64,000 bases of DNA from assembly GCA_021792135.1 (NCBI GenBank), contig JAJYVF010000020.1, positions 1 to 64,000 on the forward strand. Reading direction: 5' to 3'. This DNA is from Acidobacteriota bacterium (GTDB taxonomy: Bacteria; Acidobacteriota; Terriglobia; Terriglobales; Acidobacteriaceae). Below the pieces are notes generated by a model, which saw nothing but the letters and a program-made list of their open reading frames with translations, had not been told where the DNA came from and ran no database searches. The translations under genes and the position numbers were made by a program. Positions 1 to 64,000 of this stretch are shown here, one piece after another (position 1 is the first letter of the stretch; each line of letters opens with the position of its first letter).

Positions 1-51
1 TGCAGGCCATAACTCCAGTCGCCCTGCGGGCTCCTTCCGTTACGGCCTGCA
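1..51. repeat. Inverted repeat / stem-loop inside the IS end
   Basis: Positions 1-12 (TGCAGGCCATAA) and 40-51 (TTACGGCCTGCA) are inverted copies with one mismatch. They enclose a smaller GCCCTGCGGGC palindrome, giving a strong stem-loop next to the IS terminus. It could be part of the IS leader or a terminator protecting the transposase; no function is shown. Confidence 0.45.
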
Positions 52-121
52 CGGAATGACAACAACCATAGAAAGGGTGGGGCCAGTTCAGATGATCAAA
101 AGGGGCCAGATGGAGTAGACA
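1..121 (-). mobile_element. Terminal end of an IS21-like insertion sequence
   Basis: Read on the minus strand, the element begins at 121 with a TGT-type tip and carries two copies of the octamer CTGGCCCC (complement at 102-109 and 79-86), 23 bases apart. Repeated short motifs just inside a TG..CA tip are the usual architecture of IS21-family ends (family knowledge). The macB-like reading frame on the other side breaks exactly at this tip, which supports an insertion point at 121/122. The transposase genes would lie to the left, outside the window. The family assignment is by motif memory only. Confidence 0.6.
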
Positions 122-1231
122 AAATCAGAAACTGTGTCAGGATGTCGCGTGTCCTGGCTCCCACAGCCTGGCGCAAGCCGATCTCCCGGGTTCGCTCGCG
201 GACCGAAACCAGCATGATGTTCATGATCCCGATGCCGCCCACGATCAACGAAACCGATGCCACCGCGGCCAGCATGATCGACATGATGCGCGAGGAGGCC
301 TCCTGCGCGGCAAAGATCTCCTGCATCGCGCGCATGGAGAAGTCATCTTCTTCTGCAGGCATAAGGTGGTGCCGCTGGCGCAGCATGGCGGTGGCCTCCT
401 CCTGGGCCGCGCTGATATGCTGCCCATCGGTTGCCTGCATCATGATGGTATCCACAGCGTCGGCGTTGGCGGATTTGATGCCGATGACCCTGCGCTTCGC
501 GGTGGAAATGGGCAGCAAAATGACATCGTCCTGATCCTGGCCCATTGGGGCTGTCCTCTCGCTTCCAGCAGACCGGTGACCGTGAACGGAACGTTCCTGA
601 TGCGGATCGAACGGCCCACCGGGTTGCTGTCGCCGAAGAGGTTGGTACTGACGGTTCGACCGAGGAGAGCGACCTTGTTCCCCGAATCGAGCTGCCACTG
701 CACCTTTGCGTTCTGAGCGGTTGCAAGGTCCTTTGCCGCCGTGGCCTGCGCCACCTTTTCGCTGGCCCTTGCGGCGCTCAGGTCAGCTCGGGATTTAGCA
801 ACCTGTGCGTGCGCCATGAGCGTCGAGGACCGCGCGGAGCGCAAAGACGCGCTTGCCTGGTCCAACTGTGCCTGGAAAACCTCCGGATCGATCAGCGCCA
901 CCAGCTGTCCGCGGTGAACCTTGCTGTTCCAGTCCGCGTAGAGGTCCCTGATGTTTCCGGAAACCTGGCTGCTCACCAGAACTTCGACAACCGCGTTCAG
1001 GGTTCCCGTAAAGGTCACTTTTGACTGAACGGCACCCCGCTCGACCAGCACCGTCTCATAGCGGATCACCTGGCGGCGGTGAGTCCACCAGGCAAAGGCT
1101 GTCGCCGTCAGCGCCAGGGCCGCGGCGGCGCGCCGCATCCACTTCGCGCGTGGCGATCTGCCCGGAGCGGGTGCCGGAATGCCCACAACTCTGCTGGGAC
1201 CGGCTCCGGTTTGCTGCGGCACGGTACCCAT
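122..1231 (-). pseudogene. Decayed macA-macB fusion (efflux adaptor joined to ABC permease)
   Basis: Starting near 1231, the frame encodes a membrane anchor and a HlyD/MacA-type adaptor: a barrel half, a lipoyl-like stretch with VSGNIRDLYADWNSKVHRGQ, then a coiled coil. Near 685-705 it runs directly into the periplasmic part of a MacB-like permease (motif [18 protein letters not shown]). The adaptor C-terminus and the MacB ATPase domain and first half are therefore missing. A frameshift near 545 moves the MacB frame; the continuation at 530-122 shows the GQDQDDV segment and the FtsX helix [20 protein letters not shown]. That frame is cut at 122 by the IS21-like tip. Intact MacA and MacB are about 400 and 650 residues. 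The result is a non-functional relic with one large deletion, one frameshift and one IS insertion. It lies divergent to the P-type ATPase. Confidence 0.8.
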
Positions 1232-1278
1232 GGCCCACCTTTTGCCGCTGGATCTTATGACCAGCGGGTCGCTTCCGC

Positions 1279-1294
1279 TGTGACGCCGGTCACG
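1279..1294. promoter_or_regulatory. CRP/FNR-type palindrome candidate
   Basis: TGTGA-N6-TCACG lies between the relic macA start (1231) and the P-type ATPase start (1388). Its inner arms GTGAC/GTCAC are perfectly inverted. It matches the general CRP-family consensus, but one site in GC-rich DNA is weak evidence. Confidence 0.25.
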
Positions 1295-1387
1295 TGGAAG
1301 CTGGATTTGCCTGCGATCAACTATCCTCGACATCTGCGCGTTTCACCTTTACGATTTGCCTGCGCAGCTGCGTGGAGGGGGTGCCCG

Positions 1388-4207
1388 ATGGCTGGTGCTT
1401 CGGTCAGTGATCGCCAGAGCCCCCACTCGTTGAGCGCAGCCGAGGCGGTTCGCCTGTTTCAGGCCGATCCTCACCGCGGATTATGCTCAACAGATGCTCA
1501 CGCCCGTCTCCAGCACTACGGACACAATGCCCTGCACCGTGCCGCCGGGCCGCCCATGTGGCTTCGCTTCCTGCTGCAGTTCCGCAGTGTGCAGGTGTAC
1601 CTGCTGCTCGCCGCCACGCTGGTCTCGCTGCTGGTCTGGGTACTCGAGCACGCGCAGGGAATCCCCTATGAGGCGGTGGCCATCGCCGCCATCCTCCTGC
1701 TCAATGCGCTGTTTGGCTTTCTGCAGGAAGAGAAGGCCGATCGTGCCCTTGCCGCGCTGCGGCGCATGACGCCCGCCGAAGCTTCGGTGATCCGCGATGG
1801 GCGGCTGCAGCGCATCGAGGCCCGCCTGCTCGTCCCCGGGGATCTGCTGGTGCTGCGCGAGGGCGACCGCATCGCCGCGGATGCGCGCCTGATTGAAATC
1901 ACCGCATTTCACACGCAGGAATCTGCTCTCACCGGCGAGAGCCTCCCCGCGCCGAAGAGCATCGATCCTCTGCCGCAGGAGATTGCGCCGGCAGACCGCC
2001 GCAATATGGTCTTTTCGGGAACCATCGCTGTCTCCGGCCATGCGCGCGCTGTCGTCACTGCCACCGGCACACATACGGAGTTCGGACGCATCGCCACGCT
2101 GCTCCAGGAAACCGAAGAACGCGACACTCCTCTGAAGAAGGAACTCGACCGGCTGGGAAAGAAACTGGGCATCGCAGTCGTCGCCATCGCAATCGTGGTG
2201 GTGAGCACGCTTCTGCTGCTGCATGGCCCGCAGGGCAGCGAGATGCTGATGCGCATTCTGCTCTTCGGCGTAGCCCTTGCGGTCGCGGCAACGCCCGAGG
2301 GTCTCGCCGCCGTCGTGACGGTCGTGCTGGCTCTCGGCGTTCAGCGGATGGCGCGCCGCGGTGCAATCATCCGCCATCTGCCCGCAGTGGAAACTCTCGG
2401 CGAGGCGACGGTGATCGCCTCCGACAAGACCGGTACTCTGACGATGAACGAGATGACGGTGCAGCTCGTCGTTACGGCGTCCGGTCGCGCCGTCAGCTCC
2501 GCGGCAGGCTATCGGCCTGAGGGCGTCTTCCGGACGCCTTCGGGCGGCGATCTGCAGCACCACCTGCGGGAAGAGATCACCGAGACTCTGCGTGCCGCGG
2601 CGCTGGTCAATAACGCCAGCCTGCAGCAGCACGACGGAGTGTGGAAGATCCAGGGCGATCCCACGGAAGGAGCCCTGCTGGCTGCGGCTGCGACAGTGGG
2701 AATCGATCTCGCGGGTCTGGAGCAGCTCTGCCCGCGCACGGGAGAGATTCCCTTCTCCTCCGAACGCAAGCGCATGAGCACGCTTCACCGCTGCGTCGGC
2801 CAGCCCTTCGCAGGCCTCGCCGGTCCCCGCGTCCTGACGACCAAAGGCGCCGCCGATCTTGTCCTCGAGCGATGCGCGCATGAAATGAGGCAGGGCCGCA
2901 TTTATCCCCTGACCGCGGAGCGCAGGCAGGAGATTCTTCTCGTGCACGACGAAATGGCCTCTCAGGCCCTGCGGACGCTGGGTATCGCCGCTCGCGCTCT
3001 TCCCGCGGATGCGACTGTCGCGGAAGGGGCGGAGGATCGGATCGAACGCGAGCTGACCTTCCTCGGACTCGTCGGCATGATGGATCCTCCCCGTCCCGAG
3101 GCCCGGCCTGCCGTCGCCGAAGCGAAAGCCGCGGGCATTCGCCCCATTCTGATTACCGGCGACCATGCGGCCACAGCTCTGGCCATTGCCCGCGATCTCG
3201 GCATTGCCGAAAACAGGGAAGTGATCTCCGGCAGGGAGCTGGAGGCGATGAGCGACGACGATCTCGCCGCGGCCCTGCAGAAGGTCTCGGTCTTCGCAAG
3301 AGTCGATCCCGAACACAAGCTCCGCATCGTTCGCGCGCTGCAGCACAATGGCGAGATCGTTGCGATGACCGGCGACGGCGTGAACGACGCACCTGCTCTG
3401 AAGGCCGCCGACATCGGTGTCGCCATGGGGATCACCGGCACCGATGTGGCGAAGGAAGCAGCCGACCTGGTGCTGACCGACGATAACTTCGCCACCATCG
3501 TGGCAGCCGTCGAAGAGGGCCGCGCCATTTTCGATAACATCCGCAAGTTTCTCCGCTATCTTCTGGCGACGAACTTCGGCGAGATTCTTACCCTGTTCTT
3601 CGGCGTCGTCCTCTCGACCTTCCTGCAGAAACAGCTGGGAGAAGAGCTGCTGCTGCCGCTGCTGGCCGTGCAGATCCTCTGGATCAACCTCGTCACGGAT
3701 GGCGCACCCGCTCTGGCTCTTGGCCTCGATCCACCGGCGCCGGACCTCATGCGCCGCGCTCCCTTTTCTGCCGGCGCCAGGATCGTGGATTCCCCCATGA
3801 TCCTCGACATCGCCGTCGTCGCCTCGGTCATGGCGATCGGAACCCTCGCCCTCTTCTTCGGCAGCGACAGGGGAAGCAGCATCGATCTCCTCCGGACCCT
3901 TGCCTTCACCACATTGATCCTTTTTCAGCTGGTCAACACCCTCAATGCGCGTTCGCACCGGAACAGCGCCTTTCGGGGCCTCTTCCGCAACGGCTGGCTC
4001 TGGGCCGCTCTCCTCGGCACACTGCTGTTGCAGATCCTCGTCCTCAACCTTCCCTTTTCTGAACGCGCCCTCAGCGTCGTTCCCCTTGGCCCTGCCCAGT
4101 GGCTGCGCTGCGCAGTTTTGGCCAGCGGCGTGCTGTGGGTCATGGAGGGAGTTAAGCTGTTCCGTCGGCTGGGACAGGACAGGGAATCGGCGCAGGCATC
4201 GGCATGA
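1388..4207 (+). CDS. P-type (P2A-like) cation-transporting ATPase
   Basis: An ATP-driven cation pump of the inner membrane, 939 residues, normal for the SERCA/PMCA-like group. It has an N-terminal cation-ATPase domain (about 12-80), the first helix pairs, an actuator domain with TGES at 182-185, the helix-4 ion-site motif PEGL at 303-306, the phosphorylated aspartate D346 in DKTGT, the hinge GDGVND at 662-667, and six C-terminal helices with a NxxxD motif (WINLVTDG). The start was chosen at ATG 1388 because GGAGGGGG lies seven bases upstream and the N-terminal domain begins right after it. The PEGL motif and overall shape favour Ca2+ (or Mn2+) export; specificity is inferred. Its stop overlaps the start of the next gene (ATGA), so the two are translationally coupled. 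Confidence 0.9.
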   Translation: MAGASVSDRQSPHSLSAAEAVRLFQADPHRGLCSTDAHARLQHYGHNALHRAAGPPMWLRFLLQFRSVQVYLLLAATLVSLLVWVLEHAQGIPYEAVAIAAILLLNALFGFLQEEKADRALAALRRMTPAEASVIRDGRLQRIEARLLVPGDLLVLREGDRIAADARLIEITAFHTQESALTGESLPAPKSIDPLPQEIAPADRRNMVFSGTIAVSGHARAVVTATGTHTEFGRIATLLQETEERDTPLKKELDRLGKKLGIAVVAIAIVVVSTLLLLHGPQGSEMLMRILLFGVALAVAATPEGLAAVVTVVLALGVQRMARRGAIIRHLPAVETLGEATVIASDKTGTLTMNEMTVQLVVTASGRAVSSAAGYRPEGVFRTPSGGDLQHHLREEITETLRAAALVNNASLQQHDGVWKIQGDPTEGALLAAAATVGIDLAGLEQLCPRTGEIPFSSERKRMSTLHRCVGQPFAGLAGPRVLTTKGAADLVLERCAHEMRQGRIYPLTAERRQEILLVHDEMASQALRTLGIAARALPADATVAEGAEDRIERELTFLGLVGMMDPPRPEARPAVAEAKAAGIRPILITGDHAATALAIARDLGIAENREVISGRELEAMSDDDLAAALQKVSVFARVDPEHKLRIVRALQHNGEIVAMTGDGVNDAPALKAADIGVAMGITGTDVAKEAADLVLTDDNFATIVAAVEEGRAIFDNIRKFLRYLLATNFGEILTLFFGVVLSTFLQKQLGEELLLPLLAVQILWINLVTDGAPALALGLDPPAPDLMRRAPFSAGARIVDSPMILDIAVVASVMAIGTLALFFGSDRGSSIDLLRTLAFTTLILFQLVNTLNARSHRNSAFRGLFRNGWLWAALLGTLLLQILVLNLPFSERALSVVPLGPAQWLRCAVLASGVLWVMEGVKLFRRLGQDRESAQASA

Positions 4208-5286
4208 GCAGAAAGCGAGCCAGCATGACAGAATTGCCCGGATCGGATGCCGGAGACGAAGCGAGATGGAAAACGGCAGCCTTGTTCCTGCTTACTCTGG
4301 GGATCCTTGGCGTCTGCGGCCGCATGCTCTACCCATTTCTCCCGGCCATGACCGGCGCCGTTGTGCTGGCAGTCGTCACTCGCCGCCCGCACCAGTGGTG
4401 GCGAGGAAAGATATGCAACCGCACGGCGGCAGCTTCGAGCGCGCTGCTTCTCGTTACTGTCAGCATCATCGCTCCGGTGCTTCTGCTGGCCCAGTATCTG
4501 GCTCCCCACGTCATCACCGGTGTCCAGATGCTCCAGGATGGCCGGGTCCAGCGCAGCCTGGATGCATTGCTCAACCGCTTTCCGCAGATTTCAGCAACCA
4601 TAGAACAAAGCTCCGAGTTCATCAGTCTGGGAGAGGCAGTACAGAGACTTGGCGCATTTGTCGCCTCTCACCTCGTTGGGTTGCTGAGCAATTCCCTGGC
4701 GGCCGTCACTCAGATCGTGATCATGCTCTTTCTCCTTTTCTTTCTGTATCGCGATGAGGAGGTCGCGGTCGGGTTCCTTTTCCGCCTGCTGCCGCTCACC
4801 CATGCAGAGACGGATTTCCTGATCCGGCGCCTGGAAGAAGCCATTCGCGCAACTGTGGTTGGCCGCCTCCTGGTCGCTGCCGCCCAGGGCACAGTTGCCG
4901 GCACGATCTTCGCGCTGCTGGGGGTACATGCGGCGGTGATGCTCGGTTTGCTGACCATGCTTGTCGGCCTGGTTCCGGCGTTCGGGGCCTGGGCCGTCTG
5001 GCTGCCTGTCGCCGCCTGGCTTGGAGCGACGGGCCACTGGGTCAAAATGGCAATCCTGTTCGGCACCGGATCGCTGATCGTGAGCACGCTCGATAACTTT
5101 CTTTATCCGGTGCTGGTCGGTTCGCAGCTCCGTCAGCACACGGTGTCCGTCTTTCTCTCGCTGCTTGGCGGAATTTGGCTCTTTGGCATCGCCGGATTGG
5201 TTCTTGGTCCATTGATCTTCTCAGCCACGGAAGCTCTGCTCACTATCTGGAGTTCGAGAATGGGCGATGTCGCAGAGGGACAATAG
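4204..5286 (+). CDS. AI-2E family transporter-like membrane protein
   Basis: A 360-residue protein with about eight membrane helices in the PerM/YdiK/TqsA pattern: two N-terminal helices, a hydrophilic region (about 105-150), then helices including the conserved late segments GLVPAFGAWAVWLPVAAW and DNFLYPVLVGSQLRQHTVSV. Family members export small molecules, ions or AI-2; the substrate here is unknown. Its ATG overlaps the ATPase stop by four bases, so it is made from the same mRNA and may act in the same ion or stress response. Length and motifs are typical. Confidence 0.85.
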   Translation: MSRKRASMTELPGSDAGDEARWKTAALFLLTLGILGVCGRMLYPFLPAMTGAVVLAVVTRRPHQWWRGKICNRTAAASSALLLVTVSIIAPVLLLAQYLAPHVITGVQMLQDGRVQRSLDALLNRFPQISATIEQSSEFISLGEAVQRLGAFVASHLVGLLSNSLAAVTQIVIMLFLLFFLYRDEEVAVGFLFRLLPLTHAETDFLIRRLEEAIRATVVGRLLVAAAQGTVAGTIFALLGVHAAVMLGLLTMLVGLVPAFGAWAVWLPVAAWLGATGHWVKMAILFGTGSLIVSTLDNFLYPVLVGSQLRQHTVSVFLSLLGGIWLFGIAGLVLGPLIFSATEALLTIWSSRMGDVAEGQ

Positions 5287-5360
5287 CCGCCGATCAGGTC
5301 GATCGGTGGAGCTCCGTCCTTGACTCCGGCTCTGCTGTCTGGTCTACTTTGGTTATCGTC

Positions 5361-5471
5361 ATGGATTCCCTCAGCACCAGTGCGATCATGGTCTTCGGCA
5401 TCTCCGGTGCTGTCGCCGTGGCCGCCATTCGAATTAGCATCCCCATTGCGCGCGCGGGAACCGGAGCCTGA
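5361..5471 (+). CDS. Possible 36-residue one-helix peptide
   Basis: This is the only open frame of interest in the 274-base gap 5287-5560. It starts with MDSLSTSAIMVFGISGAV, forms a single hydrophobic stretch and ends RAGTGA. A TTGACT box at 5317-5322 could serve a promoter. There is no clear ribosome-binding site and I recognise no family. The rest of the gap shows nothing. Confidence 0.2.
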   Translation: MDSLSTSAIMVFGISGAVAVAAIRISIPIARAGTGA

Positions 5472-5560
5472 CCAGGACAAGGATTGAATCACCGGAAATA
5501 TCAGGCCACCACCCGCTAGCGCGGCTGGTGGCCTTCAACTTTTGCCCCTGAAGAACGCTT

Positions 5561-6220
5561 ATGTACACGCCGAGGTTCAACCAGGTGTCGGATCGGACCC
5601 TCCTTCTGGAGGCGATGCGAAGTTATTCGTTCGCGATTCTGTTTGGTCCGGTCGAGAGCGCAGACGAAGCCCCGGCTCCGGTCGCCACACATCTGCCTCT
5701 GCTGGTGAAGGATGAGGGGGAACATGGCACATTGCTGGGGCACTTTGCCCGCGCCAACGCTCACTGGTCTGCGCTCGCGGGACGGGAAACGCTGGTGGTC
5801 TTCCCGGGTCCCCATAGTTATGTCACGCCCGAGCTTTATACGGAGCCGCTCTCAGTGCCGACCTGGAATTACATTGCCATTCATGCATGGGGCAAGCTGG
5901 CTCTGATGGAAGACGCCGATGCCAGGATTGCTCTGCTCGAAGAACTGATTGAGAAACACGATCCGGCGTATCTCAAACGCTGGCGGGTGATGCCGGACGG
6001 ATTCCGCCGCACCATGCTGGCGGGCACGGTCGGGTTCAGCATCCCGATCGTTCGCATCGAAGGCAAATTCAAGCTCAGCCAGAATCGCGCGCCCGAAGAA
6101 CGGTGCAATATTCAGGCCGCTCTTGCGGCAGGAAGCGCCGACCAGCAGGAACTTGCCCGATGGATGGCGCGGCTTGGCGAAACCAATGAACCAGCGGCAC
6201 AGCAAAATCCGACAAAGTGA
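5561..6220 (+). CDS. paiB: PaiB-type FMN-binding regulator
   Basis: A 219-residue cytoplasmic protein of the FMN-binding split-barrel family represented by Bacillus PaiB (negative regulator of sporulation and protease genes). It starts with the conserved MYTPRFNQ, has the GTLLGHFARANAHW motif around residues 56-69, FPGPHSYVTPELY at about 82-94, TWNYIAIHAWGK at about 101-112, and the closing KFKLSQNRA. The whole family length is present. In some genomes PaiB pairs with the PaiA acetyltransferase; that partner is absent here. The next gene overlaps or abuts its stop. Confidence 0.85.
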   Translation: MYTPRFNQVSDRTLLLEAMRSYSFAILFGPVESADEAPAPVATHLPLLVKDEGEHGTLLGHFARANAHWSALAGRETLVVFPGPHSYVTPELYTEPLSVPTWNYIAIHAWGKLALMEDADARIALLEELIEKHDPAYLKRWRVMPDGFRRTMLAGTVGFSIPIVRIEGKFKLSQNRAPEERCNIQAALAAGSADQQELARWMARLGETNEPAAQQNPTK

Positions 6221-6228
6221 AGAATGAA

Positions 6229-7947
6229 ATGACAATCCAGACCAGCACCAGAGAAATGCAGCAGCCGCGCAAGGTGGAGCTCTTCGATACCAGCCTCCGC
6301 GATGGCATGCAGCAGCCCAACCTTGAGATCTCCGTGCCCAATGCGATCTCGCTCCTGCAGCGGATGTCGGCCTTTGGGGTGCATTACGCCGAGATCGGAT
6401 TCGCGGGCGCCTATGATTTTGTCGCAAAGCTGACACCCGCACTCGAGGACGTCGACACCGGAGTCATGAAGCTGGCCCTTTTCGGACGCACTCGCGGCCC
6501 GGGCGCCCGGGTAGAGGAGTGGCCGGACGTGCAGTTCATGGTCCGCCACAGACAGCGGATCCCGGTTGCCGTGGTGGTGGTGAAATCGCGCCTGCTGGAC
6601 GTGGAAAGGTCGCTGGAGACCACACCGGAGGAGAATCTGCGCATGGTCTCGGACACCATCGCATGCCTCCAGGACCACGGGCTGGAAGTGATTGTCGACC
6701 TGGAACATGCGATGGATGCAGTTTGCGGCCGGCGCGAAAACGGTGATCCGTGTGACCCCGATTTTCGGGTGCGCACCCTCGATTACTTTCATCAGATGGT
6801 CGCTCAGTGTGCCCGGCAGCAGGTCAGCCGCATTGTTGTGTGCGATACCACCGGCGGCGCCGATCCCGAAGAGGTCAGAGATACCATAGGCAGCCTGGTA
6901 CGAGGGCATTCGAAGACATCTTTTGGATTTCACGGCCACACGGATCGTGGCTTCGGCGTTGCCAATGCGCGGGCCGCGGTGCTGGCGGGGGCCGTGCAGG
7001 TCCAGGGCACGATCATTGGCACCGGAGAACGGTGTGGCAACGTGAATCTCAGCACCGTGGTGGGAAGCATGCAGCTGCGCGGCGAGGCGGAATTCGTCTC
7101 CGCCGAGTCCCTGCGCGGCCTGGTGAGCCTGGCGCAGTCGGCCTACGAGGCATTCTCGCTGGATGTACCGCACGGAGCCCCGATCGTTGGCCCCGGAGCG
7201 TTCGGCACATGGGCGGGGATGCACGGTTCGAGCGAGCGCAGGAACCCTGGCGCCTATCTCTGGTGCGATCCGGCCCGCGTCGGCGCCAGTCCCATCATTG
7301 GCGTCAATGCGCAGTCGGGAAGAGCCAACGTCGTTCTCCTTTCCGAAACCCTGGGAGTTGCTCTGAATCCCGCGCAGGCTCAGGCTTTAATTGAAGCGAA
7401 TCGCGCGATGATGGAGGGCGGCGGCTTTACTGCCAGCGAAGTCTCGTTCCGCCTGGCGTGCCTGCGGGTGCTGAAGACCGCGCCGGAGCTTTTCACCGTC
7501 AGAACCTGGCGTGTCTTCGACGAGTCGGACGAAGCCGGCACGCGATTTGTTCAGGCATTCATGTCGTTGTCTATCGGCGAATCCACGATTCGGACCACCC
7601 GCGCGGAGGGCGCCGGGCCGGTGGACGCGCTCACGAGGGCCATGCGCCGTGAGCTGGAAAAGTGGTATCCGGCACTGCAACTCATGAGGCTGGGCCGGTT
7701 CAGCGTCACGGCAATCGACGTGTCCGCCCATGATTCAGCGGCCCACGTGCGGGTCACGGTCAGCTTCCACGCGGACGGGCACGAACCCTGGATCACCGCA
7801 GGGGTCAGCAGCGATCTGAACCAGGCCGCCCTGATGGCAATCGTGGATGGCTTCCATTACTGGCTGCTGAACCGGTCCGGGGAAGTTCAGGAAGGGAAGA
7901 CGGAGGATCAGCAGGCGGGAGTCCAGAACGTTGGCGCTGGAAAGTAA
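6229..7947 (+). CDS. Citramalate / 2-isopropylmalate synthase-family enzyme
   Basis: A DRE-TIM metallolyase of about 572 residues condensing acetyl-CoA with a 2-oxo acid. The N-terminal barrel carries LFDTSLRDGMQQPN (the metal-binding DxxxRDG with an M in place of the common A/E), IGFAGAYDF, VCDTTGGADPEE and FGFHGHTDRGFGVANA with the metal-ligand His pair. The linker has the AGMHGS segment, and the C-terminal half resembles the LeuA allosteric dimer domain with SIGESTIRTTRAEGAGPVDAL. This layout is shared by citramalate synthases of the third isopropylmalate-synthase group, which act in isoleucine synthesis from pyruvate. GTG at 6217, overlapping the paiB stop as GTGA, is an alternative start. 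The exact substrate is inferred. Confidence 0.75.
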   Translation: MTIQTSTREMQQPRKVELFDTSLRDGMQQPNLEISVPNAISLLQRMSAFGVHYAEIGFAGAYDFVAKLTPALEDVDTGVMKLALFGRTRGPGARVEEWPDVQFMVRHRQRIPVAVVVVKSRLLDVERSLETTPEENLRMVSDTIACLQDHGLEVIVDLEHAMDAVCGRRENGDPCDPDFRVRTLDYFHQMVAQCARQQVSRIVVCDTTGGADPEEVRDTIGSLVRGHSKTSFGFHGHTDRGFGVANARAAVLAGAVQVQGTIIGTGERCGNVNLSTVVGSMQLRGEAEFVSAESLRGLVSLAQSAYEAFSLDVPHGAPIVGPGAFGTWAGMHGSSERRNPGAYLWCDPARVGASPIIGVNAQSGRANVVLLSETLGVALNPAQAQALIEANRAMMEGGGFTASEVSFRLACLRVLKTAPELFTVRTWRVFDESDEAGTRFVQAFMSLSIGESTIRTTRAEGAGPVDALTRAMRRELEKWYPALQLMRLGRFSVTAIDVSAHDSAAHVRVTVSFHADGHEPWITAGVSSDLNQAALMAIVDGFHYWLLNRSGEVQEGKTEDQQAGVQNVGAGK

Positions 7948-7991
7948 AGGATGAGTGCTGTCTCGTTGCAGACCTCGTTCTTCGCTCAAAA

Positions 7992-9437
7992 TCAGTGCGT
8001 GACCAGGTACTGGCGGTGAGGGCTGGCTTTTGCCGCCTTTACGCCCGTTCGGCCGCGCGACGGAACGTCTGTCGATCCCGCGGGTGGAGCGAGTTCCTTC
8101 TTCGCCAGATCCTGATCTACGAGCGTTCTGAGGAAGGCGAGGACATCGTCGATATCCCGCTCGCTCCAGATTGGCTTCTCACCGAGCCGTCGGTTCAGAG
8201 GCGCGTCGGTTGTGTCCACGTTCCTGCGGTATTGCGGAGGCAGGTCATTGAACTTCGCCACTTTCCCGTCCGGGCTGATCGGATACCACCTTTCGGGATT
8301 CGTATCCCGCTCGACGTAAAACTGCAGAACCTCGTGCAGAGAATGAAAGCGGCCGTTGTGAAAAAATACGTGGCGAATGGCGGCATTGCGCAGCGTGGGC
8401 GTGCGGAAGAGTCCGCAATTGGAAGGATCCCTGCTGGCCGCATCTGTTCGAAACGGACCGCACAGCCCCTCGTCGTAATAGTGCGGGTTGGAGTTCCAGA
8501 GAATCTCGTCGTTGCGGGGCACACCGAGAGCTTCAAACTGAAAATCGGTAAAGAGCGGATGGGCGCCGTTTGCGCCCACTTCATCGAGATGGCACGACGC
8601 GCAGTTTCCTCCGTTCGGATCGTCAAACAGTTTCTTCCCGCGCAGTTCCTGCGGTGTCAGCTTCGCTTTGCCGTCGAGCCATTCATCGAACCTGCTGGTG
8701 TAGGGATAGAAGCTTCTGTCGTGCAGTTCGAACTGTTCGATGGCCAGCGTTGCTTTCTCAACGGCCAGCGCCGGATGGTCGAGGATGTCCTTTCCAAACA
8801 TAGCCCGAAATGTGCCGGCATAGGGCGCCCTGCTCAGCCTCGCGGCCAGCTCGCCCGCGTTTCGATTGTCCATCTCCACAGAAGAAAACAGGGGAAGCAT
8901 CGCCTGTGCATGCAGAAAATTGAAGCGGCCGTCCCACGTGTACCCGCCCGCGGGAACCTCGTTGGTCTCCGTAAACTGCTCGATGGGATTGCTGGCGCCT
9001 ACATGGGTCCAGACGGGAACCCGATCGAGGGTATACCGCAACGATGGCACCGCTCTGTAATCGGGACTCCTGAGGTCGGGCCCGCCAGGCGGAACGGCCA
9101 ATCCGCTGGGAGGACCATACGCATACCGGGGATCATGGCAGGTGGCGCAGGCCATCTTCCCTGATGCTGAGAGAGTTCGATCGAAGAAGATCTGCTTTCC
9201 CAGGCCGGCCATCTGGCTCGTCGAGGGACTTTTCGCCAGACAGACAGGTACAGCCGCTCCGGCCGCCGGACACCATGTTCCCGCGAAAGACAGAATCCCG
9301 GCCAGAAGAAATCTGCGCGCCATCGTCATCGGCTGCGAGGCTTGCTGCGAGCGCCTGCGGAAGTTTCCGGCAGCTCGGTGGCCTGCCGCATCCTCGTGGT
9401 GGGATTGCGGCAGGGAACTGCGGACCATTGCATCCAT
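7992..9437 (-). CDS. Di-heme cytochrome c peroxidase / MauG-family protein
   Basis: An exported c-type heme protein with two CXXCH sites: CATCH in the N-terminal domain and CASCH in the C-terminal domain. This is the spacing of bacterial di-heme peroxidases and MauG-like enzymes that reduce H2O2 or oxidise proteins in the periplasm. Other family marks are FFDRTLSASGKMACATCH, VPSLRYT, the FTETNEVPAGGYTWDGR stretch and FRTPTLRNAA with FHNGRF. A hydrophobic signal (ARRFLLAGILSFAGTW) starts only at residue 39 of this frame. The true start may be ATG 9329 or 9323, but 9437 overlaps the upstream stop as TGATG with AGGAA in front, so coupled initiation is plausible. Co-transcribed with the phosphoesterase. 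Confidence 0.85.
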   Translation of the reverse strand: MDAMVRSSLPQSHHEDAAGHRAAGNFRRRSQQASQPMTMARRFLLAGILSFAGTWCPAAGAAVPVCLAKSPSTSQMAGLGKQIFFDRTLSASGKMACATCHDPRYAYGPPSGLAVPPGGPDLRSPDYRAVPSLRYTLDRVPVWTHVGASNPIEQFTETNEVPAGGYTWDGRFNFLHAQAMLPLFSSVEMDNRNAGELAARLSRAPYAGTFRAMFGKDILDHPALAVEKATLAIEQFELHDRSFYPYTSRFDEWLDGKAKLTPQELRGKKLFDDPNGGNCASCHLDEVGANGAHPLFTDFQFEALGVPRNDEILWNSNPHYYDEGLCGPFRTDAASRDPSNCGLFRTPTLRNAAIRHVFFHNGRFHSLHEVLQFYVERDTNPERWYPISPDGKVAKFNDLPPQYRRNVDTTDAPLNRRLGEKPIWSERDIDDVLAFLRTLVDQDLAKKELAPPAGSTDVPSRGRTGVKAAKASPHRQYLVTH

Positions 9438-10672
9438 CAGTTCCTGGCGAAGATGTCCGGGCCGAATGCGACTAGTCCTTTCTGCCCGGCATAGCCCAGG
9501 TATTCGTGAATGCCGAAGATCTCCTCGAGGGACTTCAGCAGAGAGTAGTGGTTGTACGGTACATTCGAAACGGTGCCGGGGCGAATGTACCTGGACAAGA
9601 GCAGCGCGCCGGTTCTGTCCCCACCAAAGCTAACTGTCCTGATGGTGATACGGCGGCCATGTGACATGCGCGTCGCCTCCAGAGGATACCTTCTGCCCAG
9701 ATTCGGGCCCTCCTGCTCATTGCAGCACGTGGCTCCATCAACTGTCACCACAATGCTGTTACCGGACCGCTGTATCGTTCCGTTGCCGCCTTCATCGAAG
9801 TTGATGATGACCAAACCATCCTTTTGATAGGCCGGCGAACTGAGGATCAGCGGAATCCATTCCTCCATGAAGACGTTAATGGATTTGAGACCACCAGGCT
9901 GACCGTTGGCGCAGGGCGAATCATGGCCGTCGTCGCACAGGTTCGGAGTGATGTAGCTGAAGTTGGGCGTGGTTGCGATCGAGCGGAGATCGGACTTCAG
10001 CTGGCGCAGGTTCACGACATTCTCTTTACAGGAGGGCGTGTCGATAATGGCGTGAAAGTACATGAAGGGATCATGCCGGGTCGCGTACATGTCCCCCAGC
10101 GGGACGGATGGGCTCGGCGCCTCTGCTTCCTCGGTCAGATCCGGCGTGTTGAGAGCCGGATGCCCGCAGATCGGGGACTCCCGCATAGGGTCATTGCCCA
10201 TGTCTTCCATATAGCCTTTCCAGGTCAGGCCTGCCGCTGTCAACTGGTTGGCCAGCGTCTTCGCCGCTGCCGGGTAGACGCATCCCTGGCCGACAAGCTG
10301 CCCATCGGGAGCCGTTCCGGTCTGGCGAAAGTCAGCATAGATGCTGCAGTCGTCCGAAGTCTGGGGCGTGGACGCCTGCCCGCCCATCATCGCGATGTAG
10401 TTGTCGAGGCTGTTGTGGCCCGTCCCGTAGTATTGCGTCAGCAGCGCTCCTTTCGCCGTCAGCGCCTCCGCGAGATACGGCGCGTCCGAATGAGGTCCAA
10501 ACGTGTCGGAGAAATTCTTGTTTTCAAGCGTGATCACAAAGACATGCCGAATCGGCGGCAAAGATTTCCTGGCCATCGATCCGGCAGACGCCAAAGCCTG
10601 CAGGCCGAAAACCGCGAAGAGCAGCGAGGTGCAGCAGGCACAAAACAGATTGGGCAACAGTCGTCTCGTCAT
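9437..10672 (-). CDS. Exported phosphoesterase (phospholipase C / acid phosphatase family)
   Basis: A 411-residue periplasmic hydrolase of the phosphoesterase family that includes bacterial acid phosphatases and phospholipase C. It has a signal peptide (MTRRLLPNLFCACCTSLLFA), then the family start HVFVITLENKNFSDTFG, a GTGHNSLDNYIAMMGGQ nucleophile-type segment, TWKGYMEDM, and the second metal cluster with VIINFDEGGNG and YNHYSLLKSLEEIFGI. ATG 10672 was preferred over an in-frame TTG just before it; GAGGAA lies upstream. The stop overlaps the peroxidase start, so the two form an operon. Its substrate (phosphomonoester, phosphoinositide or phospholipid) cannot be told from sequence. Confidence 0.8.
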   Translation of the reverse strand: MTRRLLPNLFCACCTSLLFAVFGLQALASAGSMARKSLPPIRHVFVITLENKNFSDTFGPHSDAPYLAEALTAKGALLTQYYGTGHNSLDNYIAMMGGQASTPQTSDDCSIYADFRQTGTAPDGQLVGQGCVYPAAAKTLANQLTAAGLTWKGYMEDMGNDPMRESPICGHPALNTPDLTEEAEAPSPSVPLGDMYATRHDPFMYFHAIIDTPSCKENVVNLRQLKSDLRSIATTPNFSYITPNLCDDGHDSPCANGQPGGLKSINVFMEEWIPLILSSPAYQKDGLVIINFDEGGNGTIQRSGNSIVVTVDGATCCNEQEGPNLGRRYPLEATRMSHGRRITIRTVSFGGDRTGALLLSRYIRPGTVSNVPYNHYSLLKSLEEIFGIHEYLGYAGQKGLVAFGPDIFARN

Positions 10673-10887
10673 CAAATGGAGTTCCTCTGGGAACGCAGTG
10701 AAATTGTAGCGGGTCTCGCATCTGAATTCCGTTAAGCCCCGAAACCTTCTCAGATCAATTTGTCGTAACCTTTCACTGGGATCCTGAAAAGAGCGTTCGC
10801 GACTCGCGTGGAAGCTGCGGCAAAGAGCGGTACCTCATCGGGCAACACGAAATCCGTCCCGGCAAAACACGGAAAGGCAGGCGGCTC

Positions 10888-12612
10888 ATGGCTGGAAAAA
10901 CGTTCAGATCCGCATCCTGGTTCGGAAATCTCACAAAAGAATCCTTCATTCACCGAAGCTGGATGCGCAACCAGGGCTTGCCGGATCACGTCTTCGATGG
11001 CCGCCCCGTCGTCGGAATCTGCAACACCTGGTCGGAGCTGACGCCCTGCAATGCCCACCTGCGCGATCTGGCCGAGCGCGTGAAGCGCGGCATCTGGGAA
11101 GCGGGCGGGCTCCCCCTCGAATTTCCCGTCATGTCGACCGGCGAAAGCAACCTGCGCCCCACCGCGATGCTCTTCCGCAACCTCGTCAGCATGGACGTCG
11201 AAGAGTCAATCCGCGGCAACCCGATCGACGGTGTTGTGCTCATGACCGGCTGCGACAAAACCACGCCGGCTCTGGTGATGGGCGCGGCCAGTTGCGATCT
11301 TCCTGCTCTGGTATTGCCCGGCGGCCCGATGCTCAACGGCCAGTTCCACGGCCGCGAAATCGGTTCCGGGACCGACCTCTGGCAATTCAGCGAGGATGTG
11401 CGCGCCGGCAGGATGACGCAGCAGGCTTTTATGGAGGCGGAATCCTGCATGTCCCGCTCCATCGGTCACTGCAACACAATGGGCACCGCGTCCACCATGG
11501 CCGCCATGATGGAATCCCTGGGCCTCACCCTCCCTCAGGGCAGTTCGATCCCGGCCGCCGATTCCCGCCGCTGGGCGCTCGCGCACATGGCCGGCCGCAC
11601 CATCGTGGAAATGATTCACGCCGACCGCCGCATGTCGCGGATCCTCACCCGCCAGGCCTTTGAGAATGCCATCCGTGTCAACGCCGCCCTGGGTGGATCC
11701 ACCAACGCGGTCATCCACCTTATCGCCATCGCCGGCCGCATCGGCGTTCCCCTCACCCTCCATGATTGGGATCGCCTCGGCCGCGATGTCAGAACCATCG
11801 TCAACCTCAAGCCCTCAGGCGCCTGGCTCATGGAGGATTACTATTACGCCGGCGGCCTGCCCGCCGTCCTGCGGTGCCTCGGCGAACAGAGCCGGCTCCA
11901 CAAAAATGCGCTCACGGTGAACGGAAAGTCCCTCTGGGAAAATTCCCAGGACGCTCCCAACTGGAACCCGGAGGTAATCCGCGCCTGGGATCAGCCCCTG
12001 GCCCACGGCGGCGGCATCGCCGTTTTGCGCGGCAATCTGGCGCCCGACGGCGCAGTGCTCAAGCCATCGGCTGCTTCGGCGCATCTTCTCCGCCATCAGG
12101 GCCGCGCCGTCGTCTTCGAAAACATTGAGCACTACAAGTCCACCATCGAGGATCCGAACCTCGACGTCGACGAGAGCTGCGTTCTGGTCCTGAAGAACTG
12201 CGGTCCCAGGGGGTATCCGGGCATGGCGGAGGTCGGCAACATGGGGCTGCCCAAAAAGCTTCTGCAAAAGGGCGTCACCGACATGGTGCGGATCTCGGAC
12301 GCCCGCATGAGCGGAACGGCTTACGGCACGGTGGTTCTGCATGTCTGCCCCGAAGCGGCCATCGGCGGTCCCTTGGCCCTCGTGCAGGACGGAGACTTCA
12401 TCGATCTGGATGTTGAGCAGCGCAGACTTCACCTCGCAGTATCGACTGAAGAACTCGAGAAGAGGCGCGCAGCATGGATGGCGCCGCGCCTGACTCGCAC
12501 CAGCGGCTATGAGAGCCTGTACGTTCAGCACGTGCTGCAGGCAAATCTCGGTGCGGATTTCGATTTCCTTGTCGGAACAAGGGGATCCGAGGTCCCGCGG
12601 GAATCCCACTGA
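10888..12612 (+). CDS. IlvD/Edd-family dehydratase, probably sugar-acid (arabonate/xylonate type)
   Basis: A 574-residue iron-sulfur dehydratase. The three cluster-ligand cysteines sit in GICNTWSELTPCN, LMTGCDKTTPA and SIGHCNTMGTASTM. Further family marks are NAALGGSTNAVIHL, GYPGMAEVGNMGLPKKLL and ISDARMSGTAYGTVVLHVCPE. The form of the YPGMAEVGNMG segment and the overall length fit pentonate dehydratases better than the branched-chain enzyme IlvD (inference). The start follows GGAAAGGCAGG. The gene stands alone, with a 215-base divergent gap from the phosphoesterase; no sugar transporter or aldolase is adjacent. Confidence 0.8.
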   Translation: MAGKTFRSASWFGNLTKESFIHRSWMRNQGLPDHVFDGRPVVGICNTWSELTPCNAHLRDLAERVKRGIWEAGGLPLEFPVMSTGESNLRPTAMLFRNLVSMDVEESIRGNPIDGVVLMTGCDKTTPALVMGAASCDLPALVLPGGPMLNGQFHGREIGSGTDLWQFSEDVRAGRMTQQAFMEAESCMSRSIGHCNTMGTASTMAAMMESLGLTLPQGSSIPAADSRRWALAHMAGRTIVEMIHADRRMSRILTRQAFENAIRVNAALGGSTNAVIHLIAIAGRIGVPLTLHDWDRLGRDVRTIVNLKPSGAWLMEDYYYAGGLPAVLRCLGEQSRLHKNALTVNGKSLWENSQDAPNWNPEVIRAWDQPLAHGGGIAVLRGNLAPDGAVLKPSAASAHLLRHQGRAVVFENIEHYKSTIEDPNLDVDESCVLVLKNCGPRGYPGMAEVGNMGLPKKLLQKGVTDMVRISDARMSGTAYGTVVLHVCPEAAIGGPLALVQDGDFIDLDVEQRRLHLAVSTEELEKRRAAWMAPRLTRTSGYESLYVQHVLQANLGADFDFLVGTRGSEVPRESH

Positions 12613-12647
12613 CAGCTTCCACGCAAGGTCCCGCGAACCTCTGCCCC

Positions 12648-12677
12648 TTGACACCGCGATGGTAGAGTGTCTACTAT
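12648..12677 (+). promoter_or_regulatory. Sigma70-type promoter of the padR-permease operon
   Basis: TTGACA at 12648-12653 is a perfect -35 box. TACTAT at 12672-12677 is a good -10 box with an 18-base spacer. The padR start codon is 28 bases downstream. Confidence 0.8.
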
Positions 12678-12678
12678 C
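12658..12678. promoter_or_regulatory. PadR operator overlapping the -10 box
   Basis: GATGGTAGA-GTG-TCTACTATC has nine-base arms with eight matching pairs, centred between the -35 box and the end of the -10 box. Its position implies autorepression by PadR. The core GGTAGA-N3-TCTAC recurs at the cytochrome gene near 25410-25428. Confidence 0.7.
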
Positions 12679-12705
12679 CTTGCCATCGAGGGTCGATTGT
12701 CTTCC

Positions 12706-13062
12706 ATGGCCAAACAGACACTGCCGCGCGCCAACCTTCTTCAGGGCACGCTGGATATGCTCATCCTCCGCACGCTGCTCTATGGCCCTGCGCACGGCCA
12801 CCAGATCGGCAAGCACATTCAGCGCACCACCAATGACTTCCTCCAGATGCAGCACGGATCCCTGTATCCCGCGCTTCACCGGCTGGAGCGCAGAGGCTGG
12901 GTCTCCTCCAGATGGGAGACGGCCCCCGACCGCAACCGGGAATTCAAGTATTACCGCCTGACGGAGAAGGGAAGAAAGCAGCTCACCGTCGAAGAGTCGC
13001 AGTGGAAGCAGATGGCTGAGGCGGTCGCCCGTGTGATGTGGCCCGCCGCCGAGGAGAGCTGA
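12706..13062 (+). CDS. PadR-family transcriptional regulator
   Basis: A 118-residue winged-helix repressor of the short PadR type: LLQGTLDMLILRTL, then the HGHQIGKHIQRTTNDFLQMQHGSLYPALHRLERRGW DNA-binding module (about residues 22-66), the wing with REFKYYRLTEKGR and a short C-terminal dimerisation helix. ATG 12706 was chosen because the family begins there; an upstream in-frame ATG at 12667 lies inside the operator. The stop is one base before the start of the first permease, so it is the first gene of the operon. This placement before duplicated permeases is characteristic of Acidobacteriota. The ligand is unknown; the inverted repeat over its own promoter implies autoregulation. Confidence 0.9.
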   Translation: MAKQTLPRANLLQGTLDMLILRTLLYGPAHGHQIGKHIQRTTNDFLQMQHGSLYPALHRLERRGWVSSRWETAPDRNREFKYYRLTEKGRKQLTVEESQWKQMAEAVARVMWPAAEES

Positions 13063-13063
13063 A

Positions 13064-15703
13064 ATGCGCTGGTGGCAATTCAAACGGCGCGATGCGGACC
13101 TCGAGCGTGAGCTGCGCGCCGATCTGGAACTTGAAGAGGAAGAGCAGCGGGAGCGCGGCCTCTCTGCGGAAGATGCTTCCCTGGCCGCGCGGCGAGCTTT
13201 AGGCAACGCCGCCCTCATCAGGGAGCGCACCCACGAAGCATGGGGCTGGGCGCCCTTCGAGCATCTCTGGCAGGACCTTCGCTGTGGCGTTCGTCAGTTC
13301 ATGCGCAACCCTGGCTTCGCCGCTGTGGCCGTACTCACCCTGGCTCTCGGCATCGGCGTCAATACGACGATCTTCAGCGCTGTCAGCGCAGTCCTCCTGC
13401 GCAAGCCGCCGGTGCAGGACCCCGATACCCTGTGCGCAGTTTCCTCCAGGGATATTCTCGAGAGCTACGACCTGGCTCGCGCCTCCGCTCCTGATTTCCA
13501 GTCCTGGCAAGAGCAGAACGACGTCTTCCGGCAGATGTCCGCGGCTGAGACGGGCCGTTCTTTCACTCTCACCGGAAAGTTTCTGCCTGAATCGGTGCAG
13601 GGAGACCGCGTCACCCCCGGCTTTTTCTCCGTGATTGGTGTCATGCCCGTTCTCGGCCGCCCTTTTCTGCCCTCCGAGAACCAGCCCGGGCGCAATCGTG
13701 AAGTGATCCTCAGCGCCTCTCTCTGGCGCGAGCATTTTCAGAGCGCTCCGGACGCGATCGGGCGGAATCTCAACATCGATGGCGAGCCCTACAGAATCGT
13801 CGGCGTCATGCCGCCCTTTGCCGGAGTCGTTCCCTCGGCTGCTCCGCAATTATGGACGCCGCTGGTCTTCACCCCTGACGACCTGAGCCCTTCGGCGCGC
13901 GGCAACCACTTCATCGACCTGGTCCTCGGCCGCGTGAAGCCCGGGATCACCGTCCAGCAGGCGCAGGCGGAAATGGATTCCATCGCCAGCCAGCTGGCAC
14001 AACGCTACCCCGCGACCAACAGGAACTGGGGCATAACGGTCCTGACTCTTCAGGAGCACAACATCCGCTTTGAGGATACGCGCAACGCCGTGCTGCTGCT
14101 GATGACCGCCGTAGGCCTGGTCTTGCTGATTGCCTGTGCGAACGTAGCGGGACTGCTGCTGACGCGAGGAGCTTGCCGCAGCCACGAATTCGCCGTGCGC
14201 TCGGCGCTGGGCGCCAGCCGGGGGCGGCTGATGCGCCAGATGCTCACAGAAAGCCTGCTCATCGGCACATCCAGCGGCCTGGCAGGTGTGCTGATTGCCC
14301 TTGCCGGCATTCGCCTCCTCCGCGCGGGCTTCGACTTCAACGAACTCGGGAAGCGAATGGGCGCCGGCTTCCGCATCGATGTGCCAACGCTCCTGTTCAT
14401 GCTGGCCGCTACCTTCCTCACGACGATCCTCTTCTCACTCCTGCCTGCCCTTCGCTCGTCGAATGCGCCTCCCCGCGGCGCTCTCAGCCAGACGGGCCGC
14501 ACCGTCTCCGCGGGCAAAGGCTCCAGCCGCCTCCGCAGGCTCCTTGTCGCCGCTGAAGTTGCTATGGCCGTGATTCTGCTGACAGCCGCGGGCGTCCTCA
14601 TGCGTGAAGTCCTGCGCGAGATCAACGAGCCGAATGGCTTCAATCCCCATCATCTCCTGATCGCCAATCTGGATGTGAGCGGCGCGCGCTACAAGAAACC
14701 AGACACAAGGATAGCCCTGTACCGGCAGGTGGTCGAGAAAATCCAAAAGCTGCCCGAAGTCGAAAGCGCCGATCTCGATTCCTGTGTTCCCATGGGATGC
14801 GATTACGGCCTCTCGTTTCAGATTGTCGGCCGCCCGCCCCAGTCTCCATCGGAGCGCCCGACATCCGATTTCGATGTTGTGGGGCCTGACTACTTTCGCA
14901 CCCTGCAAATTCCCCTGTTGCAGGGACGCGGGTTTTCCGACAGCGACGACGCCCATGCGCCCGTCGTGGCCGTCGTCAATCGGGAATTCGTGCAGCGCTT
15001 CTTTCCGCATGAAAAGGTCATCGGGAGGCAAATTGAGGCAGGAGACGGAACCCAGAAACGAGCACGGATTGTCGGCATAGTCTCAAGTGTCAACAATTAC
15101 CCCGGACAGCTTCATCCCCATCCGCGGATCTACGAATCGTATTTCCAGATTCCCGTGAACGCCTTTTCGGCGATGGGCTTAGTAGTGCGCTCCCGTGTTC
15201 CGGCCGCCCAATTGACTCCCATGCTCCGTCACGCTGTGTGGTCTGTCGATAAAGCTCAGCCCGTCGGCGTTCGCACCATGGAGGATCTGGTCAACGACAA
15301 TGTCGGCGGCGACAAGCTGATGGTCGGCCTGATGGGCCTTTTCGCCGGTCTTGCGGTGGGCTTGTCCGCACTGGGTATCTATGGCGTGATCGCATATTCC
15401 GTCGCACAGCGAACCCGCGAAATTGGAATCCGGGTCGCACTCGGCGCGAAAAGGCAGGATTTGCTCAGGCTGATCCTTCGGGAAGGTGGCATCCTGATCG
15501 GGATTGGGTGCACATTGGGTGCTCTTGCCGCGCTGCTGCTGCCGCGCATCATCCGGGGATTGCTCAATGGGGTTGCGCCGCAGGGTCCGCTTGCAGTCTT
15601 TGCCGCCGCGGTGATGGTCTGTCTCATTGCTTTTCTTGCTACCTGTATTCCTGCATACCGCGCCATGAAGATCGATTTCGTCGGAGCCCTCCGGGCTGAA
15701 TAG
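13064..15703 (+). CDS. Orphan ABC permease, first of a duplicated pair (ADOP type)
   Basis: An 879-residue MacB/FtsX-type permease without an ATPase domain. An acidic leader (about 1-65, ADLERELRADLELEEEE) precedes the first membrane helix (NPGFAAVAVLTLALGIGVNTTIF). A MacB periplasmic core follows (about 110-330), then an FtsX module with three helices (about 340-470), a second periplasmic core (about 500-720) and the final FtsX module ending ATCIPAYRAMKIDFVGALRAE. This doubled layout without a neighbouring ATPase is the acidobacterial duplicated orphan permease family. Such proteins probably act mechanically or in export with an ATPase encoded elsewhere (inference). Its first codons share a 73-base identical block with the next gene. 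Confidence 0.85.
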   Translation: MRWWQFKRRDADLERELRADLELEEEEQRERGLSAEDASLAARRALGNAALIRERTHEAWGWAPFEHLWQDLRCGVRQFMRNPGFAAVAVLTLALGIGVNTTIFSAVSAVLLRKPPVQDPDTLCAVSSRDILESYDLARASAPDFQSWQEQNDVFRQMSAAETGRSFTLTGKFLPESVQGDRVTPGFFSVIGVMPVLGRPFLPSENQPGRNREVILSASLWREHFQSAPDAIGRNLNIDGEPYRIVGVMPPFAGVVPSAAPQLWTPLVFTPDDLSPSARGNHFIDLVLGRVKPGITVQQAQAEMDSIASQLAQRYPATNRNWGITVLTLQEHNIRFEDTRNAVLLLMTAVGLVLLIACANVAGLLLTRGACRSHEFAVRSALGASRGRLMRQMLTESLLIGTSSGLAGVLIALAGIRLLRAGFDFNELGKRMGAGFRIDVPTLLFMLAATFLTTILFSLLPALRSSNAPPRGALSQTGRTVSAGKGSSRLRRLLVAAEVAMAVILLTAAGVLMREVLREINEPNGFNPHHLLIANLDVSGARYKKPDTRIALYRQVVEKIQKLPEVESADLDSCVPMGCDYGLSFQIVGRPPQSPSERPTSDFDVVGPDYFRTLQIPLLQGRGFSDSDDAHAPVVAVVNREFVQRFFPHEKVIGRQIEAGDGTQKRARIVGIVSSVNNYPGQLHPHPRIYESYFQIPVNAFSAMGLVVRSRVPAAQLTPMLRHAVWSVDKAQPVGVRTMEDLVNDNVGGDKLMVGLMGLFAGLAVGLSALGIYGVIAYSVAQRTREIGIRVALGAKRQDLLRLILREGGILIGIGCTLGALAALLLPRIIRGLLNGVAPQGPLAVFAAAVMVCLIAFLATCIPAYRAMKIDFVGALRAE
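13086..13158 (+). repeat. 73-base direct repeat, copy 1
   Basis: Identical base for base to 15759-15831. It covers codons of the acidic leader (RRDADLERELRADLELEEEE and a few more residues) in both permeases. Identity includes every third codon position. Confidence 0.9.
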
Positions 15704-15736
15704 CGCGGCTGCAACGGGCTGCAACGAGGACACACT

Positions 15737-18361
15737 ATGAAATGGTGGCCGGTTGGAAGGCGCGATGCGGACCTCGAGCGTGAGCTGCGCGCCGATCTGG
15801 AACTTGAAGAGGAAGAGCAGCGGGAGCGCGGGCTGCCCCCGGAGGACGCCCGCTGCGCCGCCTTGCGTGCCTTCGGCAACCCCACTCTGATTCGCGAGCA
15901 GACCCGCGTCGTCTGGTCGTGGAACAGGACCGAGTCCGTGGTGCGCAATCTGCGCTACAGTTTCCGCACGCTGCGCCGTACGCCCGGTTTCACGGCTATC
16001 GCGGTGCTTGTGATGGCGCTGGGCATTGGAGCCAGCGTCGCTCTCTTTACCGTAGTGCGCAGCGTCCTGCTCAACCCGCTGCCTTTCCCGCACCCCAATC
16101 GGCTCATCGCTCTGTATGGAAAATCGGATACCGGCAAGGGCAACATTGCGGCCGCGGGCGATTTCTACGACTGGCAAAGCGAGTCTCGCGGCTTTGAGCA
16201 AATGGCGATCTGGCGATGGTCCGGTTACAACATGGCCGGCGACCACAATGAGCTGCCGGAATTCCTGCAGGCCGTCACTTGCTCATGGAACCTGTTTTCA
16301 ACCCTCGGCGTGCAGCCTGCTCTGGGCAGGTCCTTCATGCCCGCGGATGATACCGACGCCGCCAGCCCCACGGTGATCCTCTCATGGAACTTCTTCAAAC
16401 GCCGATTCCATTCGGATCCCTCCGTAATCGGAGGAACCATCCGCCTCAATGCCGAGCCTTATACGGTGGTGGGCGTGCTCCCGCAGTGGTTCACGTATCC
16501 CGATCCGAAGATCCAGTTGTGGGTTCCATACCACATCGGAATTCCAGCCATCATCCTGCGCAGCCATTACAGCCATACCAGCCATGTGATTGCGCGCCTC
16601 AGGCACGGAGTTTCACTCAGCCGCGCCACCCAGGAAATCAGCACGATCCAGCACGGGATCTTTACCCGCTTCGGCGGTGTTGGCCCGGTGGCCTCCGCAG
16701 TCGTTGCGCTTCCGCTCATCGACGATATCGCAGGCGACCTCAGGACCCCTCTCTCGATCCTGATGGGGGCCGTCGTATGCCTTCTGTTCATCGCCTGCCT
16801 GAACCTGTCGAATTTGCTGGTTGCTCGCGCCGCCGCCCGGCGCAGGGAAATGGTGGTGCGCTCGGCCCTGGGGGGCAGCCGGATGCGCCTGATCGGCCTG
16901 CAGATTACCGAGAGTCTGCTTCTCTGCCTTGCGGGCGGTACGCTCGGTGTCGTTCTTGCTGGTCCGGCTGTCCGTTGGCTGACCATGCAGTGGCTCAACC
17001 TGCCGCGGGCCGACGCAATTCATTTCGACTGGACCGTTATGGCCTTTGCCGCCGGCATCACCTTCCTTGCAGGAATCCTTTCCGGGATGCTGCCGGCGGT
17101 GATATTCTCCGGGGCCGGGATTTCCCCAGCCCTGCAGCAGAGCGCGCGAACGCTCAGTGGATCCTCCGCAAAAGCATCCCTGCGCCAAGGCCTCCTGGTC
17201 GTCGAACTCGCACTTACGGGGGTGCTCCTGGTTTGCGCGGGCCTCCTCTTCAGAAGCTTCCTTAAGCTCGGCTCCGTGGCTCCTGGCTGTGCCACGCGCG
17301 ATGTCCTTACCGTGCGGTACTTTCTGCGCGGAGCCAGATACTCCAATCCGGTGCAGATTCTCTCGTTCCAGAGTGAGCTGCTTGAAAAGGTGCGGCATCT
17401 GCCCGGCGTATCTGCCGCTGGGCTCACCAACGTGGTTCCCGGCGACGGCCTCTATGGAGAGACAACCTTCTCCATTCCGGAGCACCCGCCGCTGCCGCCG
17501 GACGAGCATGACTCTGCTCTCTTCCGCACGGCTGATCCAGGATACTTCCAGGCTCTGCAGATTCCGCTGATCGAGGGCCGCTTCTTCACAACGAGCGAGC
17601 GGCTCGGCAACAGCAACTTCGTGATCGTCAATCGGAGACTGGCGCGCAAGTTCTTTCCCAACGAGGACCCGGTCGGCAAACATCTTGCCGTGAGCTGGCG
17701 CAGCCCGGCGCCGGAGCGCTTTGAGATCGTCGGCGTCGTCGGGAACACGCGTTATCTCATCAATAAACCCCTACGCAGCATGATCTGGTTCCCGATTCTC
17801 TCCGGAATTCCAGGTGTTACCTCGGACACAGCCCTGGTAGTTCGAGCCGCAGCCGACCCGGAAGCGCTTGCGACTCCGATTCAGAAAGTGATCGCCTCCA
17901 TCGATCCCCTCCTTCCTGTCTCGAACATCCTTACGATGCGGCAGGTTCTCGGCAAATCCACGGCCGACTCGGGCTTTGCGGCAACTTTGCTCGGTGCGTT
18001 CGCCACCCTCTCTCTGCTCCTGGCCGCAGTTGGACTGTTCGGAGTGCTTTCATATCTGGTGGCGCAGCGCACCGGCGAGATCGGTGTCCGCATGGCTCTC
18101 GGAGCACAGCGCGAGAACGTGCTTCGCCTCATCCTTATGGACGGTCTGCGGCCTGCCCTCTCAGGACTGCTTCTCGGTCTTGCGGCCAGCGCAGGGGTTA
18201 CCCGCGGGATCCGGTCCATGCTCTTCGGAATCCGACCGCTCGATCCGGTGGTCTTTGCGGTGGTAGCTGCTACCCTGCTGACGGTGTCGGCGCTGGCGTG
18301 CCTGGCTCCGGCGTGGCGCGCATCGCGGATCGATCCACTGCGCGCATTGCGAACGGAATAG
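15737..18361 (+). CDS. Orphan ABC permease, second of the pair (ADOP type)
   Basis: An 874-residue homologue of the preceding permease in the same order: acidic leader, helix (TPGFTAIAVLVMALGIGASVALF), MacB-type periplasmic core, FtsX module, second core, and FtsX module ending LACLAPAWRASRIDPLRALRTE. Outside the leader the two proteins are clearly diverged, so this is an old duplication. It starts 33 bases after the first permease and is probably in the padR operon. The FtsX loop motif RRREMVVRSALGGSRMRL is intact. Function is as unknown as for its partner; both may form a heteromeric envelope complex. Confidence 0.85.
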   Translation: MKWWPVGRRDADLERELRADLELEEEEQRERGLPPEDARCAALRAFGNPTLIREQTRVVWSWNRTESVVRNLRYSFRTLRRTPGFTAIAVLVMALGIGASVALFTVVRSVLLNPLPFPHPNRLIALYGKSDTGKGNIAAAGDFYDWQSESRGFEQMAIWRWSGYNMAGDHNELPEFLQAVTCSWNLFSTLGVQPALGRSFMPADDTDAASPTVILSWNFFKRRFHSDPSVIGGTIRLNAEPYTVVGVLPQWFTYPDPKIQLWVPYHIGIPAIILRSHYSHTSHVIARLRHGVSLSRATQEISTIQHGIFTRFGGVGPVASAVVALPLIDDIAGDLRTPLSILMGAVVCLLFIACLNLSNLLVARAAARRREMVVRSALGGSRMRLIGLQITESLLLCLAGGTLGVVLAGPAVRWLTMQWLNLPRADAIHFDWTVMAFAAGITFLAGILSGMLPAVIFSGAGISPALQQSARTLSGSSAKASLRQGLLVVELALTGVLLVCAGLLFRSFLKLGSVAPGCATRDVLTVRYFLRGARYSNPVQILSFQSELLEKVRHLPGVSAAGLTNVVPGDGLYGETTFSIPEHPPLPPDEHDSALFRTADPGYFQALQIPLIEGRFFTTSERLGNSNFVIVNRRLARKFFPNEDPVGKHLAVSWRSPAPERFEIVGVVGNTRYLINKPLRSMIWFPILSGIPGVTSDTALVVRAAADPEALATPIQKVIASIDPLLPVSNILTMRQVLGKSTADSGFAATLLGAFATLSLLLAAVGLFGVLSYLVAQRTGEIGVRMALGAQRENVLRLILMDGLRPALSGLLLGLAASAGVTRGIRSMLFGIRPLDPVVFAVVAATLLTVSALACLAPAWRASRIDPLRALRTE
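15759..15831 (+). repeat. 73-base direct repeat, copy 2
   Basis: Exact copy of 13086-13158, 2,673 bases downstream. The sequence on both sides diverges at once, which points to recombination or gene conversion of this short segment. Confidence 0.9.
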
Positions 18362-18421
18362 ATCCGGCCCCGGCCAGTTCCCGGTCGTGGCGCCAGTTGG
18401 GTAGTATGTTACGGCTGAACG

Positions 18422-20209
18422 ATGCGGCCCTTCATCCAACCAATCCGGCCAGGCCAGGCCATCGCTGCGCTGCTCGTCTCTTGCATGGCGTGCGCCGCCC
18501 AGGAGCCGTCGTCCACCCTGCGCCAGGCCGATGCCGACTACCGCGCCGGTGTCGCGGCCCTCTCCCGCAATGATCTCAGGGCGGCGCGCCAGGAATTCGA
18601 GCAGGTCGTTCGCCTGGTGCCCGGCATAGAGCAGGGCCACAGCGCGCTCGGCGCTGTGCTGGTGCGAACTGGCGAAACCTCTGCCGGCATTCGTGAACTG
18701 GAGAAAGCCCTCGCAATTCGCGCGGATGACGCGAGCGCGGAACAGAACCTGGCGGTGGCCCTTGAGCAAAGCGGGCAGCCGGCGCGAGCATTGCCCTGGT
18801 TTGCGAAGCTGGAGGCAACAGCAGAGGAGAATAGCCGTCCGCTCCCGGCCGATCTGCTCGCAGCCTATGCGCGAGCGCTGGCGGCCACTCGCCAGCCTGC
18901 TGCGGCGCGTGCCCGGATGCACGAGGCGCTGAAGCAGGCTCCGCGCAGTGCGGAACTATGGGACGAGCTTGGAGCCATTGAGGCGCAGCAACAGAATTGG
19001 CACGAGGCGGAGCAGGAATTCACGCGAGCCGTGCAGCTGAATCCCGACCTGGCCATGGCCCACCTGCACCTCGGCGTGACGCTTCAGGCAGAACAGCGGG
19101 CCGGTGCTCTGGAGGAAATTCGCAGGGCCGATGCCCTGGCGCCCCGGAATCCCGTCATCACGCTGGAACTGGCGCAGTTGCTGATCGCGACGGGTAATGA
19201 CCGTGACGCGATTCCGCTGCTGCGGCGCGCCCTCACGCTGAATCCCGGTTCGGCCGCAGCCGCTGATCAGCTTGGCATGGCGCTGCAGCGCACGGGGCAG
19301 GTGAACGAGGCGATTCCGCTGCTCCGGAAGGCAGCCGCCGTCGGGCGCAACAATGCCGATGTCCTCTCCAATCTGGGCATGGCCCTCTGCCAGGCGCAGC
19401 GCGCGAAGGATGCGGTGCCGGTACTGCGGAAAGCTGTCTCGCTTGCGCCGCAAAATGTCGTCGCGCATGAAAACCTGGCCGCCGCATACATCCAGCTCAG
19501 CCAGTTCGACGACGCCATCGGGCAGTTGCGGCAGGCTCTGCACCTCGCCGCGGATTCCGCACAGCTGCACTACGATCTGGGGCTCGCTCTCAAGATGAAA
19601 GACGATGATGCCGACGCCATCCCGGAGTTCGAAGATGCCGGGAAGGAGAATCCCTCGGCATCGGAGCCGCCCTATGCGCTGGGGCTCCTGTATCTGCAGG
19701 CTGGCCGCTACAGCGATGCAGAACGCGAGCTGAGGACCGCGCTGCGTCTGCAACCACAGAACGGCGATGGGTGGGCCACGCTTGGCAGCATTGAGAATCA
19801 TCTCGGTAAACTGCCTGAGGCGGTGAGCGCGCTGCAGGAAGCGATCCGGCAGAGACCCGGCCAGCCCGCTCCGTATCTGACGCTCGCCGCCGTCCTCGTC
19901 AGGCAAAACCAGCCCGAGCAGGCCCGAGCCTTGCGTCACAAGGCCGCCGATCTGATGCGGACGAATATGAACCGGCAGCGGGCCGAGGTCTCCTGCAACT
20001 CCGGCAACGATCTGCTTAAACAGGGCAGGATTGCCGATGCTGTTGCAGCGTTTCGCGATGCGCTGAGCTTCGACCCGGGCAATGCGCAGGCACACCTGGG
20101 CCTGGCCAATGCTCTGCAACAGCAGGGAAAAACAGCGGAAGCGGCGGCGGAGAGACAGAAGGCGCAGGCTTCGATGACAGCATCTCCGGCGCAGGCGCCC
20201 CACAGATAG
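18422..20209 (+). CDS. Exported TPR-repeat protein, possible lipoprotein
   Basis: 595 residues. The N-terminus (PGQAIAALLVSCMACAAQEP) is hydrophobic with a lipobox-like LVSC, so it is secreted or lipid-anchored. From about residue 35 to 575 it is almost entirely tetratricopeptide repeats, recognisable by W/L-G-A/Y-A-F-P spacing such as LGVTLQAEQRAGALEEIRRA, AADQLGMALQRTGQVNEAIP and LGLANALQQQGKTAEAA. TPR arrays are protein-binding scaffolds; no catalytic motif is visible. It sits 60 bases after the second permease but just as naturally heads the downstream exported cytochrome/FG-GAP cluster, because all these products go to the envelope. The partner is unknown. Confidence 0.8.
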   Translation: MRPFIQPIRPGQAIAALLVSCMACAAQEPSSTLRQADADYRAGVAALSRNDLRAARQEFEQVVRLVPGIEQGHSALGAVLVRTGETSAGIRELEKALAIRADDASAEQNLAVALEQSGQPARALPWFAKLEATAEENSRPLPADLLAAYARALAATRQPAAARARMHEALKQAPRSAELWDELGAIEAQQQNWHEAEQEFTRAVQLNPDLAMAHLHLGVTLQAEQRAGALEEIRRADALAPRNPVITLELAQLLIATGNDRDAIPLLRRALTLNPGSAAAADQLGMALQRTGQVNEAIPLLRKAAAVGRNNADVLSNLGMALCQAQRAKDAVPVLRKAVSLAPQNVVAHENLAAAYIQLSQFDDAIGQLRQALHLAADSAQLHYDLGLALKMKDDDADAIPEFEDAGKENPSASEPPYALGLLYLQAGRYSDAERELRTALRLQPQNGDGWATLGSIENHLGKLPEAVSALQEAIRQRPGQPAPYLTLAAVLVRQNQPEQARALRHKAADLMRTNMNRQRAEVSCNSGNDLLKQGRIADAVAAFRDALSFDPGNAQAHLGLANALQQQGKTAEAAAERQKAQASMTASPAQAPHR

Positions 20210-20352
20210 CACGGCAACGATCGCAGCAGGCGTCTTTTCGCATGTTCAGCAGCCGGTCGAGTCTGCTATAGTGCCGCATGCTTCCTTCCTGATCTCCCCA
20301 TGAGTTCTGCGGAAGCAACCAGAAGAGTGGCGGCCCGAGCCGCCCTGCGCGT

Positions 20353-22563
20353 ATGAATCTTCGAGGCCGGATCATCGTCCTTGTCGTGATGGCTGCGCTG
20401 GCATCGCGGGTCCTGCGTCTGATGGCCAGCCCGCCTGAAGGCGATCAGAAGCAGGCACCTGTGAGTGTGGGTGCGCCCTACGACACCGGGATCCTGTCCT
20501 CCTATCGGCTGCCTTTCGGAAACAGCGGCGCTTTTCTGCCAGGGAATGCGGCTGTTGCGGGAAGCAGGTTTCTGCCTGCAAGTGCGTTTCCGAATGCGGC
20601 TTACTGTCGGCACTGCCACCAGGAGGCGTACCACGAATGGCGTCAGTCGGCGCACGCGAATTCCTTCCGCGCGCCCTTCTATCGCACCAGTGTCAATCTG
20701 CTCATGCATACCCAGGGCATTGAATACACGCGCCACTGTGACAGCTGCCATAATCCGCTCGCTGTGCTCTCGGGTGCGCTTACCAGCGGATCTGCGCTCG
20801 ACCGTTCCTTCGACCGGGATGGTGTCACCTGCATGGTTTGTCACTCCATTCAGAGCGTGCGGAGCAAGCTGGGAAACGGCAGCTATGTGATGGGTGTGCC
20901 CGCGGTAATGGTCGATGCGCAGGGGCGGCGCATCCCCGGTATCGTGCCCGACGCGGAGGTTCTCATGCATCTCGACCGGCATGAGAAGGCGGTGATGCAG
21001 GATTTCTATCGCACCCCTGTCTTCTGCTCCGCCTGTCATAAGGCGAATCTGCCGCCGGAACTGAATCACTATAAGTGGATCCGCGCATTTACGACCTATG
21101 ACGAGTGGCAGAATTCGAAGTTCTCGCAGCAGAATCCGCTGACCTTCTATTCCGCCGACTACAGCAGCTGCCAGGACTGCCACATGAAGCGCGTGGTGGC
21201 AACTCTGCCCGATTACGGCGCCAGCCAGGGCACGATTGCCTCGCACCGCTGGCTGGCCGGCAACACGGCGGTGCCTCTTTATTACGGCTATAACGAGCAG
21301 TTGCAGCAGACCATCGCCTTTCTGAAGAGCGGCGGTTATCTGAACGTGGACCTCTTTGCGCTGAGACAGAATGGCGGAGCGATGGTGGCGCCGCTGGGCA
21401 CAACGGCCTTCCAGGTGAAGCCAAACACGACGATGGAAGCCTGGGTTGTGGTGCAGAACAGGAACATCGGTCACTCGCTGCTGCCCGAGGTGCGCGACCT
21501 CTATGAGGCATGGATTCAGTTCACCGTCTCCGATGCCGCGGGCGCGAAGATCTACGAGAGCGGTTTTCTGAATCCGGATGGCACCCTCGACCCGCGCGCG
21601 CACAAGTTCGACAACCGGCCGGTGGATGTGAACGGCAATTTTGTCGATGACCACAAGGTCTGGACGATTCACTCGGTTGCCTACGACAACACCATCCAGT
21701 CCGGGCGTTCCGCCCTCGTGCGCTATGAGTTTCATATCCCTGCGAAAGCGCGTTTCCCGCTGACGGTGACGGCGCGGGTCAATTACCGCCATTTCCGGCA
21801 AAGTTATCTGAACAACGTCTTCGGCAGGGAGCATCCTGAGTATCCGGTGGTGAAACTCGCCTCCAGAAGTATGACCCTGAGCTTCGGCGAGAATCCTCCC
21901 GTGGAGCCGCTCCCCGGCGACAACCCGGAATGGATGCGCTGGAACAACGCCGGCATCGGACTGCTCGACGAGCAACAGTACGCCGATGCGCTGCATGCAT
22001 TTCAGCAGGTCGTCCACCTGATGCCGGATGACAAGGATGCTTACATCAATGTCGGTATTGCCTATCTGGCATGGGAGAAGTATACAGACGCGCGTGCCCC
22101 TCTGGAGAGGGCCCTCGTCCTGCGCCCCGATGATCCGCGCGCCCTCTATTATCTCGCGCTGGTCGAGCGTCGCGAGCGTCACTCACAGGCGGAAGTGGCC
22201 GACCTCGAGAAGGTTGTTGCGCGCTACCCTGACTGCCGCGATGCCCGGCGCGAACTGGGCATCTCCTATTACCAGCAGGACCGCCGCGCCGACGCTGTCC
22301 GTGAATTCCAGGCGCTGCAGGCCATCGATCCCGACGACCTCGCCGCGCACTACAACCTCGCCATTCTTTACCGCCGCATGGGGATGATGCAGAAGTCTTC
22401 GCAGGAGGTGAAGCTCTACACGATGGAGCGAGTGGATCCCGGTGCCCCGACTTATTCGCTGAATTATCTCCGCCGTCATCCGGAAATCTCCATCGAGAGC
22501 GATCCCTGGCACGTACACACGAACCTGCCCCAGGCGTCCGGGACGGGTGCAGGACAACCTTAG
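20353..22563 (+). CDS. Pentaheme c-type cytochrome fused to TPR repeats
   Basis: 736 residues with an N-terminal membrane anchor/signal (IIVLVVMAALASRVLRL). Five CXXCH heme sites occur at 85-89, 129-133, 160-164, 225-229 and 273-277. The YHEWRQSAHANSF segment after the first heme resembles cytochrome c554/multiheme nitrite-reductase-like domains. A beta-rich domain follows (about 335-510) with PNTTMEAWVVVQNRNIGHSLLPE, then four or more TPRs (about 520-685). This combination suggests a periplasmic electron carrier or oxidoreductase docked to partners by TPRs. It is followed after 21 bases by the FG-GAP protein. The substrate is unknown. The fusion of hemes and TPRs is the notable point. Confidence 0.85.
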   Translation: MNLRGRIIVLVVMAALASRVLRLMASPPEGDQKQAPVSVGAPYDTGILSSYRLPFGNSGAFLPGNAAVAGSRFLPASAFPNAAYCRHCHQEAYHEWRQSAHANSFRAPFYRTSVNLLMHTQGIEYTRHCDSCHNPLAVLSGALTSGSALDRSFDRDGVTCMVCHSIQSVRSKLGNGSYVMGVPAVMVDAQGRRIPGIVPDAEVLMHLDRHEKAVMQDFYRTPVFCSACHKANLPPELNHYKWIRAFTTYDEWQNSKFSQQNPLTFYSADYSSCQDCHMKRVVATLPDYGASQGTIASHRWLAGNTAVPLYYGYNEQLQQTIAFLKSGGYLNVDLFALRQNGGAMVAPLGTTAFQVKPNTTMEAWVVVQNRNIGHSLLPEVRDLYEAWIQFTVSDAAGAKIYESGFLNPDGTLDPRAHKFDNRPVDVNGNFVDDHKVWTIHSVAYDNTIQSGRSALVRYEFHIPAKARFPLTVTARVNYRHFRQSYLNNVFGREHPEYPVVKLASRSMTLSFGENPPVEPLPGDNPEWMRWNNAGIGLLDEQQYADALHAFQQVVHLMPDDKDAYINVGIAYLAWEKYTDARAPLERALVLRPDDPRALYYLALVERRERHSQAEVADLEKVVARYPDCRDARRELGISYYQQDRRADAVREFQALQAIDPDDLAAHYNLAILYRRMGMMQKSSQEVKLYTMERVDPGAPTYSLNYLRRHPEISIESDPWHVHTNLPQASGTGAGQP

Positions 22564-22584
22564 GATCCCTGGAGAATCAAATCC

Positions 22585-24465
22585 GTGAACCGCCGCAGCT
22601 TTATTCGATCGTTGAGCCGAACCGCTCTTGTCCTGCCGTTTGCCGATATCGTCGCGCTCGCGGCGCCCGTGCCTCAGCAGTCCTCGGCGCCTCCGGCTCC
22701 CATGAAGATCGGGCCCCACGAACGCAGCTACGACGCCAGGCCCGCCCCTCCGCCGCCCGGCCCCAGATCGCCGATTGAGGGAACGCCCCTGGGCATCCAG
22801 TTTGTCGATGTGGTGCAGGAGTGCGGCCTCAACGTGGAAACCATCTATGGTGGAGTCGGGTCGAACAAATATCTGCTGGAAACCACCGGATGCGGGCTGG
22901 CTTTCTACGACTACGACAATGACGGCTGGCTCGATCTGTTTCTGGTAAACGGCTGGCGTCTGGAAGGCTTCCCGGCGGACAAGGCGCCACACTGCCACCT
23001 GTTCAAAAGCAATCGCGACGGAACCTTTACCGACGTCACTATGGGTTCGGGCCTCGAACACAAGACGGGATGGGGACAGGCCTGTTGCGTCGGTGACTAC
23101 GACAACGACGGGCACGACGATCTGTTCGTAACTTACTACGGGCAGAGCGTCCTCTATCGCAATCACGGCGACGGAACCTTCACCGATGTGACGGCGCAGG
23201 CGGGGCTGATTCAGCCCGGGCCGAAGAAACGGTGGAACACGGGCTGCACCTTTGTGGACTACGACCGCGATGGACATCTCGATCTTTTTGTGGCCAACTA
23301 TGTGGATCTGGACCTGGAGACCGCCCCGCGACCGCAGGATGGCCCCTGCACATATAAGGGGATGCTGGTGGCGTGTGGTCCTCCCGGTCTGCCCGGCGGC
23401 AGAAATATCCTCTATCACAACAATGGCAACGGGACCTTTACCGATGCCAGCGAAAAATCTGGTATGTGGACGGCAGTCGGGACCTACGGACTGAGTGTTG
23501 CGGCCTCCGACCTCAATAATGACGGCTGGCCCGACATCTATGTGGCCAATGACTCCGCTCCGGCGACCCTCTATCTCAATCAGAAAGACGGCACCTTCCA
23601 GGACATCGCGATCGAAGCGGGCGCGGCGCTCTCCGCGGAAGCCAGGCCGCAGGCCGGCATGGGCGTTTCGATCGGCGACTATAACCGGGATGGCAATCTC
23701 GATGTCGTCAAGACAAACTTTGCCGGAGATACAGACTCTCTCTATACAAACCTGGGAGATGCTAACTTCGAGGATCGCACATACCCGAGCGGTTTAGGTG
23801 TAAATACACGCCTGCTTGGGTGGGGCGTCGGTTTCTTCGACATGGATAACGATGGCTGGCTCGATATCCTGATGTCGAACGGGCACGTATACCCGGAGGT
23901 GGATAAATCCAACGCCGATCTGAAATACGCGGAACATAAGTATCTCTACCGCAATCTGCGCAACGGCCGGTTTGAAGATGTGACTAACAAGGGCGGCCCG
24001 GGCATCCTGGAGAGTGCTTCCGCGCGCGGCACCGCCTTCGGCGATTACGACAACGACGGAGTTATCGATGTTGCGGTCAACTGCGTGAATGCTTTGCCGC
24101 AGCTTCTGCGCTGCGAATCGACTCTGAACCGCAACTGGATCAAGATCAGACTGGTTGGGGTGAAATCGAACCGCTCAGGGATAGGCAGCCGCATCTCCGT
24201 TACGGCAACGACCGTGCCCGGAGCGAGCAAACCTCTGGTGCAGATGGACGAACTGCGCAGCGGGGGAAGCTATTTCTCGCAAAACGATCTGCGCATGCAC
24301 TTTGGCCTGCAGCAGGCGAAACAGGTGGACCTACTGGAGATCCGCTGGCTGAGCGGCCAGGTGGATCAGATCCGCAACCTGGCGGTGAATCAGTTGTATG
24401 TGGTTCAGGAGGGCGGCCGGATTCTGGAGGCTGGGCCGCTGGCGCCGGCAAGGAGAAGGAGTTAG
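22585..24465 (+). CDS. Tat-exported FG-GAP/VCBS protein with ASPIC/UnbV domain (CRTAC1-like)
   Basis: 626 residues. A twin-arginine leader (NRRSFIRSLSRTALVLPFAD) is followed by a beta-propeller with seven calcium-binding-type loops of the pattern DxDxDG: DYDNDGWLDLF, DYDNDGHDDLF, DYDRDGHLDLF, DLNNDGWPDIY, DYNRDGNLDVV, DMDNDGWLDIL and DYDNDGVIDVA. The C-terminal part (about 510-610) is the ASPIC/UnbV domain with NWIKIRLVGVKSNRSGIGSR and LRSGGSYFSQNDLRMHFGL. The GTG start has GGAG about nine bases upstream. Tat export implies folding in the cytoplasm. Family members are extracellular and their role is not known. It lies in one operon with the pentaheme cytochrome. Confidence 0.85.
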   Translation: MNRRSFIRSLSRTALVLPFADIVALAAPVPQQSSAPPAPMKIGPHERSYDARPAPPPPGPRSPIEGTPLGIQFVDVVQECGLNVETIYGGVGSNKYLLETTGCGLAFYDYDNDGWLDLFLVNGWRLEGFPADKAPHCHLFKSNRDGTFTDVTMGSGLEHKTGWGQACCVGDYDNDGHDDLFVTYYGQSVLYRNHGDGTFTDVTAQAGLIQPGPKKRWNTGCTFVDYDRDGHLDLFVANYVDLDLETAPRPQDGPCTYKGMLVACGPPGLPGGRNILYHNNGNGTFTDASEKSGMWTAVGTYGLSVAASDLNNDGWPDIYVANDSAPATLYLNQKDGTFQDIAIEAGAALSAEARPQAGMGVSIGDYNRDGNLDVVKTNFAGDTDSLYTNLGDANFEDRTYPSGLGVNTRLLGWGVGFFDMDNDGWLDILMSNGHVYPEVDKSNADLKYAEHKYLYRNLRNGRFEDVTNKGGPGILESASARGTAFGDYDNDGVIDVAVNCVNALPQLLRCESTLNRNWIKIRLVGVKSNRSGIGSRISVTATTVPGASKPLVQMDELRSGGSYFSQNDLRMHFGLQQAKQVDLLEIRWLSGQVDQIRNLAVNQLYVVQEGGRILEAGPLAPARRRS

Positions 24466-24466
24466 C

Positions 24467-24970
24467 CTGTCCCCGACGAAGAAGTACATTATTCCGGTGT
24501 TGTTGCTTTTCTGCGCGCTTTCTGCGGATGCACAGTCCAGCGGCGGCTCTTACGCGAATGCCCATCTTGCCGCAGGTACATGTCCCTGGCTGACGGCGGG
24601 AACGGCGGCTGGCGCGCTTGGCGGCGGGGTATCTGCCTCAATCTCCGTAACTGACCTTTCTGCGGGAACCTGCCGATTCGTGCGCCGCGGTGAGGCGATG
24701 GAGTTTCTTGAGATCCGCGTGACCACGGCGCCGCTTGCCGGTTGCCCGGCGGGCAGCCTTCCCCTTCAGGGCATTGGCAACGAGACCCAGAGATGCAGGG
24801 CTTCGCGGTCACACGGCATTCAGGAAGAGATGGCGAGTGGCAGGGTCCGCGCCGTGCATTTCACCGTGGTGATGGCTGTTCGCCGCGGCAGGCGAGGCGC
24901 GAAGCCGCAGGAACCGGATGACGACAAACTGGCGCGGATTGCGGAAGAGGTTGCGGGAAATCTGTATTGA
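24467..24970 (+). CDS. Small exported protein, no recognised family, probable CTG start
   Basis: About 167 residues. The frame is preceded by AAGGAG and the first usable codon after the upstream stop (24463-24465) is CTG at 24467. The product then begins with a clean signal peptide: two lysines, the core IIPVLLLFCALSADAQ and a cleavage site after ADA. An ATG at 24398 exists but lies 68 bases inside the previous gene and would bury the signal. The mature part has four cysteines (motifs GTCPW, GTCRF, AGCPAG, QRCRA), suggesting disulfide bonds, and a basic C-terminus. It is co-directional with the cytochrome/FG-GAP genes and probably in their operon. Function unknown. Confidence 0.6.
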   Translation: MSPTKKYIIPVLLLFCALSADAQSSGGSYANAHLAAGTCPWLTAGTAAGALGGGVSASISVTDLSAGTCRFVRRGEAMEFLEIRVTTAPLAGCPAGSLPLQGIGNETQRCRASRSHGIQEEMASGRVRAVHFTVVMAVRRGRRGAKPQEPDDDKLARIAEEVAGNLY

Positions 24971-25023
24971 GCATCATCGCCCGCTTGCACGAAGAGACCC
25001 AGGCATTGCGCTGCGCTGATCGT

Positions 25024-25410
25024 CTATTTCGCAGAGGGAGCTTGCCATGTCCGGCACCCCGGAGCCTCGTTGCTCCGGCAGGAACTGAGAAAGGCGACCA
25101 GATCGCTGATCTGACGGTTGCTGAGAACAGCACCCCAGGGAGGCATTCCGTGGCCTCCGTGCAGGATCTGATTCCTGATCTGACTCGGATTGCGGCGAAG
25201 GGCGACGCTGCCCAGATCGGGCGCTCGCCTCGCCCCTACCCCCGTGATGCTGTGACAGCGCATACAGCCGATGGTCTGAAAAGCCACGGCGCCGCGCTCG
25301 CGAGCCTTAGGGCTGGCAGCAAAACCCGCCGGCGCCGCAGCCCAGAGCAGGAGGGCAGAGATCACCCACAGCCGGCAGGAGTTTGCAACCTGAGTAATAA
25401 CCCTGTTCAT
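25024..25410 (-). CDS. Monoheme exported cytochrome c
   Basis: 128 residues. A signal peptide (RLWVISALLLWAAAPAGFA) is followed by a single class-I heme site CMRCH near residue 55, the distal PPWG segment with a methionine in HGMPPWGAVLS, and the terminal helix ISDLVAFLSSC. It is a soluble or loosely bound periplasmic electron carrier. It lies convergent to the exported heme cluster and divergent from ispH. The assumed ATG at 25410 touches a perfect inverted repeat and has no ribosome-binding site, so regulation or the exact start is unusual. Confidence 0.8.
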   Translation of the reverse strand: MNRVITQVANSCRLWVISALLLWAAAPAGFAASPKARERGAVAFQTIGCMRCHSITGVGARRAPDLGSVALRRNPSQIRNQILHGGHGMPPWGAVLSNRQISDLVAFLSSCRSNEAPGCRTWQAPSAK

Positions 25411-25428
25411 CGGTAGAAATTCTACCGA
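25410..25428. promoter_or_regulatory. Perfect inverted repeat at the cytochrome start (operator or mRNA hairpin)
   Basis: TCGGTAGAA-A-TTCTACCGA has nine-base perfect arms. Its core GGTAGA-N3-TCTACC matches the padR operator at 12658-12678. In RNA it would also fold over the initiation region of the cytochrome. Confidence 0.65.
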
Positions 25429-25638
25429 ACGGCGCACTACATGTGACCCGATTCGGAGCGATGCAGGTGCGCCGGGAGAGCCGCCGGCAGCCGGGCTGTT
25501 CATTCAACAGCCTTCTCCCTCGGCGGAGCACCGCGTCTGCAGGATCGCAGATTCAGCTTCGCGCTTTCCGCAGACCCGTTGAATCAGGTGTGGCACGGGG
25601 ACCACAGGCTTCAGGGAGGAGACCACCAGCCTTCACGG

Positions 25639-25644
25639 TATACT
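25639..25644 (+). promoter_or_regulatory. -10 box of ispH, possible leaderless start
   Basis: TATACT sits so that transcription would begin at or next to GTG 25651, the first codon of ispH. No Shine-Dalgarno sequence precedes that codon. No clear -35 box is seen. Confidence 0.35.
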
Positions 25645-25650
25645 GGATAG

Positions 25651-26658
25651 GTGACTGCGATCACAATGGGCACTCCTGCCGACACTTCCCCTACCGAGGC
25701 GCCGGCTTCGGCGAAACGAGTTCTGCTGCTTAAGCCCCGTGGGTTTTGCGCGGGCGTGGTGCGCGCCATCGATGTGGTGCGGATCGCTCTGGAAACCTTC
25801 GGAGCCCCAATCTACGTGCGCAAGGAGATCGTGCACAACCGCTTCGTGGTCAATGAGCTGGCGGAGAAGGGCGCGATCTTTGTCGACGATATCCATCAGG
25901 TTCCCGAAGGCGCACGGGTCATCTACTCCGCGCATGGAGTTTCGCCGGCCGTGCGGCAGCATTCGAAGGAACGCAGGCTGAAGGTGATCGACGCCACCTG
26001 CCCGCTGGTGACCAAGGTCCACGTCGAAGCGGTGAAGTTCGCAAAGCAGGGCTATTCCCTGGTATTGATCGGCCACCGCGATCACGATGAAATCGAGGGC
26101 ACCCTGGGAGAGGCGCCGCAGGTGACCCAGGTTGTGTCGAGCGTCGAAGAAGTGCAGGCACTCGAGGTGCCCGATCCTGAGCGCGTTGCTTATCTCACGC
26201 AGACCACTCTGTCGCTGGATGAGTCCCGCGATATCATTCAGGCGCTGAAGATGAAGTTCCCGAAGATCGCCGGACCGCACACCCAGGATATCTGTTACGC
26301 GACGGAGAATCGCCAGGTCGCGGTGAAGAATGTGGCCCACAGTGCGGACGTGGTGCTGGTTGTGGGCTCCAACAACAGCTCCAACTCCAACCGCCTGGTG
26401 GAGGTTTCGCGCAACCTCGGGACGCGCGGCTATCTCATCGACAACGCCGATGCCATCGATCCCGTCTGGCTGCAGGGTGTCACCAATGTTGCGGTGACCG
26501 CCGGAGCTTCCGCCCCCGAAATTCTGGTTGAGGGAGTCATCGGCTATCTGCGCTCCAGCGGTTTCGAAACGGTTGAGGAAGTGGAGGTTATGCCGGAGAA
26601 CGTCCGTTTTGGGCTTCCACCGGAAATCGTGCAGGCCATACATTCGGCTCCGCAGTGA
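25651..26658 (+). CDS. ispH: 4-hydroxy-3-methylbut-2-enyl diphosphate reductase
   Basis: The last enzyme of the MEP pathway: it reduces HMBPP to IPP and DMAPP in the cytoplasm with a [4Fe-4S] cluster. The three cluster cysteines are C33 in RGFCAGVVRAI, C117 in ATCPLV and C215 in DICYATENRQ. Also present are YSAHGVSP, LIGHRDHDEIEGT and the substrate-binding GSNNSSNSNRL. At 335 residues it is full length. GTG 25651 or ATG 25666 can start it. Placement directly before squalene-hopene cyclase fits supply of isoprenoid precursors to hopanoids. Confidence 0.95.
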   Translation: MTAITMGTPADTSPTEAPASAKRVLLLKPRGFCAGVVRAIDVVRIALETFGAPIYVRKEIVHNRFVVNELAEKGAIFVDDIHQVPEGARVIYSAHGVSPAVRQHSKERRLKVIDATCPLVTKVHVEAVKFAKQGYSLVLIGHRDHDEIEGTLGEAPQVTQVVSSVEEVQALEVPDPERVAYLTQTTLSLDESRDIIQALKMKFPKIAGPHTQDICYATENRQVAVKNVAHSADVVLVVGSNNSSNSNRLVEVSRNLGTRGYLIDNADAIDPVWLQGVTNVAVTAGASAPEILVEGVIGYLRSSGFETVEEVEVMPENVRFGLPPEIVQAIHSAPQ

Positions 26659-26715
26659 TTCGTGTCCCGCGATACGGGCATCGCATTAGACAGAGGGAGC
26701 AGGTTTTTCAGGCGC

Positions 26716-28797
26716 ATGAGCACACCAGCAGAGCTACCCCGGCCGGATTTTTCGGATCGTCCCCGAACCCCGATTAGTGTCGGCAGGCTGGCTGATCAGC
26801 CCACAGCAGCCCTGAAGTTCGGACGGATCGACGCCGCCCTGGAGGATGTTGCTCGCGCCATCGAGCGTACCCGGGAGTATCTCTTCTTTCGGCAGTCTCC
26901 GGAAGGCTACTGGGACGGGGAACTCGAGGCCGACTCCATGCTGGAGGCGGACTACATCTTCGCCCACGTACTGCTCGGTACCGGGGACGAAGCGAAGATG
27001 CGCCGCGCGCTGACCGAGATCATGCGCTTCCGCGGGGATGACGGCAGCTGGTCTCTCTACCCCGGCGGTCCCGGCAATATCAGCCTCACGGTCAAGTGCT
27101 ATTTCGCCAACAAGCTGATGGGGGTTTCGGCGGATGAGCCGCACATGGCGCAGACGCGCGCGTGGATCCTGGCTCACGGCGGGGTCACGGCCTGCAACAC
27201 CTTCACCAAGATTTATCTCTGCTCGCTGGGACAGTACGAGTACAACTCGGTGCCGGCTATTCCGCCGGAGATTGTCCTCTTTCCCAACTGGTTCTACTTC
27301 AACATCTACGAGATTTCCTCATGGTCGCGCGGCATTCTGGTGCCGCTGTCGATCGCCTATGCGAAGAAGCCCTTCAAGAAGATTCCGCCGGAGCACGGCA
27401 TCAGCGAGCTTTTTGTCGGCGGCCGCGAAAATGCCGATCTGAGGCTGCGGTGGGACCGCGAACGCCGTATCAGCTGGCGCAACTTCTTCATCTTCTGCGA
27501 TCGGATGATCCACTGGTTCGAGCGGATCCACATCCGCCCGCTTCGTTCCATGGCTCTGAAAAGGGCAGAGAAGTGGATGCTGGAGCGGCTGGAAATGTCC
27601 GATGGCCTCGGCGCCATCTATCCGGCCATCCTCAACTCCATCATTGCACTGCGTTGCCTCGGGTATTCGCTCGACGATCCGCAGGTCATCCGCGCTATGG
27701 ACGAGTTCGAGAAGCTCGGCATCGACGAGCCCCACGGAACGCCGGACTATCCTGAACCCACCTTCCGCATGCTGCCCTGCAAATCGCCGGTCTGGGATAC
27801 GGCGCAGGCGGTCTACGCTCTGGGCGAAGCCGGCGTTGCGCGGAATGATCCACGTCTCCTGCGGGCGGCCGACTGGATGCTTTCCAAGGAGGTTCGCCAC
27901 AAGGGCGACTGGGCGGTCAAGAATCGCCAGACAGAGCCGGGCGGATGGTACTTTGAGTTTAACAATGAGTTTTATCCGGATGTCGATGACACAGCACAGG
28001 TTTTGCTCGCGCTGAACAAGATCGACAATCCCCGGGAGCGGTATCAGTACGACGTCTGCCAGCGAGCCATCGAGTGGGTTTTCTCGATGCAGTGCAGGAA
28101 CGGCGGCTGGGCGAGCTTCGACAAAGACAACACCAAGATGATCTTCCAGCACATCCCCTTCGCGGACCACAACGCGATGCTGGACCCGCCGACTGTCGAT
28201 ATTACCGGGCGCATCCTGGAGATGCTGGCCACCTACGGCTACACCCGCAAGGACCGCCGGGTGGAAAAGGCGATTCGGTTCATTTACTCCGAGCAGGAAC
28301 CGGACGGCAGCTGGTTTGGCCGCTGGGGCGTGAACTACCTCTATGGGACCTTCCTGGTGCTGCGCGGGCTGGAAGCGATCGGGGTCTGGAACCATGAGCC
28401 GCAAATTCAGCAGGCAGCGGAATGGATTCGCTCGGTACAGAACGCCGACGGCGGGTGGGGCGAGAGCTGTGACAGCTACGATGATCCGACGACGCGGGGC
28501 GTGGGAACGAGCACCCCGTCCCAAACCGCCTGGGCCATTCTGGGACTGTTGGCGGCCGGCGATACACGGAGCGACTCCGTGGCCAAAGGCATTAAATGGC
28601 TCCTGGCCCGGCAGAGAGTCGACGAGCAGGGCCGCGGGTACTGGGATGAGAACGTTGGCGAAGGCAGGACGCGCCAGGCGCTGTATACCGGGACGGGATT
28701 TCCGCGGGTCTTTTACCTTGCATACACGCTCTACCGCGACTATTTCCCACTGCTGGCATTGACGACTTACAAGAAGGCCATAGAGCGCGAAGGTTAA
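26716..28797 (+). CDS. shc: Squalene-hopene cyclase
   Basis: Membrane-associated class II triterpene cyclase converting squalene to hopene. 693 residues. The catalytic DxDD motif is DVDD at 422-425. QW repeats are visible throughout, for example near DGSWSLYPGGPGN, RNGGWASFDKDN, EPDGSWFGRWG and NADGGWGESCDSY. The N-terminus (about 1-40) is poorly conserved, so the start is uncertain; ATG 26716 was taken, and a GTG at 26662 is possible. It lies 57 bases after ispH and 27 bases before hpnH, forming a hopanoid operon. Confidence 0.95.
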   Translation: MSTPAELPRPDFSDRPRTPISVGRLADQPTAALKFGRIDAALEDVARAIERTREYLFFRQSPEGYWDGELEADSMLEADYIFAHVLLGTGDEAKMRRALTEIMRFRGDDGSWSLYPGGPGNISLTVKCYFANKLMGVSADEPHMAQTRAWILAHGGVTACNTFTKIYLCSLGQYEYNSVPAIPPEIVLFPNWFYFNIYEISSWSRGILVPLSIAYAKKPFKKIPPEHGISELFVGGRENADLRLRWDRERRISWRNFFIFCDRMIHWFERIHIRPLRSMALKRAEKWMLERLEMSDGLGAIYPAILNSIIALRCLGYSLDDPQVIRAMDEFEKLGIDEPHGTPDYPEPTFRMLPCKSPVWDTAQAVYALGEAGVARNDPRLLRAADWMLSKEVRHKGDWAVKNRQTEPGGWYFEFNNEFYPDVDDTAQVLLALNKIDNPRERYQYDVCQRAIEWVFSMQCRNGGWASFDKDNTKMIFQHIPFADHNAMLDPPTVDITGRILEMLATYGYTRKDRRVEKAIRFIYSEQEPDGSWFGRWGVNYLYGTFLVLRGLEAIGVWNHEPQIQQAAEWIRSVQNADGGWGESCDSYDDPTTRGVGTSTPSQTAWAILGLLAAGDTRSDSVAKGIKWLLARQRVDEQGRGYWDENVGEGRTRQALYTGTGFPRVFYLAYTLYRDYFPLLALTTYKKAIEREG

Positions 28798-28824
28798 ACC
28801 AGGGATTCACGATTCGGAGGAGCG

Positions 28825-29945
<1,121 letters not shown>

Positions 29946-29949
<4 letters not shown>

Positions 29950-30398
29950 CCCGGCAGCCACCTTCCGCCCAACCCGATGCGGGAAAGAAATCCGGGGCCT
30001 TCGATCCGAATGCGGTCGAGGTGACGGAAGGCCGCCAGCGGGAGCATCTCGAGGGCTGGATTCCGTCGCTGGCGAGCGAAACCGACGTCCGCGAAGCGCT
30101 GGAGAAGGCCTTCGATTATCGCGGCGATGTGACGCTGACGCTGAAGGATGGTCGGGTGATCAACGGCTATGTCTTCGACCGCCGTCCCGGCGCCACGCTC
30201 CAGGATTCTGCCGTCCGGCTGATCCCATCCGGAGAGCGCGCGAGGCTCAGCATTTCATACTCCGAGATTGCTGCCCTGGCTTTCACTGGCCGCGACAACG
30301 CCGCCGGCAGGACCTTCGAGGCGTGGATCCGGAAGTACTGGGAAAAGAAGGCCGCGGGCGAAAGGAACATCGGCATCCAGGCAGAGGCGCTGGATTAG
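29946..30398 (+). CDS. Small protein coupled to hpnH, function unknown
   Basis: 150 residues, cytoplasmic, no signal or membrane helix. The middle has a beta-rich segment, FDYRGDVTLTLKDGRVINGY, that resembles small Sm/SH3-like barrel folds. The N-terminal 30 residues are likely disordered and the C-terminus is basic (KYWEKKAAGER). It starts inside the stop of hpnH (ATGA), so translation is coupled and it is very probably tied to hopanoid modification or its control. I do not recognise a named family. Confidence 0.7.
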
Positions 30399-30563
30399 CG
30401 CGCCGGTCCCGCGCCTCCGACGTTTCTTCCCCTGCATTGCCCGCACCCTGACGGGAGTGTGTCTTTGTGCACCTCCCGGGAGCACCGCCCATCCACATTT
30501 TTCGACTTTGCGCCGTCGCCGGACGTCCAATAGCTTTCAGCACATATTTTCGGAGGCACCTTT

Positions 30564-31370
30564 TTGCGCTACCGTTTTCTGGCAGGACTGGCGATCGCTT
30601 TCTTCGCCGCCTGCGCTTCGTCCCAGCAGACCCAATCGCAGTCCGGACAAGCCTCCCATACCAGGCTGGCTGACCAAAGCCAGGACCAGAAGCAGACTGC
30701 AAAGCCCGACGCGGCCAGATTGCCGGATGCACCGGCTCCGGGCCAGGCCACGGCCGTTGGCCCTCGCCCGCACCCGGAGCCGAAGCGCATCCTCGGTGTT
30801 ATGCCCAATTACCGTGCCGTCAGCGCCGGTTCCATTCCGCCCCCGCCCACGCCCAGCCAGGCTTTTGTCATCGCCGCACAAAACAGCTTCGACTACTCGG
30901 CTTTTATCTTTACAGGTATCACGTCGCTGATGGCGGAAGGATTCGGCGACCATCCGCAGCTCGGGAAGGGACTACCGGGATTCTGGCGGTACTCCTGGCG
31001 TGGGTTTGTAGACAAGACCGACGGCAATTACCTGGTCATTTGGGCGCTCCCGGCGGTTCTCCATGAAGATGAGCGCTACTTCGCCAAAGGCGTGGGCGGA
31101 ATCTGGAAGCGCGGCCTCTACGCGGGCTCGCAGGTGCTGATCACACCGAATTACCATGGGCACAACACCTTCAATGCCGCGGAGATTTTCGGCCGAGGCA
31201 TCTCGCAGGCTGTGTCTCTGACCTACTATCCGCCCGAGGACCGCACGCCGGCGGATTTTACCGAGAAGTATGCCTTCGCCGTAGGACGCGACGCGCTGAC
31301 CAACGTCTTTCGCGAGTTCTGGCCGGACATCTCCTACCACCTGCGGCACCATTTTCGTCACCGGCAGTGA
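30564..31370 (+). CDS. Exported protein with ILGVMPNYRAV motif, function unknown
   Basis: 268 residues from a TTG start; GGAGG stands eight bases upstream and no ATG is available. Signal peptide (RFLAGLAIAFFAACASS), then a Gln/Pro-rich linker (about 20-70), the ILGVMPNYRAV motif, and a compact domain with FGDHPQLGKGLPGFWRYSW, DERYFAKGVGGIWKR and NAAEIFGRGISQAVSLTYY. I associate proteins with this signature with Acidobacteriota, where they are secreted and uncharacterised (memory, not a search). The 165-base gap before it shows no gene. Confidence 0.7.
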   Translation: MRYRFLAGLAIAFFAACASSQQTQSQSGQASHTRLADQSQDQKQTAKPDAARLPDAPAPGQATAVGPRPHPEPKRILGVMPNYRAVSAGSIPPPPTPSQAFVIAAQNSFDYSAFIFTGITSLMAEGFGDHPQLGKGLPGFWRYSWRGFVDKTDGNYLVIWALPAVLHEDERYFAKGVGGIWKRGLYAGSQVLITPNYHGHNTFNAAEIFGRGISQAVSLTYYPPEDRTPADFTEKYAFAVGRDALTNVFREFWPDISYHLRHHFRHRQ

Positions 31371-31498
31371 CGGTTCGGATGTGAGCATTCGCGCTGGCGC
31401 GTTATCCCAGCGGGTTTTGCTTCCAAAGAGCGGAACCGGCCCCCCGCCTCCACCGGAGGGCAAAAGAGAATGCTCGAGACGCTTTCGTCCCGAGACGG

Positions 31499-32368
31499 TC
31501 ACGGCGTGTGGACGACCGCCGCCCGGTGCGCCCGCTTCTTCCGCTTCGCTCGCTTGCGCAGCCACGCGAGCCAGCCGGCCACGAAGATGAATCCGCCACC
31601 GCCCGGCAAGCCATAGCGCAGCCAGTACTCGGGATCGCCTTCCAGCAGCCTTTTCAGGCTCTCCACAAACCCGGGTACGTGAACCCGCACCGCCGCCCGG
31701 TACGACAGGATCGGCTGGCTGACCTTGTCGTCCTGCGAATACAGGACCCAGGCGGTTATGACCAGGCTCTCGGATTTGGAGGTCGTATAGCGGGGCGTCA
31801 CCGTCCATCTCCAGCGGTTGCTCCCGTTAAAAGCAATGAACTGCACAGGCCCGGTGCTCGGATCGCGAACAATCGTGAACTCGTCCGGATCGTCCGGGCA
31901 GCTCAGCTCCACTTTCATGAAATCCGAGACCTTCAGCGAGCCCGATCCCGTTGCCCCCTTCAGGTCGTTCTGCGTGCCTTTGGGTCCGGAAATCTCCACC
32001 GTCACCGTGGAGCCCTCTTTCCAGTACAGGGTCGCAGGAACGCCGTACTGGATCGTTCCTACCCCGAGATGCCGATACCAGCTCTGAATCTGCTGCTGGA
32101 GCGCCGACTCGGCGGTTGGCTCCGCGGGGGCGATCCCAGCGTTGCGCGGCAACTGCGGCGCGGCGCCCTCCGCTCCACGGTTGCGCACAGGCGGTGGTGC
32201 GTGCTGCCGCGCGCCTCCTCCTCCCGCTGAGCTCGACGGAGGAGGTGGTGGAGGAGCCGGACTCGATGGATTGCCCGACCCCGTTGCCGGCGGAGGCGGA
32301 GGAGCCGCTTCGCGCGAGCACCCAAGGCACAAAACAACGGCGAGCAGCAGAACCATCCTCTTGCTCAT
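31499..32368 (-). CDS. Proline-rich lipoprotein with C-terminal membrane helix, unknown function
   Basis: 289 residues. The start was set at ATG 32368, because a standard lipoprotein signal follows: SKRMVLLLAVVLCLGC with lipobox LCLGC. Then comes a low-complexity Pro/Gly/Ala region (about 20-85), a helical stretch (ESALQQQIQSWYRHLGVGT), a beta-rich domain (about 110-230) with VTVEISGPKGTQNDLKG and VRVHVPGF, and a helix (GGFIFVAGWLAWL) followed by a lysine/arginine tail. It could be an envelope sensor or structural protein. It is convergent with the preceding exported gene, separated by 128 bases. Confidence 0.65.
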   Translation of the reverse strand: MSKRMVLLLAVVLCLGCSREAAPPPPPATGSGNPSSPAPPPPPPSSSAGGGGARQHAPPPVRNRGAEGAAPQLPRNAGIAPAEPTAESALQQQIQSWYRHLGVGTIQYGVPATLYWKEGSTVTVEISGPKGTQNDLKGATGSGSLKVSDFMKVELSCPDDPDEFTIVRDPSTGPVQFIAFNGSNRWRWTVTPRYTTSKSESLVITAWVLYSQDDKVSQPILSYRAAVRVHVPGFVESLKRLLEGDPEYWLRYGLPGGGGFIFVAGWLAWLRKRAKRKKRAHRAAVVHTP

Positions 32369-32720
32369 CGGTCGCCTCGCTATTGATCCGGTATTGTGCC
32401 ACTCTTTACCGTCGTTGACCAGAAGACAATAGCCGCCGATGAAATGGTGTTCTCGGAAGCTCGCGGGACGGTGGCAGCGCGCTAGGACGGGTGGGCCCAA
32501 CCTTTTATGGTTCGGCTCAACAGGTCATGAACCTGGCTGGCGCGCCCCGCCCTTGTCGCTGCTGGAGCCTGCCCTGACGCATGCGGACTTACTTTTCTCA
32601 GCCTCTCGGTTGGGCATCTCTTCACCACGATTGTGGCGTGATCCCAGAGCATCGCGTGCGGTTCGCAAAACCTGCTGCCTTTGCTCGGGAGTCGCAGGCT
32701 CCGCCCTCATACCATGCCAC
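32369..32720. other. Gene-poor interval between lipoprotein and frmR-like gene
   Basis: The 352 bases hold the upstream region of the lipoprotein gene and no convincing gene. A 61-codon minus-strand frame (32525-32710, beginning RAEPATPEQRQQVLRTARDA) directly follows the regulator gene, but lacks a ribosome-binding site and a recognised family. It may be a remnant. Confidence 0.4.
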
Positions 32721-32996
32721 TCACTTCAGATAAGCCCGGACAAGATCGATGAGATCTTCAGCCAACTCGCTGGTGAGTGTTGAATCCCTATCAGGCGACA
32801 TCATATGCAGACGGATATGGTCCTCAAGCACCTCGGCCATCAGGCCGTTGATGCCGCCGCGCACATTGGCCAGCAGCATCAGGATGTCGGCGCAATGCCC
32901 CTTATCGGTGAGAGCCCGTTCAATGGCATCTACCTGGCCTTTGATCCTCCGGATGCGCGCAATGAGCTTCTGTTGTTCCCGCGAATCGATTGGCAT
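32721..32996 (-). CDS. FrmR/RcnR-type repressor (CsoR superfamily)
   Basis: All-helical DNA-binding regulator of 91 residues, exactly the FrmR/RcnR length when ATG 32996 is used; GAGGG lies about ten bases upstream. Conserved features: LIARIRRIKGQVDAIERAL, C35 in the position of the sensing cysteine, H60 in MAEVLEDHIR, and Pro at position 2. Pro2-Cys35-His60 matches formaldehyde-responsive FrmR rather than the nickel/cobalt sensor RcnR, which has His at position 3. It may answer to formaldehyde or to metals. It is divergent from a promoter containing a GC-tract palindrome and reading towards the Nramp-like gene. Confidence 0.8.
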   Translation of the reverse strand: MPIDSREQQKLIARIRRIKGQVDAIERALTDKGHCADILMLLANVRGGINGLMAEVLEDHIRLHMMSPDRDSTLTSELAEDLIDLVRAYLK

Positions 32997-33029
32997 GTTC
33001 GGATGTCCCTCTTTGGCGTTCATTTTCTC

Positions 33030-33060
33030 TTGACTATATCCCATGGGGGTATGGTATAAG
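33030..33060 (+). promoter_or_regulatory. Promoter with CsoR/FrmR-type operator
   Basis: TTGACT (33030-33035) and TATAAG (33055-33060) form a plus-strand promoter with a 19-base spacer. Between them lies ATATCCC-AT-GGGGGTAT (33036-33052), an A/T-flanked G/C tract typical of CsoR/RcnR/FrmR operators, with the palindromic core CCCATGGG. A minus-strand -10 (TATAGT) overlaps it, so the repressor would control both itself and the transporter side. Confidence 0.65.
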
Positions 33061-33627
33061 AGTAGGAGCGATGCTCCGGCAAGATGGGAGCACCCAACCA
33101 AGCTTATGAAAACCGAAACTGCGTTAGAACCTCCGAGTTGCAACGGCTTTCCCGCTCCGTCATCAGAGCGCCTGAGCTTTAGCTACCGGAGTGCTTGCCT
33201 GCGCTGTGAGGTTGAAGCCCGCGATTAGATTCAACCGATCGCCTGCTCACTTCTCACAGTGTATGACTCTGTTTGAGCGAGTGAGCAGAACCCGCCAGGA
33301 AACATGAATCACCGGCGGCTCCTACCCACCCCCTCCTAATTCCAAAGTTCTGGCCAACTCGCGCCTCGGGTGCGGACTTGTGTGTCGGTCCGCCAGCCTT
33401 GAGGATGCCCTGTGCCGGAAGGAGGATGTCATGACCGAAATCATTCTCACTTTTCCTGTTCGCAGGGTAGCTTCCCTGTCATGCGTCTGGATCAGGACCG
33501 GGAACCCGGCTCAGCCTCTGGTTTGCAAATGGGCATCGTGCCCGAAAGTCAGCGCCGATCCCATCGCAACCGAGCCGGACAGTTGCCGGCTTTGCGCGTG
33601 ATTCCAACACAGGCAGGAGGAGCGAAC
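33061..33627 (+). promoter_or_regulatory. Long structured 5' leader of the Nramp-like operon
   Basis: About 570 bases precede the transporter. Strong hairpins: GGTTGAA/TTCAACC (33210-33216 with 33230-33236); CTGCTCACT/AGTGAGCAG (33243-33251 with 33280-33288) with a further CTCACAG/CTGTTTGAG helix inside; CCGCC/GGCGG (33292-33296 with 33314-33318); and GCGGAC/GTCCGC (33372-33377 with 33388-33393). I cannot match it to the ykoK (M-box), yybP-ykoY or NiCo riboswitch consensus by eye. A small ORF lies near its 3' end. Confidence 0.5.
33431..33601 (+). CDS. Small cysteine-rich protein (56 residues) in the leader
   Basis: ATG 33431 is preceded by AAGGAGG with seven bases spacing, better than most starts in the window. 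The product has five cysteines (18, 32, 37, 52, 55), ends in CRLCA and contains the segment CVWIRTGNPAQPLVCKW. I have the impression that similar small proteins with a TGNP..PLVC core occur elsewhere, but cannot name a family. It could bind metal, or act as a regulatory leader peptide, because it ends 26 bases before the transporter start. Confidence 0.5.
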   Translation: MTEIILTFPVRRVASLSCVWIRTGNPAQPLVCKWASCPKVSADPIATEPDSCRLCA

Positions 33628-34941
33628 GTGAATCCACGCAACGCAAGTGTTCTGGAACTGGACCCGAAGGCGAAGCCTGGCATTGTTGTGCGCAGGCGCT
33701 GGCAACAGAGCCTGCTTACATTTCTCATGGTCTTCGGCCCCGGACTGATCGTCATGGAGGCGGACAACGACGCCGGAGCCGTATCCACTTACGTACAGGC
33801 GGGCGGCCAGTACGGCTTGCACCTGCTCTGGATTCTGCTTCTGCTGCTCCCCATCACCTATTTCGTGCAGGAGATGGTAGCTCGGCTGGGCATTGCTACC
33901 GGCAAGGGTCACGCCGCCATGATCTACGAGCGCTTCGGAAAGTGGTGGGGGCACTTTTCCTTATTCGACCTGCTGGTGGTGAACTTCCTGACGCTGATCA
34001 CCGAATTCGCCGCCATTTCCCTGGCCCTGAGCGCGATGGGCGTTTCTCCATGGATTGCCGTACCGGTTTCGGCCGCGGGGCTCATCCTGTTGGTGATTAC
34101 TGGCAGCTATCTGCGCTGGGAGCGGACGGTGATTGTACTCTGTCTGCTCGATCTCACGTGGTTCGCTTTAACTGCTTTTGTGCATCCCACGTGGACGGCG
34201 GTGGCTTACAACACGTTTGTGCCCAATCTGCCGCCGGGCCGGATCACCGGCGACCTGATCTTCCTGATCATCGCCATCGTGGGAACGACCATCGCTCCGT
34301 GGCAGCTCTTCTTCCAGCAGAGTTGTGTGGCTGAAAAACGCCTGCGCTTCGCAGACTTGAAGTGGGCGCGGCTGGACACCCTGATCGGCGCGACTTTCAC
34401 CGTCCTCGTTGCCGGAGCCATGATGATCGTCGGCAACTACGGCTATCAGCACGGGATCCAGTTCCAGGACCCGGCCCAGATGGCGAAAGCCCTGGCTCCA
34501 CTGGCCGGTCATTTTGTGCGCAACGGCATATTGCTTCTGATGGTCAACGCCGCAGTGCTCGGGACGACGGCGATCTCGCTTGCCAGCGCATGGGCTTATG
34601 GCGAAGTGCGCGGCTGGCCCCATTCGCTGCACAAGAAGATATGGGAAGCTCCGGGGTTCTATGCGGTGTATATCGCCTGTGTCGGCCTTGCGGCTGGTAT
34701 CGTCCTCATCCCGCACATGCCGCTGCAACTGGTCATTGTCAGCGTGCAGGTCTTTGCCGGCCTGATTCTGCCCTCGGCCATCATCTTCCTGCAGCTCTTG
34801 CTGAACGACCATGCCCTCCTGGGCGATGAGTGGGTGAATCGCCCCTGGAACAACTGGATCAACTGGACGATTATCTTCGTCCTCTTTGCCCTGTCGCTGC
34901 TGCTGGCGGCTCAGGTCATGCTACCGAAACTCTTTAACTGA
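33628..34941 (+). CDS. Nramp-related divalent metal transporter with atypical metal-site motifs
   Basis: 437 residues, about eleven helices in the LeuT/Nramp fold. GTG 33628 was chosen because AGGAGGAG ends five bases upstream. The helix-1 motif, DPGN in classical MntH/Nramp, is EADNDAG here (in GPGLIVMEADNDAGAVSTY). The helix-6 motif, MPH in classical members, is APWQ (GTTIAPWQLFFQQS). Thus the metal-coordinating methionine that favours Mn/Fe is missing. Nramp-related proteins lacking it include magnesium transporters, and the following mgtC-like gene fits magnesium (inference). Preceded by a repressor-controlled promoter and a structured leader. Confidence 0.8.
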   Translation: MNPRNASVLELDPKAKPGIVVRRRWQQSLLTFLMVFGPGLIVMEADNDAGAVSTYVQAGGQYGLHLLWILLLLLPITYFVQEMVARLGIATGKGHAAMIYERFGKWWGHFSLFDLLVVNFLTLITEFAAISLALSAMGVSPWIAVPVSAAGLILLVITGSYLRWERTVIVLCLLDLTWFALTAFVHPTWTAVAYNTFVPNLPPGRITGDLIFLIIAIVGTTIAPWQLFFQQSCVAEKRLRFADLKWARLDTLIGATFTVLVAGAMMIVGNYGYQHGIQFQDPAQMAKALAPLAGHFVRNGILLLMVNAAVLGTTAISLASAWAYGEVRGWPHSLHKKIWEAPGFYAVYIACVGLAAGIVLIPHMPLQLVIVSVQVFAGLILPSAIIFLQLLLNDHALLGDEWVNRPWNNWINWTIIFVLFALSLLLAAQVMLPKLFN

Positions 34942-34957
34942 AAATGCGAGGTGAACC

Positions 34958-35182
34958 ATGGCTACGATGCAGAACACATATCCATCTGAATACTTCCGGG
35001 TAGTTCATCCACTTGAGGACGCTCCGGAGCAAAAGTGCGAAACCCAGGGCCTTGGTCCTATCGCTATGACGCCAGGTGTCCGCATTTCCCTGGTTGTTCT
35101 GCGCGGGTATCTGATCCTCATGACCCTGATGCTGGTTTGGCACGTTCTGGACATGGCAGGCGTTCTTCGCAAATTGAAATAG
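34958..35182 (+). CDS. Small one-helix membrane protein next to the Nramp-like transporter
   Basis: 74 residues with GAGGTG just before the ATG. A soluble N-terminal 40 residues (YPSEYFRVVHPLEDAPEQKC) precedes one membrane helix (ISLVVLRGYLILMTLMLVWHVL) and a short basic tail. It begins 16 bases after the transporter stop and is clearly in the same operon, so it may be an accessory or regulatory subunit. No named family recognised. Confidence 0.65.
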   Translation: MATMQNTYPSEYFRVVHPLEDAPEQKCETQGLGPIAMTPGVRISLVVLRGYLILMTLMLVWHVLDMAGVLRKLK

Positions 35183-35231
35183 TGCAACCTTACGCTGTCA
35201 GGAAGCGGGAATTTCTCACAGGAGATTGGAA

Positions 35232-36197
35232 GTGAGATCGGGTCTGTTCATGCGGATTGAGGAGGCGTTCGAGTGGGCGCAATTGTTCTTCACTTCGCTA
35301 TTCAGTTTCTTTACGGCCCTGCTCCCGGGCGCTGCTGCGGGACTGGAACATCAGTGGCGACAACGCATGCCAGGTACGCGGACGAATGCCTTGGTCGCGG
35401 CTGGAGCTTCGGCATTTGTGATGGCGGGAATGCTTCTCGGGAACGATCCCGGCGGCCGCATGGCTTCTTACCTTGTGTCCGGCGTCGGCTTTCTCGGTGC
35501 AGGGGTAATCAAGGATGGCTCCAACGTGCGCGGCCTCAACACCGCCGCCACCATCTGGTGCTCAGCCGCAATGGGCATCGTTTGCAGATTCAATCACCTT
35601 CTTTTGGCTGTCGTTGTCGGCCTCGCCGTGCTGTTTGCGAACACTGCACTCCGCCCCCTGGCTTATCGGCTTCATCCGGTTCTGCCGGCCGAGGAGCCCG
35701 GTGAAGTGATCTGCGAGATTGCGCTCACTCGCAGAAATTCGGATGAAGCGAAAAAAAACGGACCGCAGGCCATCGGCAAGTCGCGCGGCGGATGGACCAC
35801 CAAAATTCATCTGGTTGCCGCGGATTCTCGAACGGCCATAAGCCTGGCGCTGTCGCCCGGCAATGAGAACAATGCGCCCTGCGGCCGACAGCTGCTGCTC
35901 GATCCGGGACCGATGCCGGAGAACCTCCCCCTGGTCATGGATAAAGCCTGCGAAGGCGACGAAACCCGGCAACTGGTGCTGGATAGGGGCATGATCCCCG
36001 TGGTCCCGCCCAAGTCCAACCGCATCCATCCGTGGGAGTATGACCGCGAGCTGTACAAGAAGCGCAACCAAATCGAACGACTCTTCCGCAGACTCAAAGG
36101 CTTCCGCCGCATCTTCTCCCGCTTTGAGAAACTGGACGTCGTCTTCCTCGGCTTCATTTATTTCGCTCTCATCATCGAGACTCTGCGGTTAGTGTGA
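35232..36197 (+). CDS. Chimera: MgtC/SapB-type membrane domain fused to an IS5-type transposase C-terminus
   Basis: 321 codons from GTG 35232 (AGGAG seven bases upstream). Residues about 5-150 are an MgtC/SapB membrane domain: LPGAAAGLEHQWRQRMPGTRTNALVAAGAS and SGVGFLGAGVIKDGSNVRGLNTAATIW, where MgtC proteins help growth in low magnesium. Near codon 172 (about 35745) it switches in frame to an IS5/IS427-type transposase (KKNGPQAIGKSRGGWTTKIH through RNQIERLFRRLKGFRRIFSRF to the normal transposase end). The cytosolic C-terminal domain of MgtC is therefore lost. The membrane part might still work; otherwise this is a disrupted gene. Confidence 0.8.
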   Translation: MRSGLFMRIEEAFEWAQLFFTSLFSFFTALLPGAAAGLEHQWRQRMPGTRTNALVAAGASAFVMAGMLLGNDPGGRMASYLVSGVGFLGAGVIKDGSNVRGLNTAATIWCSAAMGIVCRFNHLLLAVVVGLAVLFANTALRPLAYRLHPVLPAEEPGEVICEIALTRRNSDEAKKNGPQAIGKSRGGWTTKIHLVAADSRTAISLALSPGNENNAPCGRQLLLDPGPMPENLPLVMDKACEGDETRQLVLDRGMIPVVPPKSNRIHPWEYDRELYKKRNQIERLFRRLKGFRRIFSRFEKLDVVFLGFIYFALIIETLRLV

Positions 36198-36207
36198 ACA
36201 CGCCCTC
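35745..36207 (+). mobile_element. 5'-truncated IS5-family (IS427-like) element
   Basis: Only the second transposase frame survives. Its conserved end (ERLFRRLKGFRRIFSRFEKL, then FIYFALIIETLRLV) is intact and is followed by GTGTGAACACGCC, which looks like the right terminal inverted repeat. The left end and first transposase frame are missing, so it cannot move by itself. Confidence 0.7.
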
Positions 36208-36373
36208 GCCCCCACCTTTCCTCGATGAGCGCATCGTCTCCCTGCACTCACCGACTGAACGTTCCGCGGCACCGGCATATTGGAGGTTTCGACCCCGCGA
36301 GCAGGCCCGCTGGCCCTCCGCTGCTCCTGCCGCCAGACAACCTTCCCTGGACCGCGGTCCGTGGCCGTTTGGC

Positions 36374-37309
36374 CTATCTGTCAAACCTCGGATCGGTCTC
36401 CAGCATGCGGATCGCCTCGCGGTAATCGAGGTTCGGCGGCACGCGCGAGAAGTGGCCGGTCTCCTCGCTCAGGCGAACCGTCAACGCCTTGACGAGAAGA
36501 ATCTTGCCGGTCAGATTCAGCCGCATTCGTGTCAGTTCCCAGTCGCCCCCGCCAATGTCGTCCTGCTCCAGATAGATCGTCCCGCCTTTGTTGAGCCTTC
36601 CCACGATGCCCCAGCCGAAATCGACATCCGACACCAGATGCGCGTTCAGCCGGTATAGCCGCTCCTGCGATTTTTCCATCAGGATGTCCCCTGCCATTCC
36701 GCTGAGGATTCTCGATTCGGTATCGGGCGGATCGAATGCGGGGTTGGGTCTGAACGTCATGTGATAGCAGAGATCCGGCAACTCCTCGGGTGAGGCGGCG
36801 GCCAGCGTCGGCGCGCCGGGGATGAGCACATCCGGAACCCGGCTCACGTTGCAGGGCTGCGTGTCCACATAGCGGTAGAGGAAGGCGTTCGGAAGCAGCC
36901 GCATTATCTTGTCGACGCGGGCTGCGTCTTCCCGCTCGCGCTTCCGCCGGTGTGCCTGCAGTGCGGGGTCAGCCGCGATGTTATTGAGTCGCGCGATTTG
37001 TGCCTGCCGGGCTTCGGAGTCCAGCGGTTTCCCGTTGACCCCGATGAGCAGGGCCACGTCTCCCTGGCGCGTCTCGATCACCGCGCGGGTCAGATCGTGG
37101 CTGGTGTCCCTTCTGTGCAGGATAAAGCGGAGCGGCTGGTGCGCGGCCTCCTCGGCAAAGTGGTTCGCAACCCCGTGCCGTACCACCGCGTCCGCGTCGA
37201 CGGGGGAAGCCGCCCCGCTCTGCGCCAACACCGCCTTGGCGACGAGCAGCACCCCGATCGCCGCCAGCCGCTGCGCTCCAGAAATCTTCCGCGGAAATGG
37301 GAAGGACAT
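36374..37309 (-). CDS. Exported protein, function unknown
   Basis: 311 residues from ATG 37309. Signal peptide (AAIGVLLVAKAVLAQSG), then a charged helical region (about 45-130) with HDLTRAVIETRQGDVALLIGV and AHRRKREREDAARVDKI, and a beta-rich domain with LPDLCYHMTFRPNPAFDPP and DILMEKSQERLYRLNAHL. It may be a periplasmic lipid- or protein-binding protein; I recognise no named family. It is divergent from the next gene with an 88-base shared upstream region. The 176-base gap to the IS remnant holds nothing clear. Confidence 0.65.
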   Translation of the reverse strand: MSFPFPRKISGAQRLAAIGVLLVAKAVLAQSGAASPVDADAVVRHGVANHFAEEAAHQPLRFILHRRDTSHDLTRAVIETRQGDVALLIGVNGKPLDSEARQAQIARLNNIAADPALQAHRRKREREDAARVDKIMRLLPNAFLYRYVDTQPCNVSRVPDVLIPGAPTLAAASPEELPDLCYHMTFRPNPAFDPPDTESRILSGMAGDILMEKSQERLYRLNAHLVSDVDFGWGIVGRLNKGGTIYLEQDDIGGGDWELTRMRLNLTGKILLVKALTVRLSEETGHFSRVPPNLDYREAIRMLETDPRFDR

Positions 37310-37397
37310 GAAAAAAAGATTAGACGCGAGGTCGGGTCGGAAAGTTCCCCTTCGCCCCGCGAAAACCTGTTTCCGGACGGCGCGGGGATGCTCTAAA

Positions 37398-37886
37398 ATG
37401 CCCTCTATGAGCCGTACCTGGATTCGCCGGGTGCTGCCGCTGGCTGCGGTGGCATTGCTTCCTGTCTCCATCCTGCATGCCCAGGATAATCGCCGGGGCC
37501 GCAAGTATAAGCCCCCGCCGCCGACCTGCAAAATCACCGTGACGGTCGTCAAGGCACGGGACGGCAAACCCGTTCAGAACGCATCCGTGGTCTTTCATCC
37601 CATCCGCAACAACAAGGATGAAGGCAACATGGAGCTGAAGACCAACGAGGACGGCAAGACCAGCCTCGACGTGATCCCCATCGGCGATACCGTGCGCGTG
37701 CAGGTCATTGCGGAGGGATACCGGACTTTCGGCAACGATTATCCCCTGCCCAGCGGCACCAGGGACATCGTCATCAAACTGCGCCTCCCTTCGGAGCAGT
37801 ACTCGATTTATGACAATCAGTCGGAGCAGAGCGCATCGGGACAGTCGGGCAGCCAGACCGGCACACCCCGGAACCCGCCCCACTAG
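37398..37886 (+). CDS. Exported small protein with carboxypeptidase-regulatory-like domain
   Basis: 162 residues. The signal peptide (RRVLPLAAVALLPVSILHAQ) is followed by a basic Pro-rich linker and a beta-sandwich of the carboxypeptidase regulatory-like/Ig type: CKITVTVVKARDGKPVQNAS, KTNEDGKTSLDVIPIGDTVRV and VIAEGYRTFGNDYPL. The C-terminal 30 residues are Ser/Gln-rich and probably disordered. Such domains usually bind or scaffold at the cell surface. ATG 37407 is an alternative start. Divergent from the preceding exported protein gene. Confidence 0.7.
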   Translation: MPSMSRTWIRRVLPLAAVALLPVSILHAQDNRRGRKYKPPPPTCKITVTVVKARDGKPVQNASVVFHPIRNNKDEGNMELKTNEDGKTSLDVIPIGDTVRVQVIAEGYRTFGNDYPLPSGTRDIVIKLRLPSEQYSIYDNQSEQSASGQSGSQTGTPRNPPH

Positions 37887-37942
37887 CCGAACCCGCCGTG
37901 CGGAGTTTTGTTGATCCGGGAGCGGACCCAGCTGCCCTTTCC

Positions 37943-38419
37943 TTATCTGCCCCCCAGCTTCTTCGTCATGCGGATGAAATAGCAGGGCTGGTTGACCTGC
38001 CGCGCCAGCGCTTCCGGAATCGGCTCCATCCCCGTGATGTGGTAGCCCAGCTTCTGGTAAAACGGCGGCAGCTCGGTGCGCAGATTCACCACCGTCAGCA
38101 CCATCTGGTGCGCCCTCATCTCACGGGCGAACTCCTCGGCGGCGGCCACCAGACGGCGGCCCAGGCCGCTCTTCTGCCGGGCGGGATCGACCGAAAGCAT
38201 GCCCAGATAACAACGGTTTCCCTGTAGCTCGACATAGACGCACCCGGCCAGCGCCCCCTCCTCCTCGGCAAGAAGGTAGCGGCCTTTGGCGAAGTATTCG
38301 CGCGTGCTCTCGAGGCTGAGGCGGTCGTTGGTCTTGAAGAAGCGCTCCACCTGAAACGCCTGGTTGATGAGCGCGGTGAGTGCCTCGAGATCGGATTCTT
38401 CGGCGAAACGGAATTCCAT
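37943..38419 (-). CDS. GNAT-family N-acetyltransferase
   Basis: 158 residues, a full single GNAT domain. The acetyl-CoA site is LSVDPARQKSGLGRRLVAAAEEFAR (motif A, about 76-100). The last strands contain LPPFYQKLGYHITG, the usual beta6-beta7 region. It probably acetylates an amine substrate in the cytoplasm; the target is unknown. The start lies 165 bases from the S41 peptidase stop upstream of it on the same strand; the two could share a transcript. Confidence 0.85.
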   Translation of the reverse strand: MEFRFAEESDLEALTALINQAFQVERFFKTNDRLSLESTREYFAKGRYLLAEEEGALAGCVYVELQGNRCYLGMLSVDPARQKSGLGRRLVAAAEEFAREMRAHQMVLTVVNLRTELPPFYQKLGYHITGMEPIPEALARQVNQPCYFIRMTKKLGGR

Positions 38420-38583
38420 GGGTACGGAACGAGAGACGAACCGGGAACCGAGCCCCGGACCTGATCTGAGAATAAATGCACCCGCCCGTACCGGCGAACC
38501 GCAATGGCGCCGCCGGCCCCGGAAACACCGCGGCGGCAGACCGAACCGGGTTCGCTGCCGCCGTCAAAGGGATTGGACTGAGG

Positions 38584-40200
38584 CTACTGCGCCGGCGCGC
38601 CCTTGCTGAGTGCCGCATCTTTCTGCGCCAGCACCTGCTGCACGTGCTGCTCCAGCTGCGCCGCCTGCGGCATCAGGCCAAGCGCCTCCTGGATCTCCGG
38701 ATCCCAGTCAGCCTGAATCTTCAAGCCCGACGAGTAGCCAAACTGTGTCTCGAAGATATTGGACTTGATGTTGGTCTTCACCCAGTCCAGGTTGTTGGCG
38801 AACTCCGCCGGCGTGTACTCGATGTTCTGCGACGCGAGGTACTGCTTGAAGTCGTTCAGGACCCCATCGTCGATCTGGAACTCGCGGGTGACAGTGCGGT
38901 GCGCGAGATAGCTTTCGGTGAAGCCGAGAAATGCATCGTGCTCCAGCAGCGCGTCCTCGAAGGGGGTGGACTTGGGCGGCTCCAGCTTCACGTCAGGAGT
39001 GATGCCGCCACCGCCGTAGACCGTACGGCCGGAGTCGGTGAGCCGCACCTCGCGGTTCTTCAGGTCCTCCTTCTGATCGTGGTTGTAGTAGTAGTCGTAC
39101 AGCGACACGCCGTTGTAGTTGCGCTGGATGAGCCGTCCGCTGGGCGTGTAGTAGTGATACGTGGTCAGCGCCAGACCGGTGTCGTCCGAGAGCGTATACA
39201 CCGTCTGCACCAGCCCCTTGCCGAAGGTGGTTTCGCCGGCGATCAGCGCCCGGTCGTGATCCTGCAGCGCGCCCGAAACAATCTCCGCCGCCGAAGCTGT
39301 GCCGCGATTCACCAGTACCACCACGGGGAAGGTCGCGCCGTCGTTGCCATGCGTGGCCCGGTAAATCTGCTCCGGAAACGCGCGCCCGCGCTGCGAGACG
39401 ATCACCTGCCCGCGCTTCAGCAGCCGGTCGCAGACGCTCACCGCTTCCACCAGAACCCCGCCCGGATTGCCGCGCAGATCCAGCACCAGCCCCTTCAGGT
39501 TCGGCCCGAAGCCGCTGATCGCGTCGTCAAATTCGCGCCCCGTCGTCTCCTGGAACTGCTTGATGTGGATGTAGCCGATCCCCGGACGTATCTGGTACGC
39601 CAGGTCGATGCTGTTGTTCGGGATCTCGTCGCGGGTCAGCTCGAAGGTCAGCGGCGTCGACATGCCCATGCGGGTGATTGTGACGCTGACCTTTGTGCCG
39701 CGGGGTCCCTTCAGGCGATTGGCCACGTCGTCGGAATTCATGCCTGCGGCGGACTGCCCGTCGATCGCGGAAATCACGTCGCCCGGATGCACGCCGGCGC
39801 GGAAGGCAGGCGCGCCCTCAATGGGGTAAACCACCACCACTTTGCCGTTCTGCGGCTGGATCAGCATGCCCACGCCGTAGTACTTCCCGTGCTGGTCTTC
39901 CTTCATCCGCGCGTAGGCTTTGGGATCGTAGAAGCTCGAGTGCGGGTCGAGCGTGTGCAGCATCTCCGGGATCGCGCCGTCGTAGATCGCCTTGTCCGGC
40001 ATATCGCCGGTCAGCGGCTCGGCGTAATTCTTCGCCACAATGTCGTACACAGCGCCGAAGGACTTCAGACCATCGCGGAAGGTGGACTCATCGGAGGCCG
40101 ACTGGGCTCCGACCCGCTGGCTGACGATCATGCCGCCCAGCGCGCAGACGGCAAAGAAAACCACGAGAGAGAAGATGTTGCGGCGGGTGCGGATGGACAT
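38584..40200 (-). CDS. S41-family C-terminal processing peptidase
   Basis: 538 residues from ATG 40200. N-terminal membrane anchor (IFSLVVFFAVCALGGMIV), then a PDZ domain (about 115-200; GVGMLIQPQNGKVVVVYPIEG, AGVHPGDVISAIDGQ) and the tail-specific protease core. Catalytic dyad: Ser303 in GTASAAEIV and Lys328 in TTFGKG, 25 residues apart as in CtpA. A long C-terminal extension (about 400-538) follows, with a Gln-rich end. It cuts periplasmic proteins at their C-terminus in envelope quality control. An in-frame ATG at 40257 is less likely because it would precede the anchor. Confidence 0.9.
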   Translation of the reverse strand: MSIRTRRNIFSLVVFFAVCALGGMIVSQRVGAQSASDESTFRDGLKSFGAVYDIVAKNYAEPLTGDMPDKAIYDGAIPEMLHTLDPHSSFYDPKAYARMKEDQHGKYYGVGMLIQPQNGKVVVVYPIEGAPAFRAGVHPGDVISAIDGQSAAGMNSDDVANRLKGPRGTKVSVTITRMGMSTPLTFELTRDEIPNNSIDLAYQIRPGIGYIHIKQFQETTGREFDDAISGFGPNLKGLVLDLRGNPGGVLVEAVSVCDRLLKRGQVIVSQRGRAFPEQIYRATHGNDGATFPVVVLVNRGTASAAEIVSGALQDHDRALIAGETTFGKGLVQTVYTLSDDTGLALTTYHYYTPSGRLIQRNYNGVSLYDYYYNHDQKEDLKNREVRLTDSGRTVYGGGGITPDVKLEPPKSTPFEDALLEHDAFLGFTESYLAHRTVTREFQIDDGVLNDFKQYLASQNIEYTPAEFANNLDWVKTNIKSNIFETQFGYSSGLKIQADWDPEIQEALGLMPQAAQLEQHVQQVLAQKDAALSKGAPAQ

Positions 40201-40320
40201 GCTTGTCAGAAATCCTGCGCTTCGTGTGGGGGCCGTGCGTGTGAGCGCGGCCGACAAAGCGGCTTGCCTTCAGTATACCAGCCTGTTGGACGCATCCGGT
40301 GCTGTTTTATGAGCCGCCGC

Positions 40321-40766
40321 TCAGGTTGCCGTGCGCCGGAACGGGGCGATTTCCCAGGCGAAACGGGACATCTTCCGGGCGACCTCGGCGCCTGCCAGCC
40401 GCTGTCCGCGCCCCGAGGCAATCACCTCCGGATGCAGCACGGCCAGGCGCCGGATCGCCGCCGCCGCCGCGGTCTCCCGCTTCCAGGAGACAGGAGCCCT
40501 GGACCGTTCAGCTCCGGCTGCCGGGCGATGACGGCCTCGAAGAACGACTCCGGCCTGGCGGTACAGAAGGCGTCTCCCGCCGGCAGCAGCCGGCCACCGG
40601 CCCGGAGAGCCGGTCGCCGGCCCGGAGAGAAGGAGACGTGCCCCGGCGCGGAGACGATCTGCCAGCCGGGCAGCCCGCAGGCGCCCGCCATCCCGCCCCC
40701 GGCAACGGGCCACAGCCATTCCCCAGGGTTCAGCGAGCAGCCAGGAATCTCCGCCCTCGGCCGCAC
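40321..40766 (-). pseudogene. Decayed MBL-fold metallo-hydrolase C-terminus
   Basis: Read from 40766 the frame gives LPGWQIVSAPGHVSF and GDAFCTARPESFFEAVIARQPELNG, matching the C-terminal half of a common MBL-fold hydrolase. Near 40470 the match continues in another frame: AAAIRRLAVLHPEVIASGRG with AGAEVARKMSRFAWEI, to a stop at 40321. The N-terminal half with the HxHxDH metal site is missing. The usual GHG is GRG. A near-perfect 20-base tandem duplication (around 40595-40635) adds to the damage. It starts right after the glycoside hydrolase gene. A sequencing error could explain the frameshift but not the truncation. Confidence 0.65.
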
Positions 40767-40769
40767 TCT

Positions 40770-43001
40770 TTACGCCATCCTGGCGGCATCTTCCTCGAAG
40801 TCTACGGCGACAACCTCGTTCAGCCCAATCCCGGGAACCTCGAGCGAGATCCTTCCATTCTGGGCGCGGTAGTCCACATCCGTGGCGGCTGCCAGCAGAT
40901 GGACCCTCCGTACCTGCCGTCCTTCCGGTACCCGGAACGATACCTTCTGCGCCGAGATGGGGATAATCTCCCGCACCGGCCCCTTCATCAACATCGGATT
41001 GGTCAGATTCACCAGATGCACCGTCATGGAGTTCTTCTGCTCCCACACCGCGACGTCCAGCACGCCTTTGCCCTCCACCGTCAGCGGCGCAGGCTCGTCG
41101 GTCGCCCACTCCACGGCATTGCGCAGCAGCTGCCCGTGATCCACCGCCAGCACTTCCCAGAACGTGCGGTCGATGTCGCCCGGAAAATAGACCACCCGGC
41201 CTTTGCCAACCTCCCGCACATACACCCCCGGGTTATGGCTGGCGCCAGCCCGGACATACACCGACTCCATCGGCAGATCCGGATAGCTGGGAACAATGCG
41301 CAGCGGAACCGTGCTCTCGCCCGCCGGAACCGCATCCACCTGATTCACGGCATTGATGATCCGGACGGCATTCTCAAACCCGCGCAGCAACGGATGATAC
41401 CCATCCGTGCCCGGCTCCCTTTCGAGCGTCAGGTAGGAATTCCGCATGTTTTCTTCCACCCGGCCCGCATACGAGGCGCCGAACAGGCTTGCCAGCCCGA
41501 AGTCCTTCCGCCCTACGCCCCACTCGTCATAGAGCGATGTCTCATACGTCGCCACCAGCCCGCCGCCCGCTTCCACAAACTGCCGCAGCTGCCTGCACTG
41601 CTCATCGGAGAGCGCCGCGATATTGGGCAGGATCAGCGTGCGAAACGCCGCCAGATGCTCCGCGTCGAGACAGCGGTCGTGCACCATCTCGAAGGGAATC
41701 CGCGCCTCGACCAGCGCCTCATAGAAGCCCAGCGCCGGATCTTCGATCTTCTCCTCGGCCTGTGGCCCGCCGTAAAACCATGCGCTCTGCTGCGAGTACA
41801 CCATCCCCACACGCGCCAGCGGCCGCACATTGCGCAGATACGCCTGGTTGGCATACTGCCACTCGTATATCTCTTCCACCACCGGCAGCCAGCGCCGGTC
41901 GATGATTTTTGCGTTGAACTTCGTAAACCACGGACGCAGCCCCTGTGCCATCCCGTCCGCGACCCACAGGCGGATCTCATCGCCGTTCTGCACCGAGTCC
42001 TTCCAGCGGTGCTCATCGTCGAGACCCACGCTGAAGATGCCCACGATCGCCTTATCGCCCATCGTCGCGCGATATTCCTTCCCGTTCTTGCCGTTGGCCC
42101 ACGGAGGCATCAGCCCCCTCCGGCTCTGTCGATCCGCAAAGAGCGTGGGCGCCAGCTCGCCGATGGTCTTCATGTCCAGCGGGCTCATCGCGCCTCCACC
42201 GGCATTGGCAATGTAGCTGGCATCGGGATGGATGGCCCGGATCTTCTCGTTCCACAAACCCCACAGCTCAAAAAGCCGCTTCTGCTTCCACACGATGTAC
42301 TGCTTCCGCGCCGGATCCTGCGGATCGCTGGTGCGCGGCAGCTCCATCCCGGAGAAGGTGCGGAAGTTCTGCCGGCAATGCACGCAGTAGCACATCCCGC
42401 TCCCCGACCAGCGGTTCGTGAAGATCCCGTCCGGCCGGTAGCGGCGCATGATCTCCTCGTGCACCTCGGTCATGAAGGTGAAGTTGTATGGGCCCAGCGC
42501 GCAGGTCAGCCAGTAACGCGGGTCCGACGGATGCCGCATCTTCTGCCCGTCCGCATCCACCCGGATCCAGTCCGGATGCGCGTCGCAGACCTTCTGCCAG
42601 CAGGCGTGCGAATCGGTCCTCGCCACCACATTCATGCTCATTGCGCGGCATCCGGCCAGCAGATCCCCGAAGGTGTCGCGGTCCCCCAGCCACGGGCTGC
42701 GCTGCTGCAGAGGAATCTCCGTCGGATAGAAGGCCACCACGCCGCCCGCGCTCAGGCACGCCGCGTCTGCGTGGACTTTGCGGAAGTAGTCCAGCCAGAA
42801 CGCCCGGTCGTAGTTGCCCGGGTCGTTCTCGACAAAGGCCAGCTGCGCCCACCGCATCGGCCTCCCGTACCAACTCCCGGCGTCTTTTCCAGCTCCTTCG
42901 GTTCCCTGCGCCGGGAGAGCCGCGCTCAGTCCGCCGGGCAAAAAGGAACAGCTGGCAACAGCCGCGCTCTGCTTCACAAAGTCTCTTCGGGTGGTGGTCA
43001 T
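40770..43001 (-). CDS. Tat-exported glycoside hydrolase-like protein with beta-galactosidase trimerisation-type domain
   Basis: 743 residues from ATG 43001. Twin-arginine leader (TTTRRDFVKQSAAVASCSF). A TIM-barrel region (about 30-380) of the family-10-like hypothetical glycosyl hydrolase type follows, with GRPMRWAQLAFVENDPGNYD, HPDWIRVDADGQ, YRPDGIFTNRWSGSGMCYC and GKNGKEYRATMGDKAIVG. A Rossmann-like domain (about 410-600) follows, with LPNIAALSDEQCRQLRQFVEAGGGLVATYET as in the beta-galactosidase trimerisation domain. A C-terminal beta domain ends it. Substrate unknown. It probably acts on plant or microbial polysaccharide in the periplasm. The acid/base residues cannot be assigned by eye. 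Confidence 0.75.
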   Translation of the reverse strand: MTTTRRDFVKQSAAVASCSFLPGGLSAALPAQGTEGAGKDAGSWYGRPMRWAQLAFVENDPGNYDRAFWLDYFRKVHADAACLSAGGVVAFYPTEIPLQQRSPWLGDRDTFGDLLAGCRAMSMNVVARTDSHACWQKVCDAHPDWIRVDADGQKMRHPSDPRYWLTCALGPYNFTFMTEVHEEIMRRYRPDGIFTNRWSGSGMCYCVHCRQNFRTFSGMELPRTSDPQDPARKQYIVWKQKRLFELWGLWNEKIRAIHPDASYIANAGGGAMSPLDMKTIGELAPTLFADRQSRRGLMPPWANGKNGKEYRATMGDKAIVGIFSVGLDDEHRWKDSVQNGDEIRLWVADGMAQGLRPWFTKFNAKIIDRRWLPVVEEIYEWQYANQAYLRNVRPLARVGMVYSQQSAWFYGGPQAEEKIEDPALGFYEALVEARIPFEMVHDRCLDAEHLAAFRTLILPNIAALSDEQCRQLRQFVEAGGGLVATYETSLYDEWGVGRKDFGLASLFGASYAGRVEENMRNSYLTLEREPGTDGYHPLLRGFENAVRIINAVNQVDAVPAGESTVPLRIVPSYPDLPMESVYVRAGASHNPGVYVREVGKGRVVYFPGDIDRTFWEVLAVDHGQLLRNAVEWATDEPAPLTVEGKGVLDVAVWEQKNSMTVHLVNLTNPMLMKGPVREIIPISAQKVSFRVPEGRQVRRVHLLAAATDVDYRAQNGRISLEVPGIGLNEVVAVDFEEDAARMA

Positions 43002-43110
43002 CGGGAGCGTCTTTCGAACCTGCCCATCATACGCGGCCACAGCCCGAAAAACCCCCCGGCGCCCCACCCCCGGAAAATCCGAAAAGGCCCGCCGCTCACC
43101 ACCCGGACCG

Positions 43111-43764
43111 TCAGAGCTGCCGCGCCGTCAGCACGGCCATCTGCTCTCGCAGCTCCGCGATCTCCTGGCGCAGGCTTGCGACTTCCAACTCCAGTTGCAG
43201 CAGACGTTCGTTCTCCGGCGCCCCGCAAAGCTCACCCGTCCCTCGCTGCGCCTGCGCCGCGGCCGCTTCCGCTTCGCCCGAAAGCAGGTGCGCATAGCGA
43301 ATCTCCTTCGTTCCCGGCTGCCGGGCAAGCGCCGTCGCTACCGGCTGCTCGCGCTGCATCAGCCGCTGCAGCACCGCCAGCACGTCCTCCAGTTCCTCGA
43401 AGCGGTAGATGCGTTCCGTACGCCCGCGCAGTTCGCCGGGAGTCTGCGGCCCCCGCAGCAGCAACACGCACATCACCGCCGTCTCGCCGCGCGTAAAGTT
43501 GAAGACCTCCTGCAGCCGGTGCTCATACTTCGCCACGCGCCCCTCGCCACGTGCGAGCGCCGCCAGCTCCTGCTCTTCCAGCCCGTGCAGCGCCTCCCGC
43601 ACCTCTTCTTCGCTGAGCTGCATCACCGGCTCGCGGTTGTTCTTCTGGTTGCAGGCATTCACCAGCGCATTGAGCGAAAGCGGGTAGTACTCCGGAGTCG
43701 TCGCTTCCTTCTCTACCAGCGCGCCCAGCACCCGCGCCTCCGCAGGGGTCAGCCGAATCGTCAT
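43111..43764 (-). CDS. yceH: YceH-family (DUF480) protein
   Basis: 217 residues. Two winged-helix domains: LTPAEARVLGALVEKEATTPEYYPLSLNALVNACNQKNNREPVM (about 5-48) and FTRGETAVMCVLLLRGPQTPGELR (about 90-113). These are the diagnostic segments of DUF480. A C-terminal coiled coil (about 180-215, LLQLELEVASLRQEIAELREQ) follows. Role unclear in the family; putative DNA binding. The 281 bases up to the uvrC stop hold no convincing gene. Confidence 0.88.
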   Translation of the reverse strand: MTIRLTPAEARVLGALVEKEATTPEYYPLSLNALVNACNQKNNREPVMQLSEEEVREALHGLEEQELAALARGEGRVAKYEHRLQEVFNFTRGETAVMCVLLLRGPQTPGELRGRTERIYRFEELEDVLAVLQRLMQREQPVATALARQPGTKEIRYAHLLSGEAEAAAAQAQRGTGELCGAPENERLLQLELEVASLRQEIAELREQMAVLTARQL

Positions 43765-44045
43765 GGAAACACCTTACCTTTCCTGGCCCGGGAGCGGCCC
43801 GGAGCGAATGCGCCCCAAAGCGCCTCCATGCGCGCGACAGGTCCCGTGCCCGTCAGCGCAGGCTCTCGACCGGCGCCGGATCCGTATCCGCGTAATCCTG
43901 ATTCTCCCCGCCCATCCCCCAGCAAAAGCTGTACGCGCGCGTCCCCATCCCGGAGTGAATTGACCATCCCGGCGACACCGGTTGAAGTACATGCTCCTGC
44001 AACTCTCCTGTCTATCACAGAAGGCCGCCGGCAAACGCCCAATGC

Positions 44046-45938
44046 CTAGCGCGATTGATCCAGCACCGGAAGGGAATTGTCACCCGCCGCGCCGCCGTGG
44101 AAGTGCGCGTGAATTTCCTCCGCGGTCTTCGGAGGCACCACCGCCGTCAGCGCCTCCAGCCCCGCCTGCGAAATGCTCCGCAGGCTGCCGAAGTGCTCCA
44201 GCAGCCGCTGCCGCGTGCGCGCGCCCACGCCCGGAATCGCCAGCAGCTCCGAATCGCGGTCCCGCATCTCCCGCCGCTTGCGGTGGTAGCCAATCGCAAA
44301 GCGGTGCGACTCGTCGCGAATCCGCTGCACCAGGTGCAGCACCGGCGAGCGCCGGTCCAGCACCACCGGCTCATCCTCCTGGCCGTAGAGGTAGATAATC
44401 TCCTCGCGCTTGGCGATCGAGGCCAGCGGCTGCGTCGTCAGGCCCAGCGCCTCCAGCGCCTCGGCTGCCGCGTGCAGTTGCCCCAGTCCGCCGTCAATCA
44501 GGATGAGGCTCGGCATCGTCTGCTTCTCTTCGACCACGCGGCGATACCGGCGCGTCACCACTTCGCGCATCGACGCGAAATCGTCCACACCCTCCACGGT
44601 TCTGATCCTGAATTTCCGGTACGCGCCTTTCTTCATCGCGCCGTCTTCCCACACCACCATCGAGGCCACGGTTTCCGCGCCCTGAATGTGCGAAATATCA
44701 AAGCACTCAATCCGACGCGGCGGCTCCTCCAGCATCAGCGCGTCCTGCAGCGCCGCCTGGATCGCCTTCTGATTCGGCTGCAGCACGCGGAAGCGCTGAT
44801 CGTAGCTCTGTTTCGCGTTTTGTCCCGCCAGATCCACCAGCGACCGCTTATCCCCCCGCTGCGGCACGGAAATTTCTACCCGGTGCTTCGTGTGCTCCGC
44901 CAGCAAATCCGCCAGCAGCGCCCGGTCCGCGAAATCCACCGGCACGTAGATATTCGCCGGAACATACTGCTGCTCGATATACAGCTGCTTCAGCAGCGCC
45001 GAAAAGAACGCCCCCGGCTCAAAGGACTGCGTCGCCCCCGCCTCGCCTTCGTTCTCCGGAATCTCCGCCACAAATTCCGGCAGCTCCTCCCAGAACATCT
45101 CCCGCCGGTCCACGATTTTCCCGCTCCGCACGTGAAACAGGTTCACCGCGATCATCCCGCTCTCGAAGTGATACCCGAAGACATCCAGATCATCATCCTG
45201 CGCCGATGCGATCCGCTGCTTCTCGTCCAGCTGGCTCACCGTCACCAGCAGATCCCGGTACTTCGCCGCCAGCTCGAACTGCTCCGCCAAGGCGGCCTCT
45301 GCCATCCGCCCGTGCAGCGACTTGTTCAGCTCCGCTGTCCGCCCCTCAAGAAAGAGCTGTGCATCGCGCACCGCCTCCGCATAGGTCTCCGGCGTGGTCA
45401 GCTCCTTCACGCACGGCCCCAGGCACCGCCCGATGTAATACTGCAGACACGGCCGCGGATGATCCCGCGACAGATCCACTTTGCAGCTCGGCAGCAGAAA
45501 CGCCCGATGGATCAGGTCCACCACCCGGTACGCCAGATTTCCCGGAAAATACGGCCCGTAATACGCGCTCCCGTCCCGCCGCAGCCGCCGCGTCACAAAC
45601 ACCTTCGGATACCGGTCCGCGAGCGTCAGCTTCACATAGGGATAGGTCTTGTCGTCGCGCAGCAGAATGTTGAACCGAGGCTTCCGCTGCTTGATCAGGT
45701 TGTTCTCGAGCGCCAGCGCCTCGTGCTCGTTATCGACCAGGATGGTCTCGACATCCACCGCCTCCCGCATCAGCGAGCCGGTCTTGGCGTTCGCCTGCGA
45801 TGCCTCCAGCAGGTACGAGCGCACCCGCGAGCGCAGGTTCTTCGCCTTGCCGACGTAAATTACCTCGCCATCGGCATTTTTATAGAGGTACACCCCAGGC
45901 CGCGTTGGCAGCGTTCGAATCTTCTCGTATAAATCCAT
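44046..45938 (-). CDS. uvrC: Excinuclease ABC subunit C
   Basis: 630 residues, complete. GIY-YIG nuclease domain for the 3' cut (PGVYLYKNADGEVIYVGKAKNLRSRV, residues about 14-39). A cysteine cluster region has CLQYYIGRCLGPC, and the UVR motif that contacts UvrB is around 200-240. The RNase H-like domain for the 5' cut includes ECFDISHIQG and LILIDGGLGQL. Paired helix-hairpin-helix motifs end it (IPGVGARTRQRLLEHFGSLRSI). It acts in nucleotide excision repair with UvrA and UvrB. ATG 45938 is the family start. The 272 bases upstream show no gene. Confidence 0.96.
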   Translation of the reverse strand: MDLYEKIRTLPTRPGVYLYKNADGEVIYVGKAKNLRSRVRSYLLEASQANAKTGSLMREAVDVETILVDNEHEALALENNLIKQRKPRFNILLRDDKTYPYVKLTLADRYPKVFVTRRLRRDGSAYYGPYFPGNLAYRVVDLIHRAFLLPSCKVDLSRDHPRPCLQYYIGRCLGPCVKELTTPETYAEAVRDAQLFLEGRTAELNKSLHGRMAEAALAEQFELAAKYRDLLVTVSQLDEKQRIASAQDDDLDVFGYHFESGMIAVNLFHVRSGKIVDRREMFWEELPEFVAEIPENEGEAGATQSFEPGAFFSALLKQLYIEQQYVPANIYVPVDFADRALLADLLAEHTKHRVEISVPQRGDKRSLVDLAGQNAKQSYDQRFRVLQPNQKAIQAALQDALMLEEPPRRIECFDISHIQGAETVASMVVWEDGAMKKGAYRKFRIRTVEGVDDFASMREVVTRRYRRVVEEKQTMPSLILIDGGLGQLHAAAEALEALGLTTQPLASIAKREEIIYLYGQEDEPVVLDRRSPVLHLVQRIRDESHRFAIGYHRKRREMRDRDSELLAIPGVGARTRQRLLEHFGSLRSISQAGLEALTAVVPPKTAEEIHAHFHGGAAGDNSLPVLDQSR

Positions 45939-46210
45939 GGGGGGCGTCCCACCCCAGTTTACCGGCTCGCCGCTGTCGGCTCCGCCCCCTCGAATCCTGA
46001 GAGCATCAGGTAAAACTTACACCGTAACCGTGTCTGCGCAGCAGCAGGCAGTCCCCGGAATCATGGACCTAACCCTCGCCACCACTGTAGCTTAGCCCCG
46101 AGAGTGCCGCTTTGGTCCCAAACTTGCACACCTGTCCGGGGGCACAGGCATCCCCGTCCCCCGCGACGCTCTCAAAAGCTGAGAAGGCTGAGAAAATACG
46201 GAGTTTCACT

Positions 46211-46975
46211 ATGACGCGCATTTCAGCAACAGGATTTCTGGCCGCAGCCGCGGCCTGTTCTCTGGTGATCGCCACCGGCTGCACCACCAAAAATTACGCC
46301 CGCAACCAGGTGCAGCCCGTCGTCCAGCAGACCAACGAACTGGATCGCGCCACCGGGCAGGATCAGCAGAACATCCGCGATACGGATGCGCGCCTGCAGT
46401 CCAGCATCCAGCAGACTCAGAACCAGGCCAACGCGGCGCAGCAGAGCGCCGAGAATGCTACCCAGGCCGCCAACGGCGCTCACCAGGCCGCTGAGGAAGC
46501 CGTGAACCGCGCCGACAGCCTTGAGGGAGTCCTCGCCAACCTCGAAAATTACAAGCAGGTGAGCGGCGTCTCCGTCACCTTCGGCTTCAACAAGAGCACC
46601 CTCACCAGCGCTGACCGCCAGCAGCTCGACCAGTTCGGCAGCCAGCTCGCCGGCGCCAAAAACTACATCCTCGCTGTCACCGGCGGCACCGATTCCATCG
46701 GCTCCAAAGAGTACAACTACCAGCTCAGCGACCGCCGCGCCATGAGCGTCGTGCAGTACCTCGCTTCCAGGTACAACGTTCCGGCGCACAAGTTCTACCT
46801 CATCGGCCTCGGCAAGGACCAGGAAGTGGCCCCCAACAACACCCCCGAGGGCCGCAGGAAGAATCGCCGCGTCGAGGTCCAGCTGCTGAGCGACACCACC
46901 GGACAGAGCGCCCCCACCCAGTCCGGCAGCATCGGTTCTCCGGCTTCTGCCGGAAGCAGTCCCTCCATGCAATAG
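46211..46975 (+). CDS. OmpA-domain lipoprotein
   Basis: 254 residues. The lipoprotein signal ends with IATGC, so C24 becomes the lipidated residue. Residues about 30-110 are a Gln/Ala-rich helical region (QQTQNQANAAQQSAENATQAA), probably a coiled coil reaching through the periplasm. From about 118 comes an OmpA/Pal peptidoglycan-binding domain: VTFGFNKSTLTSADRQQLDQ, SDRRAMSVVQYLASR and EGRRKNRRVEVQLL. The Ser/Gly-rich tail is disordered. It tethers the outer membrane to the wall. CGGAG precedes the ATG. A strong terminator follows. Confidence 0.85.
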   Translation: MTRISATGFLAAAAACSLVIATGCTTKNYARNQVQPVVQQTNELDRATGQDQQNIRDTDARLQSSIQQTQNQANAAQQSAENATQAANGAHQAAEEAVNRADSLEGVLANLENYKQVSGVSVTFGFNKSTLTSADRQQLDQFGSQLAGAKNYILAVTGGTDSIGSKEYNYQLSDRRAMSVVQYLASRYNVPAHKFYLIGLGKDQEVAPNNTPEGRRKNRRVEVQLLSDTTGQSAPTQSGSIGSPASAGSSPSMQ

Positions 46976-46997
46976 CGATGCGGGGCAGCCGACAGCA

Positions 46998-47027
46998 GGG
47001 CGCGAACCGCGGTTCGCGCCCCTTTTT
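46998..47027 (+). terminator. Rho-independent terminator of the OmpA-like gene
   Basis: A perfect 24-base palindrome (46998-47021, arms GGGCGCGAACCG/CGGTTCGCGCCC) is followed by CTTTTT. It lies 22 bases after the stop, between convergent genes. Confidence 0.9.
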
Positions 47028-47046
47028 ATGCGTGCGCCTCTGCCTC

Positions 47047-48249
47047 TTAGCCTCCCGTGTCGAACGCCTCGGCTTTGCTGGCGCGCCAGGACGCCCACAG
47101 CCACCGCCTCAGCGCTACCGCCAGGAACAGGCATGCTGCCAGCCCCAGTCCTGCGTCCACGACAAAGCTCCCTGTGATTCCTCGCCAGTCGTACCCGCTG
47201 CCATCCAGATACCCCATGTAGATCACCGGCAGGGCGACGGCTGAATTCAGAACGGAGAACGTCGTCGCGGCCAGCGGGTTCCCCGGCCCGATCACCTCGA
47301 ACGAGATCGCGTAGGTGGCCGCGAAGGCCAGCGCCTGGAAGATGTTCTCCCCCACCATCGCCAGGCCGAACGCCCACGGCTCGCGCGGCATCAGCAGCAG
47401 GCTCAGCGTAAACAGCGCCCCGGCAATGCCAATGGTGAGATACAGCGGCCGCAGCGGCATCCACCGGGCCAGCGGCTTCAGCAGAAAGCTGCCGCCGATC
47501 CCCGCAACCGAAGTTCCCACGCCCCCCAGGAGGCTTACGATCCGCGGACTCGCGGAAAAATCCCGGCCCACCCCAGCCAGCACATTGGTCAGCGCGAACG
47601 ACCCCGAAGGCAGCAGAAACAGCGCCATCGCGATGAGCACTTCGTGCCGCTTCAGCAGCGCCACCACCTCGCGCCAGAAGCGTCCGAAACTCTCGCTGGC
47701 CAGCATCCGATCCGGCTCCGGCGCGGGAATAAAAAAGAAGAACAGCAGCGGCAGCAGGATCAGCCCTGCCACCAGCGCCGCCACCACCGGCGGAGACCAG
47801 CGGTTGACGATGCTGCCGCCCATAAAGATCATCAGGCTCCCGGCGCCGGCGTTGGAGACCCCAAACCAGATCCCCAGCGAGCTGTCCTGCTCCTTCTCGA
47901 TCAGGCTGCCCGTCCATCCGCCCACCGCTCCGGCAAACAGCGCCGCGGCCGCGAATCCCGCTGTCATTACGGCCTCCACCAGAAAAATGCGGTGGTGGTG
48001 CAGCACAGTAAAGGCCGCGGCCGCGGCCGTCAGCAGGGCCAGCGCCAGCGCATAGGTGCGCCGCCGGAAGCGCACATCCAGCATCGGCGCCAGCAGCACC
48101 GCCCAGAACGTCGGAGAGGTGCCGACCGCCACAATCTCCGCGATCCTGCCGCCGGAAACCCCATCCGCCGCCAGCATCTGCGGCAGGGTGACGACCGTAA
48201 AGCCGCCCATGAGCCCGAACGTGGCGTTCGCAAGCCCCATCACCCACAC
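47047..48249 (-). CDS. MFS transporter
   Basis: 400 residues, about twelve helices. It begins abruptly with MGLANATFGLMGGFTVVTLPQML, then has the loop DVRFRRRTYALALALL in the helix 2-3 position and a second six-helix half from about 200. Acidic/aromatic motifs resemble AmpG/PAT-like exchangers, but the substrate is unknown. The start is GTG (GTG-TGG-GTG-ATG); no better upstream start is visible. Convergent with the OmpA-like gene; pyrE lies upstream on the same strand after 189 bases. Confidence 0.8.
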   Translation of the reverse strand: MWVMGLANATFGLMGGFTVVTLPQMLAADGVSGGRIAEIVAVGTSPTFWAVLLAPMLDVRFRRRTYALALALLTAAAAAFTVLHHHRIFLVEAVMTAGFAAAALFAGAVGGWTGSLIEKEQDSSLGIWFGVSNAGAGSLMIFMGGSIVNRWSPPVVAALVAGLILLPLLFFFFIPAPEPDRMLASESFGRFWREVVALLKRHEVLIAMALFLLPSGSFALTNVLAGVGRDFSASPRIVSLLGGVGTSVAGIGGSFLLKPLARWMPLRPLYLTIGIAGALFTLSLLLMPREPWAFGLAMVGENIFQALAFAATYAISFEVIGPGNPLAATTFSVLNSAVALPVIYMGYLDGSGYDWRGITGSFVVDAGLGLAACLFLAVALRRWLWASWRASKAEAFDTGG

Positions 48250-48438
48250 GGGCGGCAGACGGTTTGGTCTTTCGTTTCGCAGCCGGAGAAAGCGCGAGGC
48301 GCAGCCACTCGCTGCTCTCCTTTGTACAGCAAATGCGTTCCGGGATGGGTGCCGGCCCCTGCTCCCGGGTTTTTTCAGTAAGGGGAAGCCAGGCTTCCCT
48401 GCATCATCCTCATCGGGCAGCCCGGGCCGGCCGCTGCC

Positions 48439-49053
48439 TCAGCCCTTGTACACACCGCCCTGCGCCTCATGCGCCGCGCGCACTTCCTTCGCAGTGAAGA
48501 GCCGCAGGAACGGAGCCCCCTGGCAGGCCCGCTCCAGCGCCGCGCGTCCGCCTGCCTCCTCGCGCTCGACCAGGCACACCGCCGCGACCACCCGCATGCC
48601 GGCTTCCCGCGCCGCCTCGATCGCCGCAATGGTCGACGCTCCGGTCGTGCAAACATCGTCCACGATCACCACCGGGGCGTCCGCCTGGCAAAAGCCCTCG
48701 ATCCGCCGCCCCGTCCCGTGGGACTTCTCCGCCTTGCGCACCAGGAATCCGTGGATCAGGGCCGCGCCCGGCTGCTGCTGCGCCCGCCACGCGCTGGCAA
48801 TCGCCACTCCCGAAACCACCGGATCGGCGCCCAGCGTCAGCCCTCCGGCCGCCGCCGGCTCCAGTTCGTGCTCCGCCAGCAGATCCAGGATCGCCAGCCC
48901 CGTCAGCCGTCCGCCCTCCGCATGCAGCGTCGTCGTGCGGCAGTCGATGTAGTAATCGCTCCTGCCGCCCGACGACAGCGTGAAGTTGCCGGGCCGAAAC
49001 GAAATGCGTGCCAGAAGCTGCAGCAGCGCGCTGCGCGGTGAGGTTGCGTTCAT
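48439..49053 (-). CDS. pyrE: Orotate phosphoribosyltransferase
   Basis: 204 residues. Transfers ribose-phosphate from PRPP to orotate in pyrimidine synthesis. The PRPP loop is VVIVDDVCTTGAST (128-141). The N-terminal hood has FTLSSGGRSDYYIDCR. The catalytic loop with RKAEKSHGTGRRIEG (about 106-120) is intact. A TTGACA box about 225 bases upstream (complement near 49275-49282) could be its -35. The gene follows a cytochrome-like fragment on the same strand. Confidence 0.93.
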   Translation of the reverse strand: MNATSPRSALLQLLARISFRPGNFTLSSGGRSDYYIDCRTTTLHAEGGRLTGLAILDLLAEHELEPAAAGGLTLGADPVVSGVAIASAWRAQQQPGAALIHGFLVRKAEKSHGTGRRIEGFCQADAPVVIVDDVCTTGASTIAAIEAAREAGMRVVAAVCLVEREEAGGRAALERACQGAPFLRLFTAKEVRAAHEAQGGVYKG

Positions 49054-49057
49054 GGCC

Positions 49058-49252
49058 TCATTGTACGGGCGCCCCGCCCGCGCTCTTCACATTCGCCAGG
49101 ATCTCCCACCGCTCCGGCTCCGGCAGGCGGTTCCACGATGGCATTTCGTGCCGCCGATCGCCGTTCTTCAGCAGCCGGAGCAGCTCTCCGGCCGCCGCCC
49201 CTGCACCACCGGCCCAACCCCGAATCCGGAGCCTTCGCAGCCGCCGGAACAC
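49058..49252 (-). pseudogene. C-terminal fragment of a cytochrome c domain
   Basis: 64 codons. The last 36 read LLKNGDRRHEMPSWNRLPEP and then ERWEILANVKSAG, the usual end of a class-I cytochrome c (axial methionine in MPSW, last helix with ERW). No CXXCH or upstream half is found in any nearby frame. It ends five bases before the pyrE start, so it is probably a remnant now serving as the pyrE leader. Confidence 0.55.
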
Positions 49253-49407
49253 TCGCCGCGCAGCTCCGCGAAAGCTGTCAAGAGGGAAGTCGAAAAACCG
49301 AAGTAACAGGCGTTGACTTAGAAGGACTTATTCCCCGAACTGCGCCAACAAATCTGGCCGTCTTACTCGCTCGATTTGTTATTCTGAACTTAGAGGGCAG
49401 GAAAGAA

Positions 49408-49432
49408 CAAAGGCCGCGTTGCGCGGCCTTTG
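49408..49432. terminator. Hairpin terminator
   Basis: CAAAGGCCGC-GTTGC-GCGGCCTTTG, ten-base perfect arms. On the minus strand it is followed by TTCTTTCC, so it most likely ends the exporter operon transcribed leftwards; the plus side has TTGT only. Confidence 0.6.
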
Positions 49433-49498
49433 TTGTAGGGGGATGGGGAAGGTGCGGGGTGTGACCAGGCAGGTCTTCAGGGGCATGCCTGTCTTTGT

Positions 49499-49531
49499 CG
49501 AAGGAGCCTGCCCTGAGCGAAGTCGAAGGGG
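49499..49531. repeat. Dispersed repeat-like block (REP type)
   Basis: Contains GAGCCTGCCCTGAGCGAAGT followed by CGAAGGGG. I know this string as a widespread non-coding repeat, often mis-translated as SLRAGSFD or DFAQGR in GC-rich genomes. Single copy in this window. Confidence 0.5.
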
Positions 49532-49674
49532 CGCTCCGAGCAGGAGCGTTGCGGAAGACTTTGATTCTTTGAAAGGGCACGGCTTGAGCCGCGCCAATGG
49601 CGCTGGCGGGGAAGGGGCTTCAGCCCCTGAGGGGCGGTTTTTAAACGCGCCGGCGACGCGGGTGCTCGCAGATG

Positions 49675-49857
49675 AACCTCGGCCGACCCTGCAGCAACCT
49701 CGGTCGACCCTGCACCAACCTCGGCCGAGAGCCCCGCACACTCGGCCGCGTCTGCGGCAACCTCGGCCGAGCTGCAACTGATCTGCATGCAGTCAGCTAA
49801 CTCCCCCACGGCCGGGATTGACGCCAGCACAGCCGTGCTTGCAGCAACCTCGGCCGA
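49675..49857. repeat. 21-base minisatellite with AACCTCGGCCGA core
   Basis: Core copies begin at 49675, 49696 (one mismatch), 49717, 49759 and 49846. The first three are exactly 21 bases apart, 49759 is two units further, with a decayed copy between. Read on the minus strand it gives a degenerate seven-residue repeat (SAEVGAG, STEVAAG, SAEVHLR). Confidence 0.7.
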
Positions 49858-49984
49858 GTTGGAAGTGACCTGTTGTGAGAGAGCTGGGAGTTGCTTAGTT
49901 GGCTAACCCCGCGATAAGTGCCTGATTCTAAGTCAGCGGACTTACTAGCCTGATGAAAATTTTCCCTGAGCCGCGAACCCAGGC

Positions 49985-51304
49985 CTATTTCCTCTTCGCC
50001 GGAGCAGCCGCCGGTTTCACCGCGTTCGCCGCCGAGGTCAGATCGCTCATTGCCGTCGAGTCGAAAAAGTAGAGCGATGGCCCGTCGTCCCGTTTGGCGA
50101 TCCCACCGCCGCCGGTCTTCTCGATCCCGGCCTTCTCCACCTTCTTGCCGCTGTCCGAGGTGACGGCAATCTCGATCTGCGGAGATTTGTACCCGGAGTC
50201 GACAAACTTGCTCGCGGCCAGGTCGCGGAGCGCCGTGACCAGCGACTCCGCGCTGCCCGTGTCCATCTTCTTTCCGTTCGACAGCCAGTCGTTGCCGGAA
50301 TGCGTCAGCACCAGGTTCGTCGAGCCGGCGTGATACTCCACCTTGTCCGGATCGGTGTAGCCGAAGTCGAACAGCTGCTTGTTGCGGAAATCGTCCAGCC
50401 CGCGGTTCAGTGCCGTGCCCAGCGCCGCGTCCACCTTATAAACGCCGTTGATGGCGCTGGATTTTGCATAGTAGTCGTCCTTCTCCTTGCGGACCTCCAG
50501 CGTGTCGGTCCCGGAACTGCCGGTGAGCTTCACTGTGGCGAATGGAGCCGCCTGGACAAAGGCTTTGGCCGGATCGGGGCCGTTCTGGGAAGGCTGCCAC
50601 TTGGCCGCCACCAGCTGCTGCAGCAGATCGGTCACCTGGTAGCTGTCGGTCCGGTAGGGCTTGGGCTTCTCGATTTGCCAGCCGCCCTTTACCCGGCCGA
50701 AGTCGATGTTCTGGCCCTTGCGTTCCAGCGAGAGATCGCTCACCGAATCGGCGCTGATCGGCAGCAGCCGCTTGTCGCGCAGGTCGTCTTCGCTCTTGTC
50801 GAGGCTGGTCTTCACAATCGAGCCGGTCGTGAAGATCCGCGGATCGCCCGCCACCGAGGCGTAGACCGCGTCGCCGGTCGGCGTGTTGTCGCCCAGGCGC
50901 AGGTCGTCGGTCCTGTTGTCCTTCGTCGTGATGTCCAGCTCAACGGCGGGATCGCTCAGCCCATACTCGCTGAGGTTGGCCGGTGTGTTCTCGACGACGC
51001 GCTGCGAGGTCAGAGGCTCGAGATTCGACAGCATGCCCGAGATGGTCTCGGAATCGGCGGCCGCCGGAACCGGCGCCGTAATCTGCCACTTCCCGGACGA
51101 CGATTTGCTGAGCGTGACTGGCGCCTGGCCCTTCCGCTTCACCGTCAGCCCGGTGACATCGGAGGCACTGACTTTGAGAATGTCCGGCGTTTCGCTCGAG
51201 GTCGACGAAGCGTTGGCGGCTGGCTTGTGGCGATTGGACCAGAACAAGACACCGCCAAGCACAAGGAGAACTGCGACAGCTGCGAGAAGACCGCGAAATT
51301 TCAT
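49985..51304 (-). CDS. DUF4340 protein of the Gld-like exporter operon
   Basis: 439 residues from ATG 51304. N-terminal membrane anchor (RGLLAAVAVLLVLGGVLFW) then a periplasmic region of repeated beta/alpha units: VTGLTVKRKGQAPVTLSKSS, SVSDLSLERKGQNIDFGRVKGGWQIEKP and VEYHAGSTNLVLTHSGNDW. This doubled pattern is the DUF4340 signature. In many genomes it is the last gene after GldA/GldF/GldG-like genes. Function unknown; probably a periplasmic accessory. The start is 32 bases after the upstream stop, behind a perfect hairpin; no good ribosome-binding site is seen. A GTG at 51355 would start inside the previous gene. Confidence 0.85.
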   Translation of the reverse strand: MKFRGLLAAVAVLLVLGGVLFWSNRHKPAANASSTSSETPDILKVSASDVTGLTVKRKGQAPVTLSKSSSGKWQITAPVPAAADSETISGMLSNLEPLTSQRVVENTPANLSEYGLSDPAVELDITTKDNRTDDLRLGDNTPTGDAVYASVAGDPRIFTTGSIVKTSLDKSEDDLRDKRLLPISADSVSDLSLERKGQNIDFGRVKGGWQIEKPKPYRTDSYQVTDLLQQLVAAKWQPSQNGPDPAKAFVQAAPFATVKLTGSSGTDTLEVRKEKDDYYAKSSAINGVYKVDAALGTALNRGLDDFRNKQLFDFGYTDPDKVEYHAGSTNLVLTHSGNDWLSNGKKMDTGSAESLVTALRDLAASKFVDSGYKSPQIEIAVTSDSGKKVEKAGIEKTGGGGIAKRDDGPSLYFFDSTAMSDLTSAANAVKPAAAPAKRK

Positions 51305-51326
51305 AGCAAAATTTTCGAAAGACTTG

Positions 51327-51350
51327 GGAGAAGGCTTTATCGCCTTCTCC
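51327..51350. promoter_or_regulatory. Hairpin spanning the GldG-like stop codon
   Basis: GGAGAAGGC-N6-GCCTTCTCC: nine-base perfect arms, with the stop codon TAA of the GldG-like gene at the loop edge (51337-51339). No U-run follows, so it is not a standard terminator. It may stabilise the mRNA or set the lower level of the DUF4340 protein. Confidence 0.55.
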
Positions 51351-52713
51351 ACCACACTCCCACACCGGCCACGATCACAATGATCGGCAGCACAAACTGG
51401 CTCACCATCCGCACCGTATTCAGCTGCGCGCGCGTCATCGTGATCCGCCGATCCTCCGGCGCCTTCGGCCGGATCGAAATCAGATCCTCATCCGAGCAGA
51501 GCCAGTTGATGGTGTTGGCGGCCAGGTCACCGTTGCCGTTGAAACCGACAAAGCGGTTGGTCGCCCAGATCGAACTGCCGACCACCACAAAGCGGCCCTG
51601 TGCGTTGGGCTTGCCGGTGTCGTAGGTGCCGGCTGCGGCCAGCGTCAGGGGACCCTTTTTGTTGTTCGGGTCCTTCACGCTCACTTCCGGCGACTTCAGA
51701 TTCATGGTGGCAAGACTGCTGTCCGACGAGTCGAACATCTTCTCGACGGTTGTCTTGCCGGTGTTCGCAACCGTCAGCGAGCGCGACAGCGGGAAAGCCG
51801 TCGCTGTGCCCTTCATATCCGACACGATGGGCTGCGACGTATAACTGGTGACCAGCGGCTCCTGGGGACCAAGCCCGGCGATCTGTCCGATGGGGTTCAG
51901 GTCGAGCACCAGGTCTTTGACCGGCGTCACGCCCCAGCTTTCCAGCACGGAAGTCAGAGCATCGTTGTCGGCGATGACTGACGGTCCCATCTTGAGCGGC
52001 GGATCGAGCATGAAGAAAGCGCGCCCGCCATTCTGGACGTAAGTCCTGACAGCATCGACTTCCGGCTGCTCATAATTGCCGGTCGGACCGGCAACCACCA
52101 CGGCGGTGCAGTCCGCGGGAACCTGCGCCGCGGTCAGCAGGTCGATCGATCTCGTCTGGTAACTGTCGCGGGCCAGAAGCCCCTTCAGCTGCGAGAGCCC
52201 GTCGCGGCTGGTGTCGTCGATCTGGTGCTCGCCGCTGCCGGTGACAAAGCAAACCGTGCGCGTGTTGCCCTTGATGTCGCGGATCAGCGCACCGGTGATG
52301 CCCTCTTCGGTGACGTCCTGCGCCTGCTCGGTATGCCCGCCCGCCTCCACCGTGGCGGCGGGAATGCTCCGGATGCCGGCTTCCCGCGTGACGGTCGGGT
52401 TCTTGTCCGGGTCGATGTACCGGATGTGCACCTTCGGCGACAGGTTTGCATATTCGTCGAGCAGATCCTGGCCCTGCCGGAAGTGCGTGCTCTGGTTGAA
52501 GTAGGTGATCGTGATGCTGTGCCTGGAGCCGTCAACGAGCTTCTTCGTCTCATTCGAGAGGCTGTAACGCTTGTTGGCCGTTGCATCGTAGGACTTGCTG
52601 TAGCGATTCGAGAGAACGTTGGCGACAACCACGATGGCGAGAACGACGATGATGTAAATGGTCGCGTAGGCCGCGTATTTCGTCTGCCTCGCCTTCAGCC
52701 ACTGACTTGCCAT
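51337..52713 (-). CDS. GldG-family ABC exporter auxiliary protein
   Basis: 458 residues. N-terminal helix (YAAYATIYIIVVLAIVVVANVL), then a large periplasmic part with IYIDP-type segments: SITITYFNQSTHFRQGQDLLDEYAN, YIDPDKNPTVTREAGIR and a Rossmann-like half with VVVAGPTGNYEQPEVDAVRTYVQNGGRAFFML. A C-terminal helix (VSQFVLPIIVIVAGVGVWW) ends it. This is the GldG / ABC-type uncharacterised transport auxiliary layout. It begins six bases after the permease and is encoded in the same operon. In gliding Bacteroidota the complex supports motility; here export is the likely role (inference). Confidence 0.85.
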   Translation of the reverse strand: MASQWLKARQTKYAAYATIYIIVVLAIVVVANVLSNRYSKSYDATANKRYSLSNETKKLVDGSRHSITITYFNQSTHFRQGQDLLDEYANLSPKVHIRYIDPDKNPTVTREAGIRSIPAATVEAGGHTEQAQDVTEEGITGALIRDIKGNTRTVCFVTGSGEHQIDDTSRDGLSQLKGLLARDSYQTRSIDLLTAAQVPADCTAVVVAGPTGNYEQPEVDAVRTYVQNGGRAFFMLDPPLKMGPSVIADNDALTSVLESWGVTPVKDLVLDLNPIGQIAGLGPQEPLVTSYTSQPIVSDMKGTATAFPLSRSLTVANTGKTTVEKMFDSSDSSLATMNLKSPEVSVKDPNNKKGPLTLAAAGTYDTGKPNAQGRFVVVGSSIWATNRFVGFNGNGDLAANTINWLCSDEDLISIRPKAPEDRRITMTRAQLNTVRMVSQFVLPIIVIVAGVGVWWRRR

Positions 52714-52719
52714 TCCGGG

Positions 52720-53483
52720 TTACGACCTCCAGCGAAGGGATTCCATCGAGCGGGCGGTGAAGAAGAGTCCGAGGAAGATGACGCTGAGATAGTAGATCGC
52801 ATCCTTGGACACCAGCACGCCGCGGTCGAAGGCATCGAAATGAGTGATGACGGACATATAGGAAAGAACCTGCGCCCAGGTCGACGAGTCATAGCTGCTG
52901 ACCCACGAAAAGACCCACAGGAGCAGGCAGGCTCCGAAGGTCGAGGCAGCGGCGATGATCTGGTTCTTCGTCAGCGTCGAGATGAAGGTTCCGATCGCCA
53001 GCAGCGCGGCGCCCTGCAGCAGCAGGCCGAGATAGCCGACCATCATCGGCTTCCAGTCGGGATGCCCGTAGCGGAAGAGGAACGAGAAGTTGAGACCCGC
53101 GAAAACCAGCAGCCAGCAGTAAAGAATCGTCGCTGCCAGCCACTTGCCGACGATGATCTCGATATCGCGGACCGGCGAAGTCGCCAGCAGTTCGATCGTG
53201 CCCGACCGTTTCTCTTCGGCGAAGAGCCGCATGGTGATCATCGGGATGAAGAACAGCGACAGAAAGCTGGTATTCGCCAGCAGCGGCCGGATGATCTGCT
53301 CGTTGATGTTCATCGGCGTCATCTGGCCCATCATCTGCATCTCCATGCCCTGCACGATGAAGTTGGCCAGGTAGTTCCAGAAGAAGAAGCCGAAGATGAG
53401 GCTGTACATCGTAAGCAGCAGCCAGGCAATGGGTGATGAAAAATAGCTGTGGAGCTCGCGTCGGCAGATAATCCAGGAACTTC

Positions 53484-53487
<4 letters not shown>
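52720..53487 (-). CDS. ABC-2-type permease (GldF-like)
   Basis: 255 residues with six membrane helices, typical of ABC-2 exporters. SPIAWLLLTMYSLIFGFFFWNYL is helix 1; MRLFAEEKRSGTIELLATSPV is the conserved cytoplasmic coupling helix; IGTFISTLTKNQIIAAAST lies before the last helices. It overlaps the ATPase gene stop by four bases (ATGA), so subunit synthesis is coupled. Confidence 0.9.
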
Positions 53488-54479
<992 letters not shown>

Positions 54480-54710
54480 GTCTGACTAAACGTTTGGACT
54501 GCGACAGGGTAAAGTCGTTACCAACAGCACCTGAGGGAATCCGGCCCGACCACGAGCCCGGCCAATCTGCGTGCGAGTGCCGTTGCTATTGGGGAACCAA
54601 GCATCATGCTAGAACATCGGCGCCTCGTTGTGTCAACGTCGGGCGCGGTGGCAAAAAATGTTTTTCCCGCAGCACAGCAGATGCGGTGTTGCGGGGCAGC
54701 GTCTTATTCC

Positions 54711-56204
54711 CTATTCGCCTGTGTCGATCTGCGCGCGCTGTAACTTGTCGGAGAAATCGACATAGACGGATTTCCACGTTGTGTAGAAGTCGATCGCGCC
54801 GATTCCGCCTTCGCGATGTCCGTTACCGGTTTGCTTCACGCCGCCGAAGGGCAGATGGACCTCCGCTCCGATCGTGGGCGCGTTCACGTAGGTGATTCCG
54901 GCTTCCAGGTCGCGGATGGCGCGGAAGGCGCGGTTGACGTCGCGGGTGTAGATGGCGGTGGAGAGCCCATAGGGGATGTTGTTGGCGATCTCGATGGCTT
55001 CGTCGAAGTCAGCGCATTTGAGAACGCTGACGACGGGGCCGAAGACCTCTTCCTGGGCGATGCGCATTCCGGAGGTGACTCCGGCGACGACCGTGGGTGC
55101 GAAGAAGTGGCCGTTAGCCAAGGCGCCATGGCTGAGGGGATGGCCGCCGGTGAGGATCTGCGCACCCTCCTCGCGGGCAATTTTGCAGTAGTGGGTTGAG
55201 GTTTCGATTTGCTGGCGGTTGATCTGGGGACCCATCTGAACGGATTCATCGAGACCGTCGCCGATCTTCAGAGCTTCGGCGCGAGCGGCGAGCCTTGCGG
55301 TGAATTCCTGAGCGATGGAGCGGTGCACGATGATGCGGCTGGTCGCGGTGCAGCGCTGACCGGTGGTGCCGAAGGCTCCCCAGAGCGCGCCGTCGAGGGC
55401 GAGGTCGAGGTTGGCGTCTTCCAGAACGATCATGGCGTTCTTGCCGCCCATCTCCAGCGAACAGGGCTTGTAGTGCGCGGCGGCGGTCTGGCCGACCAGG
55501 CGGCCGACTTCAGAGGATCCGGTAAAGGAGATGGCGCGGACGAGGGGATGTTCGACGAGGGGCATGCCCACCTGGGAGCCCGATCCGGTGACAACGTTGA
55601 CGACGCCGGGAGGCAGGCCGGCGTCGACCAGAGCCTGAACCAGGTTGAGGGTGGACAAAGGTGTTTCGTGGGCGGGTTTGATCACGCAGGTGTTGCCGCA
55701 AACCAGCGCGGGAAGGAGCTTCCACGAGGGGATGGCCATGGGGAAGTTCCAGGGCGCGATCATGCCGCAGACACCCACGGGCATGCGGACCGACATGGCG
55801 AATTTGTTCTGCAACTCCGACGGGGTGGTCTGGCCGAAGAGGCGGCGGCCTTCGCCCGCCATATAAAAGGCGGTGTCAATGGCTTCCTGGACGTCGCCGC
55901 GGGTTTCGGCGAGTACCTTGCCCATCTCGCGGGTCATGTCGCGGGCGTACTGCTCCTTGCGTTCGGCCAGCAGGGCGCCGGCGCGGTAGAGGATTTCGGC
56001 GCGTTTGGGGGCAGGAACGAGGCGCCAGGTTTTCCAGGCTTCGGCGGCGGCGGAGACGGCAGCGTCGACATCCTCGGCATTGGAGGCCTGAAACTCGCCC
56101 ACAACGTCGTCGGTGCGGGCGGGATTGATGTTCGGGAAGGTCTTGCCGGTTTTCGAGGGAATCCAGCGGCCCCCGATCAGGTTGAACCAGGTCTTTGTCG
56201 CCAT
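54711..56204 (-). CDS. NAD(P)-dependent aldehyde dehydrogenase
   Basis: 497 residues from ATG 56204 (GAGGAGGG eight bases upstream). Cofactor motif APWNFP at about 150-155, general-base Glu251 in LEMGGKN, catalytic Cys285 in GQRCTATS, then [11 protein letters not shown] and [16 protein letters not shown] near the end. The C-terminal segment resembles the group of alpha-ketoglutaric/aminoadipic semialdehyde dehydrogenases, but substrate cannot be fixed. It is divergent from mreB and not visibly linked to a pathway here. Confidence 0.88.
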
Positions 56205-56537
56205 GCGTCGGGCCCTCCTCAACGGGAAGACTCAGCATAGCGGAAAGGACTGGCTGGATGTTTTGCCCTGGCAGTCTCGGATTTTGGGGAGGCGCCGTTT
56301 CCGGCTCCTGACGGTATTCGAAGGGAGTGAGGGCAGCAAGTGGTAAGAAATTGAGATACTTAAACAGGCCGGACCGCCCCGGCACAGGGGGGGGCCGACA
56401 ATGGCATTGTGGTCTGATGGAAACGGCGGTGGGCCGGTTGGGTTTCTTTCGAGGGAAATTACGGAAGTGACCCCCTGTTACAGTGGAGTGGCCTTACAAT
56501 AGAGGTCGAGTTCCTCTCGGAAATATCAAATTCCTTC
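56205..56537. other. Divergent regulatory interval (ALDH / mreB)
   Basis: 333 bases without a gene. A TACAAT -10 box stands at 56495-56500, 38 bases before mreB, without a good -35. A run of G (about 56387-56393) and a short GAGTTCC/TCTCGGA-rich stretch precede the start. Nothing else is seen. Confidence 0.45.
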
Positions 56538-57602
56538 ATGTCTTCGAATGGTTTTCAGCCGCGTTCGTCGCGGTCGCATAGCCTGCGGTCGCTGTTCAGT
56601 GTCTTTTCCAACGATCTGGCGATTGACCTGGGCACCGCCAACACGCTCGTCTTCGCGGCCAATAAAGGCATTGTTGTCAACGAGCCGTCCATCGTAGCGA
56701 TCAACAAGAACACCGGCGAAGTGGAGGCGGTGGGCAAGGAGGCCAAAGAGATGCTGGGCCGCACGCCCGGCAATATCGTGGCCATCAAGCCGATGAAGGA
56801 CGGGGTGATCGCCGACTTCAAGGTCACCGAAAAGATGCTCAACTACTTCATCCAGAAGGCGCACAACCGCAAGATGCTGGTGCATCCGCGGATCGTGATC
56901 GGGGTGCCTTCGGAGATTACCCAGGTCGAGAAGCGGGCGGTCGAGGATTCGGCGTACCGGGCCAAGGCCAGCGAAGTTTTCCTGGTGGAGCAGGCCATGG
57001 TGGCGGCCATCGGCGCGGGCCTGCCCATCACCGAGCCCAGCGGCAACATGGTGGTGGATATCGGCGGCGGCACCACGGATATCGCGGTGATTTCGCTTTC
57101 AGGCATCGTCTATTCGCGGTCGGTTCGGATGGCCGGCAACCAGATGGACGAAGCCATCATGAATTACCTGAAGCGCAAATATAACCTGCTGATCGGCGAG
57201 CGCACGGCGGAGCAGATCAAGATCGAGCTGGGATCGGCCTATCCGCTGGACAAACCGCTGACGATGGAGATCAAGGGGCGCAACCTGATCGAGGGCGTGC
57301 CGAAGACCATTACCATCGACGACACCGAGATTCGCGAGGCCCTGGGCGAGTGCATCGCGACCATTGTGAATGCCATCCGCGTGGCGCTCGAGCGCACGCC
57401 GCCGGAGCTGAGCGCGGATATCAGCGACCGCGGTATTGTGCTGACCGGGGGCGGTGCGCTGATCAAGAACCTGGACAAGCGGATTCGCGAGGAAACGGGA
57501 CTGCCGGTTTCCATCGCCGACGATCCGCTGGCCAGCGTGGTGCTGGGCACGGGCAAGATGCTGAGCGATTTTCGTCTGCTGCGGAAGATCAAAATCGACT
57601 GA
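56538..57602 (+). CDS. mreB: Rod shape-determining protein MreB
   Basis: 354 residues; bacterial actin that forms filaments under the membrane and guides elongasome wall synthesis. Phosphate-1 motif [14 protein letters not shown], phosphate-2 [15 protein letters not shown], connect and adenosine segments [13 protein letters not shown]. The N-terminus is about 25 residues longer than in E. coli MreB and Ser/Arg-rich ([19 protein letters not shown]). It heads the mreBCD operon. Confidence 0.97.
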
Positions 57603-57647
57603 TGCAGCGTTGTTCACCCGCCCGCCGGCAGGGTCAGGCTTAGTCCC

Positions 57648-59114
57648 ATGGAATCTTTCTTCAGCCGCTACCGCAACGCCCTGGTGCTCATTGGGGTGCT
57701 CCTGGCGCAGGTGATCGGCCTGGCGGTACAGGTGCGCCGTCCGGGGCAGAGCCCCGAGGACAAGGGCGGAGTGCTGCTGATCCGGGCGTGGGTCACCGGG
57801 CTGGTGGCGCCGCCGGAGCGCGTGCTGCGCGCAACCGGAAGCGGCCTGCACAACCTGTGGATGAATTACGTCGACCTGATCCATGTGCGCAGCGAGGACA
57901 AGGACCTGCACCAGCAACTGGACCGCCTGAAGCTGGAAGAAGCGAGCCTCGCCGAGGATGCCCGGCAGGGAGAGCGCCTGCAGGCGCTGCTCGGGTTCCA
58001 GGAGAAGTACGTCTACAAGACTGTCGCGGCGCAGGTAATCGGCAATTCGGGAACCGAGCAGTCGCGGGTGCTGCTCATCGACAAGGGTTCGAGCAGTGGA
58101 ATTCACCCGGATATGCCGGTCATCACGCCGGACGGCATCGTGGGCAAGACACGGGACGTTTTCGCGCACAGCAGCCAGGTGCTGGAGATCTCCGATCCCA
58201 CCAGCGGCGCCGGGGTGATCCTCCAGAACACGCGCATCCGCGGTGTGCTGCGGGGCAACAGCTGGGGACAGCCGGAGATCGTGAATGTTTCGCCGGATGA
58301 CCGCATCAAGGCGGGCGAGCCGGTGCTGACCAGCGGCGGGGACGCGATCTTCCCGCGGGGCCTGGCCGCAGGCGTGGTGGATCGGGTGGTGCCCGATCCG
58401 GACGGAACCCTGGTCAACGTGCTGATCAGGCCGGCGGCGAACCTGTCCAGGCTGGACGAGGTTCTGGTGATTACCAGCACCGGCAGCCGGATACCGTCGT
58501 CCATGCAGGAGGACCTGAACGAGGCGCAGCAGAAGGCCTCGGAGATACTGGCGGAACGGCTGCCTTCGCGGATGGATCCGGATGCAATCCCGTCGGACCA
58601 GGACAATGCGGATTCGACGGTGGGGCCGGACGGCGATGTGGCGTTGCCCATGCGGCCGCCGCAGGCTCTGCATCCGGACCGCTATACACCTTCCGATACG
58701 CCCCCCGCCGCAGATCTGAAGCCGGGGCAGCCGATCGAGCAGATCGAACCTCCGGCAGCCACTGCGGATAGCGGCGCCCCGGCCGCTGTCCATTCACCTG
58801 CGGACGCGGCAGGGTTGCCCTCGGGGCATCGGAAGCCTGAGGGCGGGAGCGCTCAGGGAGAGCCGACCGGGCACACAGCCACGCAGACTGGTGGCGTTTC
58901 GGCTGCCCCGGATCAGGGGACCCAAAAGGCGGCTGGGAATTCCGGCAACCTGGAGGGCCAGCAGCGGAGAGCCCGGCCCGCGGGCGAATCCGGCGCGACC
59001 GGCAACCCCACGATTCCGCAGAAGCCCGCGGCTGGCGCTGTCGGCCCGGAAAGGCCGGCTCCCGCACAGCCGTCTGCGCCCGCGCAGAGCACTCCACCTC
59101 AGGGAGCCGCCTGA
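57648..59114 (+). CDS. mreC: Cell shape protein MreC with long Pro/Ala-rich tail
   Basis: 488 residues. Membrane anchor (NALVLIGVLLAQVIGLAV), coiled coil (about 85-120, DKDLHQQLDRLKLEEASLAE), then the double beta-barrel core (about 125-280; VLLIDKGSSSGIHPDMPVI, DGIVGKTRDVF, GLAAGVVDRVV). Up to here it is standard. Residues about 290-488 are low-complexity Pro/Ala/Gly/Gln, absent from well-known MreC proteins. MreC links MreB to the periplasmic synthases. It starts 45 bases after mreB. Confidence 0.92.
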   Translation: MESFFSRYRNALVLIGVLLAQVIGLAVQVRRPGQSPEDKGGVLLIRAWVTGLVAPPERVLRATGSGLHNLWMNYVDLIHVRSEDKDLHQQLDRLKLEEASLAEDARQGERLQALLGFQEKYVYKTVAAQVIGNSGTEQSRVLLIDKGSSSGIHPDMPVITPDGIVGKTRDVFAHSSQVLEISDPTSGAGVILQNTRIRGVLRGNSWGQPEIVNVSPDDRIKAGEPVLTSGGDAIFPRGLAAGVVDRVVPDPDGTLVNVLIRPAANLSRLDEVLVITSTGSRIPSSMQEDLNEAQQKASEILAERLPSRMDPDAIPSDQDNADSTVGPDGDVALPMRPPQALHPDRYTPSDTPPAADLKPGQPIEQIEPPAATADSGAPAAVHSPADAAGLPSGHRKPEGGSAQGEPTGHTATQTGGVSAAPDQGTQKAAGNSGNLEGQQRRARPAGESGATGNPTIPQKPAAGAVGPERPAPAQPSAPAQSTPPQGAA

Positions 59115-59115
59115 C

Positions 59116-59637
59116 GTGGTGCTGATGGCCTCGTCCCGCCATGAGGTGGGAACGCGTTCTTACCCGCCGGCAATCTATGTGATCGTGCCGCTGCTGGCGC
59201 TGGGGCTGCAGTCGCTGCTCTCGCTGTATGTGCCGCGCTTCGACATGATCGATCTGCCGCTGCTGGTCACCATCTACTACGCGATGTACCGGCAGGAGCC
59301 GATCAGCGCGACGCTGGTGGGATCGGTGATCGGGATCGCGCAGGACGCCCTGACGCACCATCCGCTGGGCGTTTTCGGGATTGCCAAAGGCGTGGTCGGC
59401 TACATGACGGCATCCCTGGGCGTTCGGGTGGATACCGAGAACCATGGCACGCGCCTGCTGGTAATCTTCACGTTCAGCCTTGTGCAGACGGCGATCCTGT
59501 TTCTGCTGCAGCGGACTATGCTGGGCCAGCCGTTTGCGTGGCACTGGGTTCACGAGCTGATTCGGGCGGCGGCCAACGCGCTGCTGGGCGTGATCCTGTT
59601 TGCCCTGCTGGATCACACAGCACGGAGCGACTATTGA
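59116..59637 (+). CDS. mreD: Rod shape-determining protein MreD
   Basis: 173 residues with five or six helices; pattern LLVTIYYAMYRQEPISATLVGSVIGIAQDAL is typical of MreD. AGGGAG at 59101-59106 suits GTG 59116; an ATG at 59125 is possible. It overlaps almost directly with the mreC end. Part of the elongasome membrane complex. Confidence 0.85.
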   Translation: MVLMASSRHEVGTRSYPPAIYVIVPLLALGLQSLLSLYVPRFDMIDLPLLVTIYYAMYRQEPISATLVGSVIGIAQDALTHHPLGVFGIAKGVVGYMTASLGVRVDTENHGTRLLVIFTFSLVQTAILFLLQRTMLGQPFAWHWVHELIRAAANALLGVILFALLDHTARSDY

Positions 59638-59846
59638 GGGACAGGCGGGCCGGAAGGTTGCGACCGGGCGCCGGGATGCCGCAATTTGCTGCGGTTGAAC
59701 CAGAACTGTGCACCCTACCCCGGTTTACAATCGTCATAATGAGTGCGGCAGCCTCGTCCGACGGACGGGGGTGCGGTATTTCAGCTTCATCCGGATGGGG
59801 CCGTTCTGCCCCGGCAGAATGGTTCGGAACAGGAATCTCCTACTGC

Positions 59847-61955
59847 ATGAACAGCCCTTCGTCTCGCCTCTTGCCGCTTTGTCTTCTGGCCACCTTCGCG
59901 CTGGCTTCGGGGCTTTCCGCACAGACCGGAAAAACGGCGGCGCCGTCGGCTCCTGTGGCGGCTCCCGGGACGGACGACGCGGCGATGAGCAGCCAGGCCA
60001 ACGCCTACTACCACTACATGCTGGCGCATGAGTACGAGGAGATGGCGACTACTTTCGGCCGCAGCGAGTACGCAACGCGCGCGATCGAAGAGTACAAGAT
60101 GGCGCTGAACGATGATCCCAACTCCAGGTTTCTGAACAGCCATCTGGCGGAGCTGTATTTCATGACGGGGCGGATCCGCGAGGCGGTGCTGGCGGCCCAG
60201 GAGCGGATCAGGCAGGATCCCAATGACCTGGACGCGCATAAGCTGCTGGCGCGGGTTTATCTGCGCTCCCTCGGCGGTCAGGGGCAGGAAGGCTCCGGGC
60301 AGATGCTGAAGCTGGCGATCGGCGAGTACCAGAAGATCGTGCAGCTGGAGCCGAACAGCGTGGACGACCACCTGATGCTGGCGCGGCTGTATGCGGCGGA
60401 TCACGAGTCTCCTCAGGCCGAGGAGCAGCTGGACGCGGCGCGCAGAATCGACCCGGGCTCGGAAGATACGGCGCTGATCGCGAACCGCTTCTATATGGAT
60501 ACGGGCGACACACAGCGTGCCATTGACGTGTTGAAGTCGCTGCCCGACGACGACCAGACTTCGCGCACCGAATTCCAGCTGGGCGCGACCTACGACCAGC
60601 AGAAGGATACGAAGAACGCGGTTGCGGCCTACCGGAAGGCTCTGGATCTGGAGCCGGACAACCTGGATGTGGAGCGGGCGCTCGCCAAGGATCTGATGGC
60701 CGACAACCAGTGGGACCTGGCTCTGAAGGCGTGGAAGGATATCGCGGCCGGAGATCCGACGGATCCGGAAGCCTGGGTGCAGATTGCCCAGATCGATCAG
60801 CGGAATGGCAAATTCGAGGACGCCCTGTCGGCGGTGAAAAAGGCCCGGGATCTGGCGGCCGACCCGAATTCGCTCGAGATCCAGTTTGAGGAAGCGGTGC
60901 TGGACGATGCGATCGGCCATCTGGACGACGCGGCGAAGCTTTTCGGCCAGATGGCGGCGGCGATGGAGCACCCCAGCGGCCAGTACTCCGAGGAAGAGAA
61001 GGGCAATTACGCGCTGGTCCTCGATCGCCTGGCGGAGGTCTACCGGGAGCAGAGCCGGCCCGATCTGGCGATTGCCACATACCAGAGGAAGGCCTCGCTG
61101 GGCGGCGACTTCGAAGCCCAGGCGTACGACGAGGAAGTGGAGACCTACCGGGAGGCGCACCAGTATGACAAGGCCGTAGCGACGGCGCGCGAGGCGGTGG
61201 AGAAGCAGCCGAAGAGCATCGACGCGAAGCTGACGCTGGCGCGGCAACTGGCCGATACGGGGCATCCGGAGGAGGGCATCAACATGGCGAAGAGTCTGCT
61301 CTCCGCCAACCCGAAGAATCTGGATGTCTACTACCAGCTGTCACAGATCTATACCGATCTGCGGCGGTGGAAGGACGCCGGCGAGGTGCTGGATGCGGCC
61401 CGGAAGCAGGCGACGAAGAAGGAAGACCAGATGATGGTGATCTTCGATCGCGCTATGATGGAGGACCGCGCGCGCCACTATGACGAGGCGGAGGCGGACT
61501 TCCGCAAGGTGCTGGCGATGGATCCCAACAACGCGCTGACGCTGAACAACTTCGGTTTCATGTTGGCTGACCGCGGTGTGAAGCTGGATGAGGCGCTGGC
61601 GATGATCCGCAAGGCCGTGCAGCTGGAGCCGACCAACTACGCCTATCTGGACTCGCTGGGCTGGGCATATTTCCGTCTGGGCGATTATGCGCAGGCGGAG
61701 AACAACCTGGAGGCAGCCATCGCGCGCGGCGCGACCGATCCCACGGTCCACGATCACCTCGGGGATCTGTACGAGAAGACGGGGCGTCTGAAGCAGGCTG
61801 CGGCGCAGTGGGAGCTCTCGCTGAACGAGTACGCCCGGACCGTGCAGGCGGATATGGATGCCGGCGAAGTGTCGAAGGTGCAGAAGAAGCTCGACAGCGC
61901 GCGAGTGCGGCTGGCGAAGGAGTCGGGCAATCCCCAGGCGGGAAAGCCGGAGTAG
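59847..61955 (+). CDS. Large exported TPR-repeat protein
   Basis: 702 residues. Signal peptide (RLLPLCLLATFALASGLSAQ) and a short Pro/Ala linker, then about 14 TPR units from residue 50 to 670, for example YATRAIEEYKMALNDDPNSR, SHLAELYFMTGRIREAV, EYQKIVQLEPNSVDDHLMLA and LNNFGFMLADRGVKLDEALA. No enzyme motif. It could be a periplasmic or outer-membrane-associated assembly scaffold. It lies 209 bases after mreD, in the place where other bacteria have pbp2/rodA. The start was set at ATG 59847, where the signal peptide begins. Confidence 0.8.
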   Translation: MNSPSSRLLPLCLLATFALASGLSAQTGKTAAPSAPVAAPGTDDAAMSSQANAYYHYMLAHEYEEMATTFGRSEYATRAIEEYKMALNDDPNSRFLNSHLAELYFMTGRIREAVLAAQERIRQDPNDLDAHKLLARVYLRSLGGQGQEGSGQMLKLAIGEYQKIVQLEPNSVDDHLMLARLYAADHESPQAEEQLDAARRIDPGSEDTALIANRFYMDTGDTQRAIDVLKSLPDDDQTSRTEFQLGATYDQQKDTKNAVAAYRKALDLEPDNLDVERALAKDLMADNQWDLALKAWKDIAAGDPTDPEAWVQIAQIDQRNGKFEDALSAVKKARDLAADPNSLEIQFEEAVLDDAIGHLDDAAKLFGQMAAAMEHPSGQYSEEEKGNYALVLDRLAEVYREQSRPDLAIATYQRKASLGGDFEAQAYDEEVETYREAHQYDKAVATAREAVEKQPKSIDAKLTLARQLADTGHPEEGINMAKSLLSANPKNLDVYYQLSQIYTDLRRWKDAGEVLDAARKQATKKEDQMMVIFDRAMMEDRARHYDEAEADFRKVLAMDPNNALTLNNFGFMLADRGVKLDEALAMIRKAVQLEPTNYAYLDSLGWAYFRLGDYAQAENNLEAAIARGATDPTVHDHLGDLYEKTGRLKQAAAQWELSLNEYARTVQADMDAGEVSKVQKKLDSARVRLAKESGNPQAGKPE

Positions 61956-61982
61956 GCTTGCACCCGGGCATAGACTGGTTTC

Positions 61983-63140
61983 ATGCCCGCCCAGTACTCG
62001 GCTCTGTGCGCCGCGTGCGCGGTTCCTCAGCAGGGACCGCTGACCCGGCGCGAGTTCCCGGAGGCCGAGCATCCGTACCGGTTGCCGTTTCAGCGGGATT
62101 GTGGGCGGATCATTCATTCGCGGGCATTTCGCAGGCTGGCCGGCAAGACGCAGGTCTTCACGTACCGTAATTCCGATCATTTCCGCAGCCGGCTGACCCA
62201 CACGATGGAAGTGGCGCAGATCGCGCGCACGGTGGCTCGGGCCCTGGGGCTCAATGACGACCTGACGGAAGCGCTGGCGCTGTCGCACGATATCGGACAT
62301 CCGCCCTTCGGCCATGCCGGCGAACGCGCCCTGGACGATGCTCTGCGGCAGTATGGGCTGCGCTTCGATCACAATCTGCATGCGCTGCGGATTGTGGAGC
62401 ACTTCGAAAACCGGTATCTGGGGTTTCGCGGGCTGAATCTGACGCTCGCTGTACGAGAAGGGATCGTCAAGCATTCGCGGGACTACACAGCCGAAGAGCA
62501 CCCTGAGCTGCGAGAGCTCTTCCTCGACCAGAAGCCTCCGCTGGAAGCGCAGCTGATCGATCTGGCGGACGAGATCGCCTACCTGACCGCCGATCTGGAC
62601 GATGGAGTTGAGGCTGAGATCCTCTCCGTGGAGCAGATCCGGCGGGGTGTACACCTCTTCGAGCGCTTTTTTGCTCCCATTGCAGCGGAGCGCGCCGCCG
62701 CTCCGGAGAAGCTGGTTTTCCAGGAGGCGCTGAAGCTGATGCTCAATGCCCTGGCGGATGACTTGATCGGGGAGATCGGGCGCTGCGTTGAGGAGCAGGG
62801 CATTGAGAGCCTCGAGGGTGTGCGCCGGGCCCCCGCGCGGCTGGCCCGGTTTTCTCCGGAAACGGAGGCTCTGCGCCGCGAGGCCCGGGAGTTCCTGTAT
62901 CAGAACCTCTATCTCTGCGAGGACCTGCGCCAGGCCCATGAACAGGCTGCCGAAGTGATCGCAGACCTGTTTGCCGCGTGGATGACGGACCCTTCGCTGT
63001 TGCCACCGGCCTATTTCAGCCAGGTAGCGACCGAGGGCTCGGCACGGGTGATTGCCGATTATATTGCCGGGATGACGGACCACTTCATTCTCGAACTGCA
63101 TCGAAACCTTGCGAAGACAGCATCTGCCGGGGGCGGCTGA
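61983..63140 (+). CDS. dGTPase-like HD-domain triphosphohydrolase
   Basis: 385 residues. Deoxyguanosinetriphosphate triphosphohydrolase-like family: RDCGRIIHSRAFRRLAGKTQVF, metal ligands H73, H102 and D103 (LSHDIGHPPFGHAGE), then ADEIAYLTADLDDG supplying the fourth ligand. It removes triphosphate from dNTPs and keeps pools balanced. The C-terminal region (about 240-385) is helical as in the family. It follows the TPR gene by 27 bases. Confidence 0.9.
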   Translation: MPAQYSALCAACAVPQQGPLTRREFPEAEHPYRLPFQRDCGRIIHSRAFRRLAGKTQVFTYRNSDHFRSRLTHTMEVAQIARTVARALGLNDDLTEALALSHDIGHPPFGHAGERALDDALRQYGLRFDHNLHALRIVEHFENRYLGFRGLNLTLAVREGIVKHSRDYTAEEHPELRELFLDQKPPLEAQLIDLADEIAYLTADLDDGVEAEILSVEQIRRGVHLFERFFAPIAAERAAAPEKLVFQEALKLMLNALADDLIGEIGRCVEEQGIESLEGVRRAPARLARFSPETEALRREAREFLYQNLYLCEDLRQAHEQAAEVIADLFAAWMTDPSLLPPAYFSQVATEGSARVIADYIAGMTDHFILELHRNLAKTASAGGG

Positions 63141-63225
63141 TCCTGGAGCGCCGGGAGTTCCAGGCGGCCTGCAAGGCTACCCTCCAGGCACTTCCGTTCT
63201 CCAACAGAATGAAGGGAGAACGACG

Positions 63226-63507
63226 ATGATCGTGGATGCGCATCCCTGGCTTCGGTTTACCACGGGAGTGATCGTGGGTTGCTGGATCGGGTGGCTGGCT
63301 GGCTGCGGGGTTGCGCTCCTGTTTGCCAGCCGGCGGCTGCGCCAGGCGGAGCAGGTGAATCGGGCGCTGAGGGTGAAGCTCAGGTCGCGATCGAAACCCA
63401 GGGGGCAGGAAATCAACGGCGGCAGGTTGCGGCTGGTGACGCCTGCGGCCAAAACCAATCGGCCGGCAGGCGTACCTCCGGGGCGCGTGGCCAGCTCCGG
63501 TCGCTGA
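63226..63507 (+). CDS. Small one-helix membrane protein, unknown
   Basis: 93 residues. GAAGGGAGA gives a good ribosome-binding site. One helix (TTGVIVGCWIGWLAGCGVALLF) is followed by a basic cytoplasmic tail with RRLRQAEQVNRALRVKLRSRS. No family recognised. Confidence 0.6.
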   Translation: MIVDAHPWLRFTTGVIVGCWIGWLAGCGVALLFASRRLRQAEQVNRALRVKLRSRSKPRGQEINGGRLRLVTPAAKTNRPAGVPPGRVASSGR

Positions 63508-63536
63508 GCGACAACGCAATGCGATAGCCTGAAGAG

Positions 63537-64000
63537 GTGACGCGGAAGATTCTGCTTTCGTGGAGCAGCGGCAAAGACAGCGCCTGGGCTTTGCACTGCC
63601 TGAGGAATCGGCCCGAATACGAAGTGGCGGGGCTGCTGACGACGCTGAATGCGGCCTTCGATCGCGTGGCCATGCACAGCACGCGGCGCGCTCTGCTCGA
63701 AGCTCAGGCCCATGCCGCAGGCCTGCCGCTCTATGCAGTGCCGCTGCCCTGGCCCTGTTCCAATGAGCACTATGAGGCGGCTATGCGCATCGCCTGCCAG
63801 AGCGCTGTCGAGAGGGGAATTCAGGCGATCGCCTTTGGCGATCTCTTTCTCGAAGATGTGCGCCGCTACCGCGAACAGAAGCTCGATGCAACGGGTCTGG
63901 CGCCGGTGTTCCCCCTGTGGGGCCTCGATACGCGCTGGCTGGCCGAGGAGATGATTGCGGGCGGCCTTCGTGCCCGCATCGTGTGTGTCGATCCGCGCAG
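63537..64000 (+). CDS. Dph6-like ATP pyrophosphatase, 3' truncated by the window
   Basis: 154 codons from GTG 63537 to the window edge. The N-terminal PP-loop SSGKDS at 10-15 and the segments LLTTLNAAFDRVAMHSTR, IAFGDLFLEDVRRYREQ and FPLWGLDT identify the diphthine-ammonia-ligase-type family (adenine nucleotide alpha-hydrolase fold). In bacteria the substrate is unknown. About 70 residues are missing at the edge. Confidence 0.85.
   Translation, partial: MTRKILLSWSSGKDSAWALHCLRNRPEYEVAGLLTTLNAAFDRVAMHSTRRALLEAQAHAAGLPLYAVPLPWPCSNEHYEAAMRIACQSAVERGIQAIAFGDLFLEDVRRYREQKLDATGLAPVFPLWGLDTRWLAEEMIAGGLRARIVCVDPR

Follow-up and report, generated by a model that had tools for sequence, protein, structure and literature searches.

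Ribosome destabilisation at the EPDP motif of a leader peptide, MgtL, has been described upstream of the enterobacterial mgtA gene (PMC11282234), and for the Salmonella mgtCBRU operon an acidic upstream open reading frame (uORF), mgtQ, is described together with mutually exclusive stem-loops and sequestration of a Shine-Dalgarno (SD) sequence (PMC8092293). The Mycobacterium tuberculosis pe20 leader is similarly presented as an M-box riboswitch (ykoK, RF00380) followed by a uORF (PMC12810186). In the literature that we found, low-Mg2+ sensing by leader peptides whose acidic-proline codons destabilise the ribosome is described for enterobacteria; within the open-licence literature searched, we found no description of an acidic-Pro-Pro leader peptide before Nramp genes.

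Here, we analyze the 567-nt leader (33061-33627) of an Nramp-family transporter gene within a 64,000-nt stretch of an Acidobacteriaceae genome, hereafter the window. We think it rather likely that this leader is an MgtL-like leader-peptide attenuator, predicted to act under a CsoR/RcnR-type repressor and probably responsive to Mg2+. As with MgtL, a short uORF with an acidic-proline start (uORF1) precedes a Mg2+-type transporter gene, with alternative RNA structures downstream (PMC11282234). The window leader differs from MgtL in its peptide, phylum and transporter, carries the motif (D/E)-PP(S), and adds both an anti-SD sequence and a second small ORF (smORF2); the likeness to MgtL is one of motif only. 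The leader shares with mgtQ the combination of an acidic uORF, mutually exclusive stem-loops and SD sequestration, whereas mgtQ, unlike uORF1, is an 8-aa ORF located between genes and its Pro codon is reported to be dispensable (PMC8092293). Likewise, the M. tuberculosis M-box leader is Mg2+-related and features a conserved uORF, an anti-SD and a second SD, SD2 (PMC12810186), but the M-box is absent from the window and from 39 of 40 close loci.

Upstream of the leader, the window encodes a divergent CsoR/RcnR/FrmR-family metal-type repressor (32721-33023, minus strand; Pfam PF02583, Trns_repr_metal, E = 3.8e-19), as an earlier note on this DNA had anticipated in positing a repressor and operator at this place. 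The top NCBIfam match of the repressor is FrmR, with a score under the family cut-off, and its gene adjoins the leader in many relatives. An operator-like G/C palindrome, ATATCCCATGGGGGTAT (33036-33052), was recognized by eye within the element 33030-33060 (plus strand) and aligns with similar sequence in relatives. It is flanked, again by eye, by a likely -35 box (TTGACT, 33030-33035) and a likely -10 box (GTATAA, 33054-33059), and this arrangement makes a transcript start near 33066 likely. The earlier note held that a promoter just before 33628 would argue against its leader; when 32900-33700 was scanned by consensus, no sigma-70 promoter emerged there, that site included, and the TTGACT/GTATAA pair around the palindrome was not reported either.

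Downstream, and all on the plus strand, the transporter gene (33628-34941, alternative start 33598; Pfam Nramp, E = 2.8e-70) is followed by a 74-aa ORF (34958-35182) that occupies the same place in relatives (by tblastn, it comes after the transporter at all 7 loci with NRMT that were compared) and that matched no Pfam or NCBIfam family. The next frame (35226-36197) encodes an MgtC domain (Pfam MgtC, E = 9.9e-30) and then, uninterrupted, the C-terminal region of a transposase of the IS5 family (DDE_Tnp_1, E = 2e-11; NCBIfam IS5); the window's MgtC gene therefore looks insertion-broken. The window's genome also harbors a second transporter copy (L052, G000:C23:70336-71169), N-terminally truncated (residues 160-437, 92% identical) and followed by the 74-aa ORF; leader, repressor and smORF2 were not found beside it.

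Judged from its sequence, the window transporter is closest, among solved Nramp proteins, to the magnesium type (NRMT, Nramp-related magnesium transporters). Its best PDB match is the Mg2+ transporter EleNRMT (7qia, E = 8.2e-64; next best, 9.5e-18), with which it shares TTIAPW in helix 6. For the binding site of NRMTs, the motif is given as DxxG (helix 1) together with TxxA/T (helix 6) (PMC8806188); TTIA fits the latter, and helix 1 reads DAGA where EleNRMT has DAGG, a difference that counts against the attenuator reading. DAGA is also found in orthologues behind M-box riboswitches. An A. capsulatum NrmT without an M-box is described as looking more like a Mn2+ transporter (PMC4072509), which also weighs against the attenuator reading, and Mn2+ may be the substrate of the window transporter.

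Related loci were drawn from a family search, in which 168 of 200 genomes had a transporter match at E <= 1e-60 (mostly paralogues of 33-41% identity), and a class search, in which 23 of 399 genomes matched at E <= 1e-150; a further 80 loci were kept from a single scan of genome contigs. After six loci were left out beforehand as a partial gene, paralogues or a truncated copy (L034 to L038, L052), 118 loci were reduced to 89 by collapsing duplicates and to 85 by dropping those with less than 450 nt upstream (L061, L085, L107, L110). The 40 loci at which the transporter is at least 74% identical are here called close loci, and they form one clade in a protein tree built with a quick search (SH-aLRT 98); the remainder comprises 33 loci at 66-74% and 12 below 66%. 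Alignment of these leaders, along with searches using the repressor and small-ORF proteins, revealed two ORF-like blocks within the leader.

The first block is uORF1 (33106-33228, plus strand), a conserved 40-aa frame with Glu8-Pro9-Pro10 encoded at 33127-33135. A uORF, defined as an ATG-initiated frame of 8-60 aa that carries [DE]PP early on, lies before 40/40 close loci, 5/33 at 66-74% and 3/12 below 66%, compared with 1, 1 and 0 on the reverse strands and 1.55, 0.6 and 0.15 in shuffles of the same three groups. The form [DE]x(0-1)PPS, picked post hoc after uORFs in the lower groups were read by eye, occurs before 55 of the 85 loci (34/40 close, 21/45 others), as opposed to 0/85 reverse strands, 0.63 of 85 in shuffles and 1 of 694 same-locus control windows. 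Related small uORFs thus accompany this transporter in several further bacterial groups. None of four paralogues, one with only 148 nt upstream, features a PP uORF. Within the frame, pN/pS is 0.42, relative to 1.20 and 1.09 in the other two frames (112 pairs); uORF1 is conserved as coding sequence, and its translation by ribosomes is predicted on that basis. Met1, Glu8, Pro9 and Pro10 are invariant across 25 chosen peptides, and the first Pro codon is CCT in 37 of 40 close loci, such that codon choice may matter. Beyond E-P-P, the peptide varies in length and sequence, with a C-terminal part that is similar in many relatives. Counting against an attenuator, a well-spaced SD is missing from most uORF1 copies, with no clear one in the window. 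A profile of the uORF peptide, run over whole genomes, returned extra matches that were mostly short and chance-like and was used only in genomes G057 and G003.

The second block is smORF2, a 56-aa ORF (33431-33601, plus strand) with tblastn relatives and its own SD, SD2 (AGGAGG, 33420-33425, plus strand). It matches no Pfam or NCBIfam family, and its relatives share a core resembling W-x-x-T-G-N-P-x-x-P-L with a frequent LCA end. A similar ORF occurs in 34/40 close loci. The smORF2 stop in the window shares bases with a GTG (33598) that is in phase with the Nramp gene, and in many close loci it overlaps an in-frame transporter start, which makes translational coupling between smORF2 and the transporter likely. 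That smORF2 also lies behind the leader at loci without NRMT indicates that it is part of the leader module rather than of the transporter. Paired with SD2 in a local fold of the window's sequence is an anti-SD, CCUCCU (33332-33337, plus strand), situated in a C-rich stretch that is also rut-like. CCTCC lies 60-140 nt past the uORF stop in 34/40 close loci (10.3 expected), and GGAGG with a start codon usually follows 80-90 nt beyond it. The anti-SD region is C-rich beyond shuffles in 32/36 loci, and SD2 is more closed than when the leader is shuffled (0.059 as against 0.164, with the lower value in 31/36).

The leader is also strongly structured. As a whole, it folds at -217.3 kcal/mol (z -3.0; 0/100 shuffles as low), and local folds stand out at 33240-33291 (-23.0, z -3.4), 33196-33265 (-29.0, z -4.5) and 33326-33445 (-43.3, z -2.1); a small 5' hairpin at 33066-33096 is ordinary (z -1.2, 22/200 shuffles as low). 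An inverted-repeat search recovered exact 9-base arms at 33243-33251 and 33280-33288, 28 nt apart, and together with the local z-scores of -3.4 and -4.5 confirms the strong hairpins, including 9-base arms with an inner helix, that the earlier note had picked out by eye. Its impression that the leader matches no familiar metal riboswitch also holds: no Rfam family reached gathering score anywhere in the 64,000-nt window, a permissive scan of 32990-33700 returned only two eukaryotic-RNA matches far under threshold, and the M-box covariance model (RF00380) gave 0 matches in the window and none at E <= 10 in the leader. A known riboswitch before the Nramp gene is ruled out by these Rfam scans. The proposal of a new cis-regulatory RNA stands insofar as the region appears cis-regulatory and structured, and it overlooked the two small ORFs, the exclusive helices and the anti-SD. 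As a pure RNA, the leader has real structure, but conserved coding at 33431-33601 and the conserved uORF at 33106-33228 mean that about half of its 567 nt is small-ORF sequence.

Two of these helices compete. Past the uORF1 stop, an imperfect hairpin, 2:3, is found in 32 of 40 close loci, the other eight having been set aside by eye (L082, L042, L080, L081, L086, L079, L026, L072), an exclusion that counts against the attenuator reading; in the window, it corresponds to the 9-base arms with inner helix (33243-33288, plus strand). Its 5' strand, segment 2 (33238-33261, plus strand), pairs alternatively with segment 1 at the end of uORF1 (33201-33225, plus strand) to form helix 1:2, within the local fold of z -4.5, and the helices are thus mutually exclusive; both are strong in the window's own sequence. 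Two alignments, A3 and A5, hold 24 and 22 of the 32 remaining loci. Because two registers are mixed in the combined hairpin alignment, the covariation counts cover only group B, the larger subgroup, whose members also supplied the structure; the window itself belongs to another subgroup, of 7 loci. Across the 22 group-B loci, helix 1:2 is paired in 90.1% of cells, with both-side changes in 8/18 pairs and a covariation score of 0.236 (0.148 in shuffles), and helix 2:3 in 91.9% of cells, with both-side changes in 4/16 pairs and a score of 0.122 (0.068 in shuffles; similar on 24 loci). The compensatory changes in related leaders that the earlier note had named as its check are therefore present; as relatedness survives the shuffling and members of the group supplied the structures, the counts lend support short of proof. 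By itself, RNAalifold recovers just a 5-bp core in group B, and in the subgroup of 7 that includes the window it recovers a hairpin of 13 pairs. Letters of the hairpin loop are conserved.

Duplex energies also indicate co-adaptation of the arms. Own-locus pairing is stronger than cross-locus pairing for helix 1:2 (-21.9 vs -17.8) and helix 2:3 (-17.4 vs -15.8), with 0/5000 permutations in each case; within subgroups, 0/5000 is kept solely by 1:2 in group B, and 2:3 gives 0.08-0.10. Pairing between segments 3 and 4, which would complete the switch, was rejected as a supported element: complementarity exceeds that of shuffles, but co-adaptation is absent (-9.9 vs -9.6, 0.17), and it is retained here as conjecture. 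Besides this absence of 3:4 co-adaptation, two results run against an attenuator. Synonymous recoding of helix 1:2 gave a mean z of only -0.67, with 4/32 loci below -1.65 and 2/32 at about +0.96, and in-silico ribosome masks left SD2 closed at equilibrium, its mean unpaired probability being 0.066 when free, 0.073 with a ribosome stalled at EPP and 0.059 with the uORF covered (p 0.06).

An M-box precedes 15 of the 80 orthologue loci scanned, 14/40 in the lower group and 1/40 in the close group; five of the 85 loci (L045, L124 to L127) lay outside this Rfam scan, and at L131 the M-box is about 2 kb upstream. A PP uORF was recognized, in some cases by eye, at 12/15 M-box loci, where it typically starts 65-130 nt past the aptamer. 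M-boxes before other genes of the same genomes (L136, L151, L152) are accompanied by a PP uORF in none of the three. A sampled M-box search of the phylum, with 13 candidates scored per genome, returned 0/199, a figure that has no bearing on absence. At one locus, a leader combining an M-box with an EPPS uORF has an Acido-Lenti-1 RNA (RF01687; L072:370-416) about 2.1 kb upstream of it.

The leader itself is not confined to the transporter. At E <= 0.01, a covariance model of it matched 46 of 300 genomes of the family. This count is a lower bound, as no more than 10 candidates were scored in each genome and the genome of the window itself was missed. Among 30 fetched leader loci, 18 continue into NRMT and one more ends inside NRMT. 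Other genes behind the leader encode OprB porins, a large outer-membrane beta-barrel protein, MgtC, an ABC permease-ATPase pair and an outer-membrane efflux protein, although several of these targets were named by translated-sequence resemblance only and that of L218 has no family. At L217 (G124), the genes behind the leader code for a transporter pair, an ABC permease and an ATPase that carries an AAA_assoc_C domain. In L183 (G057) and L184 (G003), an OprB-type porin gene directly follows repressor, operator and EPP uORF and NRMT is missing from its usual place, a pattern suggestive of transporter loss from the operon.

The attenuator that we favor draws on the uORF motif counts, the in-frame pN/pS, the covarying exclusive helices, the anti-SD excess and the closed SD2. 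A promoter around 33030-33060, under the hold of the CsoR-type repressor, would give rise to a leader of about 560 nt on which ribosomes translate uORF1. At the early Glu-Pro-Pro codons, they would stall or fall off, most likely at low Mg2+, as for MgtL. A ribosome stopped there would leave the end of uORF1 bare and allow helix 1:2 to form; one that reaches the uORF1 stop would block helix 1:2, with hairpin 2:3 forming instead. The choice of helix would then determine whether the C-rich anti-SD hides the SD2 of smORF2, and hence the transporter, or invites Rho, an output route that we consider an equal candidate beside SD2 masking. Low Mg2+ would thereby turn the transporter on. Magnesium as the signal is suggested by EleNRMT as nearest relative, M-boxes before orthologues, the leader before MgtC and porins, and the MgtL and mgtQ precedents.

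The same attenuator could instead respond to proline supply, EF-P activity or some other stress on Pro-Pro codons. The invariant Pro9-Pro10 and near-uniform CCT codon would suit such a signal, and Pro-Pro stalling and EF-P are discussed in the literature (PMC8092293), but the acidic residue directly before PP is likewise kept, the targets are NRMT, MgtC and porins, and orthologues stand under M-box riboswitches; we regard this signal as unlikely. It is quite unlikely, too, that the small ORFs are working small proteins that partner the transporter, with RNA structure secondary. Both remain with the leader before porin, outer-membrane, MgtC and ABC genes that lack NRMT, and uORF1 varies past E-P-P, even though smORF2 is clearly protein-conserved and the C-terminal part of uORF1 recurs in many relatives.

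Two further explanations dispense with the leader peptide, and we give little credence to either. The metal aptamer of a new ligand-binding riboswitch, as the earlier note suggested, would account for strong conserved hairpins, covariation and conserved loop letters; the conserved helices, though, are a pair of plain hairpins that alternate and are linked to a coding frame. No ligand-binding core, junction or other aptamer-like core was found in the leader, nor any Rfam relative, and we consider such a riboswitch very improbable. Sole regulation by the CsoR-type repressor, with incidental leader structure, is just as improbable: repressor and operator-like palindrome are indeed kept, but so are the uORF, the covariation and an anti-SD far above controls.

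More broadly than the leader-peptide attenuator of this one locus, we tentatively propose, at a little under an even chance, a multi-phylum ribosome-based Mg2+ sensor, in which NRMT genes of several bacterial phyla come with short acidic-Pro-Pro(-Ser) leader peptides, in many cases arranged in tandem with an M-box aptamer. In Acidobacteriaceae, the M-box would have gone and been replaced by a CsoR-type operator, the 1:2/2:3 attenuator and a second small ORF, and the same module would stand before porin, MgtC, outer-membrane and ABC-transport genes. Our analysis defines an unannotated pair of small ORFs, uORF1 and smORF2, at a locus that, as we read it, splits two inputs, a metal repressor and the ribosome, at one promoter. 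If true, a conserved acidic-PP leader peptide that goes with a single family of transporters in different phyla, on its own or behind an M-box, would represent a general mechanism with many natural variants.
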